From Chloroflexota bacterium (lineage in GTDB: Bacteria > Chloroflexota > Dormibacteria > CF-121): DNA of 60,072 nucleotides. The stretch lies in NCBI GenBank assembly GCA_005881425.1, contig VBIC01000111.1, positions 1 to 60,072 of the forward strand, written 5' to 3'. Positions 1-60,072 of the stretch are shown here, piece after piece (the first letter of the stretch is position 1; each line of letters opens with the position of its first letter). The notes beneath the pieces are model-generated. The model saw nothing but the letters and a program-made list of their open reading frames with translations, was not told where the DNA came from and did not search any database. The position numbers and the translations under genes were made by a program.

Positions 1-34
1 CGTCCAAGCCCGCGGATCCGGCCGTGGGCGAGTT

Positions 35-55
35 CGCGAGGCACGGGGCCTCGCG
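35..55. terminator. GC-rich hairpin upstream of rpoB
   Basis: A perfect 7-bp stem (CGCGAGG at 35-41, CCTCGCG at 49-55) with a 7-base loop. It has no T-tract and lies just before the rpoB promoter. It may end transcription of the gene left of the window, but I see no coding remnant in bases 1-60 to confirm this. Confidence 0.35.
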
Positions 56-73
56 GCAAGTTGTCGCGTGCCC

Positions 74-103
74 TTGACAAGGGTGTCACCCTCCTGCTAA
101 GAT
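74..103 (+). promoter_or_regulatory. sigma-70-type promoter of rpoB-rpoC with a palindrome in its spacer
   Basis: A consensus -35 TTGACA (74-79), an 18-base spacer and -10 TAAGAT (98-103), about 90 bases before the rpoB start. The spacer contains a perfect 6+1+6 inverted repeat, AGGGTG-T-CACCCT (80-92). A protein bound there would sit between the two promoter elements, so it is a candidate operator. The element matches are seen directly; the regulatory role is inferred. Confidence 0.7.
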
Positions 104-194
104 TGCCGTTCGTGCTGCCACGGGTATCTTCCCGCGTCCCCAGCATGTCCCGCCTGCCCACCTTTCCCCTCAACGCAAAGGAGAGTCACCGCCC

Positions 195-3733
<3,539 letters not shown>

Positions 3734-3736
3734 CAG

Positions 3737-7977
<4,241 letters not shown>

Positions 7978-7981
<4 letters not shown>

Positions 7982-10068
7982 CCGCCGCCTTCTGCATACC
8001 GCGAAGAGGCCGCCCCGGAGGCGGCCTCTTCGCGTGAGGCCGCGACGTCGATGTGTGACGTGAACCAGTCCAGGAGTGCATGCAGGCGGATCACGCGCGA
8101 GCGCGGATGCCCGTTGCGGGACAGGTCATGGGTCTGGCCTTCGAAGCGCAGGTACTTGACCTCGCGGCCCAGGTATTTCAGCGCCGCGTACATCTGCTCC
8201 GCCTCGCTGACCGGGCAGCGAAGGTCATTGTCGCTGTGCAGGATAAGCAGCGGGGTCTTGATGTTCTCGACGTAGCTGATGGGTGAGCGGGCCATCAGCT
8301 CGTCCAGGTCCTTCCAGGGCAGCAGCCCGCCCATGGATTCGACGGTCAGGTACCAGCCCAGGTCGCCGGTGCCGAAGTGGCTCGCGAAGTTGGCGACGCA
8401 GCGCATCGTGGCGGCGGCCTTGAAGCGGTCGGTGTGGCCGACCGCCCAGTTGGTCATGTAGCCGCCGTAGCTGCCGCCCGCGATCCCCAGCCGATCGGGG
8501 TCGATGCCGCCGGCCGCGATCGCCGCGTCGAGCCCGGCCAGGACGTCCTGGTAGTCCTTGCCGCCCCAGTCACGGTTGACCGCCTCGGAGAAAGCCCGCC
8601 CGTAGCCGGTCGAGCCTCGAGGGTTGGTGTAGACGACGGTGTAGCCGCGACTGCACAGCAGCTGGAACTCGAGGAAGAAGCTCCAGCCGTACATGGCCTC
8701 GGGTCCGCCGTGGACTTCGAGGATCGCCGGCCGGAGGGAGCCGGCGTCGCCGTCCCCCGGGTGCATGACCCAGCCCTCCAACCCCCACCCGTCCGCGCCG
8801 CGAAAGGCGATCCGGGAGGGGTGAGCCAGGGTGACCTCTTTGAGCAGATCCGCGTTGAGCTCCGTCAGGCGCCGGGCCGGGCCGTCGACGGGCTGGACGA
8901 AGAGGTCGCCCGGCGTCGACGGATCGGAGCTGGCGAAGGCAAAGATGCGGCGGGCGGCGTCGGCGCTGACCTCGTAGACCCGGCGCTCTCCGCTGGTCAC
9001 GGCCCGCGGCGTGCCGCCCTCCGCCGGGACCGCGTACAGATGGGTGCTGCCGCGGCCCGACGCGACCAGGTAGACGTCTTCACCGTCCGCGGACCAGACT
9101 GGATGGGCCACCCCGTGGCCGGCGCGCAGGTCGTCCAGCGCCGAGTCCGCGAAGGTCGGCCCGAAATCGCGCGTCAGCGGCTGCGCCTTGCCCCCGGCAG
9201 CAGGCACCACGAACAGGTCGGAGTAGCCATCGTAGTCGCGACGCTTCTCGGCCGTGAAGGCGATCCGTTTTCCGTCGGGCGACCAAGCAGGCGCGTAGCA
9301 GAACCATCGCTCGTCGGTCAGGCGGCGCAGCGCCCGGGTGCGCAGGTCGAGTGTGTATACGTCCGCGCCGAGCCAGGTCCAGCGGTCCTCCATCCGCCCC
9401 GAGGTGAACGCCAGCTGCCTGCCGTCGGGCGAGAAGGCAGGCATTTCGTCGTCCCAGTCGCCGTCGGTCAGCTGGACCGGATCGCCGCCGTCGCGCCCGA
9501 TGCTGAAGAGGTGGGTCCGCCGTTCATAGATCCAACCCTTGCCGTCGAGCCGGTGGAAGAGGCGGTCGATGGTCCGGACCCTGGGCACCCGCCTGTCGTG
9601 CAGCGTTGCGTCCTCGGCCTCGGGATCGTCGGGCGATCCCGTCTCGGCGACAAAGACCAGGCTCTCGCCGTCCGGCGCCCACACCGGGTCGCCTGCTCCA
9701 TCGCGCAGGAAGGTCAGCTGGCGCCCCTCACCGCCGTCCGAGGGCATGACCCAGACCTGGCCCTTGCCCACGCCGCGATCGCGCTCCCGCCCGTCCTTTG
9801 GTTTGACCTCGCCGGCCGGGGACCGCACGAAGGCCAGCCAGCGCCCGTCGGGCGACCAGCGGGGGGAGGTGTCGTTGCCGCCGCCGCTGAAGCGGCGGGG
9901 CGGCGTCCCGGCGCCGGTCGACGCCATCCAGATCGCTCGGCGGTACTCGTACGCCTCGCGGTCGATCTCCATCAGTACGAAGGCGACCTGACTGCCGTCG
10001 GGGGAGATCCGGGGGTCTTCGACGAGCTTGATGGAGTAGAGGTCCTCGGGCTCCAGGCGACGAGTCAT
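7978..10068 (-). CDS. S9 family peptidase (prolyl oligopeptidase / acylaminoacyl-peptidase type)
   Basis: Serine peptidase of 696 aa. The start is the ATG at 10068, chosen because AAAGGAG lies 8 bases upstream; a longer frame to 10209 has no such support. The N-terminal two thirds carry repeated SPDG/SADG blades of a TolB-like beta-propeller that normally filters substrates. The C-terminal alpha/beta-hydrolase domain has the nucleophile motif [11 protein letters not shown], an acid in [16 protein letters not shown] and a His in [14 protein letters not shown], so the triad is complete. No signal peptide is seen, so it is probably cytoplasmic and acts on short peptides. It is divergent from the next gene (92-base gap) and convergent with rpoC. 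The exact substrate is unknown. Confidence 0.92.
8000..8034. terminator. perfect 15-bp hairpin between convergent rpoC and S9 peptidase
   Basis: CGCGAAGAGGCCGCC (8000-8014) pairs perfectly with 8020-8034 around a 5-base loop. It lies 19 bases past the rpoC stop. On the minus strand it is inside the last codons of the peptidase gene ([13 protein letters not shown]). There is no T-tract, so it may act as a bidirectional roadblock or 3'-end-protecting stem rather than a classical intrinsic terminator. Confidence 0.7.
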
Positions 10069-10160
10069 GTGCGCTCCTTTGTGATGACCGGCGGCCTCCC
10101 GCCCTCTGACGGTAGCGCATCGCGGCGCCGGATGTAGGACCTGAGCGGCGTTGTAGGGAG

Positions 10161-11459
10161 GTGGCCTCGGCGGTCGACGCCCGGCCGGCCCGTCCGGCAG
10201 GCGCACCACTCAACGCCCCCGCCGACCTCCTGGTACTGGTCCTGCTGGCGATCCCGGCCGCGCTGATCGGCTGGCAGATCGCCTCGGTCTGGTCCTGGCC
10301 GGTCACATGGCGCGTGGCCTGGGCCGCGCTCAGCACCGGGCTGGTACTGGCGGCGGTCCTCCGACCTGCGGTCCGCGAGCTGGCGAGCGCGGCGGCCGTG
10401 GCGTCCCTCTACGCCGTCCCGGTGGTGGGCGGCATAGTCCGCTGGCACCTGCAGAGCGCGGGCACTGCGCTGATCGGGGACGGAGCGCTGCAGACGCAGC
10501 TGGCCGGGTCCTTCCTGCTCCAGGGCATCGATCCCTACGGGGCCGATTACGCGGCGGCGGGCCTGGGACGGGCGCCGTGGAGCGAGCCGTTCCCGAGCCC
10601 GGCCCTTCATCACCTGGTCACCTGGCCCGGGCAGTTCCTCCTTCCCCTCCCGGTCCAGGCGGCGGCCAGCGCAGCCCTGGGCTGGTGGGACGAACGGTGG
10701 TTCCTGCTGCTGGCCGCGGTCGCGATCTGGATCCTGCTGCGCCGGCTCCTGCCCGCAATCCCGGGCAGGCTGGCCGCGGTCGCCCTCTTCCTCCTGCCCG
10801 CGCACAACCTCGTCGCCGTCCTCGGGGACAATGACCTGCCCGCCGTCGCCCTCATCCTGGCCGCCCTCCTCGCGGCCGACCGCCGGCGCTTCATCTGGAT
10901 GGGCGCGCTCCTGGGCCTGGCTGTGGCGACCAAGCAGCACGCCCTGCTGGCGGTACCGATCGTGCTGGCCTGGGCCTCCGTCAAGGGTGCGCCGCGCCGG
11001 GTCCTCGGTCTCGCAGCCGCGGCAGGCGCAGCGGTGACAGCAGCTCTCGTGCTGCCCTTCCTTATCTGGAACCCGTCCACCTTCGTCCAGGACACCGTCA
11101 CCTTCCTGATCGGCAGCGGTGCCCAGGCCTATCCCATCAACGGCATGGGGCTGTCGGCGATGCTGCTCGAGGCCGGGATCATCCACGGGGCGCGCGACGC
11201 GTTTCCCTTCGCCGTTCTCGAGGTCGGGATGGCGGCGTCGGTCTGGATCGCCGCCTGGCGCTGGCTGCGCCGCCGGCGCCAGCTGGCGGACGTCCTGACC
11301 TGGTGCGGGATCGCCTTCCTCCTGGTGCTCTTCATCAGCCGGTATTTCCACGACACCCACCTCCTCCTCGGCGGCGAGCTGATCGCCGCCGGGGTCTTCG
11401 CCCGCTGGCGGGCGAGGCCGGGCGCCGCTGAGGTCGGGCGCCTTCGGAGCGCGGCGTGA
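10161..11459 (+). CDS. polytopic membrane protein, GT-C/GT87-like (putative polyprenyl-phosphate sugar transferase)
   Basis: A 432-aa protein made almost wholly of hydrophobic helices (roughly ten). An extracytoplasmic loop has GALQTQLAGSFLLQGIDPYG, and later come GDNDLPAVALILAALL and KQHALL. Long helical bundles with DPY-type loops and a TKQ/FKP segment recall DUF2029/GT87 glycosyltransferases, which move sugars from polyprenyl phosphates to envelope glycans. That assignment is inference from architecture. The GTG at 10161 overlaps a GGGAGG sequence, so the true start is unsure. It is the first of two tandem paralogues. Confidence 0.6.
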   Translation: MASAVDARPARPAGAPLNAPADLLVLVLLAIPAALIGWQIASVWSWPVTWRVAWAALSTGLVLAAVLRPAVRELASAAAVASLYAVPVVGGIVRWHLQSAGTALIGDGALQTQLAGSFLLQGIDPYGADYAAAGLGRAPWSEPFPSPALHHLVTWPGQFLLPLPVQAAASAALGWWDERWFLLLAAVAIWILLRRLLPAIPGRLAAVALFLLPAHNLVAVLGDNDLPAVALILAALLAADRRRFIWMGALLGLAVATKQHALLAVPIVLAWASVKGAPRRVLGLAAAAGAAVTAALVLPFLIWNPSTFVQDTVTFLIGSGAQAYPINGMGLSAMLLEAGIIHGARDAFPFAVLEVGMAASVWIAAWRWLRRRRQLADVLTWCGIAFLLVLFISRYFHDTHLLLGGELIAAGVFARWRARPGAAEVGRLRSAA

Positions 11460-12790
11460 GCGCCATCCGGCGCGTTTCAAGCCGGGTCCGGCGCCTTTAC
11501 CGGCGCGCGCTCCTCCGCCCGCTACCCGCGCTCCTCCTCTTCGGGTCTCTGACGGCCGTCTCCAACTGGCTCTGGTACGGCGGCGGCCCCTTCCTGGCTC
11601 GAGGCGTCGGTACGGCCTTGATGCTCGCCTTCGCGCTGGCCGCGGCCGCGGTGCTGCTGGCGCTCGGGCGGGGGCGGGGCCAGCTGCGAGCCATGACGCT
11701 GCTGGTGGTCGCCGCGGTGGCGCTCCCCGCTGTGGCCCTGATCGCGTATCGCTTGCGGAGCGGGGCACCGCTCCTGATGCACGACGGCGCCTACCAGACG
11801 GAGGAGGCGATCCGCTTCCTGCTCTCGGGCCGGGACCCCTACGGCCAGGACTACGCCCTGACGAGCATGCGGCTCTGGCACTGGTACGTCAATCAACCGA
11901 TTGACCCAGCCCTCTTCCACTACGTCTACTATCCGCTGACCTTCCTCCTGCCGCTTCCGTTCGCCCTCGCGGCCGCGGCGCTGCATCTGCCGTTCGACGT
12001 CCGCCTGGTCTCAGTCGCGGCCATAGCGGCCACCGCCGGCGCCCTGCTGGCGATGCCCTGGCGCTGGGAATGGCGCTGGGTCGCGCTCTGCGCCCTCTTC
12101 CTCGATCCGTTCTTCTTCATGGCCCAGGGGCGAAACGACGTGCTCTGGCTCGGGGCGCTGACCCTGGGCGTCCTGGCGACGGCCCGCGGCCGCACGCTCC
12201 TGGCGTCGCTCGCGATTGGCGTCGCCTTCGCCTTCAAGCCCTTCGCCATCTTCTTCCTGGCCCTCCAGGCGATCGCCCTGCTCCGGACCCCCGGCCGCGC
12301 CCGCCCTGCCCTGACCGCTGCGGCCCTGGCCCTGCTGGCCCTCTCCGCCCTGGTCACGATCACGCCCTTCTGGCTCTGGAACCCGCACGCCTTCTGGGCC
12401 GACACCGTGGCCTTCGTCGCAGGCACCGACCCCCACAGCTACCCGATGGGCGGCTGGGGTCTAGCGGGGATCCTCCTTGCCCTGCACCTCGTCCCCAATC
12501 CCCACGCTAGCGTCCCGCTCGGAATGGTCCAGGCGGCGGTGTGCCTTCCGGCGCTGGCCTGGGCTGGCCGCCGGGTCTGGGAGCGCCCGACGATGCCACG
12601 GGTACTCGCGGGCGGCACTCTGGTCCTGGCCCTCTTCCTCTTCTGCGGGCGCTTCCTCAACGACAACTATCTCGCCGGCCTCCTCTACCTGGCCGTTCTC
12701 AGCGGCGCGGCCCGCCGCGGGACGACGTCTGCGGCCCGGATCGCTGGCGCCACTGCCGGCGCCCCGGCCGATCGGCCGGTCGCCGCCTAG
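11456..12790 (+). CDS. paralogous polytopic membrane protein, GT-C/GT87-like
   Basis: A 444-aa membrane protein starting at GTG 11456, which overlaps the previous stop by 4 bases, so the pair is translationally coupled. It aligns by eye with its neighbour at matching places: DGAYQTEEAIRFLLSGRDPYG, GRNDVLWLGALTLGVLAT, AFKPFAIFFLALQAIALL, and WNPHAFWADTVAFVAG against WNPSTFVQDTVTFLIG in the first copy. This supports tandem duplication followed by divergence. It is probably an envelope glycosyltransferase of the GT-C fold; donor and acceptor are unknown. Confidence 0.6.
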   Translation: MSAIRRVSSRVRRLYRRALLRPLPALLLFGSLTAVSNWLWYGGGPFLARGVGTALMLAFALAAAAVLLALGRGRGQLRAMTLLVVAAVALPAVALIAYRLRSGAPLLMHDGAYQTEEAIRFLLSGRDPYGQDYALTSMRLWHWYVNQPIDPALFHYVYYPLTFLLPLPFALAAAALHLPFDVRLVSVAAIAATAGALLAMPWRWEWRWVALCALFLDPFFFMAQGRNDVLWLGALTLGVLATARGRTLLASLAIGVAFAFKPFAIFFLALQAIALLRTPGRARPALTAAALALLALSALVTITPFWLWNPHAFWADTVAFVAGTDPHSYPMGGWGLAGILLALHLVPNPHASVPLGMVQAAVCLPALAWAGRRVWERPTMPRVLAGGTLVLALFLFCGRFLNDNYLAGLLYLAVLSGAARRGTTSAARIAGATAGAPADRPVAA

Positions 12791-12879
12791 CGAAGCAGGG
12801 ATCAAGGGAAGCCGTGGCAATGCCGGCGGCGTCCGCTGTAGCCTCATGGTTGCATCGGAGCAACAAGGGGTGCGGGGGC

Positions 12880-13206
12880 GTGGCCAAGGCACGGAGCGAG
12901 ATCGATGTCTACGGGATGATCGCGGACGCCGTCCGCAACAAGCGGCAGGTCCTGGCGATCTACCACGGACTGCGGCGTGAGATGTGCCCCCACGTGCTGG
13001 GAAGGGGGCCCGACGGGCAGGTCCAGGCGCTCTTCTACCAGTTCGGCGGCGAGAGCAGTAAGGGCCTGCCACCGGAGGGGGAATGGCGCTGCCTGCGGCT
13101 GACGGAGCTCCAGGACGTGACCGTCCGCGACGGCCCCTGGCACGCCGGTCCGCGCCGCTTCACCCAGGCCTGCGTCCAGGAAGTCCATTTGCAGGCGGCG
13201 TATTAG
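12880..13206 (+). CDS. small WYL-domain-like protein
   Basis: A 108-aa protein from the GTG at 12880; the same frame is open further upstream but overlaps the membrane protein. The pattern (DAVRNKRQVLAIYHGLRREMCPHVLG, then LFYQFGGESSKGL, then WRCLRLTELQDVTVRDGPW) resembles the WYL ligand-sensing fold without its usual winged-helix partner. WYL domains bind nucleic acids or nucleotides and act as regulators. Here there is no DNA-binding part, so the role is open. It lies between the membrane-protein pair and the str operon promoter. Confidence 0.55.
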   Translation: MAKARSEIDVYGMIADAVRNKRQVLAIYHGLRREMCPHVLGRGPDGQVQALFYQFGGESSKGLPPEGEWRCLRLTELQDVTVRDGPWHAGPRRFTQACVQEVHLQAAY

Positions 13207-13240
13207 GTAGTGAGTCGTGGGAGCAAACTGACCCACTACC
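13206..13240 (+). terminator. inverted repeat after the WYL-like gene
   Basis: GGTAGTGAGT (13206-13215) pairs with ACCCACTACC (13231-13240) with one mismatch, around a 15-base loop. It starts at the stop codon of the small WYL-like gene and ends 15 bases before the str promoter. It is either a terminator insulating the two units or an operator; there is no T-tract. Confidence 0.4.
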
Positions 13241-13255
13241 CGACGTGACGGCCAT

Positions 13256-13285
13256 TTGACAGCGGCGTGCCCTCGGCCGTAGACT
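13256..13285 (+). promoter_or_regulatory. promoter of the str / ribosomal-protein super-operon
   Basis: TTGACA (13256-13261), an 18-base spacer and TAGACT (13280-13285), 36 bases before the rpsL ATG. It has the same -35 and spacer length as the rpoB promoter. No equally good promoter is evident among the tightly packed genes that follow up to rpsI. Confidence 0.7.
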
Positions 13286-13291
13286 ACTCGT

Positions 13292-13311
13292 TCGCGCTCA
13301 AAGAGGCGCGA
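13292..13311 (+). promoter_or_regulatory. 5' leader hairpin of rpsL
   Basis: TCGCGC (13292-13297) pairs with GCGCGA (13306-13311) in the short untranslated leader, ending 10 bases before the rpsL start. No Shine-Dalgarno is visible. The hairpin may control translation, for example by feedback from a ribosomal protein; this is inference. Confidence 0.4.
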
Positions 13312-13321
13312 CTGTAAAAGC

Positions 13322-13711
13322 ATGCCCACCATAGCTCAGCTGATCCGCTACGGCCGCAAGCCGGTGGTCAAGAAGACCAAGGCCCCGGCGCTGCAGGGCT
13401 CCCCGCAGAGGCGGGGGGTCTGCGTGCGCGTCTACACCACCACGCCCAAGAAGCCGAACTCCGCTCTGCGCAAGATCGCCCGGGTCCGCCTCACCTCCCG
13501 CCAGGAGGTGACCGCCTACATCCCGGGGATCGGGCACAACCTGCAGGAGCACTCGGTGGTCCTGATCCGGGGCGGGCGCGTCCCCGACCTCCCCGGCGTC
13601 CGGTACCACATCGTCCGAGGCACCCTGGACACCGCGGGCGCCAAGAACCGCAAGCAGGGGCGCTCCAAGTACGGCGCCAAGCGAGAGAAGACAGCCAAGG
13701 CGGCCCGCTGA
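13322..13711 (+). CDS. rpsL: 30S ribosomal protein S12
   Basis: Decoding-centre protein of the small subunit, 129 aa. The conserved [18 protein letters not shown] contains the lysine at the streptomycin-resistance position in its sensitive form. [19 protein letters not shown] is also intact. It is the first gene of the str block; its TGA overlaps the rpsG ATG by one base. Confidence 0.97.
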
Positions 13712-14181
13712 TGCCCCGCCGGCCCAGGATCCACAAGCGCGCCCCCATGGTCGACCCGGTGTACACACACGAGGGCGTAGCCAAATTCATAAGCGTGGTC
13801 ATGCAGCGGGGCAAGAAGAGCGTGGCCGAGCACATCGTCTACGAGTCCCTGGAGCGGATCCGCCGGGTGGCCAAGAAGGACCCGATCGAGGTCTTCGACA
13901 GCGCCCTCAAGAACGTGACCCCGGTGCTGGAGGTCAAGCCCCGCCGGATCGGCGGTGCCACCTACCAGGTGCCGGTCGAGATCCGGCCCGACCGCCGCTC
14001 CGCCCTGGCCCGGCGCTGGATCGTGCGTTTCGCCCGGGCCCGATCCGGGAAATCTATGGAGGAGAAGCTGGCGGCCGAGCTGATGGACGCCGCCAACGGC
14101 GTGGGCGCCTCGATCAAGCGCCGCGAGGAGACCCACAAGATGGCCGAAAGCAACAAGGCTTTCAGCCATTTCCGGTACTGA
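13711..14181 (+). CDS. rpsG: 30S ribosomal protein S7
   Basis: Primary binder of the 16S rRNA 3' domain, 156 aa, usual length. Conserved blocks are PRRIGGATYQVPVEIRP, ARSGKSMEEKLAAELMDAANG and HKMAESNKAFSHFRY. It is coupled to rpsL by TGATG. In other bacteria S7 can repress the str operon, but I see no recognisable S7 mRNA site here. Confidence 0.97.
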   Translation: MPRRPRIHKRAPMVDPVYTHEGVAKFISVVMQRGKKSVAEHIVYESLERIRRVAKKDPIEVFDSALKNVTPVLEVKPRRIGGATYQVPVEIRPDRRSALARRWIVRFARARSGKSMEEKLAAELMDAANGVGASIKRREETHKMAESNKAFSHFRY

Positions 14182-14213
14182 ACCCAAAGGAAAACAGGTA
14201 ATCACGCATTTCA

Positions 14214-16250
14214 ATGTCTGATAAGAAGATGGCCCGTGCGTATCCGCTCGACAAGGTCCGAAACATCGGCATCATGGCCCACATCGATGCCGGTAAGACG
14301 ACCACGACCGAGCGCGTCCTCTTCTACACCGGGCGCATCCACAAGATGGGCGAGGTCCACGAAGGCGCCGCCACCATGGACTGGATGGTCCAGGAGCAGG
14401 AGCGGGGCATCACCATCACCTCGGCCGCCACGGCGGCCAACTGGCGCGGCCACCGTATCAACATCATCGACACACCCGGCCACGTAGACTTTACCGTCGA
14501 GGTCGAGCGCAGCCTGCGCGTCCTGGACGGAGCGGTGGCCGTCTTCGACGCGGTCGCCGGGGTCGAGCCCCAGTCCGAGACCGTCTGGCGCCAGGCCGAC
14601 CGCTACGACGTGCCCCGGATCGCCTTCATCAACAAGATGGACCGGGTGGGGGCCGACTTCTTCGCCGCCTGGCGCTCCATCCGGGAGCGGCTGGGCGCGA
14701 ACGCGGTCCCGATCCAGCTGCCGATCGGCTCCGAGGCCGACTTCGAGGGGGTGGTCGACTTGATCAACAACGTGGCCATCACCTACACCGACGACCTGGG
14801 CACCACCATGGAGACGGAGCAGATCCCACCCGCCATGAGAGACCAGGTAGCGGCCTACCACAAGCAGCTGATCGAAGCGGTGGCCGAGTTCGACGACGAG
14901 CTGATGGCCAGCTACCTCGACGACCGGCCCATCACCGGGGCCCTGATCGTGGCCGCCATCCGCAAGGGGACGATCTCCGGGCGGCTGGTGCCCGTCCTCT
15001 GCGGCGCCGCCCTGCGCAACCGCGGGGTGCAGCCGATGCTGGACGCGATCGTCGACTTCCTGCCCTCGCCGCTGGACAAGCTGGGGGTGGAGGGCATCAA
15101 TCCCAAGAGCAACGTCCCTGAGCGGCGCAAGGCCGCCGACAACCAGCCCTTCGCCGGCCTGGCCTTCAAGATCGCGACCGATCCCTACGTGGGCAAGCTG
15201 ACGTTCTTCCGGGTCTACGCCGGCACGCTCAAGTCCGGCTCCTACGTCTGGAACGCCACCCGCGGCACCAAGGAGCGGATCGGCCGCATCCTTCAGATGC
15301 ACGCCAACCACCGGGAGGAGATCGACGAGGTCTACGCCGGCGACATCGCCGCCGCCATCGGCCTCAAGCAGACCACCACCGGCGACACCCTGGCGGACGA
15401 GAACAACCCGATCGTGCTGGAGTCGATCGTATTCCCGGAGCCGGTGATCAGCGTGGCCATCGAGCCGCGCAGCAAGGCCGACCAGGAGAAGATGTCGCAG
15501 GCTCTGGTCAAGCTCGCCGAGGAGGACCCCACCTTCAAGGTGCGCACCGACGAGGAGACTGCCCAGATCATCATCTCCGGGATGGGCGAGCTGCACCTGG
15601 AGATCATCGTGGACCGGATGCTGCGCGAGTTCTCGGTCAACGCCAACGTGGGCAAGCCGCAGGTCGCCTACCGCGAGACCATCCGCCGTCGGGCCCACGG
15701 CACCGGGCGCTTCGTGCGCCAAGCCGGTAAGGGCTTCGAGTTCGTCAACAAGATCGTGGGCGGCGCCATCCCCAGGGAGTACCACTCGGCGGTGGAAAAG
15801 GGAATCATCGAGGCCCTCAACAACGGCCCCCTGGCCGGCTACCCGGTGGTCGACATGAAGGCCACCCTGGTCGACGGCTCGTACCACGAGGTCGACTCCT
15901 CGGAGATGGCCTTCATGATCGCCGGGTCGATTGGCGTCAAGGACGGCCTGCTCAAGGCTCAGCCGACTCTGCTCGAGCCGGTGATGAAGGTGGAGGTGGT
16001 CCTGCCGGAGGAGTTCATGGGTGACATCCTCGGCGACCTGAGTGCACGCCGGGGCCAGATCCTGGGCATGGAAGGGCGGGCCACGATGCAGGTGGTGCGA
16101 GCCTACGTACCGCTCGGAAACATGTTCGGCTACGCCACCGACCTGCGATCCAGGACCCAGGGACGTGCCGTGTACAGTATGGAATTCCATCATTACCAGG
16201 ACGTGCCGAAATCGATTGCGGAAGAGATCGTCGCGAAGGCCAAAGCGTAG
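14214..16250 (+). CDS. fusA: elongation factor G, with an apparent internal deletion
   Basis: Translocation GTPase, 678 aa. The G-domain is complete: AHIDAGKTT (P-loop), RGITITSAA (switch I), DTPGH and NKMD. Domain IV should read roughly VRQ-SGGRGQYGHV...EP-GKGFEF, but here VRQ (ending 15722) is joined directly to [14 protein letters not shown]. About 20 residues are missing in frame at 15722-15726. Adding them back gives the family's usual length of about 700. The missing strand belongs to the domain that contacts the decoding site, so either the sequence is faulty or this EF-G is impaired. The ATG at 14214 has only a distant AAAGG; ATG 14229 is an alternative start. Confidence 0.93.
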
Positions 16251-16277
16251 GAGCGCCGGAGGAGTAAGGGAGTAAGA

Positions 16278-17462
<1,185 letters not shown>

Positions 17463-17475
17463 GGCAGACTCGAGA

Positions 17476-17781
17476 GTGGCTCAGAGAATCCGGATCCGGC
17501 TCAAGGCATACGATCACCGCGTCCTCGACCAGGCGGCGGAGAAGATCGTGGAGACCGCCCGTCGCACCAACGCGTCGACGGCCGGGCCGATTCCCCTTCC
17601 CACCGAGATCAACAAGTGGACCGTGATCCGGGGCCCCTTCATCGACAAGGACTCCCGCGAGCAGTTCGAGATGCGGACTCACAAGCGGATCATCGACATC
17701 CTCGATCCAAATCCGAAAGTGGTGGACGCGCTGATGCGGCTGAACCTGCCGTCGGGCGTGAACATCGAGATCAAGCTCTGA
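17476..17781 (+). CDS. rpsJ: 30S ribosomal protein S10
   Basis: A 101-aa protein of the 30S head that also serves as NusE in antitermination. The start is GTG 17476, giving (M)[25 protein letters not shown]-type sequence is present as [19 protein letters not shown]. First gene of the S10 block, 13 bases after tuf. Confidence 0.96.
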
Positions 17782-17785
17782 TCTG

Positions 17786-18430
17786 ATGGCGACCAAAGGA
17801 CTGATCGCGCGCAAGGTGGGCATGACTCAGGTCTTCTCCGAGAAGGGGGAGCTGGTCCCGGTCACCGTGCTGGAGGCCGGCCCCTGCGTGGTGGTCCAGC
17901 GCCGATCCACTCAGAGGGAGGGATACGAGGCGGTCCAGCTGGGCTTCAGCCCGCTGGAGGAGAAGCGCCTCTCGCGGCCGCGCGCGGGGCACTTCAAGAA
18001 AGCCGGCGTGGCCGTCCACCGCTACCTGCGCGAGGTGCGGATACCGGCCGACGCTCCCTTCGAGGTGGGCCAGGCACTCAAGGCCGATCTCTTCAAGGCC
18101 GGTGAGCTGATCGACGTGACCGGCATCGCCAAGGGCAAAGGGTTCGCCGGCCAGCACAAGCGCCACCATTTCGGCCGGGGCCCGGTAACCCACGGATCGC
18201 ACAACATCAAGCAGCCGGGCTCGATCGGATCCTCCTCGACCCCTTCGCGCGTCTACAAGGGGATGCGGATGGCCGGCCACCTGGGCAGCTCCCAGCGCAC
18301 CACCCGCAACCTGCAGGTGGTCCGGGTCGACCTGGAGCGCAACCTGCTTCTGGTCAACGGCGACGTGCCCGGCCATCCGGACAGCGTGGTCCTGATCCGC
18401 GACGCCAGGACCCGGAGGAGCAAGGCGTGA
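17786..18430 (+). CDS. rplC: 50S ribosomal protein L3
   Basis: Early 50S assembly protein, 214 aa. Shows GLIARKVGMTQVF at the N-terminus, GKGFAGQHKRHHFGRGP and THGSHNIKQPGSIG, and the peptidyl-transferase-reaching loop KGMRMAGHLG. It starts at ATG 17786, 4 bases past rpsJ, and ends in a GTGA overlap with rplD. Confidence 0.96.
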   Translation: MATKGLIARKVGMTQVFSEKGELVPVTVLEAGPCVVVQRRSTQREGYEAVQLGFSPLEEKRLSRPRAGHFKKAGVAVHRYLREVRIPADAPFEVGQALKADLFKAGELIDVTGIAKGKGFAGQHKRHHFGRGPVTHGSHNIKQPGSIGSSSTPSRVYKGMRMAGHLGSSQRTTRNLQVVRVDLERNLLLVNGDVPGHPDSVVLIRDARTRRSKA

Positions 18431-19092
18431 GCGCGGCAGCCGTCGAACAGGCCGCCGCGGTGAAGGTCGTGGACCAGAGCGGGCAGGAGACCGGCGAGGT
18501 CCGGCTCTCGCCGGAGATCTTCGGGGTGCCGGCCGATCCCGCCACCCTCCACCAGGCGGTGGTGCGGCAGCAGGCCAACTCCCGCCAGGGAACGCACGAG
18601 ACCAAGACCCGGGGTGAGGTCAGCGGCGGCGGCAAGAAGCCATGGCGCCAGAAGGGAACGGGCCGGGCCCGCCAGGGGAGCACCCGGGCGCCGCAGTGGC
18701 GACACGGCGGGATCGTCTTCGGGCCCCATCCCCACACCTACGAACAGAAGATGCCGCGCAAGCAGCGCCGCCTGGCGCTGCGGGCCGCGCTCAGCGACCG
18801 GGCGCGGGCCGGCGCGGTGCGGGTGGTGGAAGAGATCCGCCTGGAGGCGCCCCGGACCAAGGCGGTCGCCGCCATGTTCCAGGAACTGGCCGCCGCCCTC
18901 CCCGCGCTCCTGGTCCTGCCCGAGCACGACCTGATGCTGGAGAAGTCGAGCCGCAACCTGTCCGGGGTCAAGACCGTCCTGGTCGCCAACCTCAACCTGC
19001 AGGACGTGCTCTCCGCGGAGACGGTGGTCTTCACCCGAGCGGCGCTGACCCTCCTCGAGGGATGGCTCGGCCCGGCACAGGAGCAAGCGTGA
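18427..19092 (+). CDS. rplD: 50S ribosomal protein L4
   Basis: Exit-tunnel protein, 221 aa, starting at GTG 18427 within the rplC stop. The tunnel loop TKTRGEVSGGGKKPWRQKG, with GRARQGSTRAPQWRHGG, is complete and lacks obvious macrolide-resistance changes. L4 represses the S10 operon in E. coli; no such leader is recognisable here, because the block follows tuf directly. Confidence 0.96.
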   Translation: MSAAAVEQAAAVKVVDQSGQETGEVRLSPEIFGVPADPATLHQAVVRQQANSRQGTHETKTRGEVSGGGKKPWRQKGTGRARQGSTRAPQWRHGGIVFGPHPHTYEQKMPRKQRRLALRAALSDRARAGAVRVVEEIRLEAPRTKAVAAMFQELAAALPALLVLPEHDLMLEKSSRNLSGVKTVLVANLNLQDVLSAETVVFTRAALTLLEGWLGPAQEQA

Positions 19093-19379
19093 AGGAGCCC
19101 GTCCAGGTGGTCCAGCGACCCCTGATCAGTGAGAAGAGCTACGCCGCCATGGCGGAAGGCAAATACCTCTTCCGCGTACGGCGCGACGCCAACAAGACGG
19201 AGATCGCCCTGGCCATCGCCGAGGCCTTCAAGGTCGACGTGGTCAGCGTCAATACGATGCACGTGCGCGGCAAGGAACGCCGGCGCGGCCGCGTGCACGG
19301 ATTTCAGCCGGACTGGAAGAAGGCAGTCGTGACCCTGGCTCCGGGCCAGAAGATCGAGAACCTCTTCCAGGGGGTGTAA
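19089..19379 (+). CDS. rplW: 50S ribosomal protein L23
   Basis: A protein of the tunnel exit that docks SRP and trigger factor, 96 aa. The start is GTG 19089 in a 4-base overlap with the rplD stop. Conserved RPLISEKSYAAM and VDVVSVNTMHVRGKERRRGR are seen. The same frame is open upstream of the GTG but that part is a shadow of rplD. Confidence 0.95.
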   Translation: MKEPVQVVQRPLISEKSYAAMAEGKYLFRVRRDANKTEIALAIAEAFKVDVVSVNTMHVRGKERRRGRVHGFQPDWKKAVVTLAPGQKIENLFQGV

Positions 19380-19382
19380 GCC

Positions 19383-20231
19383 ATGCCCATCAGGAAGTAC
19401 AAGCCGACCTCGCCCGGGCGCCGCTTCATGTCGGTCAGCGGCTTCGACGAGGTCACGCCCGGCAAGCGTGCCGAGAAGGCGCTGCTCAAGGCGCTCAAGA
19501 CGAACTCGGGGCGCAACGCCCAGGGCAAGGTCACCGTCCGTCATCGCGGCGGCGGCCATCGCAAGCTGTACCGCGTCATCGACTTCAAGCGGGACAAGGT
19601 GGGAATCCCGGCCACCGTGACCGCCGTCGAGTACGATCCCAATCGCAGCGCGCGGATCGCGCTGCTGACCTACCGGGACGGGGAGAAGCGCTACATCCTG
19701 GCGCCGCTCGGGGTCACCGTAGGCGACCGGGTCTCGAGCGGACCCGAGGCGGAGATCCGGCCCGGCAATGCCCTGCCGCTGGCCAGCATCCCGGTCGGCA
19801 GCACCGTGCACAACCTGGAGCTGCACCCCGGCCGGGGCGGCCAGCTGGTGAGAACCGCGGGCATGTCGGCCCAGCTGATGGCCAAGGAAGGGACCTACGC
19901 CCAGGTCCGGATGCCCTCGGGTGAGGTCCGCCGGGTGGCGGTCGACTGCTACGCCACCATCGGCCAGGTGGGCAACGTCGAACACGAGAACGAGAACGTG
20001 GGCAAGGCGGGCAAGAGCCGCTGGCGCGGCAAGCGCCCGGCGGTGCGCGGCATGTCCATGAACCCGTTCGACCATCCACACGGTGGCGGCGAGGGCCGCT
20101 CCGGCGCCGGCGGGAATCCGCAGACTCCCTGGGGCAAGCCGGCGCTCGGCTACCGCACCCGCCGCAACAAGAAGACCCGCTTGATGATCGTTCGCCGCCG
20201 TCCAAAGAAGGGTAAGAGGTCCAAGGGTTAG
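19383..20231 (+). CDS. rplB: 50S ribosomal protein L2
   Basis: Core 50S protein near the peptidyl-transferase centre, 282 aa. The conserved C-terminal loop reads [14 protein letters not shown], including the histidine implicated in activity. It starts 3 bases after rplW and is intact and normal in length. Confidence 0.97.
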
Positions 20232-20234
20232 TCC

Positions 20235-20519
20235 ATGAGCCGCTCCACGAAGAAAGGCCCGTTCGTCCATCCGTCGCTGATGAAGAAGGTCATCTCCATG
20301 AACCAGCAGAAGGAGAAGAAGGTGATCAAGACCTGGTCGCGCGACTCCAGCGTGTTCCCGGAGATGGTGGGACATACGCTGGCCGTCCACGACGGCAAGA
20401 AGCACGTGCCCGTCTTCATCACCGAGAACATGGTCGGCCACCTGCTGGGTGAGTTCGCGCCCACCCGGCGCTTCCGGGCTCACGGGCATCACACCGAGAA
20501 GTCGACGACGTTGAAGTGA
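20235..20519 (+). CDS. rpsS: 30S ribosomal protein S19
   Basis: A 94-aa protein of the 30S head. [36 protein letters not shown] and [14 protein letters not shown] are all present. ATG 20235 follows the rplB stop by 3 bases. Confidence 0.97.
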
Positions 20520-20536
20520 GGAAGTAGAGAGAAGGT

Positions 20537-21154
20537 ATGGAAGTCCAGGCACAGGCTCGCTGGGTCCGATCGACGCCGCGCAAGGTCCGCTTCGTGGCGG
20601 ACACGCTGCGCGGGCTGCCGGTCGCGGAGGCGCTCGCGGCCTGTCAGTTCAATCCCCGTTCGGCCGCCCGCGACGTGGCCAAGGTGATCCGCTCGGCCCA
20701 GGCCAATGCCGAGCACAACTTCAACCTGGACAAGGACGACCTGGTGCTCAAGGAGCTTCGGGTAGAGGCCGGTCCCATCCTCAAGCGCGGGCAGCCGCGC
20801 GCCATGGGACGCCTGTTCAGCATCTTCAAGCGAACCAGCCACATCACGGTCGTGGTCGAGGACCGGCCCGGGGTCAGTCCCCGGCGGCGGCCCGTGTCGG
20901 GCCTGCCTCCGGCGCCGCAGGCGCCGAGCCGGGCGCCCGCCGCGCGTGGGACCGCCACCGGCCCGGCCGGCGCCGAGGCGGGCGCCGCGCCCGCGCCACC
21001 CGAGGCGCCTTCCAGCCGGCCGGCGGCCGAGGCCCAGGCCCAGGCCGAGGAGCCGGCTCCCGCAGCGCGGCCCACCCGAACCCGCCGTCCCAGGGCGAAG
21101 AGCGCTCCGGCGGACACTCCAGAGAAGGAAAAGAAGGAGAAGAAGAGCAAGTAA
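20537..21154 (+). CDS. rplV: 50S ribosomal protein L22 with long Ala/Pro-rich tail
   Basis: Tunnel-lining protein of 205 aa, nearly twice the family norm of about 110. Residues 1-112 are a standard L22 (STPRKVRFVADTLRG, NAEHN, RAMGRLFSIFKRTSHITVVVED). The remaining roughly 95 residues are low-complexity Ala/Pro/Arg ending in a Lys-rich patch. An SD-like AGAGAAGG precedes the ATG. The stop abuts the rpsC ATG with no gap. Confidence 0.95.
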   Translation: MEVQAQARWVRSTPRKVRFVADTLRGLPVAEALAACQFNPRSAARDVAKVIRSAQANAEHNFNLDKDDLVLKELRVEAGPILKRGQPRAMGRLFSIFKRTSHITVVVEDRPGVSPRRRPVSGLPPAPQAPSRAPAARGTATGPAGAEAGAAPAPPEAPSSRPAAEAQAQAEEPAPAARPTRTRRPRAKSAPADTPEKEKKEKKSK

Positions 21155-22171
21155 ATGGGACACAAGGTGCACCCCAACGGCTTTCGTCTGGGCGTCTACC
21201 GCAACTGGGAGGCCAAGTGGTTCGCGCCCGACAAGGAGTTCAAGGGCTTGCTCCTCGAGGACATCCGCCTGCGCCGCATGCTGGTCAACCGGCTGAAGAA
21301 CGCCGGCATCGCCCGGATCGAGACCGAGCGGTCCTCGAGCGCACTCACGATCACCCTCCACACCGCCAAGCCGGGCATCGTCATCGGCAAGGGTGGGACC
21401 AGCGTCGACGCCCTCCGGGACGAGCTGGAGAAGATGACCGGGAAGCGGGTCCGGGTCACGATCCAGGAGATCAAGAAGCCCGAGCTGAGCGCCCAGCTGG
21501 TGGCCGAGAGCGTGGCCGCCCAGCTCGAGAAGCGGATCGCCTTCCGCCGCGCCATCAAGCAGTCGCTGATGAAGACGATGCGGGCCGGCGCCCAGGGGGT
21601 GAAGATCCGGGTCAAGGGCCGCCTGGGCGGCTCGGAGATGGCCCGGGTGGAGTGGAACCGTGAAGGGCGCGTGCCCCTGCACACGCTCAAGGCCGACATC
21701 GACTTCGGTCAGACCGAGGCCAAGACCACCTTCGGCCGGATCGGGGTCAGCGCCTGGGTCTACAGCGGCGACTTCCCCACCCAGGCCCCGCCCAAGCCGC
21801 CCGCCGCAGTCGAGGAACCGGCCGCGAGCGAGGTGACGCTGGCGACGGCGCTCCCCGAGATTCCGCAGCCTGTGGCCCAGATGGCCCCGGCGATTGCTGA
21901 GGCGGCCGCCGCGCCCTCGCCGCCCGCTCCCACCGTGACCGCCGAGGAAAGCAAGGCCAAGCGCCCGAGCCGGGCCCGGGCCGCGGCGCGCCCCGCCGCT
22001 GCCGATACCGCCAGCGCCGAGGTGGGCGCGGCGCCGGCCGCCGCCGAGCCGGCTGCGGCTGCGCCCACGCGGGCGCGGGCGAAAGCAGCGCCCAAGACCC
22101 CCGCCGCCACCACCGACGGTGAGGCCAAGAAGCCAGCCGCACGGCGGACCACCCGCAAGAAGGAAGGCTGA
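21155..22171 (+). CDS. rpsC: 30S ribosomal protein S3 with long Ala/Pro-rich tail
   Basis: An mRNA-entry-site protein with a KH domain ([20 protein letters not shown]). The usual C-terminal domain ends near residue 210 ([11 protein letters not shown]). The protein is 338 aa, so about 125 residues form an Ala/Pro-rich tail ending in basic [11 protein letters not shown]. The tail type matches that of L22 and L16 next door. Confidence 0.95.
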
Positions 22172-22175
22172 GCCG

Positions 22176-22829
22176 ATGCTGCTCCCCGCCCGCGTCAAGT
22201 TCCGTAAAGTCCACCGCGGCCGCCGCAGCGGCGTCGCCACCCAGGGCAACGACCTGGCCTTCGGCGAGTTCGGGCTGCAGGCGATCGAGGAATGCTGGAT
22301 GACCAACCGCCAGATCGAGGCGGCGCGGCGGGTCATGACCCGCTACGTCCGCCGCGGAGGGCAGGTCTTCATCCGGATCTTCCCGGACAAGTCCTACACC
22401 AAGAAGCCGGCCGAGACCCGGATGGGCAGCGGCAAGGGAGCGCCCGAGGGCTGGGTCGCGGTGATCAAGCCCGGGCGGATCCTCTTCGAGATGGGCGGGG
22501 TGACGCCTGAGATGGCCAAGCGGGCCTTCCAGCTGGCCGCCTACAAGCTCCCGATCAGGACCCGCACGGTCGGGATCAAGTCGGGGGTCAAGGCCGCCGC
22601 TGACGTCAAGATCAAGGGCGCCGCGGCAGCCGGCGAAGCGGGTGCCCTACCGGGCGCCCTGCCCCTGGGCGCTCCCGCGGCTGCGGCACCTGCCGCCGCC
22701 CCGGCCCGGGGTCTCAAGGCCGCGCCCGGAGCGGCTCCCGCGGCGGTCAAGGCCGCTCCCGGAGCGGCGCCCGCCGCTGCCAAGGCTCCGGCCGCCGCGG
22801 CCAGGCCGGCGGGAAAGGGGAAGAAATGA
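22176..22829 (+). CDS. rplP: 50S ribosomal protein L16 with Ala-rich tail
   Basis: A-site-finger protein, 217 aa. The start is ATG 22176 ([16 protein letters not shown]), not the longer open frame. The canonical body has [21 protein letters not shown] and ends near residue 140. The extra roughly 75 residues are Ala/Pro/Gly repeats with spaced lysines ([20 protein letters not shown]). The stop overlaps the rpmC start by 4 bases. Confidence 0.95.
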
Positions 22830-23176
22830 TCAAGGCCAAGGAACTCCACGCCATGACCATGCCCGATCTGCTCAAGCAGCTCAAGAGCTCCCGCCAGGAG
22901 CTATTCAACCTGCGCTTCCAGATGGCGACGGGTCAGCTGGCCAACCACCGGCAGATCCGGAGCGTCCGCCGGGCGCTGGCCCAGATCCTGACCGAGATGC
23001 ACGAGAAGGAGGAGCAGGGCCCGCAGGCCGAGGCGCCCGCCGCTCCCGAGCCGGCCAGCCCGCGCCGTCGCACCCGGGCGGCCGCCACCGCGGTGGCCGA
23101 GCCCGAGCCCGAGGCTGAGGCTGAGGTCAAGCCGAGGCGGGCTCCCCGGCGTACGAAAAAGGAGCCCGCGGAGTGA
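22826..23176 (+). CDS. rpmC: 50S ribosomal protein L29 with C-terminal extension
   Basis: A tunnel-exit helical hairpin. The L29 core is residues 1-66 ([34 protein letters not shown]). The 116-aa product carries about 50 extra residues rich in Glu, Ala and Arg, ending in [13 protein letters not shown]. It starts at ATG 22826 inside the rplP stop and ends in an overlap with rpsQ. Confidence 0.93.
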
Positions 23177-23430
23177 TGGAACGAGGCATGCGCAAGATGC
23201 GGGTGGGGACGGTCGTGAGCGATCGCATGGACAAGACCGTGATCGTCCGCGTCCAGACCCTCAAGCAGCACTCTCGCTACAAGAAGGTCATCCGGCAGGC
23301 CACCAAGTTCAAGGCCCACGACGAGCAGAACCAGTGCAAGGTCGGCGACAGGGTTCGGATCGTGGAGACGCGCCCCCTGTCTCACGACAAGCGCTTCCGG
23401 GTGGTCGAGATCGTGGAGAAGGCGAAATAG
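23173..23430 (+). CDS. rpsQ: 30S ribosomal protein S17
   Basis: Primary 16S binder, 85 aa. The start is GTG 23173 or the next codon, ATG 23176. [20 protein letters not shown] and [25 protein letters not shown] are typical. The stop abuts rplN. Confidence 0.96.
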
Positions 23431-23799
23431 GTGGTCCAGCAGGAGACTCGCCTGAAGGTGGCGGACAATACCGGGGCCCGGGAGATCCTGTGCATCCGGG
23501 TCATGGGCGGGCATTACCGCAAGTACGCCTCCATCGGCGACGTCATCACGGCGGCCGTCACCGTGGCCACCCCCGGCGGGCAGGTCAAGAAGAGCGAGGT
23601 GGTCAAAGCGGTGGTCGTCCGCACCTCGCGCGAGTTCCGGCGGCCCGACGGCTCCACGATCCGCTTCGACGAGAACGCCGCGGTGCTTTTAGGTCCCCAG
23701 AACAACCCGCGCGGCACCCGCATCTTCGGCCCGGTCGCCCGCGAGCTTCGCGACAAGAACTTCATGAAGATCGTTTCCCTGGCTCCGGAGGTTCTCTGA
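23431..23799 (+). CDS. rplN: 50S ribosomal protein L14
   Basis: Subunit-bridge protein, 122 aa, GTG start at 23431 directly after the rpsQ stop. [31 protein letters not shown] and the C-terminal [19 protein letters not shown] are intact. Confidence 0.97.
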
Positions 23800-23800
23800 A

Positions 23801-24160
23801 ATGCCTACCCAGCATCTCGACATCCATCGCGACGACACGGTCCAGGTCATGACCGGGAAGGACCGCGGCAAGCGCGGGGTGGTGGTCCGTACCGTGCCCG
23901 CCCAGGGCAAGATCGTGGTCAAGGGTGTCAACGTGCTCAAGCGCCACGAGAAGGCCGGGGCGCAGAAGGGATCGACCCAGCTGCGCCAGGGCGGGATCGT
24001 GGACTTCGAGGCGCCCCTCTCCTACAGCAACGTGATGCTCGTCTGCAGCAAGTGCGATCGGCCCACACGGATCCGCAAGACCGTGCTCGCCGGCGGGCAC
24101 AAGGCTATCGTCTGTGTCAGGTGCGGCGAGGTCTACGAGCGAGTGAAGGCCAAGGTATGA
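23801..24160 (+). CDS. rplX: 50S ribosomal protein L24
   Basis: 50S assembly initiator, 119 aa. The KOW motif [20 protein letters not shown] is seen, and a C-terminal zinc-ribbon-like part ([11 protein letters not shown], then [11 protein letters not shown]). The ATGA overlaps rplE. Confidence 0.95.
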
Positions 24161-24726
24161 GTGTTACCGCCGCACCGAAGACCGTCGAGCTGCGCCTGCG
24201 CGACCGCTACCAGAGCAAGATCGCGCCCAGGCTTATCCAGCGCTTTGCCTACACCAACCCGATGCAGGTCCCGCGCCTGGAGAAGGTGGTGATCAACATC
24301 GGCCTGGGGGAGACGATCCAGAACCCGAAGGCGCTCGACGCCGCGCTGGCCGACCTGAAGAAGATCACCGGCCAGCAGCCGGTGGTCCAGAAGTCGCGCA
24401 AGGCGATCGCCAACTTCAAGCTGCGGGCCGGCCTTCCCATCGGGTTGAAGGTCACCCTCAGGGCGGCCCGGATGTACCAGTTCGTCGACAAGCTCATCTC
24501 GGTGGCGCTGCCCCGGATCCGCGACTTCCGGGGAATCTCGCCGAGCGGCTTCGACGGACGCGGCAACTACACGCTCGGGCTGCGCGAACAGCTCGTGTTC
24601 CCGGAGATCGACTACGACAAGATCGACAAGTTGCGGGGGCTCGAGGTGACCTTCGTGACCACCGCCCGCACCGACGACGAGGCGCGGGCGCTGCTCACGG
24701 AGCTCGGGTTTCCCTTCAGGAAGTGA
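24157..24726 (+). CDS. rplE: 50S ribosomal protein L5
   Basis: 5S rRNA and P-site tRNA contact protein, 189 aa from ATG 24157; the longer open frame is a shadow of rpl[36 protein letters not shown] and [20 protein letters not shown] are conserved and complete. Confidence 0.96.
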
Positions 24727-24744
24727 GAGAGGCTGAGGTGATTC

Positions 24745-24927
24745 GTGGCTAAGAAATCGACGGTTTCGCGCGGACTGCGGCGCGCACGGCCCGTGCAGCG
24801 GCATAACCGCTGCAACCTGTGCGGTCGGCCGCGCGCCTACATTCGGAAGTTCGGCATCTGCCGGATCTGTTTTCGTTCGCTGGCGTCCCAGGGCCAGGTC
24901 CCGGGCGTCAAGAAGGCTTCCTGGTGA
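24745..24927 (+). CDS. rpsN: 30S ribosomal protein S14, type Z (zinc form)
   Basis: The short 60-aa zinc form of S14, GTG start at 24745. The zinc ribbon is [20 protein letters not shown] (two CxxC pairs). This form is typical of Gram-positive and related phyla rather than Proteobacteria, and needs zinc. Confidence 0.95.
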
Positions 24928-24937
24928 GGGTGGAGAG

Positions 24938-25333
24938 ATGAGTACCGACACCATCGCGGACATGCTGACTCGTATCCGGAACGCGAACGCCGCCGGACAT
25001 CCCCGGGTGGCGCTGCCGGCCTCCCGCTTCGGCGTGGAGATCGCCCGCGTCCTCAAGGAGGAGGGCTATATCGCCTCCTACGACGTCCAGGGCGACGATC
25101 AGGAGCAGAAGCTGGACATCCTGTTCAAGCCCAAAAGCGGGCGTGGCCGCGCCCTGGTCGGGGTACGGCGGATCAGCAAGCCCGGTCTCCGCGTCTACGC
25201 CCGCAAGACCGAAATCCCTCGCGTGCTCGGCGGCCTGGGCATCGTCATCCTTTCCACGTCCAGGGGCGTGATGTCCGGTCAGAAGGCCAACAAGGCCGGC
25301 CTCGGCGGCGAGGTGGTCTGCTACGTTTGGTGA
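24938..25333 (+). CDS. rpsH: 30S ribosomal protein S8
   Basis: 16S rRNA binder, 131 aa. TIADMLTRIRNANAAGH at the N-terminus and LSTSRGVMSGQKANKAGLGGEVVCYVW at the end are the family hallmarks. S8 represses the spc operon in E. coli; no such site was identified here. GTGGAGAG precedes the ATG. Confidence 0.96.
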   Translation: MSTDTIADMLTRIRNANAAGHPRVALPASRFGVEIARVLKEEGYIASYDVQGDDQEQKLDILFKPKSGRGRALVGVRRISKPGLRVYARKTEIPRVLGGLGIVILSTSRGVMSGQKANKAGLGGEVVCYVW

Positions 25334-25348
25334 TCCCAGGAGCATGAG

Positions 25349-25906
25349 ATGAGCCGGATTGGAAAGCTTCCCGTCAAGATCCCGAGCGGCGTCCAGGTGG
25401 ACGTCCGCGACCACACGGTCACGGCCAGGGGCGCCAAGGGGGAGCTGACCCGCACCCTGCACGCCGAGATGCGGCTCGAGGTCCAGGACGGGGCCGTCCT
25501 CGTCGCCCGGCCCAGCGACTCCAAGCTGCACAAGTCGCTGCACGGGCTGACCCGGACCCTGGTCTCGAACATGATCGAAGGCGTGAGCAAGGGCTACGAC
25601 AAGCAGCTCGAGCTGGTCGGCGTCGGCTACCGCGCTAGCCGCCAGGGCGAGGCGGTGGTGCTCACCGTCGGCTACTCCCACCCGGTCCGCTATCCGGTGC
25701 CGGCAGGGATCACGATCGAGGTCCCGGAGCCGACCAAGATCCTGGTCCGCGGCGCCGACAAGGAGCTGGTGGGCCAGGTCGCGGCCGAGCTGCGTAAGGT
25801 CCGCCCGCCCGAGCCCTACAAGGGCAAGGGCATCCTCTATAAGGGGGAGCGCATCCGGCGCAAGGCGGGCAAGACCGGCAAGACCACCGGCACGGGGGCC
25901 AAGTAG
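25349..25906 (+). CDS. rplF: 50S ribosomal protein L6
   Basis: Protein at the base of the factor-binding stalk, 185 aa. [41 protein letters not shown] and [21 protein letters not shown] are conserved. Ends three bases before rplR. Confidence 0.97.
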
Positions 25907-25909
25907 GAG

Positions 25910-26278
25910 ATGAACAGGCAAACCGATCGCCGCGCGGCCCGGATCAAGCGCCACGTTCGCGTGCGGACCAAGCTCCGCGGCGCCGGCGGGCGTCCCCGGC
26001 TGAGCGTCTTCCGCAGTCTGCACCACGTCTACGCCCAGGTGATCGACGACGTACGGGGGCGGACGCTGGCGGCGGCTTCTACCGTCGAGCCGGACCTGCG
26101 CAAGGGGCTCGGGTCGACCTCCGGCGCGGCCGCTGCGGCCGCGGTGGGCAAGAGCATCGCGGAGCGGGCGCTGGGGAAGGGCGTCGAGGTGGTCGTCTTC
26201 GACCGCGGCGGCTTCCCCTATCACGGCCGGATCAAGGCGGTCGCCGAGGCGGCCCGTGCCGCCGGCTTGAAATTCTGA
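25910..26278 (+). CDS. rplR: 50S ribosomal protein L18
   Basis: 5S rRNA binder, 122 aa. [35 protein letters not shown] and [20 protein letters not shown] fit the family. AGGAG lies just before ATG 25910. Confidence 0.96.
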
Positions 26279-26294
26279 GGAGCGAGCAAGAGGA

Positions 26295-26855
26295 ATGAGT
26301 TATCAGTACGGTAGAGACCAGCGGTCGGAGTTCACCGAGAAGGTCGTGCACCTGAACCGCGTGGCCAAGGTGGTGAAGGGCGGCCGGCGCTTCTCCTTCA
26401 GCGCCCTGGTGGTCGTGGGCGATCAGAACGGCCGGGTCGGCGCCGGCCTGGGCAAGGCGGGCGAGGTGCCCGAGGCGATCCGCAAGGCGGTGGACTCGGC
26501 CAAGAAGCACCTGGTGACGGTGCCCATGGTGGGAACCACGATCCCGCACGAGGTCCGCCTCAAGCACGGCGCCGCCAAGATCCTGCTCAAGCCGGCGGCG
26601 CCAGGGACCGGGATCCGCTCCGGCGGGGCCATGCGCGCCGTGGTCGAGCTCTCCGGGATCAAGGACATGATCACCAAGTCGCTCGGGACCAACAATCCGG
26701 TCAATACGGTGCGGGCCACCCTGGCGGCCCTGCAGTCGCTGCAGACGGCGGAGACGGTCGGGGCTGCCCGGGGCCGCCCGCCCTACGAGCTGCAGCCCTA
26801 CGCGCGCAAGCCGGAGCCGCCGGCGCCCGCCGCCCCGACGGAGGCGGCGTCCTGA
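26295..26855 (+). CDS. rpsE: 30S ribosomal protein S5
   Basis: Decoding-fidelity protein, 186 aa. [40 protein letters not shown] and [16 protein letters not shown] are complete. A short Pro/Ala-rich end ([14 protein letters not shown]) is a mild version of the tails seen on L22, S3 and L16. Confidence 0.96.
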
Positions 26856-26857
26856 CC

Positions 26858-27040
26858 GTGGCCAGCCTGCGCATCACCTACGTGCGGAGCGCGATCGGGC
26901 AGAAGCCCGACCAGAAGGCGACCATCCGCGCCCTCGGCCTGCGTCGTCTCAACCAGACCATCGAGCACCAGGACAGCCCCCAGCTGCGCGGGATGGTCCA
27001 CAAGGTCCGCCACCTGGTGGCGGTGGCGGAGGTGAGATGA
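26858..27040 (+). CDS. rpmD: 50S ribosomal protein L30
   Basis: A 60-aa protein with GTG start at 26858: (M)[33 protein letters not shown]. Ends in a 4-base ATGA overlap with rplO. Confidence 0.95.
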
Positions 27041-27751
27041 AGCTCCACGAGCTGCGTCCGGCTGAGGGAGCCCGCAAGGCCCGCAAGCGGATCGGCCGCG
27101 GCCTGGGGTCGGGGCACGGCAAGACCGCCGGCCGGGGGACCAAGGGCCAGGGCGCCCGGACCTCGTTCAACATCCCGCGCAACTTCGAGGGCGGCCAGAC
27201 CAAGCTACAACAAGTGGAGGAAGGTCCACGCGGTGATCAACCTGACCCGTCTCAACCGGTTCGAGGAGGGGACCGAGGTCACGCCCGAGCGCCTGCTCCA
27301 GACCGGCCTGATCAAGGACGTGGGCGCGGGCGTCAAGGTCCTGGGCGCGGGTGAGCTCACCCGCCGCCTGACCGTGCACGCGCACCGGGTCTCACAGGAA
27401 GCCCGCAAGAAGATCGAGGCCGCCGGCGGGACGGTATCCATCATCCCGGTGCCGGCCCCGATCCGGGCCAAGACCAAGCGCATCCACGGCCAGCCGCGGG
27501 CGGCCGCGGTGGCCCGCGCCGCCAAGAACGCCCAGGCCGCCGAGGAACCCGCCGCGACCTCGGGCAAGAAGCAGAAGGCCGCGGCCCGGGCGGCGGAATC
27601 CGAGACCCGGCCGGCCCGGGCGGCAGGAACCGCCGGGAGCCCGCAGGCGCCGAAAGCACCGAAAGCGCCGAAAGCGCCGAAAGCTCCGAAGGCCGCCAGG
27701 CAGCCGGAGGAGTCGAACCCCGAGGCCTCGAAGGAGCCGGAGGCTAGCTGA
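27037..27751 (+). CDS. rplO: 50S ribosomal protein L15, frame broken by an internal deletion; long tail
   Basis: L15 of the 50S core. The first frame gives [22 protein letters not shown]...FEGGQTK to 27204. The second frame resumes at 27206 as [19 protein letters not shown] and runs to 27751. Family members have a segment of the type PLxRRLPKLRGF at this junction, and it is absent. About 12-13 residues, a number of bases not divisible by three, have been lost and the frame has shifted. After the L15 body comes a tail of about 90 residues with five tandem Lys-Ala-Pro units (27647-27691). A broken L15 in a working spc operon suggests an assembly fault. Confidence 0.9.
27647..27691 (+). repeat. 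five 9-base tandem repeats in the rplO tail
   Basis: Five units of the form GCN-CCG-AAR in frame, encoding Ala-Pro-Lys each time, with only third-base changes. Such a repeat can vary in copy number by slippage without breaking the frame. Confidence 0.85.
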
Positions 27752-27754
27752 CCC

Positions 27755-29068
27755 ATGGGCCTGCTGGAAGCGATCGGAAACGCCCTGCGGATCCCGGAGC
27801 TGCGCCGGAAGATCCTCTTCACCCTGGGACTCTTCCTGGTCTTCCGCATCTTCGCCCACATCGCCGTCCCCGGCGCCGACAAGGCCCGCCTCGACCAGCT
27901 CTTTCACGGCAACGCCTTCCTGGGCCTCCTGGATCTCTTCTCGGGCGGCGGGCTGAGCCAGTTCTCGATCATCGCCATGGGGGTCAACCCCTACATCAAC
28001 GCCTCGATCATCATGCAGCTGATGACCGTCGTCTCCACCCGCATGAAGGAGCTGAGCAAGGAGGGCGAGTTCGGCAGGCGCAAGATCACGCGCTGGACCC
28101 GCTGGCTCACGGTCGGGCTCGGTCTGCTCCAGGCCTGGGGACTGACCATCCTCTTCAGCCGCCAGGGGGTGCTCAGCGGATCGCTTGGCTGGTTCCAGAT
28201 CGTGGCCATCATGTTCACCCTGACGGCCGGCACCGTCATGCTGATGTGGTTCGGCGAGCTGATCACCGAATACGGCATCGGCAACGGGATCTCGCTCGTC
28301 ATCTTCGCCGGCATCGTGGGCCGGATCCCGACCGGGATCTACAACAACCTGGGCGGGGGAGCGGCCCAGACCAACCTGGCCCCAATGCTGCTCTTCGCCG
28401 CGCTCGCGATCGTGGTCTGCGCCGGAATCATCGAGGTCCAGCAGGCGCAGCGCAAGATACCGATCCAGTCAGCCCAGCGGGTGGTGGGCCGGCGTGTCTA
28501 CCAGGGACGCAGCTCGCACCTCCCCCTTCGAGTCAACCAGGCCGGCGTCATCCCCATCATCTTCGCCATCTCGATCATGTTCTTCCCGGTCATCATCGGC
28601 AACTTCCTGGCCAGCGCCCCCGGCTTCTGGGGCAACGTCTCCCTGGCGCTGCGCACCTACTGGGTGCCGAACGGTCCCAACATCCCAACCGACATCCTCT
28701 ATAACTTCGTCTATTTCGTCCTGATCTTCGGTTTCACCTATTTCTACACGGCTGTCACCTTCGATCCGGTGGACACGGCCGACTACCTGAAGAAGCACGC
28801 CGCCTTCATCCCGGGGATCCGTCCCGGCCCGGCCACGGCGCAGTACCTCGACCGCACCATGACCCGGATCACATTCGCCGGCGCCCTCTTTCTGGGCGGG
28901 GTCACGGTCCTCGTACCCCTGCTGGCGGCGGCGCTGACCCGGATCCCGACCCAGAACCTCTACCTGGGCGGCACCGCCATCCTGATCGTGGTCGGGGTGG
29001 CCCTGGACACTATGAAGCAGATCGAGACCCAGCTGATCATGCGCCAGTACAAGGGCTTCATAAAGTGA
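27755..29068 (+). CDS. secY: protein translocase subunit SecY
   Basis: Channel subunit of the Sec translocon in the inner membrane, 437 aa with about ten membrane segments. FSIIAMGVNPYINASIIMQL, ELSKEGEFGRRKITRWTRW and the C-terminal LIMRQYKGFIK are conserved. Usual place in the spc operon after rplO, 3 bases away, so export capacity is co-expressed with ribosomes. Confidence 0.97.
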   Translation: MGLLEAIGNALRIPELRRKILFTLGLFLVFRIFAHIAVPGADKARLDQLFHGNAFLGLLDLFSGGGLSQFSIIAMGVNPYINASIIMQLMTVVSTRMKELSKEGEFGRRKITRWTRWLTVGLGLLQAWGLTILFSRQGVLSGSLGWFQIVAIMFTLTAGTVMLMWFGELITEYGIGNGISLVIFAGIVGRIPTGIYNNLGGGAAQTNLAPMLLFAALAIVVCAGIIEVQQAQRKIPIQSAQRVVGRRVYQGRSSHLPLRVNQAGVIPIIFAISIMFFPVIIGNFLASAPGFWGNVSLALRTYWVPNGPNIPTDILYNFVYFVLIFGFTYFYTAVTFDPVDTADYLKKHAAFIPGIRPGPATAQYLDRTMTRITFAGALFLGGVTVLVPLLAAALTRIPTQNLYLGGTAILIVVGVALDTMKQIETQLIMRQYKGFIK

Positions 29069-29111
29069 AGCTGGGCGCCTGCATCGCGAGAACAGCTGTC
29101 GCACGCGGAGG

Positions 29112-29720
29112 ATGCCTGCGATCGGCAATGTGAACCTGGTCCTGTTCGGGGCGCCGGGGTCGGGGAAGGGCACCCAGAGCGCATTCCTGATCGAACGCTA
29201 TGGAATCCCCCAGATCTCGACCGGGGACATACTGCGGGCTCAGCGCCAGGCCGGCACCCCTTTAGCCGACCGGGTCCAGGGCTACATGGACCGGGGTGAG
29301 CTGGTGCCGGACGAGGTCATGATCGAGATCGTGCGCGAGCGCCTGCGCCAGCCGGATACCGCCGGCGGCTTCATCCTGGACGGGTTTCCGCGCACCGTAC
29401 CTCAGGCCGAGGCGCTGGACCGGATGCTGGCCGATCTCGGCAAGCGGATCGAGAAGGTCATCTACCTGCAGGTGGGGCGCGAGGCGCTGATCGACCGGCT
29501 CGTCCATCGCGGCCGCCTCTTCGACCGCCCGGACGACGACCCCACGGTTGCCGCCCGCCGGATCGACGTCTTCCTCAGCGATACCGCGCCGCTGATCGAC
29601 TACTACGGCTCGCAGCACAAGCTGGAGAAGGTCGACGGCCAGCTCAGCATCGAGCAGGTACGCGACGACATCCTGAGGCGGCTCAACTCTCTCAACGGCC
29701 AGGGCAGGCGCCGCCCGTGA
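29112..29720 (+). CDS. adk: adenylate kinase, short-LID form
   Basis: Interconverts ATP + AMP and 2 ADP. The P-loop GAPGSGKGTQ, the AMP-binding STGDILR and LDGFPRT, and DDDPTVAARRIDVF are seen. The LID is the short type: the four-cysteine zinc insert is missing, so the enzyme is about 200 aa. At ATG 29112 a GGAGG abuts the start; GTG 29130 is an alternative with the SD 18 bases away. It overlaps map by 4 bases. Confidence 0.94.
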   Translation: MPAIGNVNLVLFGAPGSGKGTQSAFLIERYGIPQISTGDILRAQRQAGTPLADRVQGYMDRGELVPDEVMIEIVRERLRQPDTAGGFILDGFPRTVPQAEALDRMLADLGKRIEKVIYLQVGREALIDRLVHRGRLFDRPDDDPTVAARRIDVFLSDTAPLIDYYGSQHKLEKVDGQLSIEQVRDDILRRLNSLNGQGRRRP

Positions 29721-30499
29721 TCAGCTACAAGTCGAATGCCGAGCTGGATCTGATGCGCCATGCGGGCCGGATCCTGGGCGAGACGCTGGCTTACCTCCAG
29801 GGCTTTGCCCGCCCAGGCGTCACCCTGCTGGAGATCGACCGCGAGGCGGACCGGTTCATCCGCGGATACGGCTGTATCCCGGGCTTCAAGGGCTACGAGG
29901 GCTTCCCCAACAGCGTCTGCACCTCGGTCAACGAGCAGGTGGTCCACGGCATCCCCAGCAACCGCAAGCTCCGGGAGGGAGACCTGCTCAGCCTCGACTG
30001 CGGCCTGATCCACCACGGCTTCTGGGCGGACGCCGGGGTGAGCCTGCCGGTGGGAACTCTCTCCCCCCTGGCGAAGCGCCTCCTGGACGTCACGCGCGAG
30101 GCGCTGGAGATCGGGATCGCGCAGGCCCGGGTGGGAAACCGGGTGGGCGACATCAGCGCCGCCGTCCAGGGACACGTCGAGGCCGCCGGCTTCGCGGTCG
30201 TCCGCCAGTTCACGGGCCACGGCATCGGCCGGGACATGCACGAGGAGCCTCCGGTGCCCAACTTCGGCATCGCCGGCCACGGCCCGGTCCTGAAGCCGGG
30301 GATGGTGATCGCCATCGAACCCATGGTGAACGCGGGGTCACCAGAGGTGGCGGTGCTTGGCGATGGATGGACCGTGGTCACCATCGATCGCAGCCTGTCC
30401 GCCTACTTCGAGCACACCATCGCCATCCAGGAGGCCGGTCCGGAGGTCCTGACCGCCATCCCGGAGGCCGCGGCCACGCGCCGGGCGGCCGTTCTGTGA
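29717..30499 (+). CDS. map: methionine aminopeptidase, type I
   Basis: Removes the initiator methionine from nascent proteins, 260 aa, GTG start at 29717. The dinuclear metal site is complete: Asp in LSLDCG and in WADAGV, His in GHGIGRDMHEEP, Glu in IAIEPMV and in EHTIAI. There is no N-terminal zinc-finger extension. The secY-adk-map-infA order is classical. Confidence 0.96.
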   Translation: MISYKSNAELDLMRHAGRILGETLAYLQGFARPGVTLLEIDREADRFIRGYGCIPGFKGYEGFPNSVCTSVNEQVVHGIPSNRKLREGDLLSLDCGLIHHGFWADAGVSLPVGTLSPLAKRLLDVTREALEIGIAQARVGNRVGDISAAVQGHVEAAGFAVVRQFTGHGIGRDMHEEPPVPNFGIAGHGPVLKPGMVIAIEPMVNAGSPEVAVLGDGWTVVTIDRSLSAYFEHTIAIQEAGPEVLTAIPEAAATRRAAVL

Positions 30500-30554
30500 T
30501 ATGCTCTTCCTTCGTGCGCCGGAGACCCGGCGAATTCGGCATGGCCGCGGGCTG

Positions 30555-30761
30555 ATGCCGGAGGTCGTCGTGGGTCGGGTGGTGGAGCCGATGCCCAACG
30601 CGCTCTACCGCGTCGAGCTCGAGACCGGCCACAGGATCGTCGCGCACGTGGCTCCGGCCGCGCGGCTGCGGTTCCTCCGGGTGATCCCGGGTGACCGGGT
30701 CCGCGTCGAGGTGTCGCCCGTCGATCCGGGGCGCGGACGGATCGTCAAGAAGGCTGAGTGA
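30555..30761 (+). CDS. infA: translation initiation factor IF-1
   Basis: A small OB-fold factor that blocks the A site during initiation, 68 aa from ATG 30555 ([26 protein letters not shown]). [23 protein letters not shown] is typical. The frame is open to 30501, but that extra part has no family match. A TATGCT at 30500-30505 could be a local -10. Confidence 0.92.
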
Positions 30762-30765
30762 AGAG

Positions 30766-30879
30766 ATGAAGGTTCGAGCGTCGGTCAAGAAAATCTGCTC
30801 TAAGTGCAAGGTCATCAAGCGGCATGGCCAGGTTCGGGTCATCTGCGTGACGCCCAAGCACAACCAGCGACAGGGATAG
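30766..30879 (+). CDS. rpmJ: 50S ribosomal protein L36, zinc form
   Basis: A 37-aa protein, [20 protein letters not shown] and so on, with the CxxC...C...H zinc-binding set (CSKC, VICV, PKH). It sits 4 bases after infA. Together with zinc S14 and the Cys-rich S4, it indicates a zinc-rich ribosome. Confidence 0.95.
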
Positions 30880-30891
30880 GAGGCAGCCATC
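30878..30891 (+). promoter_or_regulatory. Shine-Dalgarno deciding an ATC start for rpsM
   Basis: AGGAGG (30878-30883) is followed by a 5-base spacer and ATC (30889-30891). This is exactly where the family's methionine should be: ATC-GCA-CGC-ATC-GCC = (M)ARIA. No ATG, GTG or TTG lies in frame near it. Confidence 0.7.
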
Positions 30892-31272
30892 GCACGCATC
30901 GCCGGCGTTGACGTTCCTCGCGACAAGCGGATCGAGGTCGCGCTGACCTACATCTTCGGCATCGGACCGAGGACGTCCGCGCGGGTCCTGACCATCGCCA
31001 ACGTCGATCCCAACCTGCGGGTGCGCAACCTGAACGACGAGCAGGTCAGCCGGCTCAGGGACGTGATCGACAAGGAGGTCAAGGTCGAGGGCGAGCTGCG
31101 GCGTGAGATCGCGCTCAACATCAAGCGCCTGATCGAGATCGGCACCTATCGCGGCCTTCGCCACCGCCGCGGGCTGCCCGTCCGGGGCCAGCGCACGCGG
31201 ACCAACGCGCGCACTCGGCGCGGGCCGCGCAAGACGGTCGGCGTGCGCAAGAAGGCGGCGGAGAAGAAGTAG
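30889..31272 (+). CDS. rpsM: 30S ribosomal protein S13 with non-canonical ATC start
   Basis: Subunit-bridge protein of the 30S head, 127 aa: (M)[25 protein letters not shown], then [27 protein letters not shown]. The first residue is encoded by ATC, five bases after a perfect AGGAGG. AUU/AUC starts are very rare; E. coli infC uses AUU for IF-3 feedback. Either S13 is under start-codon control here or the G of ATG was miscalled. The next in-frame ATG/GTG is GTG at 31021, which would lose a third of the protein. Confidence 0.9.
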
Positions 31273-31275
31273 CGA

Positions 31276-31668
31276 ATGGGCAAGAAGAAAGTCACACGCA
31301 CCCGCCGCCGGGAGAAGAAGAACGTGACCGTGGGCCAGGCGCACATCCAGTCGACCTTCAACAACACGATCGTGTCGCTGACCGACGCCCAGGGCAACAT
31401 CCTGGCCTGGGGTAGCGCGGGCAGCCAGGGCTTCAAGGGCTCGCGCAAGAGCACGCCCTTCGCCGCCCAGATCACCGCCGAGGCCACCGCCCGCAGGGCG
31501 ATGGAGCACGGGCTGAAGCAGATCGAGATCTTCGTCAAGGGGCCTGGGTCCGGCCGGGAGGCAGCCATCCGTTCTCTCCAGGCTGCCGGGCTCGAGGTCA
31601 CCGCCATCACCGACGTCACCCCGATCCCCCACAACGGCTGCCGCCCGCCCAAGCGGCGGAGAGTCTAG
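31276..31668 (+). CDS. rpsK: 30S ribosomal protein S11
   Basis: Platform protein, 130 aa. [39 protein letters not shown] and the C-terminal [17 protein letters not shown] are invariant features, all present. The stop abuts the rpsD ATG. Confidence 0.97.
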
Positions 31669-32295
<627 letters not shown>

Positions 32296-32316
32296 TCTGA
32301 AGGCACAGGGAGGACC

Positions 32317-33273
32317 ATGTTCGACATCGCCAAGCCGCAAGTAAAAAGCGTCGAAAACAGCAAGACCTACGGCAAGTTTCAGATCGAGCCCCTCGAGCCG
32401 GGCTTCGGGACCACGCTCGGCAACGCGCTGAGGCGGGTCCTTCTCTCCTCGCTCAAGGGGGCCGCGGTCACCTCGGTCTCGATCGAAGGCGTGGCCCACG
32501 AGTTCTCGTCCATCCCCTTCGTCAAGGAGGACGTGACCGAGATCATCCTCAACCTCAAGGGCCTGAACCTCGTCTCATTCAGCGACGAAGCCGTTCACCT
32601 GACGCTGGACGTTACCGGGCCTCGGGAGGTGCACGCCTCCGACATCCAGGTTCCAAGTGACGTCGAGGTGGTCAACCCCGACCTCTACATCTGCACTCTG
32701 GACGGCAAGCAGGGCCGGCTGCGGATGGAGCTCACCGTGGAGCGGGGCAAGGGCTACGTCCCGGCCGAGCGGAACAAGAAGGAGGGCCAGCCGATCGGCG
32801 TCATCCCGATCGACGCCATCTTCAGCCCGGTGGTCAAGGCCAACTTCCTGATCGAGAAGACCCGTGTCGGCCAGGAAACCGACTGGGACAAGCTCGTGCT
32901 CGAGGTCTGGACCGACGGCACCATCCCGCCCGACCAGGCGATCAGCGAGGCGGCGCGGCTGTTCACCAGCCACCTCAGCCTTTTCGCCCACTTCACGGAT
33001 AGCATCCGGGACGCCGAGGTCCCGCTGACCAAGGGCAACGACGTGTCCTCCCGGCTGGCGGACGTGCCGATCGAAGATCTGGATCTCTCGGTGCGCGCGC
33101 TCAACTGTCTCAAGGCGAACGAGATCACCAAGGTGGGCCAGCTGGTCGCGCTGCGCGAGGAAGACCTCCTGGGGCTGCGCAATTTCGGGCGGAAGTCTCT
33201 CGACGAGATCAAGGAGAAGCTGGTCCAGCGGGGCTTCCTCACCGCGGATGAGCTGACCAAGGTCCTGGTATAG
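32317..33273 (+). CDS. rpoA: RNA polymerase alpha subunit
   Basis: Assembly scaffold of RNA polymerase, 318 aa. The N-terminal dimerisation domain has PGFGTTLGNALRRVLLSSLKGAAV. The C-terminal domain that binds UP elements and activators has EDLDLSVRALNCLKANEITKVGQL and LRNFGRKSLDEIKEKL. GGGAGG precedes the ATG. It closes the alpha block between rpsD and rplQ. Confidence 0.97.
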   Translation: MFDIAKPQVKSVENSKTYGKFQIEPLEPGFGTTLGNALRRVLLSSLKGAAVTSVSIEGVAHEFSSIPFVKEDVTEIILNLKGLNLVSFSDEAVHLTLDVTGPREVHASDIQVPSDVEVVNPDLYICTLDGKQGRLRMELTVERGKGYVPAERNKKEGQPIGVIPIDAIFSPVVKANFLIEKTRVGQETDWDKLVLEVWTDGTIPPDQAISEAARLFTSHLSLFAHFTDSIRDAEVPLTKGNDVSSRLADVPIEDLDLSVRALNCLKANEITKVGQLVALREEDLLGLRNFGRKSLDEIKEKLVQRGFLTADELTKVLV

Positions 33274-33282
33274 GCGGAGCGG

Positions 33283-33639
33283 ATGCGGCATCGCAAGACA
33301 GGTCGGAAATTCGGACGGACCACGGCCCATCGGACGGCGATGAGCCGCAACCTGGTCACCGCCCTGCTGGAGCACGGCCGCATCGAGACCACGGAGGCCC
33401 GCGGCAAGGAGCTGCGGCGCTGGGTGGAGCGCGTGATCACGACCGCCAAGGCTGACGATCTCGCTGCCCGGCGCCATGTCGACGCGATCGTGGAGGACCG
33501 GTCGGTCTCCGAGAAGCTGTTCAAGACGCTCCTGCCCCGCCTGGCCAACCGGCCGGGCGGCTACACCCGGGTGCTCAAGACCGGGCCGCGGCAGGGTGAC
33601 GGCGCGCCCATGGTCCTGATCGAGCTGGTGGACAGGTAA
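33283..33639 (+). CDS. rplQ: 50S ribosomal protein L17
   Basis: A 118-aa 50S protein: MRHRKTGRKFGRTTAHRTAMSRNLVTALLEHGRIETT, with the C-terminal TRVLKTGPRQGDGAPMVLIELV. GGCGGAG lies before the ATG. Confidence 0.97.
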   Translation: MRHRKTGRKFGRTTAHRTAMSRNLVTALLEHGRIETTEARGKELRRWVERVITTAKADDLAARRHVDAIVEDRSVSEKLFKTLLPRLANRPGGYTRVLKTGPRQGDGAPMVLIELVDR

Positions 33640-33642
33640 GGC

Positions 33643-34380
33643 GTGAACGTCAAGCTCGTCGTGGAGTACGACGGCACCGCCTTCCACGGCTGGCAGGCTC
33701 AGCCGGACGGCACCCGCACGGTGCAGGCGACGCTGGCCGCCGCCATCGGTGAGCTGACCGGTGAGACCGTCTCCCTGATCGCCGCCGGGCGGACCGACGC
33801 CGGCGTGCACGCGCTGGGCCAGGTCGTGAACTTCACCCTGGCCGGTCCCTTTGCCATCGACCGGCTGCCGGCGGCGCTCAACGCGCGGCTCGATCCCGAC
33901 CTGGTCGTCCGCTCGGCGGAGGTCGTGCCCCAGGCATTTCACGCCCGCTACAGCGCCCGCGCCCGGCTCTACGCCTATCGCATCCGGCAGGCGCTCCCAA
34001 CAAGGGGCGCCTACCAGCGCCAGTACGTCTGGACGGTTCCCGACAGCCTCGACCTGGCGGCCATGCGCGCCGCGGGATCCAGGCTGCTGGGGCGGCACGA
34101 CTTCAGCGCCTTCGGCCGCAGCCCCCGCCCCGGCGGGCATACGATGCGCGAGGTCCTGGGCCTGCGGGTCGACCTGGACGCGGAGGCGGAATGGGTCACG
34201 ATCCTGGTCCGGGCCGACGCCTTCCTCTACGGGATGATGCGGCGGATCGCCGGGGCGCTGGTCGAGGTCGGCCGGCGGCGCCGGCCGCTGGAGTGGATCG
34301 ACGAGCTGCTGGACGGCTCGACCGCGGGCCTCCGCCCGGCGCCCTCCCAGGGACTTTGCCAGGTGGGGGTGGAGTACTGA
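33643..34380 (+). CDS. truA: tRNA pseudouridine(38-40) synthase TruA
   Basis: Isomerises uridines 38-40 of the tRNA anticodon arm, 245 aa, GTG start at 33643. The catalytic Asp is in AAGRTDAGVHALGQV; YDGTAFHGWQAQPD and FLYGMMRRIAGALVEVG are conserved. It sits between rplQ and rplM, a common arrangement, and its TGA overlaps the rplM ATG by one base. Confidence 0.96.
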   Translation: MNVKLVVEYDGTAFHGWQAQPDGTRTVQATLAAAIGELTGETVSLIAAGRTDAGVHALGQVVNFTLAGPFAIDRLPAALNARLDPDLVVRSAEVVPQAFHARYSARARLYAYRIRQALPTRGAYQRQYVWTVPDSLDLAAMRAAGSRLLGRHDFSAFGRSPRPGGHTMREVLGLRVDLDAEAEWVTILVRADAFLYGMMRRIAGALVEVGRRRRPLEWIDELLDGSTAGLRPAPSQGLCQVGVEY

Positions 34381-34853
34381 TGGGCGAGAAGACCGCCAGG
34401 ACCTACAGCGCCCGGCCCTCGGAGCTGCACCCCAGCTGGTACCTGGTCGACGCCAGCGGGCAGACCCTGGGCCGGCTGGCAGCCAACGTCGCCCGCCTGC
34501 TGCGGGGCAAGCACAAGGCCCAGTTCACGCCCCACCTCAACAGCGGCGACCATGTGATCGTGGTCAACGTCAAGGGCCTTCGGGTGACCGGCAAGAAGCT
34601 GACCGACAAGGTCTACACCTCCTACACCGGCTATCCGGGCGGGCTTCGCACGCGCGCCTACGGCGACATGGTCAAGCGCCATCCGACCTTCCCCTTCCGC
34701 CACGCGGTCGAGGGGATGCTGCAGCGGAGCACCCTCGGCCACGATCAGCTCAAGCGCCTCAAGATCTATGCCGGCGAGGCGCACCCGCATAGCGCCCAGC
34801 GTCCGGTTCCGATCCGATTTGGACCCCACGGGGAGGTCGAGACCATTGCCTGA
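34380..34853 (+). CDS. rplM: 50S ribosomal protein L13
   Basis: Early 50S assembly protein, 157 aa from ATG 34380. [48 protein letters not shown] and the [12 protein letters not shown] end are typical. Its last 8 bases overlap the rpsI start. Confidence 0.96.
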
Positions 34854-35244
34854 GACCGCGCACTTCTACTACGGCACCGGCCGGCGCAAGAACGCCATCG
34901 CCCGGGTCCGGCTCTATCCGGGAGAGGGGACGATCATGGTCAACAACAAGCCGCCGCTGCAGTACTTCGGACGCCGGCAGCTGGAGATGATCGTGGTCGA
35001 GCCGCTCAAGCTGACCGAGAGCGCCAAGCGCTTCAACATCAGCGCCATGGTCGACGGCGGCGGGATCTCCGGCCAGGCGGGGGCGGTCCAGCACGGGATC
35101 GCCCGGGCGCTCTGCGTCGCCGACCTGGCGATGCGGCCGGTGCTCAAGAAGCACGGTCTCCTCTCCCGGGATCCGCGGATGAAGGAGCGCAAGAAGCCCG
35201 GTCTGAAGCGCGCCCGCAAAGCCCCTCAGTACACCAAGCGCTAG
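34846..35244 (+). CDS. rpsI: 30S ribosomal protein S9 (TTG start)
   Basis: A 132-aa protein whose C-terminal KAPQYTKR tail reaches P-site tRNA. TTG 34846 is the only start giving a normal N-terminus ((M)[20 protein letters not shown]). GGGAGG lies 10 bases upstream. It overlaps the end of rplM by 8 bases, which implies coupled translation. [19 protein letters not shown] is conserved. Confidence 0.94.
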
Positions 35245-35245
35245 G

Positions 35246-35266
35246 GTATCCCCCGGGGGACGCCCG
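35246..35266 (+). terminator. GC-rich palindrome after rpsI
   Basis: TCCCCCGGGGGA flanked by GGG and CCC forms a compact hairpin directly after the rpsI stop, at the end of the super-operon. No T-tract follows. Its position between rpsI and cdaA suggests termination. Confidence 0.4.
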
Positions 35267-35308
35267 ATGCGGTTCCCCGCCGGCCGCACGTCCAGCCCTG
35301 TCGTGCCG

Positions 35309-35314
35309 TTTAAT
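35309..35314 (+). promoter_or_regulatory. candidate -10 box of cdaA (near-leaderless)
   Basis: TTTAAT ends 9 bases before the GTG start. No SD is visible. With transcription starting about 7 bases after the box, the mRNA would have almost no leader. Confidence 0.35.
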
Positions 35315-35323
35315 TGACCAGGC

Positions 35324-36160
35324 GTGGACGCGATCATCCGGGACGTCACCATCTTCCTCGGCAGCGAGCCCTGGTGGCGACACCTCCTGGACCTGGCCGA
35401 CGTGGGGATCGTGGCCTTCTTCCTCTACCGGATGTTCCTTCTGGTCCGGGGGACGCAGGCGGTCCAGCTGCTGGTCGGCATCCTGCTCCTGGGCCTGGTG
35501 GGCTTCGCTGCCACGCTCCTCAACCTGCGGCTCCTTTCCTTCATCTTCCGCAACGCGGCGCCGGCCATCCTGATCGGGGTCATCGTCCTCTTCCAGCCGG
35601 AGATCCGGCGCGCCCTCGACCAGTTCGGCCGGATCGGCTTCATCGGACGGCCGCTCGCCCACTACAACCTCCAGATCTTCAACCGCATGATCGAAGACGT
35701 CATCCGGGCTACCAGCAAGCTGGCCCAGCGCTTCACCGGGGCCCTGATCGTCTTCGAGAAGGAGACGGGGCTCGAGAACTACGCCAACACCGGGATCCGG
35801 ATCAACGGGGAGGTGACCGCCGAGTTCCTGGAGGCGATCTTCTTCCCCAACTCTCCGCTGCACGACGGCGCGGTCATCATCCGTGGCACCCAGATCCTGG
35901 CCGCGGGCTGTGTGCTGCCGCTGGCGGAGGAGGGGACGGTCCGGGAGCGGATGGGAACCCGCCACCGCGCCGGCCTGGGCCTCTCCATGCAGGCCGACGC
36001 CGTGGTGGTGATCCTGAGCGAGGAGCTGGGCCAGATCACGGTGGCGCACGAGGGCAAGCTGCTGCGTAACCTCGACCCGGACCGCCTGCGCCAGGTGCTC
36101 ACCTCACTGCTCCAGCCGCGCGCCGAGGTGCACCCGCCCCGGCTGGCCTGGAGGCGCTAG
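35324..36160 (+). CDS. cdaA: membrane diadenylate cyclase CdaA
   Basis: Makes cyclic di-AMP from two ATP, 278 aa, GTG start. Three N-terminal membrane helices (roughly residues 25-90) precede the DAC domain, whose catalytic DGA (SPLHDGAVIIRG) and RHR (GTRHRAGLGLS) motifs are intact. c-di-AMP controls potassium and osmolyte transport and cell-wall homeostasis. The next gene encodes its usual membrane partner CdaR, supporting the assignment. Confidence 0.95.
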   Translation: MDAIIRDVTIFLGSEPWWRHLLDLADVGIVAFFLYRMFLLVRGTQAVQLLVGILLLGLVGFAATLLNLRLLSFIFRNAAPAILIGVIVLFQPEIRRALDQFGRIGFIGRPLAHYNLQIFNRMIEDVIRATSKLAQRFTGALIVFEKETGLENYANTGIRINGEVTAEFLEAIFFPNSPLHDGAVIIRGTQILAAGCVLPLAEEGTVRERMGTRHRAGLGLSMQADAVVVILSEELGQITVAHEGKLLRNLDPDRLRQVLTSLLQPRAEVHPPRLAWRR

Positions 36161-36171
36161 GCTAGTCCACG

Positions 36172-37104
36172 GTGGCACTCTTCTCCAACCTGCGACTCAA
36201 GCTGCTGGCGATCGCCTTCGCGCTGGCCATGTGGGGCGGCGTGGCCTACGCGGAGAATCCGACGACGCGCTCCACCTACAACCTGTCCATCGACCGGCCC
36301 AACACTCCCGCGGGGCTGGTCATCGTGGGCAGCCTCCCCATCATCCAGGTCGCCGTCGTGGGCAGCGCCCAGACCATGCGCAGCTTCGACCAGCGGAACC
36401 TGACGCTGACGGCCAGCTTCGCCGACGTCCACGTGGGCGCGAACCGGATCCCGATCCGGGTGACCAGCTCCGACCCTACCGTGACCGTGGAGCAGCCGAA
36501 CCCGATCATCGTGCAGGTCGACCAGGTGGGCAGCGCCGACGTGCAGGTCACGGTCCAGAGGCTGCATCAGCTGCCTTCCGGGTTCCACGAGGTCTCGGCC
36601 ACCGTCACCCCCAATCACGTGACGATCCATGGTCCGCAGAGCCAGCTGAGTGGAGTCCAGGCGGTGGTCCAGGTGGACCTGGCCGAACAGCAGGGGATCA
36701 TCTCCCAGAACTTCGTGGTCCAGGTCCTCGACCCGGCGGGCAAGAAGGTCGACAAGGGTCTCTCGGACCCGACCAGCGTCAGCGTCCGGATCGACATCCA
36801 GCCCGATTCGGTCACTGAAACCAAGGCGGCCGGCGCCGCCGTGACCGGCCAGCCCGCGACCGGATACTACATCTCAAACATCCAGGTGAGCCCGACAACC
36901 GTCAACGCCACCGGGCTCGCCGACGTTCTGGGGGCGCTCAAGCAGATCGCGTCGGACCCGGTCGACGTCGGCAACCAGAACGCCGACGTGGTCAAGACCG
37001 TGACCCTGCGGCCTCCGGCGGGGGTTACCGTCTCTCCGCGGACGGTCCAGGTGCACGTCTTCATCGCCAGGAACCCGCTCGCCTCACCCTCGCCAGGCGC
37101 CTAG
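36172..37104 (+). CDS. cdaR: YbbR-domain protein, CdaA regulator CdaR
   Basis: A 310-aa protein, GTG start. One N-terminal membrane helix (LKLLAIAFALAMWGGVAYAE) anchors several extracytoplasmic YbbR repeats (IPIRVTSSDP, NHVTIHGPQSQLSGV, VRIDIQPDSVTE, PRTVQVHVFI). In Firmicutes CdaR modulates CdaA activity. A TAGGCT box (36158-36163) lies 8 bases before the start, overlapping the cdaA stop. The usual third gene, glmM, is absent here. Confidence 0.88.
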   Translation: MALFSNLRLKLLAIAFALAMWGGVAYAENPTTRSTYNLSIDRPNTPAGLVIVGSLPIIQVAVVGSAQTMRSFDQRNLTLTASFADVHVGANRIPIRVTSSDPTVTVEQPNPIIVQVDQVGSADVQVTVQRLHQLPSGFHEVSATVTPNHVTIHGPQSQLSGVQAVVQVDLAEQQGIISQNFVVQVLDPAGKKVDKGLSDPTSVSVRIDIQPDSVTETKAAGAAVTGQPATGYYISNIQVSPTTVNATGLADVLGALKQIASDPVDVGNQNADVVKTVTLRPPAGVTVSPRTVQVHVFIARNPLASPSPGA

Positions 37105-37198
37105 CCCTCCGTAACCTCGATCCCCGAGCGCCCGTTCCAGTGGCAACGATCTCGGATCGCTCCCTGTCTTGCGCCCTTTCAGGGAAACTGGAAAGACT

Positions 37199-39031
37199 AT
37201 GTGTGGGATCATCGGCTACCTGGGTGAGCGCGCCGCGGCCCCCATCATCATGGAGAGCCTGAAGCGCCTGGAGTACCGCGGCTACGACTCGGCCGGGGTC
37301 GCGATCTACAACGAGGACGCCGACAAGACCTCGGTCGTGAAGAGCGCGGCCAAAGTGGATACCCTGGTCGACCGGTTGACGGAGGATATGCCCGCCGGCC
37401 GGCTCGGCATCGGGCACACCCGCTGGGCCACCCACGGACGCCCCACGGTGATCAACGCCCACCCCCACACCGACTGCACCAACAGGATCATGGTGATCCA
37501 CAACGGGATCATCGAGAACTTCGCCGAGCTGAAGCGGGGCCTGCAGAGCCGGGGCCACGTCTTCGTCTCGGAGACCGACACCGAGGTGGTCCCTCACCTG
37601 ATCGAGGAGCACTTCAAGGGTGACCTGGTCGCAGCCGTGCGCGAGTCCCTGGTCCAGGTTCGGGGCGCCTACGCCATGGCCATCTTCTCGCAGCACGACC
37701 CGGACCTGCTGATCGGGGCCCGGCTCAACGCACCCCTGGTGGTGGGGATCGGCGAGAAGGAGTGGTTCATCGCCTCCGACATCACGGCCATCATTCCCTA
37801 CACCAAGAAGGTGCTGCTGCTCGGCGAAGGCGAGATGGTCTCGATCAGCTCGCTCGGCCCGGAGGTCAGCACCCTGGACGGCTCCGCGGTCAAGCCGCGC
37901 ATCATCGAGGTCAAGTGGGACATCAGCCAGGCGCAGAAGGGCGGCTATCCCCACTTCATGGCCAAGGAGATCAACGAGGGCGCCCAGGCGGTCTCCAACG
38001 CCCTCCGCGGGCGCCTCACCGAGGAAGGCGTGGTCGCCTTCGAGGAGTTCGGCCTCACCGACCGGCAGCTGCTCAAGGTCCGGGACATCAAGATGGTGGC
38101 GGCGGGCACCTCCTTCTACGCGGCCCTCCTGGGCAAGTACATCATCGAAGACCTGGCCCGGATCCCGGTCGAGGTCGAGCCCGCCTCCGAGTTCCGCTAC
38201 CGGCAGCCGATCATCGACCGGGACACGCTGGTGGTGGGCGTCTCCCAGTCCGGCGAGACCGCCGACACCCTGGCCGCCATCCGCGAGGCGCGCCGCCGCG
38301 AGGCGCGCGTGATCTCGATCACCAACGTCGTCGGCAGCTCGATGGCGCTGGAGAGCGACGGTGTCATCTACCTGCACGCCGGTCCCGAGATCGGGGTCGC
38401 CTCGACCAAGACCTTCATCGCTCACGTGGTCTGCCTCTACCTGCTCGGAATCCGGCTGGCCGCGGTCCGGCACCGCCTACCGCCCGAGCGGCTGCGCGAG
38501 CTGGCGGCCGACCTGAAGCGGCTCCCTGACGCGGTGCACACGGTGCTGGAACGCGCCGAGACCCTGCAGGCAATGGCCCGCAAGTACGCCCGCTACCAGA
38601 ACTTCATGTACATCGGGCGGGGCATCAACTACCCGGTCGCGCTGGAGGGCGCCCTCAAGCTCAAGGAGATCTCCTACCTGCATGCCGAGGGCTACGCCGC
38701 CGGCGAGCTCAAGCACGGGCCGATCGCCCTGCTGGACAAGAGCTTTCCCGTCTTCGCCATCGCGACCGCAGGAGCGACCACGGAAAAGATCGTGAGCAAC
38801 ATCCAGGAGGCGCTGGCCCGCGACGCGCCGGTGGTGGCCCTGGTCAGCCAGGGCGACCCGGTGCTGGACGAGATGACGTCCGACCGGATCGAGGTGCCCG
38901 CCGTGGCGGAATTCCTTTCCCCGATTCCCAACGTGGTGGCCCTGCAGCTCTTCGCCTACTTCGTGGCCAGCGAGCGTGGCTGCGACGTCGACCAGCCCCG
39001 GAATCTCGCGAAATCGGTCACGGTTGAGTGA
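37199..39031 (+). CDS. glmS: glutamine-fructose-6-phosphate aminotransferase (isomerizing)
   Basis: First step of amino-sugar and peptidoglycan precursor synthesis, 610 aa. The start is ATG 37199, so that Cys2 becomes the N-terminal nucleophile (MCGIIGYLG). The glutaminase domain has HTRWATHG and HNGIIENF. Two SIS domains follow (GTSFYAALLGK, VSQSGETADTLAAI, IGRGINYPVALEGALKLKEIS). The 94-base gap before it is too short for a glmS ribozyme and shows only small hairpins (CGATC-TCG-GATCG), so ribozyme control is unlikely. Confidence 0.97.
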   Translation: MCGIIGYLGERAAAPIIMESLKRLEYRGYDSAGVAIYNEDADKTSVVKSAAKVDTLVDRLTEDMPAGRLGIGHTRWATHGRPTVINAHPHTDCTNRIMVIHNGIIENFAELKRGLQSRGHVFVSETDTEVVPHLIEEHFKGDLVAAVRESLVQVRGAYAMAIFSQHDPDLLIGARLNAPLVVGIGEKEWFIASDITAIIPYTKKVLLLGEGEMVSISSLGPEVSTLDGSAVKPRIIEVKWDISQAQKGGYPHFMAKEINEGAQAVSNALRGRLTEEGVVAFEEFGLTDRQLLKVRDIKMVAAGTSFYAALLGKYIIEDLARIPVEVEPASEFRYRQPIIDRDTLVVGVSQSGETADTLAAIREARRREARVISITNVVGSSMALESDGVIYLHAGPEIGVASTKTFIAHVVCLYLLGIRLAAVRHRLPPERLRELAADLKRLPDAVHTVLERAETLQAMARKYARYQNFMYIGRGINYPVALEGALKLKEISYLHAEGYAAGELKHGPIALLDKSFPVFAIATAGATTEKIVSNIQEALARDAPVVALVSQGDPVLDEMTSDRIEVPAVAEFLSPIPNVVALQLFAYFVASERGCDVDQPRNLAKSVTVE

Positions 39032-39033
39032 CC

Positions 39034-39051
39034 GGGCTCGGCTCCGAGCTC
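39034..39051 (+). terminator. hairpin after glmS
   Basis: GGGCTCG and CGAGCTC form a 7-bp stem with one G-T pair around a 4-base loop, starting three bases past the glmS stop. No T-tract. The rest of the 39052-39216 gap holds nothing I can identify beyond GC-rich sequence. Confidence 0.4.
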
Positions 39052-39216
39052 AGAGACTTACCGGGCGAATTGCGGCTCGCGGACGGCCCGCGCGCGGCCC
39101 GGCCGCAGAATTCCAGTGCGGCCGGCGTGCCTGGCGCGGGCCTGCTCGCCGCCCGCCCTGGCTCGCCACCGCTGACGCGGCGTCTCGCTCCTCGCCCTTC
39201 GGGCTCGTAGCCCTTC

Positions 39217-39222
39217 TAAGCT
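39217..39222 (+). promoter_or_regulatory. candidate -10 box of acpS-nnrD (leaderless)
   Basis: TAAGCT ends 7 bases before ATG 39230, and there is no SD. The spacing fits a transcript that begins at or next to the start codon. Confidence 0.4.
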
Positions 39223-39229
39223 GAGCACG

Positions 39230-40468
39230 ATGATCCCGAGGGTGGGCGTCGACGTCACGGCGATCGAACGAATCGAGAAGGCATTCGCCCGTCACAAGAC
39301 CCGCTTCCTGCGGAAGTTCCTCACGGAGCGAGAGATCGAGTACTGCGGCGGCAGCGCGGAAAGCTGGGCCGGACGCTGGGCGGCGAAGGAAGCGATCGGC
39401 AAGGCGCTGCCCAGCGGGGTCGCGCGGCCGCGGATGGTCGACGTCGAGATCCTCCCCCGCCCTGACGGGCGCCCTCACGTCTGGGTCGGCCAAAAGACCA
39501 GCCTGGCCGGCCGGACGGTCGACGTCAGCATCGCCCACGACGGTCACTTCGCGATCGCGGTGGCGGTCATCCCGGACACCGGTCCCCGCCCGCGGCCGGC
39601 GGCGCTTCCACCCGGCTTCCGCCTGCCCGAACGCCCGCGTGACGGCCACAAGGGTACCTTCGGGACCGCGGTGGCCCTCGCCGGATCACAGGGCTTCACC
39701 GGCGCCGCCTACCTGACCAGCATGGGCGCGGCCCGCAGCGGGGCCGGCCTGGTCCGCCTGCTGGTCGGCCAGTCGATCTACCCCATCCTGGCCGAGAAGT
39801 GCACCGAGGTGATGGTCACGCCCCTGCCGGAGGTCGCGCCCGGGGTCGTCGGCCACGTCTCGGCCAGCGGTGTGCTGCGCGGCTTCAGCGGCGCCGACGC
39901 GGGCGTCATCGGTCCGGGCCTGGGCCGCGACGCCTCGACCCGCCGGCTTCTGGAGGACGTCATCCCGCGCATCCAGGCGCCCCTGGTCCTCGACGCCGAT
40001 GCCCTGAACCTGCTGGCCGAGCAGCGTCCACTCCTGCCGCGGCTTCCGCAGGAGATCGTGCTCACGCCACACCCCGCCGAGTTCGGTCGCCTCTCCGGCC
40101 TGGAGGTCAGCGCCGTCCAGAGTGACCGCGAGGGTGTGGCCCGCCGCTTCGCGGCGGCGTGGAAGAAGGTGGTCGTGCTCAAGGGCGCGCGCACCGTGGT
40201 CGCCGCGGCGGACGGACGGTCCTGCGTCAACGACGCCGCGACTGCGGCGCTGGCCTCGGGCGGAACGGGTGACGTCCTGGCTGGCCTGATCGCCGGCCTG
40301 CTGGCCCAGGGACTCACCGCCTATGAGGCCGCCGTCACCGGGGTCCACCTGCACGGCCTGGCCGGCCTGCAGCTGGAGGCGGAGGTGGGGAGTGCCGGAG
40401 TCCTCGCCTCCGAGATACTCCCGGTGATCCCTCGCCTCATGGAACGGCTGCGCACCGGCTCCGCCTGA
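39230..40468 (+). CDS. fused holo-ACP synthase / ADP-dependent NAD(P)HX dehydratase
   Basis: A 412-aa two-domain protein. Residues 1-120 are AcpS, which transfers 4'-phosphopantetheine from CoA to acyl carrier protein (VGVDVTAIERIEKAF, GRWAAKEAIGKAL). Residues about 140-410 are NnrD (ribokinase-like), which repairs hydrated NAD(P)H: GTFGTAVALAGSQGFTGAAY, GPGLGRD, LDADALNLLA, LTPHPAEF and NDAATAALASGGTGDVLAG. The epimerase half (NnrE) is not attached. Separate neighbouring genes for these functions are common; one continuous frame is less so. Both active sites look complete. alr overlaps its stop. Confidence 0.92.
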   Translation: MIPRVGVDVTAIERIEKAFARHKTRFLRKFLTEREIEYCGGSAESWAGRWAAKEAIGKALPSGVARPRMVDVEILPRPDGRPHVWVGQKTSLAGRTVDVSIAHDGHFAIAVAVIPDTGPRPRPAALPPGFRLPERPRDGHKGTFGTAVALAGSQGFTGAAYLTSMGAARSGAGLVRLLVGQSIYPILAEKCTEVMVTPLPEVAPGVVGHVSASGVLRGFSGADAGVIGPGLGRDASTRRLLEDVIPRIQAPLVLDADALNLLAEQRPLLPRLPQEIVLTPHPAEFGRLSGLEVSAVQSDREGVARRFAAAWKKVVVLKGARTVVAAADGRSCVNDAATAALASGGTGDVLAGLIAGLLAQGLTAYEAAVTGVHLHGLAGLQLEAEVGSAGVLASEILPVIPRLMERLRTGSA

Positions 40469-41589
40469 TGCGCGACGGCGCCACCAAGTGGGCCGAGGTA
40501 GACCTCGACGCCATCGCTCACAACGCCCGCACCATCGGCGCGCTGATCGGTCCGGCGACGGCGCTGATGGCGGTGGTCAAGGCTAACGGCTACGGCCACG
40601 GCGCCGTCCCCTGCGCCCGGGCGGCCCTGCGCGGTGGCGCGGCCTGGCTCGGAGTCTCCTCAGCGGACGAGGGCCTCGAGCTGCGGCGGGCCGGGATCCA
40701 GGCGCCCACCCTGATCCTCGGCTACACGCCCGAGGCATCCCTGGCCGCGGCGGCGGAGGCCGGTCTCTCCATCACCCTCTACGAGGGGACCACGCTCGAG
40801 GCGCTGCGGCGGCTGCGGCCGGTCCGCCCTGTGCCGGTGCACGTCAAGGTGGACACCGGGATGCACCGGCTGGGGGCCCCCCCGAGCGACGCCATCGCCC
40901 TGGTCGAGGCGGTCCGGAGCACGTCGCATCTGCGCCTGGAGGGCCTGTTCACCCATTTCGCGGACGCGGACGGCGGCGATCCCGCCTTCACCAGGTCCCA
41001 GCTCGAGGCCCTCCTCGAGGTCCGGCGTCGGGCGCTGGAGGCGGGTGCATCTGGATTCCTCAGCCACGCGGCGAATTCCGCCGGCCTGCTCCGGTTTCCA
41101 GAGTCCCGCCTCGACCTGGCGCGGGCCGGCATCATCCTCTACGGCATCCCTCCCGCCACCCCCTGGCCCGCCTTCCCCGACCTGCGTCAAGCACTGCGCT
41201 GGGCCACGATCGTGACCAGCGTGCGCACCGTACCGGATGGCGAGACCGTGGGTTACGGCCGGCGCTTCACCGCCCGCGGCCCTCGGCGGGTCGCCACCCT
41301 GGCCGCGGGTTACGCGGACGGTCTCTTCCGCGTCCTCTCCAACCGCGGCTCTGTGGTCGTCCGCGGCCGGCGCGTGCCGATCGCGGGCACGGTCAGCATG
41401 GACCAGGCAGGCGTCGACGTCAGCGACGTCCCGGGCGTGACGGTCGGCGACGTGGCCTGGCTGATCGGGTCGGACGGCGCAGCCCGGGTCTCGGCGGAGG
41501 AGGTCGCCGCGGCCGCCGGCACGATTGCGTACGAGGTGCTCTGCGCCATCTCCTCGCGCGTGCCGCGCCGCTACCGCGGTGAGGCCTGA
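40468..41589 (+). CDS. alr: alanine racemase
   Basis: PLP enzyme making D-alanine for peptidoglycan, 373 aa. The PLP lysine is in AVVKANGYGHG and the second catalytic Tyr in VGYGRRF. HVKVDTGMHRLG, SHAANSAGLLRFP and IAGTVSMDQAGVDVSD are conserved. ATG 40468 overlaps the preceding TGA. Confidence 0.96.
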   Translation: MRDGATKWAEVDLDAIAHNARTIGALIGPATALMAVVKANGYGHGAVPCARAALRGGAAWLGVSSADEGLELRRAGIQAPTLILGYTPEASLAAAAEAGLSITLYEGTTLEALRRLRPVRPVPVHVKVDTGMHRLGAPPSDAIALVEAVRSTSHLRLEGLFTHFADADGGDPAFTRSQLEALLEVRRRALEAGASGFLSHAANSAGLLRFPESRLDLARAGIILYGIPPATPWPAFPDLRQALRWATIVTSVRTVPDGETVGYGRRFTARGPRRVATLAAGYADGLFRVLSNRGSVVVRGRRVPIAGTVSMDQAGVDVSDVPGVTVGDVAWLIGSDGAARVSAEEVAAAAGTIAYEVLCAISSRVPRRYRGEA

Positions 41590-41600
41590 AAGGGCCTATC

Positions 41601-41606
41601 TATACT
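41601..41606 (+). promoter_or_regulatory. -10 box of thiE (leaderless)
   Basis: TATACT, then 6 bases, then GTG 41613, with no SD. This is the spacing seen in leaderless bacterial promoters. It would start a thi transcript inside the 23-base alr-thiE gap. Confidence 0.5.
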
Positions 41607-41612
41607 GCTCTC

Positions 41613-42293
41613 GTGTCGGGATCGATCTCGAACGGGCGTGCCGCGCGGCAGGCTCGACTGCGCGCCATGCGCCTCTACGTCATCACCACGGACGCCCCCG
41701 GCCCGGCCGAAACCGCGCGTGTGGTCGAGGCGGCCCTGCGCGGCGGCGCCGACGCCATCCAGCTGCGCAAGAAGGTGATGCCCAAGGGAGAGCAGTATCG
41801 CCTGGCCCTGGTCCTGCGGACCCTGACGCGGGCGCACGGCGCCCTGTTGATCGTCAACGACCATGCCGACCTGGCCCTGGCGGCTGACGCCGACGGCGTT
41901 CACCTGGGACAGGACGATCTCGAGCCCGCGGTGGTGCGCCGCCTGCCGGGATTCGAAGACCTGCTGATCGGCCGGTCGACTCACTCGCTCGAGCAGGCCC
42001 GGCAGGCCGCGGCTGACGGCGTCGACTATCTCGGCGTCGGCCCGGTCTACCCGACTCCGACCAAGCCGGGGCGGCCCGCCGTCGGCCTGGAGCTGGTGGG
42101 CGCGGTCGCGAGCGCCCTCTCCTTGCCCTTCGTGGCGATCGGCGGCCTCGACGCCGGCAATGCCGGCGAGGCGATCGATGCCGGGGCCCGGGCGGTCGCG
42201 GTGCTGCGCGCCGTCGGCGAGGCGCCCGATCCATGCCAGGCGGCGCGCGCCATCGTGAACCTGCTGATCGCCCGCCAGAAGGTGCCGGCGTGA
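41613..42293 (+). CDS. thiE: thiamine-phosphate synthase
   Basis: Joins the pyrimidine (HMP-PP) and thiazole (THZ-P) moieties of thiamine, 226 aa, GTG start. TIM-barrel motifs are GGADAIQLRKKVMPKGEQ, LIVNDHADLALAADADGVHLGQDD, RSTHSLEQA and DYLGVGPVYPTPTK. About 18 extra residues precede the core, so GTG 41613 could be too far upstream. No room exists for a TPP riboswitch before it. Confidence 0.95.
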   Translation: MSGSISNGRAARQARLRAMRLYVITTDAPGPAETARVVEAALRGGADAIQLRKKVMPKGEQYRLALVLRTLTRAHGALLIVNDHADLALAADADGVHLGQDDLEPAVVRRLPGFEDLLIGRSTHSLEQARQAAADGVDYLGVGPVYPTPTKPGRPAVGLELVGAVASALSLPFVAIGGLDAGNAGEAIDAGARAVAVLRAVGEAPDPCQAARAIVNLLIARQKVPA

Positions 42294-43282
42294 GCCAGGT
42301 GACCGTCCGGCTCAACGGCAAGCCGCGGGCCGTGCAGGACGGGGTCACCCTCCTCCAGCTGCTCTCCCAGCTCGACGTCCAGCCGGGACGAGTGGTCATC
42401 GAGCACAACCGTGAGATCCGCCGCCTGGAGGACTTCGAGCGGACTCAGGTGCACGGCGGAGACGAGCTCGAGCTGGTCTACTTCGTGGGCGGGGGCTCGA
42501 CCGGCGACGACGGGGAGGGCAATCCGCTATTGATCGGCGGCCGGACCATCGGCTCGCGGCTGATCCACGGCACCGGCAAGTTCCCGTCCAACGCCGTCCT
42601 CGCCCGCTGCCTGGAGGCGGCCGCCCCCTCCATGATCACGGCCGCGATCCGCCGTCTGGAGCTGGAGGGACGGCGCTCGGAGCTGGAGGGGATCGACCTG
42701 AGGCGCTACCTGCTCCTGCCCAACACGGCCGGCGCCACCACCGCGGAAGGCGCGGTCCGGCTGGCGCGTCTCGCCCGGGCGGCCGGCTTCTCCGATTTCA
42801 TCAAGGTCGAGGTCTGGGGGGACGACGACACGCTGCTGCCGGATCCACGAGGAACGCTCGAGGCGACCGAGCAGCTGGTCAAGGAGGGCTTCGTGGTCAT
42901 GCCCTACACCAGCGACGACGTGATGCAGGCGGTGCGTCTCTACGAAGCGGGCGCAGCCGCGGTGATGCCAGGCGCGGCGCCGATCGGCACCACCCTTGGA
43001 CTGCAGAACGTCCTGAACCTCCAGCTGATCGTGCAGAAGGTGGGCGTGCCGGTGATAGTCGACGCCGGCCTGGGCGTACCCTCGGAGGCGGCGCGATGCC
43101 TGGAGCTGGGGGCTGCGGCGGTGCTGGTCAACACCGCGATCGCGCGGGCCCAGGATCCTCCCCAGATGGCCCGCGCCTTTCGCGAGGCGGTGGTCGCCGG
43201 CCGTCGCGCCTACCTGGCCGGACGTGCCCACATCGGCGTCAGGGCGGTGGCCAGCAGCCCGCGCGAGGGCATCCCCGTTTAG
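42290..43282 (+). CDS. fused sulfur carrier ThiS / thiazole synthase ThiG
   Basis: A 330-aa fusion, GTG start overlapping the thiE stop. Residues 1-67 are ThiS (VTVRLNGKPRAV, PGRVVIEHNREIRRLEDF) ending in VGGG. Residues about 80-330 are ThiG, which makes the thiazole from DXP and ThiS-thiocarboxylate: LIHGTGKFPSNA, the imine lysine in FIKVEVWGDDDTLLPD, and PIGTTLGLQN. ThiS works through a free C-terminal Gly-Gly that is adenylated and thiolated. Here the diglycine is internal, followed by STGDDGEGN. Either the linker is cut or sulfur transfer differs. Such fusions are annotated in databases, but the chemistry makes them notable. Confidence 0.93.
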   Translation: MSQVTVRLNGKPRAVQDGVTLLQLLSQLDVQPGRVVIEHNREIRRLEDFERTQVHGGDELELVYFVGGGSTGDDGEGNPLLIGGRTIGSRLIHGTGKFPSNAVLARCLEAAAPSMITAAIRRLELEGRRSELEGIDLRRYLLLPNTAGATTAEGAVRLARLARAAGFSDFIKVEVWGDDDTLLPDPRGTLEATEQLVKEGFVVMPYTSDDVMQAVRLYEAGAAAVMPGAAPIGTTLGLQNVLNLQLIVQKVGVPVIVDAGLGVPSEAARCLELGAAAVLVNTAIARAQDPPQMARAFREAVVAGRRAYLAGRAHIGVRAVASSPREGIPV

Positions 43283-44288
43283 CCGCGCCCTGGCCGGCCT
43301 CGGCGAGCAAGGGATCCTGCGCGCGATTCGACCCTACCTCAGCCCGGCAAAGGGCGATCTCCTGGTCGGCGCCCGCGAAGACGACGACGCCGCGGTCTGG
43401 CGCAGCCCTGGCGGCGCCCTGGTCGCCACCGTGGACACGATGGTGGAGGGGCGGGATTTTCGCCTCGACTGGCCGGGCTTCGGCTTCCGCCTCCTGGGCC
43501 GCCGCCTGATGAGCGTCAACCTGAGCGACCTGGCCGCCATGGGTGCCGACCCCAGCCACGCGCTGGTCTCGCTCGCCCTGACGCCGCGGCTCGATAGAGA
43601 CGACCTGCGCGCCCTCTATAGAGGCATCGCAGACCGGGCGCGCTCGGCCCGGTGCACCGTCGCAGGCGGTGACGTCAGCGCCACCAGCGGCCCCCTGGTG
43701 CTGACCGTGGCGCTGTTCGGGCACCTCCCGGACGGTCGCCGGCCGCTGACGCGCCGCGGGGCGCGGGCCGGCTGGACGGTGGCCGTCACGGGCGTCCTGG
43801 GCCGGGCCGCGGCTGGACTGCGCCTGCTGCTCGAGGGGCGCAGGCCGCGCACCGCGGCGGAGCGGCGATGGGTGCGGGCGCTTTTCGATCCCCAGCCGCG
43901 GCTTCTGGCGGCGCGGCAGCTGCAGGCTGCAGGGGTGAGGGTGGCCGGGGACATAAGCGATGGCATCTACCGCGAGCTGCAGCGGATCGCCGAACCCGCC
44001 GGCCTCGGGGTCCTGGTCGACGCCGACCGGCTGCCCCTGGACGCCGACCTGCGCCGGGAGGGCAAGCGCGCCTGGACCCAGGGCCTGATCGAGTCGGAGG
44101 ACTACGAGCTGGTCTGCGCCGCGCCCGCCCGAGTCATCGCCACGGCCCAGCGGCGCCTGTGGAGCGGGTCGCGGCTGAGCCTGACCCCGATCGGCAGCCT
44201 GACGGCCGCCCCTGGCATCCGGGTCCGCAGCCAGGGCGCAACCGTGTCCATCCCGCAATCGCGGGCCGGCTATGACCACTTTGGTTGA
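43224..44288 (+). CDS. thiL: thiamine-monophosphate kinase
   Basis: Last step to thiamine diphosphate. VATVDTMVEGRDF, RRLMSVNLSDLAAMGADP, CTVAGGDVSATSGPLVLTV and VAGDISDGIYREL match the family. The true start is unclear: GTG 43224 would overlap thiSG by 59 bases, while the homologous body begins near 43290 (GLGEQGILRAIRPYL), where only a CTG is available. It is followed by tsaE with a 17-base overlap, as in many Gram-positives. Confidence 0.92.
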   Translation: MPTSASGRWPAARARASPFSRALAGLGEQGILRAIRPYLSPAKGDLLVGAREDDDAAVWRSPGGALVATVDTMVEGRDFRLDWPGFGFRLLGRRLMSVNLSDLAAMGADPSHALVSLALTPRLDRDDLRALYRGIADRARSARCTVAGGDVSATSGPLVLTVALFGHLPDGRRPLTRRGARAGWTVAVTGVLGRAAAGLRLLLEGRRPRTAAERRWVRALFDPQPRLLAARQLQAAGVRVAGDISDGIYRELQRIAEPAGLGVLVDADRLPLDADLRREGKRAWTQGLIESEDYELVCAAPARVIATAQRRLWSGSRLSLTPIGSLTAAPGIRVRSQGATVSIPQSRAGYDHFG

Positions 44289-44730
44289 GACCGCGTCGCC
44301 CGAGGAGACGATGGCGGTGGGCCGCTGCCTCGGCGCCGCGCTCAGGCCGGGGGACCTGGTGGCGCTGGAAGGTGATCTGGGGAGCGGAAAGACGGTGCTG
44401 GTCCGGGGGGTGGCGCAGGCGCTCCTGGTCGACGACCCGGTTCACAGCCCGACCTTCGTCCTCCATCACCGCTACCGGGGGCCGGTCCCGCTCGACCACT
44501 ACGACCTCTATCGCCTGCAGGGCCTGGGCTGGGCCGATGCGGGCCTGGACGAACCGGCGCCGGACGCGGTCAGCGTGGTCGAGTGGCCGGACCGCGCCGC
44601 GCCGCTAGAGACCTGGGCCGGCATCCGGATCCGCCTGGAGATCGTGGATGCTTCCAGGCGGAGGCTGACCTGCCTGCACGGGACGGAGCCGGTGCGGGCC
44701 TGTTTCGATGGGCATCTGCCTCGCGCTTGA
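44272..44730 (+). CDS. tsaE: tRNA t6A synthesis ATPase TsaE
   Basis: ATPase that resets the TsaBDE complex for N6-threonylcarbamoyl-adenosine at tRNA position 37, 152 aa. The Walker A is GDLGSGKTVLVRG; HSPTFVLHHRYRG, DHYDLYRL and VVEWPDRA are family motifs. It overlaps both thiL and tsaB. Confidence 0.95.
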   Translation: MTTLVETASPEETMAVGRCLGAALRPGDLVALEGDLGSGKTVLVRGVAQALLVDDPVHSPTFVLHHRYRGPVPLDHYDLYRLQGLGWADAGLDEPAPDAVSVVEWPDRAAPLETWAGIRIRLEIVDASRRRLTCLHGTEPVRACFDGHLPRA

Positions 44731-45352
44731 CACCGCGGGGAGCGAGCACGCACTCGTGCTCCTGGAGTTCGACCGCGTGCTGGCCGAGGACAGCTGGCCG
44801 CGAACGCGCGGCGCCGGCGATCCACCCATCCTCAGCCGCGTGCAGTCGCTCCTGGACCGCGCCGGGCGCACCCGGGGCCACCTGGAGGCGGTCGCGGCCG
44901 GCCGCGGGCCTGGATCGTTCACCGGCTTGCGGGTGGGGCTGGCGATCGCCTCAGGGATCGCCTATGCGGGCGGCCTGCCGCTCTACCTGGTGGACAGCCT
45001 CGCGGTGCTCCGGGCCCAATCGCCGCTGACCGGGGCCGCGCTTCGCGACGCGGGTCGCGGCGAATGCTTCGCCTGGCGTCCGGGAATCGAGCCGGTGCGC
45101 GTCCCGGGCGCCGAGCTGCGTGGCTGGCTCCGACCCCAGGAGCGCGTGATCGTCGATCCGCCCGGCCGGCTGGCCGGATGGACCGGCGATCCTGCCCCCG
45201 AGATCCCGGCCACTGAACGCCTGCCGCTGCCCCGCGCGCTGGCGCAGGTCGCGATCGAGGCCCTCCGCTCGAAAAAACCGGTGCGATATCATGAAGTGCG
45301 GCCGCTCTACGTGCAGCCCGCGGCAGCCGAGGAGCGAAAGGCCAGCCAGTGA
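44708..45352 (+). CDS. tsaB: tRNA t6A synthesis protein TsaB
   Basis: Scaffold partner of TsaD, 214 aa, HSP70-like fold. CLALDTAGSEHALVLLE and the signature GRGPGSFTGLRVGLAIASGIA are clear. The start lies 23 bases inside tsaE. The C-terminal half is less conserved, as usual. Confidence 0.93.
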   Translation: MGICLALDTAGSEHALVLLEFDRVLAEDSWPRTRGAGDPPILSRVQSLLDRAGRTRGHLEAVAAGRGPGSFTGLRVGLAIASGIAYAGGLPLYLVDSLAVLRAQSPLTGAALRDAGRGECFAWRPGIEPVRVPGAELRGWLRPQERVIVDPPGRLAGWTGDPAPEIPATERLPLPRALAQVAIEALRSKKPVRYHEVRPLYVQPAAAEERKASQ

Positions 45353-45891
45353 TGCAACTGAAGTCCAGAGTCCTGGTCGATGGCATGCGGGAGGAAGACA
45401 TCCCGCAGATCCAGGTCATCGAGCGGGAGATCTTTCCGACCCCCTGGCCGAAGAACGCCTATTACCGCGAGCTGCACCACAACCGCTCCGCCTACTACCT
45501 GGTGCTCCGGCTGGAAGAGACGATCGTCGGCTACGCCGGGCTCTGGAAGATGAGCGATGAGGCCCACATCACGACCGTCGGCGTGCGCGCCGGCGATCAG
45601 GGCAAGGGCTACGGCCACGCCCTGATGGCGGCCCTGATCCAGCGGGCCTATCAGCTGGGCTCGCGCTGGCTGACGCTCGAAGTCCGCCCCTCCAACGAGG
45701 TCGCAGTCCGCCTCTACGAGAAGTTCGGCTTCAAGGTGATCGGCCGGCGCCGCGGCTACTACACCGACAACAACGAGGACGCCATCGTGATGTGGTCCGA
45801 TTCCATACACGCGCCTTCCTTCAAGCGGCGGTTCAAGGAGATCCTCGAATCGCTTGAGATCGAAGGCCTCGACCGCAGCGTCCCCGATTAG
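45349..45891 (+). CDS. rimI: ribosomal-protein-alanine acetyltransferase RimI-like
   Basis: GNAT acetyltransferase of 180 aa; GTG 45349 or the adjacent ATG 45352 starts it. The acetyl-CoA loop is VGVRAGDQGKGYGHALM, with LEVRPSNEVAVRLYEKFGF downstream. RimI N-acetylates S18 in E. coli, and the gene is usually next to tsaB/tsaD, as here. The last 25 residues are an extra acidic/basic tail. Confidence 0.92.
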   Translation: MMQLKSRVLVDGMREEDIPQIQVIEREIFPTPWPKNAYYRELHHNRSAYYLVLRLEETIVGYAGLWKMSDEAHITTVGVRAGDQGKGYGHALMAALIQRAYQLGSRWLTLEVRPSNEVAVRLYEKFGFKVIGRRRGYYTDNNEDAIVMWSDSIHAPSFKRRFKEILESLEIEGLDRSVPD

Positions 45892-45912
45892 CCGGCGCAC
45901 GATCCCGACCGG

Positions 45913-46905
45913 ATGAGGCTGCTGGCGGTCGAGACTTCCTGCGACGAGACCGCCGCGGCGGTGGTGGAGAGCGGCCCGCGCCTGCTCGCCAACGTGATCC
46001 GCTCCCAGGAGGACCTCCATGCTCCCTACGGCGGCGTGGTCCCTGAGCTGGCGGCCCGCGCCCACCTGCAGGCCCTGGTTCCGGCGATCGAGCGGGCCCT
46101 AGCTCTCAGCGGCGCGGGCTGGGAGGCGGTCGACGGCCTGGCCGTCACCCAGGGACCGGGACTGGTGGGGACGCTGCTGGTCGGGGTCCATACGGCGCAG
46201 GCCATCGCCTGGGAGCGGGGCCTGCCGGTGATCGGGGTCAGTCATCTGGCCGGGCATCTGTACGCCGCTCTCTTCGAGCATCCGGGACTGCGCCCGCCGG
46301 CGCTGGGACTGATCGTCTCGGGCGGTCACAGCGACCTCATCCGCTGGACCGAGGAGGGCGCCATCGAGGTGCTGGGCCGGACGATCGACGACGCCGCCGG
46401 CGAGGCCTTCGACAAGGGGGCAAGGATCCTGGGCCTGCCCTTCCCGGGAGGGCCGGCGGTCGACCGGCTCGCCGCCCAGGGCGATCCGCGCGCCGTCGAT
46501 CTGCCCCGCCCCCGGGCCAGGGGGCTGGACTTCAGCTTCAGCGGCGTCAAGACCGCCCTCCTCTACGAGGTGCGGCGCCGGGGCCACCTGGACGAGCAGG
46601 CGCGGGCCGACCTGTCGGCCGCCTACCAGGAGGCGATCGTGGACGCGCTCCTGCAGCGGGTGGAGGCCGCCGTCGCCCGCGAGCCGGTGCCGGTGGTGGT
46701 CCTGGGCGGAGGGGTCGCCCGCAACCGCCGCCTGCGGGCCCAGGCCCAGGCGCGGCTGGGCGACCGGGTGCGGGTGGTCGTCCCCGAGCCCGACCTGTGC
46801 ACCGACAACGCGGCCATGATCGGCGCCGCCGGGCTGATCGAGTGGCAGCGCCGCGGACCGAGCCGCGCCCCTTTCGACGCCGATCCCGGCCTGGGCTTCG
46901 GCTGA
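45913..46905 (+). CDS. tsaD: tRNA t6A transferase TsaD
   Basis: Transfers threonylcarbamoyl to A37 of ANN-decoding tRNAs, 330 aa. The iron-binding histidines are in GVSHLAGHLYA and the Asp in CTDNAAMIG. VETSCDETAAAVV, LIVSGGHSDLIRW and LDFSFSGVKTALL are intact. This completes tsaE-tsaB-rimI-tsaD; tsaC is not in the window. Confidence 0.96.
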   Translation: MRLLAVETSCDETAAAVVESGPRLLANVIRSQEDLHAPYGGVVPELAARAHLQALVPAIERALALSGAGWEAVDGLAVTQGPGLVGTLLVGVHTAQAIAWERGLPVIGVSHLAGHLYAALFEHPGLRPPALGLIVSGGHSDLIRWTEEGAIEVLGRTIDDAAGEAFDKGARILGLPFPGGPAVDRLAAQGDPRAVDLPRPRARGLDFSFSGVKTALLYEVRRRGHLDEQARADLSAAYQEAIVDALLQRVEAAVAREPVPVVVLGGGVARNRRLRAQAQARLGDRVRVVVPEPDLCTDNAAMIGAAGLIEWQRRGPSRAPFDADPGLGFG

Positions 46906-46946
46906 GGGCTGGCGGCGGGGACTCGATCTCGCGCCGGAAGGGGTCC

Positions 46947-46976
46947 TTGAAAGGGGCAGCCGAGATGGGCTACAAT
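46947..46976 (+). promoter_or_regulatory. promoter of groES
   Basis: TTGAAA (46947-46952), an 18-base spacer and TACAAT (46971-46976). The last base of the -10 is the first of the CIRCE operator, so a bound HrcA would block the start site. Confidence 0.7.
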
Positions 46977-47002
46977 TAGCACTCGCAACTGGTGAGTGCT
47001 AA
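46976..47002 (+). promoter_or_regulatory. CIRCE operator (HrcA site)
   Basis: A perfect match to the CIRCE consensus: TTAGCACTC, a 9-base spacer, GAGTGCTAA. HrcA, the heat-shock repressor, binds this element. It overlaps the groES -10 and start site, so groES should be released on heat or proteotoxic stress. Confidence 0.95.
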
Positions 47003-47049
47003 GGGTCCGCAGGCGGCAGGCGGCGGACCGGCGACAAGGAGGTAGGAGT

Positions 47050-47352
47050 ATGCGACTGCGTCCACTCGGCGATCGCGTCGTGATCAAGCCGGTCGAGCGG
47101 GAGGAGAAGACCAAGAGCGGCATCGTCCTTCCGGACACGGCCAAGGAGAAGCCCCAAGAGGGCATGATCGAGGCCGTCGGCAACGGGCGTTTCATCGAGG
47201 CAACCGGCAAGCGCGAGCCCCTCGACGTCAAGGTCGGGGACCGCGTCGTCTATGCCAAGTACGCGGGGAGCGAGATCAAGCTCGACGAGACGGAGTACCT
47301 GATCGTCTCCGAGAAGGACATCCTCGCCGTCGTGGCCAACGGCAAGGCCTGA
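47050..47352 (+). CDS. groES: co-chaperonin GroES
   Basis: Heptameric lid of the GroEL chamber, 100 aa. The start is ATG 47050 with GGAGG at 47039-47043 and a closer AGGAG at 47044-47048; the frame upstream is untranslated leader with [18 protein letters not shown], the mobile loop [19 protein letters not shown] and [21 protein letters not shown] are typical. No groEL follows; a terminator and a convergent gene do. Confidence 0.96.
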
Positions 47353-47368
47353 TCCGAAGCCAGACCGT

Positions 47369-47896
47369 TCAGGAAGCCGGCGGCGAGCCGGCTTCCTTCG
47401 TTTTCGGCCGCGGGATCGTGGGCAGCCCCAGCACCGCCTCCTGCAGGGCCGTGTAATGGTCGTCGTCACGCACGTTGTAGGCCGGGTTGACCCAGCGCAG
47501 GTAGCCCCGGTAGTCGATCAGGAACATGGCCCGCCTGGCAACGCCCTCCTCCTCCCGGAGCACGCCGTAATCTCGCGCGGCCGCCTTGTGCCAGTCCGCG
47601 ACCAGCGGAAAGGGAAGGTCACCCAGGCTGACCGAGTACGCTTTGTGCGACCAGATGTGGTCGACGCTGATGCCCAGGATCTGGACCGCTGACTTCTCGA
47701 AGAACTGGTGATCTTCTCTCAAGGAGGAGAACTCCTTGGTTCAGCCGGGGCTGAAGTCGAAGACGTAGAAGGCAAGTAGCACGTGACGGCTTCCCCGAAA
47801 GGAGGACAGCGTCAGCGGCTCGCCGTCGGGTGTTGCGGGAAGGGTGAAGTCGGGCGCCAGGTCGCCCACCCCCGGGACCCTCGATCCGTCCGCCAT
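47369..47896 (-). CDS. peroxiredoxin (AhpC/TSA, BCP/AhpE type), probable selenoprotein with Sec52
   Basis: Thiol peroxidase fold of 175 residues if one TGA is read through. ATG 47896 gives [20 protein letters not shown], then [22 protein letters not shown], then TGA, then [10 protein letters not shown] and [34 protein letters not shown] and [16 protein letters not shown]. In BCP/AhpE-type peroxiredoxins the active site reads DFTPGCTKE. The TGA (complement of 47741-47743) falls exactly on the peroxidatic cysteine, so selenocysteine is the natural reading, and Sec peroxiredoxins are known. A TGC-to-TGA error is the alternative. The start is preceded by TAGAAT and 6 bases (leaderless). Without readthrough, only residues 1-51 are made. 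Confidence 0.8.
47371..47397. terminator. bidirectional terminator between groES and peroxiredoxin
   Basis: An 11-bp perfect stem (AGGAAGCCGGC with GCCGGCTTCCT) around GGCGA, followed on the plus strand by TCGTTTT. It ends groES. On the minus strand it lies inside the last codons of the peroxiredoxin gene (KEAGSPPAS). Confidence 0.8.
47741..47743 (-). other. in-frame TGA at the peroxidatic Cys codon (candidate selenocysteine)
   Basis: Codon 52 of the peroxiredoxin. Immediately downstream in the mRNA a 7-bp perfect hairpin can form (CAAGGAG, loop UUCUC, CUCCUUG), starting 3 bases past the UGA. Weaker overlapping hairpins lie further on. The first stem is closer to UGA than the classical bacterial SECIS and lacks a G at the loop start, so I do not claim a canonical element. 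Confidence 0.6.
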
Positions 47897-47902
47897 CGTG
47901 TA

Positions 47903-47908
47903 ATTCTA
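47903..47908 (-). promoter_or_regulatory. -10 box of the peroxiredoxin gene (leaderless)
   Basis: On the minus strand TAGAAT, then 6 bases, then ATG, with no SD. Confidence 0.5.
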
Positions 47909-47923
47909 GGGCAGGGAGTTCAC

Positions 47924-48556
47924 ATGCTCTTCAGGGATCGTGAGGATGCGGGCCGGCAGCTGTCGCGCCGCCTCGAGCGCTACCGGGCCGACCCGGATGC
48001 AGGAGTGCTGGGCATCCCGCGGGGCGGCATCGTGGTGGGCGCGGCCATCGCCCGCGAGCTGCACCGGCCGCTGGGCGTCTGCGCGGTCCACAAGCTGGGC
48101 GCGCCCGGCAACCCGGAGCTGGCGATCGGAGCCGTCGACGACGAGGGCGCCACCATCGTCGACTGGAGCCTGCTGCGGCGGCTCGAGGTCACCGACCAGG
48201 CGCTGGAGGTGGAGGTCGAACGCCAGCGCCGAGAGCTGCAGCGGTGGGTCGGCGACGTCGCCCAGGGACGGACGGCGCTGGTCCCGTCCACGGCGATCAT
48301 CGTCGACGACGGGATCGCCACCGGCGCCACGGCCCGCGCCGCCGTCCAGGCCACCCGGCGCCGTGGAGCCCGCCGCCTGATCCTCGCCGTCCCGGTGGCA
48401 CCCGCCGAGACGGCCAGGGCGTTGGAGGCGTTGGTGGACGAGTGGGTCTGCCTGGCCACCCCGGAGCCGTTCTTCGCGGTCGGCAATTTCTTCGAGGAGT
48501 GGCCGCAGGTGACCGACGAGGAGGTGCGCTCCTTACTGGAAGCAGCTGCACCCTGA
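47924..48556 (+). CDS. phosphoribosyltransferase-family protein
   Basis: A 210-aa PRTase type I fold. The start is ATG 47924 with GGGAG 6 bases before it; the open frame further upstream is antisense to the peroxiredoxin. The PRPP-binding motif is TAIIVDDGIATGATARAAV. MLFRDREDAGRQLSRRLERY and LGIPRGGIVVGAAIAREL resemble stand-alone PRTases of unknown substrate, often found near stress genes. It is divergent from the peroxiredoxin with 27 bases between starts. Substrate unknown. Confidence 0.88.
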   Translation: MLFRDREDAGRQLSRRLERYRADPDAGVLGIPRGGIVVGAAIARELHRPLGVCAVHKLGAPGNPELAIGAVDDEGATIVDWSLLRRLEVTDQALEVEVERQRRELQRWVGDVAQGRTALVPSTAIIVDDGIATGATARAAVQATRRRGARRLILAVPVAPAETARALEALVDEWVCLATPEPFFAVGNFFEEWPQVTDEEVRSLLEAAAP

Positions 48557-48669
48557 CGGCCATGCCGGGACCGGCCGCGAGCCGCAATCGCGCCCGGTAA
48601 GTCAAGGCTCGGTTACGGTGTTTACAGAGGTGTCACGCGTTCTTCGGCTGGGCGCGGAAGGTCCCGCCC

Positions 48670-48675
48670 TATAGT
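48670..48675 (+). promoter_or_regulatory. candidate -10 box of the DUF4388-like gene
   Basis: TATAGT ends 9 bases before ATG 48685, with no clear SD. The rest of the 48557-48669 gap shows nothing I can name. Confidence 0.4.
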
Positions 48676-48684
48676 TGGGGGCGC

Positions 48685-49954
48685 ATGAAGCTCTTCGCCA
48701 AGGGCAAGGGGGGTCCCAGCGTGCCGTCCGCGCCTGTGGCGGCCTTCCAGCCGATCGACCGGACCGGCCTGCTCGGACTGCTGGGCCAGGTGGTCAACAC
48801 CGGCCAGTCGGGCGTGCTCGAGCTGCAGGAACCCCAGGGCGCCTGGGTCTATGCCTTCCAGGCCGGGGCGCTGACCCATGCCAGCGGCGGCCGGGTCAGG
48901 GGCGCCCGCCAGGCCTTCGACCTGCTCTGGGAGTTCCAGCAGGGGCAGTTCAAGTACGTCCCCGGCACCGGGCACGGCCTGGCCTCGAACCTGTACATCG
49001 ACAGGGCCAGGCTGACGGACCTGCTGCGCCGGAGCCAGGCGGCCCTCCAGGGGCCGGCCTCGCCCTACATCCCGGCCGGGCAGCAGCGCGCGATCCCCCA
49101 GTATCCGACGCCTCCTCCCGGCGCTCCGGCGCTGGGCTGGGCCCCGCCAGGCTACCCCCCCGGCCCGGCCGGTTATCCGCAACCGCCGCCCGTGCCCGCC
49201 GGTTATCCGCAACCGCCGCCCGCGCCCGGTTATCCGCCGGCGCCGGTCGCCTATCCGCAGGCGGCGCCCCCGGCCGCCTATCCGCAATCCGCGCCCTCGA
49301 CAGCCGGCTATCCGCCCCCCGGCATCCCGGTTGCCCCACCGGGCTATCCCCAGCCCTTCCCCGCGCAGGGCTACCCGGGTCCTGTTCAATCTCCGCCCCG
49401 GCAGTCGAGCCCGCAGTCCTTCTCCGTCCCCCCCATGCCGATCCCCAGGAAGGCGCCGGTCAACCAGGCGCCACCCACGCCGCCGTCCCCCGCCCCGCCC
49501 ACCGCTCCCGCGGAGGCGCCGAAGAGCGCTCAGGTCGACGACCTCAAGGCTCTGAGGGCGAGCCTGGTTGCGCAGGCCCCCGCGGCCGGCGCCGGAGTCC
49601 CCCCAGCCTGGAAGGTCCGCACCGCCGAGGGCGCCGCCGCGCCGGTCGCCGCGGCGCCGCAGCCCAAGGCGGCGACAGGCCGGACCGCGGAAGAAACGGT
49701 CGCGGCTGCGGGGGGCCATCGACTTGCAGCTGATCAAGTTCCTCCTCTGGGCCTGCGAGCGGACCTACTCCGAGGACGACCACTGGACCCTGAAGGACGC
49801 CTTCGAGGTCTCGACGATGGAGCTGCGCGACCAGTTCGTCGGCGCCTTCTCGCAGTCCTTCAAGGCCGGCCCCAAGGCCGGCGCCGGCGACGAGGACGTC
49901 GACGAGATGGCCGCGGGCCGGATGCGCGGCCGCGCCAAGTCCCGCAAGCGCTGA
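48685..49954 (+). CDS. DUF4388-like (PATAN) protein with proline-tyrosine repeat, frameshifted
   Basis: The N-terminal 120 residues (TGLLGLLGQVVNTGQSGVLE, then YAFQAGALTHASGG, then AFDLLWEFQQGQFKYV) look like DUF4388, a domain of regulatory proteins in gliding, twitching and c-di-GMP systems. About 180 residues of GYPQPPP-type low complexity follow. Near 49675-49690 the frame changes by one base. The continuing sense is in the second frame (RKKRSRLRGAIDLQLIKFLLWACERTYSEDDHWTLKDAFEVSTM cut short here), ending at 49954. The unshifted frame runs on as Arg-rich nonsense. The true product would be about 420 aa. Function unknown. Confidence 0.7.
49171..49245 (+). repeat. 30-base tandem repeat encoding GYPQPPP units
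   Basis: Two units starting at 49171 and 49201 share their first 22 bases exactly, followed by a degenerate partial unit at 49228. They lie within a longer Gly-Tyr-Pro-rich segment (49140-49380). Slippage here could vary linker length. Confidence 0.8.
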
Positions 49955-49999
49955 GCCGGGCGGGCAGCGGCCCGCCGCATCAGTAAACTCGCAGGAGTC

Positions 50000-54207
<4,208 letters not shown>

Positions 54208-54258
54208 AAGCCGGGTCAGCCCCGGTCTAAGACAACGATGGGTTGCCTCTATAAGAAT

Positions 54259-54275
54259 TTGTGACGACTTGTGAC
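54259..54275 (+). repeat. direct repeat upstream of the GGDEF-EAL gene
   Basis: TTGTGAC occurs at 54259 and 54269, exactly 10 bases apart (one helical turn), in an AT-rich patch unusual for this genome. Each copy could serve as a -35 with TTAACT (54282-54287) or TTTTAT (54292-54297) at 17-base spacing, or the pair could bind a regulator. Confidence 0.45.
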
Positions 54276-54312
54276 AGCTCCTTAACTTCTCTTTTATGCC
54301 CGGCGACGGATA

Positions 54313-56969
54313 TTGACGGGCGTGTTGCATGGGCGATTACGGACTGCCCTGGCCGGGCGGCTGCGGATGCCACGACCGGGGCCTGCGGCCCCCAGCGAAC
54401 TGGTCGAGCGGCTCCGGGACTCCGAACGCCGGCTGGCCGTCATCGCCGACACCTCGCCCGCCGCGGTCATCACAGCGGACCACGCCGGCGTCATCACCGG
54501 CTGGAACCGCAAGGCGGAGGAGATCTTCGGCTGGCCGGCGGATGAGGCCGTCGGCCAGACCATGGCTGACACGATCGTGCCCCGCCGCCACCGGAGGGCC
54601 CACGAGCGGGGCCTGGCGCGGCAGCGCGAGACCGGCGAGGCGAAGATCCTGGGCAAGGCGGTGCAGATGATGGCCCGCCACCGCGAAGGCCGGGAATTCC
54701 CCGTCGAGCTGGTGATTTCCGCCGGCTCCGAGTCCGGCGGCCGGCTCGGCTACGTTGCCTTCGTGACCGACATCACTTTGCGCCGGGAGAGTGAGCGCCT
54801 GCGCGCGGCGCAGTTCGCCGTCACCCGCCCGCTGGCGACCAGCACCACCTGGTCGGAGGCCGCGCCCCAGGTCATCCGCGGTATCTGCGACATCCTGGGC
54901 TGGGCCCGGGGCGAGTTCTGGGCGATCGACCGCGGCGGTGACCGGCTGCGCCTGGAGCACGGCTGGCACCGGCCGGCGCGCGATCTCGATGAATTCAGCC
55001 GGCTGGTGACGGACATCTCCCAGATCTGCGGGCGCGGGCTCCTGGGCCGGGTCGCCCAGAGCGGGCGCGCGCTGGCGATCGCCGACCTGGCCCAGGACCT
55101 CGACTCGCCCCACGCGGGTCCTGCGGGCCACGCCGGGCTGCACGCCGCGTTCGCCTTCGCCATCGACAACGGACGCCAGGTGACGGGCGTGCTGGCTTTC
55201 TATCGCCGCGAGGCCCGGTCCCTCGACCGTGCCACCCTGCGGGTGCTCAGCGACATGGGGTCTCAGATCGGCCAGTTCATCGAACGCCGGCGCGCCGAGG
55301 AGGCGTTGCGGCGCAGTGGCGAGCGGATGCGCGCCGTCCTGGACAACGTAGCCGACGGGATCATTACGGTCGACGAGCAGACGCTGATCCGCACCATCAA
55401 TCCGGCGGCGCAGCGCCTCTTCGGCTGCGAGGCCGAGGACGTGGTCGGAACCGACGTGGTCATGCTGGTCGACGAGGAGCATCGGGTCGATCTGCGCGCC
55501 CGGCTGCGTTCCTATCTGGAGCGGGAGGGCTCGATGAGCCTGGCCTTTCACGAAACGGTCGGCCGCCGGCGCGACGGCAGCACCTTCGCCCTGGAGTTCG
55601 TGGCCTCCCGAATCGGGCCTGCGCGCCTGCTGATCGGAAGCCTGCGCGACATCTCGGACCGCAAGGCGGAGACCGAAGCTCTCCAGTACCAGGCGCTGCA
55701 CGACCCGCTCACCGGGCTGGCCAATCGCACCTTCCTGCGCGATCGCCTGGAGCAGGCGGTCCGGGCGGGAGAGCGCGAGCTCAAGCCCCACGGTGTCCTC
55801 CTCCTCGACCTTGACGGCTTCAAGGCGATCAACGACGCCTTCGGCCACGCCTCGGGCGACATCGTGCTCAAGGAGGTGGCCAGGCGGATCCGGGGCGTGC
55901 TGCGCAAGGTCGACACCGTGGCCCGCCTGGGCGGCGACGAGTTCGCGGTCGTCCCCTTCGGCGCCACCGACGTGCCACGAGCGGTGGTGATCGCGGACAA
56001 GATCGGGCAGGCGCTGCGCGCCCCGATGCTCCTCGACGGGCAGCCGGTGGAGGTGACGGCCAGCATCGGGATCGCGGTCCACCCGCAGCATGGCGACGCC
56101 GCGGACGCCCTGCTCCGCCACGCCGACGTCGCCATGTACGCGGCCAAGCGGGCGCGCAGCGGCTACTGCATCTACCTGGAAGAGCAGGAGGAGAGCGCCG
56201 GCGCCCGCCAGCCCCTCATCGGCAAGCTGGGCCACGCCATTCAGCAGTTCGAGCTGCAAGCCCATTACCAGCCGCTGGTCGAGGTGCGCTCCCGGCGGGT
56301 GACCAAGGTCGAGGCGCTGATCCGCTGGGGCCATCCCCGCCACGGCCTGCTTCCACCCGACGACTTCATCCCGGCGGCGGAGCAGACCGACCTGATCAAG
56401 CCGCTCACGGCCTGGGTGCTGAACGAGGCCCTCGGCCAGCTCCACGCCTGGCGGCGCACGGGGCTCGAGCTCGGGATGTCGGTCAACCTCTCGGCCCGCA
56501 ACCTGCTCGACGACGAGCTGCCCGACACCGTGGAGGAGCTGCTCGAGACCTGGCAGGTCGATCCGCGCTTGCTGACGCTCGAGATCACCGAGCGCAGCAT
56601 CCTGGCGGCGGCGGCCGACGACACCGTCACCCGGCTTCGTGCCAGCGGGGTGAGGATCTCGGTCGACGACTTCGGGACCGGCTACTCGTCCTTCGCATAC
56701 CTGAAGCGCCTGCCGCTGGACGAGATCAAGATGACGTCGTCTCCAACCGCGACGACGCCGCGATCGTGCGTTCCACCATCGACCTGGCCCACAACCTGGG
56801 CCTGGAGGTGGTCGGTGAAGGCGTCGAGAACGCGGAGACGTGGGGACTGCTGGCGCAGCACGGCTGCGACCTGGTCCAGGGCTACTACGTCAGCCCCGCC
56901 CTCCCCGCAGCCGGGCTGGTCGCCTGGCTGCGCGAGTGGCAGCGCGCGCCCGCGGCCGCCGCCGGCTGA
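54313..56969 (+). CDS. PAS-GAF-PAS-GGDEF-EAL cyclic di-GMP enzyme, frame broken in EAL
   Basis: A soluble sensor of about 885 aa; the TTG at 54313 is a tentative start. A PAS domain (ITGWNRKAEEIFGWPADEAVG), a GAF domain (about residues 170-320), a second PAS (IRTINPAAQRLFGCEAEDVVG) and a GGDEF domain follow. The last has an intact active site (RLGGDEFAVV near 540) and an RxxD inhibitory site (RKVD). The EAL domain has VEALIRWGHP (near 667), SVNLSARNL and DDFGTGYSSFAYLKRLPLDEIK. At 56734-56735 the expected KIDRSFV motif is cut out and the frame shifts. VSNRDDAAIVRSTIDLAHNL and GEGVENAETWGLL follow in another frame to 56969. Cyclase activity seems possible; phosphodiesterase activity as written is not. 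Confidence 0.88.
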
Positions 56970-57058
56970 CCTCTTCGCGGCCGGTGATGAAGGAGAGCGC
57001 GCGGTCCGGGACGCCTTCGCGCCGCTGGCCAGCGGTCCGCCGCGGCCCTGTCGGAAGG

Positions 57059-57064
57059 TAGGCT
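57059..57064 (+). promoter_or_regulatory. candidate -10 box of the ABM-like gene (leaderless)
   Basis: TAGGCT, then 6 bases, then GTG 57071, with no SD. Confidence 0.4.
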
Positions 57065-57070
57065 GTCGAC

Positions 57071-57382
57071 GTGATCGCCCGGATCTGGAAGGGCGCCGTC
57101 CGTAGGGCGGACGGTGACCGCTACGCTGCCTACATGCTCGAGACCGGCGTGGCCGGCTACGCCAGGACGCCCGGAAACCGCGGCGCCTGGATGCTCCGGC
57201 GGGATGCGGGCGACCGTACTGAGTTCCTGATGTTCACGCTCTGGGACTCCATCGAGGCGGTCAAGGCCTTCGCGGGCGAGGACTACGAAAAGGCGGTCTT
57301 CTACCCTGAGGACGACCGGTTCCTGGTAGAGCGCGACCTTGTCGCCACCCACTACCAGGTCGAAGCCTCGTCGCTACCATAG
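57071..57382 (+). CDS. small antibiotic-biosynthesis-monooxygenase-like protein
   Basis: A 103-aa protein, GTG start. IARIWKGAVRRADGDRYAAYML, then RGAWMLRRDAGDRTEFLMFTLWDSIEAVKAFAG, then VERDLVATHYQV fits the dimeric ferredoxin-like ABM fold (small stress or oxygenase proteins). No catalytic residue can be assigned, so activity is unknown. It lies between the c-di-GMP gene and gatC. Confidence 0.7.
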   Translation: MIARIWKGAVRRADGDRYAAYMLETGVAGYARTPGNRGAWMLRRDAGDRTEFLMFTLWDSIEAVKAFAGEDYEKAVFYPEDDRFLVERDLVATHYQVEASSLP

Positions 57383-57384
57383 AT
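57379..57384 (+). promoter_or_regulatory. candidate -10 box of gatC
   Basis: ATAGAT ends 5 bases before TTG 57390. It overlaps the end of the ABM-like gene. Confidence 0.35.
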
Positions 57385-57389
57385 GAGGT

Positions 57390-57692
57390 TTGCCCGAATC
57401 CCATGACACCCTCTCGACCGAGACCGTCGCGCACGTGGCGCGGCTGGCCCGGCTTGGGCTGCAGCCGGAGGAGGTCACGCGACTGCGCGACGAGCTGCGT
57501 CACATCCTGGCGGCGATCGACGCGCTGAAGCAGGCGGACACCTCACGCGTCCCGGCCACAGCCCATCCTCTCGAAGAACGGAACGTCATGCGCGAGGACC
57601 GGCGCGCGCCCTGCCTTCCTGCCGAGGAAGCGCTCCGTAACGCTCCGACCAGAGAGAACGGCTACTTCAAGGTCAAGGCGATCCAGGAATGA
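57390..57692 (+). CDS. gatC: Asp-tRNA(Asn)/Glu-tRNA(Gln) amidotransferase subunit C
   Basis: Small stabilising belt of the GatCAB complex, 100 aa, TTG start at 57390. [53 protein letters not shown] and [12 protein letters not shown] are typical. It overlaps gatA by 4 bases. Confidence 0.94.
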
Positions 57693-59120
57693 GCCTGTAC
57701 CAGCACACGCTGCGCGAGCTGCGCCAGATGCTCGTCGACCGCGAGATATCCTCGGTCGAGCTGACCGAGGACGTCCTCCGGCACATCGACGCCGTCGGCG
57801 AGCAGACGAGCGCCTACCTGCTGGTCACCCGCGATCTGGCCCTTCGCCAGGCCGCGGCTGCCGACGGCCGCCTGCGGGCAGGTGATGCCCGTCCCTTGAC
57901 CGGTATCCCGATCGCGCTCAAAGACGTGCTCTGCGTCAAGGGCGTGGCGGCAACCGCGGGGTCGAAGATCCTGCGAGCTTTCGTCCCTCCCTACGACGCG
58001 ACTGTCGTGGAGCGCCTCGCAGGAGAGGGGGCGGTCTTCCTGGGAAAGACCAACTGCGATGAGTTTGCGATGGGCTCCTCCAACGAAAACTCCGGGTACC
58101 GCCCCGTCCACAATCCCTTCGGGCTCGACCGCGTGCCCGGCGGCTCGAGCGGGGGATCGGCGGCCGCGGTCGCGGCCGGGGAGGCGATCGCGGCGGTCGG
58201 CAGCGACACCGGCGGTTCCGTCCGTCAGCCCGCCGCCCTGACCGGAATAGTGGGTATGAAGCCGACCTACGGGCGGGTCAGCCGCTACGGCTTGATCGCC
58301 TTCGCCTCCTCGCTCGACCAGATCGGGCCGATGAGCAAGGACGTGGCCGATTGCGCCGTCCTTCTCCAGGCCATTGCCGGCCACGATCCCAGGGACTCGA
58401 CCAGTTCGGCGCAACCCGTCCCGGACTACCTGGAGCACCTCGCCGACGGTGTCCAGGGCCTGCGGCTGGGCGTCCCCCGCGAGTACTTCGTCGAAGGGAT
58501 GGAGCCCAAGGTCGAGGCCGCGGTGCGGGCGGCGATCGACCTCTACCGGCAGCAGGGGGCCGAGATCGTCGATGTCAGCCTGCCCAACAGCGAGTACGCG
58601 CTGGCCGCCTACTACATACGACGGAACCCGCTACGGGCTGCAGGTGGGCTCGGGCCGCACTCTGATCGAGGAGTACCAGGCCACACGCGCGGCGGGCTTC
58701 GGCCCCGAGGTGCGGCGCCGGATCATGCTCGGCACCTATGCGCTCAGCTCCGGCTACTACGACGCCTATTACCTGCAGGCCCAGAAGGTGAGGACGCTGA
58801 TCATCGAGGACTTCGCGCGCGCCTTCCAGCAGGTCGACGCCCTGATCAGCGCGACCTCGCCCACCGTCGCCTTTCCCCTGGGAGCCAAGACCCAGGACCC
58901 GGTGGCCATGTACCTGAACGACATCCTGACCCTTCCCGCCAACCTGGGCAACGTGTGCGGCATCTCGGTCCCCTGCGGCCTGGCGGACAACCTCCCGGTC
59001 GGGCTGCAGGTGATCGCGCCCGGCTTTCGCGAGGACCTCGCCCTGCGGGTGGCCTACGCCTTCGAGACCGCCGCCGGCTTCAGCAGGCTGCGCTCGCCGC
59101 TGATGGAGGCGGCCGCGTAA
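57689..59120 (+). CDS. gatA: amidotransferase subunit A, frame broken by an internal deletion
   Basis: Glutaminase/amidase of GatCAB. The Lys-Ser-cisSer triad is present: [28 protein letters not shown] and [16 protein letters not shown]. The first frame runs through SEYALAAYY and fails near 58616. The second frame resumes as [16 protein letters not shown] and continues correctly to 59120. Family members carry IAPAEASSNLAR between these two points. About 12 residues are missing, with a net frame change. GatCAB is the route to Gln-tRNA or Asn-tRNA in organisms lacking the direct synthetase, so a real knockout would probably be lethal. Confidence 0.92.
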
Positions 59121-60072
59121 TGGCCATAGCGACGCGCTATGAGGTCGTGATCGGGCTCGAGGTGCAGAGCAAGATGTTCTGCGGCTGCGCCACGAATTAC
59201 CTGACGGCTCCTCCCAACTCCAACACCTGCCCGGTCTGCCTGGCCCTCCCGGGGTCGCTGCCGGTGATCAACCGGCGCGCCGTGGAGCAGACGATCCGGA
59301 CCGGGCTGGCGCTCAGCTGCGAGATCCCGGAATTCACCAAGTTCGACCGTAAGAACTACTTCTACCCGGACCTACCCAAGGGCTATCAGATCTCTCAATA
59401 CGACCTGCCGCTCAGCCGCAAGGGCTACCTCGAGTTCGAGGTCAATGGCGAGCCGCGGCGCTGCGGCATCACACGCGCCCATCTGGAGGAGGATACGGGC
59501 AAGCTGCTCCACGAGGGCGCCATCCACGAGGCGCAGAGCTCGCTCGTGGACCTCAACCGCGCCGGCGTGCCGCTGATGGAGATCGTGGGCGAACCCGAGC
59601 TTCGCAGCGCCGACGAGGCGCGCGAGTACGTGATGCGGCTGCGTACGATCCTGCAGTACCTGGGAATCAACCACGGTGACATGGAGTCGGGGCAGATCCG
59701 GTGCGATGCCAACGTCTCGCTGCGCGAGGCAGGCAGCACCGAGTTCGGCACCAAGGTCGAGATCAAGAACATGAACTCCTTCCGGGCCATCCACCGAGCC
59801 ATCCAGTTCGAGGTCGAGCGCCAGACGCGGGTGCTGGAGGGCGGTGGAGCCCTGACCCAGGAGACGCGCGGCTGGAACGACGCGAAGGGTGAGACCGTCT
59901 CTCAGCGGAGCAAGGAGTACGCCCACGACTACCGCTACTTCCCGGAGCCAGACCTGCCGCCACTTACCATCGCCAGACCGTACGTCACCTTCCTGCGCGA
60001 ATCCCTGCCCGAGCTACCGTCGGCACGCCGCACTCGATACATGAAAGACATGGGCCTGAGCGGCTACGATGC
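59120..60072 (+). CDS. gatB: amidotransferase subunit B, 3' end outside window; conserved His motif missing
   Basis: Transamidase/kinase subunit of GatCAB, 317 residues visible. [73 protein letters not shown] and [12 protein letters not shown] are present. Near the N-terminus the family reads IGLEVHxQLxTxSKMFC. Here IGLEV is joined directly to QSKMFC, a loss of about six residues in frame at 59164/59165, including the magnesium-binding histidine. The Glu ligands in HLEEDTG and MEIVGEPE remain. It starts at ATG 59120, one base inside the gatA stop. Confidence 0.94.

Follow-up and report, generated by a model that had tools for sequence, protein, structure and literature searches.

The peroxiredoxin gene and its neighbours

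The stretch of DNA that was analysed (the window) comprises 60,072 nucleotides of a Chloroflexota genome. On its minus strand, at 47369..47896, lies a gene for a putative selenocysteine-containing (1-Sec, AhpE-like) peroxiredoxin of 175 residues. Translation of the frame from the ATG at 47896 to the terminal TGA at 47369 revealed a single internal TGA, codon 52 (47741..47743, minus strand), at the peroxidatic position in the context DFSPG-U-TKEF, just as the earlier note had described. The position of the ATG is common to 16 relatives, which supports the choice of start codon.

Two neighbours, given here as context only, flank the gene. The groES gene (47050..47352, plus strand), which had already been noticed beside it, is convergent, and a phosphoribosyltransferase-like gene (47924..48556, plus strand), whose function is assigned from sequence only, is divergent. 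In the relatives examined they occupy the same places and are 91–95% and 56–60% identical, respectively, and the gene order uvrD, hypothetical gene, phosphoribosyltransferase, peroxiredoxin, groES, tsaD, rimI is kept as far as the loci reach.

A -10-like hexamer, TAGAAT (47903..47908, minus strand; TACAAT in relatives), is found 6 nt before the ATG, and the spacing TAnAAT-6 nt-ATG recurs in 17/17 copies of the peroxiredoxin gene (window and 16 relatives). Since there is no room for a ribosome-binding site in between, the mRNA is likely to be leaderless, a property that would be conserved across the 17 copies. In relatives the divergent gene has the reverse complement, TATTGT, at a similarly short distance from its own start, which suggests that the two genes share a symmetric promoter.

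Domain, fold and catalytic residue

When codon 52 was read through, one Pfam AhpC-TSA match (PF00578, residues 10-135, E 1.2e-31) spanned both sides of the TGA, in agreement with the earlier claim that both halves fit a peroxiredoxin. The (T/S)xx(C/U) motif is present as S49-P-G-U52 and Arg122 is invariant in the alignment. Wider homologues carry either Cys or TGA at the column of codon 52, so that the TGA was correctly placed at the catalytic position; in the surrounding motif, Val stands where Cys peroxiredoxins usually carry Pro. All NCBIfam peroxiredoxin matches were below threshold, among them PrxU (NF040737) with 69.3 against a cut-off of 270 bits. The AlphaFold2 model (pLDDT 91.5, pTM 0.86) predicted a thioredoxin-like peroxiredoxin fold, so that domain, motif, conserved Arg and predicted fold are all those of a peroxiredoxin. 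In a Foldseek search of this model the 1-Cys enzyme AhpE was the best match by TM-score (TM 0.80/0.88, rmsd 2.3), and some Prx1-type entries had lower E-values than AhpE.

The window protein contains no Cys at all. The same is true of 11 of the 17 copies, while the other six have one Cys each, at position -10 from Sec (five copies) or +55 (one copy); no Cys is conserved in the 17 copies apart from the Sec position. A single catalytic residue without a resolving Cys is what defines the AhpE type, and as there is no Cys anywhere in the enzyme it would be a 1-Sec peroxiredoxin. The absence of Cys, together with the AhpE-like predicted fold, supports an enzyme that would be regenerated by an outside thiol.

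If the UGA were a true stop, the locus would either give two products or make a truncated one in a regulated way, and a TTG at 47722 does open a 117-codon frame downstream. However, the peroxiredoxin domain crosses the UGA, the active site would be in neither half because the catalytic residue sits at the stop itself, and each Cys homologue is one continuous chain that has its Cys at the same column. We therefore consider a true stop extremely improbable.

Conservation of the TGA codon

The taxonomic family was represented by 18 genomes from four genera (three besides that of the window), and a search at the level of the order added no genomes beyond the family. Several matching public records turned out to be the same contigs as the family genomes and were not counted as independent evidence. 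The close relatives of the gene all come from metagenome-assembled genomes (MAGs). In the family 15 relatives have the gene whole (60–70% protein identity), and each of these copies contains a single internal TGA, always at the aligned codon. In G014 two contigs carry one part of the gene each, and the TGA is in the first part; the search of the family genomes gave no match in G007. Whether close relatives have TGA or TGC at this column had been proposed as a check, and among them it is always TGA and never TGC. The UGA is thus aligned with the Cys that is catalytic in homologues, and the relatives conserve it, as is expected of a bacterial selenoprotein. Plasmid records yielded only homologues of less than 60% identity.

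Synonymous divergence between the window copy and its relatives is near saturation (pS about 0.4–0.75), and the mean pN/pS of all pairs is 0.16 before the TGA and 0.21 after it, indicating purifying selection on both sides. The value after the TGA implies that the downstream part is translated and under selection.

These data bear on the possibility of a sequencing or assembly error, or of a decaying gene that has acquired a nonsense mutation. The genome is indeed an incomplete MAG (89.9% complete, 227 contigs), but the same TGA occurs in 15 further copies that are whole, come from species binned separately and are 60–70% identical, the frame has no other disruption and purifying selection persists after the TGA. 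The conserved TGA, the selection downstream of it and the kept gene order practically exclude a miscall or a random nonsense mutation, which the earlier note had likewise judged improbable.

Selenocysteine machinery of the genome and the family

The genome of the window encodes SelB (contig C51, 631 aa, 361 bits), which scored over the cut-off in 17 of the 18 family genomes, and an intact SelA of 432 aa whose gene adjoins the intact selB; the search for selA and selB recommended earlier was thus positive. SelD is present as a fragment at the end of contig C60 and has its own TGA in SHGAG-U-ACK (Sec-SelD), followed by a stem-loop of the standard type, GGTCC-TGA-GGACC. The set of selA, selB and selD is therefore found in this genome, with selD as a contig-end fragment.

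A tRNA-Sec with the anticodon TCA scored above the cut-off in 11 of the 18 family genomes (54.7–59 bits), and none was above the threshold in the window's own assembly, which is 89.9% complete. The explanation we offer is that the contig ends before the expected place: contig C136, syntenic to C29 of G016, begins about 1.6 kb short of where the tRNA-Sec lies in G016. The best tRNA-Sec match in the own genome (its contig C29, 43.5 bits) is a tRNA-Ser with the anticodon GCT and was rejected.

UGA recoding to another amino acid by a changed tRNA occurs in some bacteria, and this, together with the tRNA-Sec unseen in the own assembly, could be taken to mean that UGA is decoded here as, for example, Cys rather than Sec. 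On the other hand, SelA and Sec-SelD, whose only roles are in Sec or selenium metabolism, are retained, TGA also terminates genes in this genome, including the peroxiredoxin gene itself, and the tRNA-Sec of the relatives is standard, with the anticodon TCA. Decoding as another amino acid is thus very unlikely.

A conserved hairpin after the UGA

The published bSECIS model has a loop of 3–9 nt, a stem of 4–16 bp and a spacing of 16–37 nt, and it also requires a G at loop position 1 or 2 and an MFE of at most -7.5 (PMC13188914). Two hairpins were considered as the decoding signal. The first, with a 7-bp stem (CAAGGAG-TTCTC-CTCCTTG, 47720..47738, minus strand), is found only in the window genome and G001, where on its own it is more stable than the second. 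It was rejected: besides its restricted occurrence, its loop begins 9 nt after the UGA, below the 16–37 nt of the model, a misfit that had been recognised from the start, and at this distance a waiting ribosome would probably cover its 5' arm.

The second hairpin lies 11–29 nt after the TGA, with its apical loop 17 nt after it, and has the sequence TCTCCTC-CTTGA-GAGAAGA in the window (47712..47730, minus strand) and TCACCTC-CTTGC-GAGGTGA in relatives. Counted from the TGA, codons +4 to +7 (CTC ACC TCC TTG in most copies) span its 5' arm and loop. Among the 16 family sequences these codons have no synonymous variation, counted within the majority residue of each codon, and they are the only four without synonymous change among 68 four- or six-fold degenerate columns; the chance of the four lowest columns being adjacent is about 8e-5. 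At codon +7 Leu is encoded by TTG in 16/16 sequences, and other Leu columns have mostly CTG or CTC. Over the 16 sequences 96.4% of the pair cells of the hairpin are standard, compared with 32–58% when it is slid. Covariation is slight, with one compensatory pair (A-U to U-A, in the window and G001), and the shuffle control was only modestly exceeded (13/500). One C.A mismatch weakens the hairpin in these same two genomes, and the window copy has -2.6 against -9.4 kcal/mol. We conclude that this hairpin is probably the decoding signal.

Loop length, stem length and spacing of the conserved hairpin are within the published model. No copy has a G at loop position 1 or 2 (CUUG loop), and the energy of the model is reached by most relatives but not by the window copy, so that the window's hairpin as a whole does not conform to the standard model. 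No standard-model hairpin conserved in the family was found. The suggestion that the signal may be divergent was right, and the conserved downstream hairpin, which breaks the G rule, is better placed. A subset of selenoprotein genes fails the standard model (PMC13188914), and for this reason the poorer fit does not lower the claim that the gene encodes a selenoprotein. Rfam SECIS_1 had no match in the own genome or in any control genome and was therefore uninformative.

An early G is present in the hairpins of the Sec peroxiredoxin genes L031, L032, L037 and L039, unlike those of the window's family, as well as in L047, L020 and the SelD of the clade. The hairpin loops of L118 and L119 have no early G, and these two Chloroflexota genes (genomes G228 and G113) may have a similar pyrimidine-rich loop. 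We tentatively propose, at somewhat less than even odds, that the 7-bp stem with a CUUG(C/A) loop lacking an early G represents a distinct bSECIS class, for which SelB would be shared with standard elements (that of SelD) in the same cells.

Proposed mechanism and comparison with known peroxiredoxins

We propose, with a probability of roughly 0.94, that the gene encodes an AhpE-like peroxiredoxin of the 1-Cys kind with Sec as the peroxidatic residue and that UGA codon 52 is decoded by SelB and tRNA-Sec. SelB and tRNA-Sec would insert Sec at this codon, and the stem-loop that starts 11 nt after the UGA would most likely recruit SelB. The selenolate would attack the peroxide and be converted to a selenenic acid. 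As the enzyme has no Cys of its own to resolve it, an outside thiol, which may be a low-molecular-weight thiol, thioredoxin or a redoxin partner, would regenerate it.

Knowledge of Sec peroxiredoxins goes back to 2001. The TxxU enzymes are an established class (PMC13188914, PMC1794560, PMC1088965), and PrxU of Eubacterium acidaminophilum is cited in PMC9312934. The statement that Sec peroxiredoxins exist in other lineages was therefore correct (PMC1794560, PMC13188914), and the same two papers divide the claim of a probable new selenoprotein: it stands for the gene itself and not for the class, to which the gene adds a member. PrxU (TxxU, NF040737) and the window protein have in common the AhpC/TSA fold, the peroxidatic Sec and a Thr or Ser three residues before it. 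The window protein differs in its low NF040737 score (69 against 270 bits), SxxU in place of TxxU, Val instead of Pro at -7 and the lack of any other Cys. AhpE of Mycobacterium tuberculosis (1xvw, 5c04), the best match by TM-score, resembles it in having a single catalytic residue, a similar length and the conserved Arg, but has Cys instead of Sec and is about 33% identical; the Sec form described here is in Chloroflexota. The TGA-bearing peroxiredoxins of Chloroflexota and Acidobacteriota (L029-L032, L037, L039, L118-L120) have the same fold, the TGA column and 40–52% identity.

The feature that could be new is the loop of the putative bSECIS. The synonymous-site footprint outlines a defined RNA element with this unusual loop, on which the recognition rules of SelB can be tested. 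As far as can be judged from sequence data, this family of soil Chloroflexota retains the Sec machinery and would use Sec for peroxide defence in a Cys-free enzyme, and in the family copies seen Sec was never swapped for Cys. The selenoproteins of the phylum Chloroflexi were counted in PMC1794560; otherwise the literature searched on selenoproteins with Chloroflexi or Chloroflexota contained almost nothing on selenium in this high-GC lineage. Automated annotation is likely to truncate such genes at the UGA.

Distribution of TGA-bearing homologues

In a tree of 91 homologues, gathered by the query's patterns and thus not an even sample, 39 have TGA and 52 Cys at the peroxidatic column, and five changes between Sec and Cys are needed. 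The window belongs to an all-Sec clade of 22 rows (support 97/83), which also includes rows from soil Chloroflexota, Bacillota and Terriglobia. L029, L031, L032, L037, L039 and L047 group with the window's family in one all-Sec clade; L118-L120 are not among the rows of the tree. Many TGA-bearing homologues were found among Chloroflexota in a phylum-wide sample.

In several family genomes a second TGA-bearing AhpC/TSA protein, belonging to other subfamilies, was seen, on G014:C317 (L020) and G001:C19 (L019) and in G009, G010 and G013; that of L020 is accompanied by a standard-looking hairpin, CTCCTCC-GGGCA-GGAGGAG. In an acidobacterial MAG (L043) two peroxiredoxin genes lie in tandem (875-1255 and 1446-1820), and in each of them the peroxidatic codon is TGA. 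A TGA-bearing homologue with 43% identity (tblastn) was also found in the complete chromosome record of Tumebacillus avium AR23208 (L052), which may offer a cultured test case.
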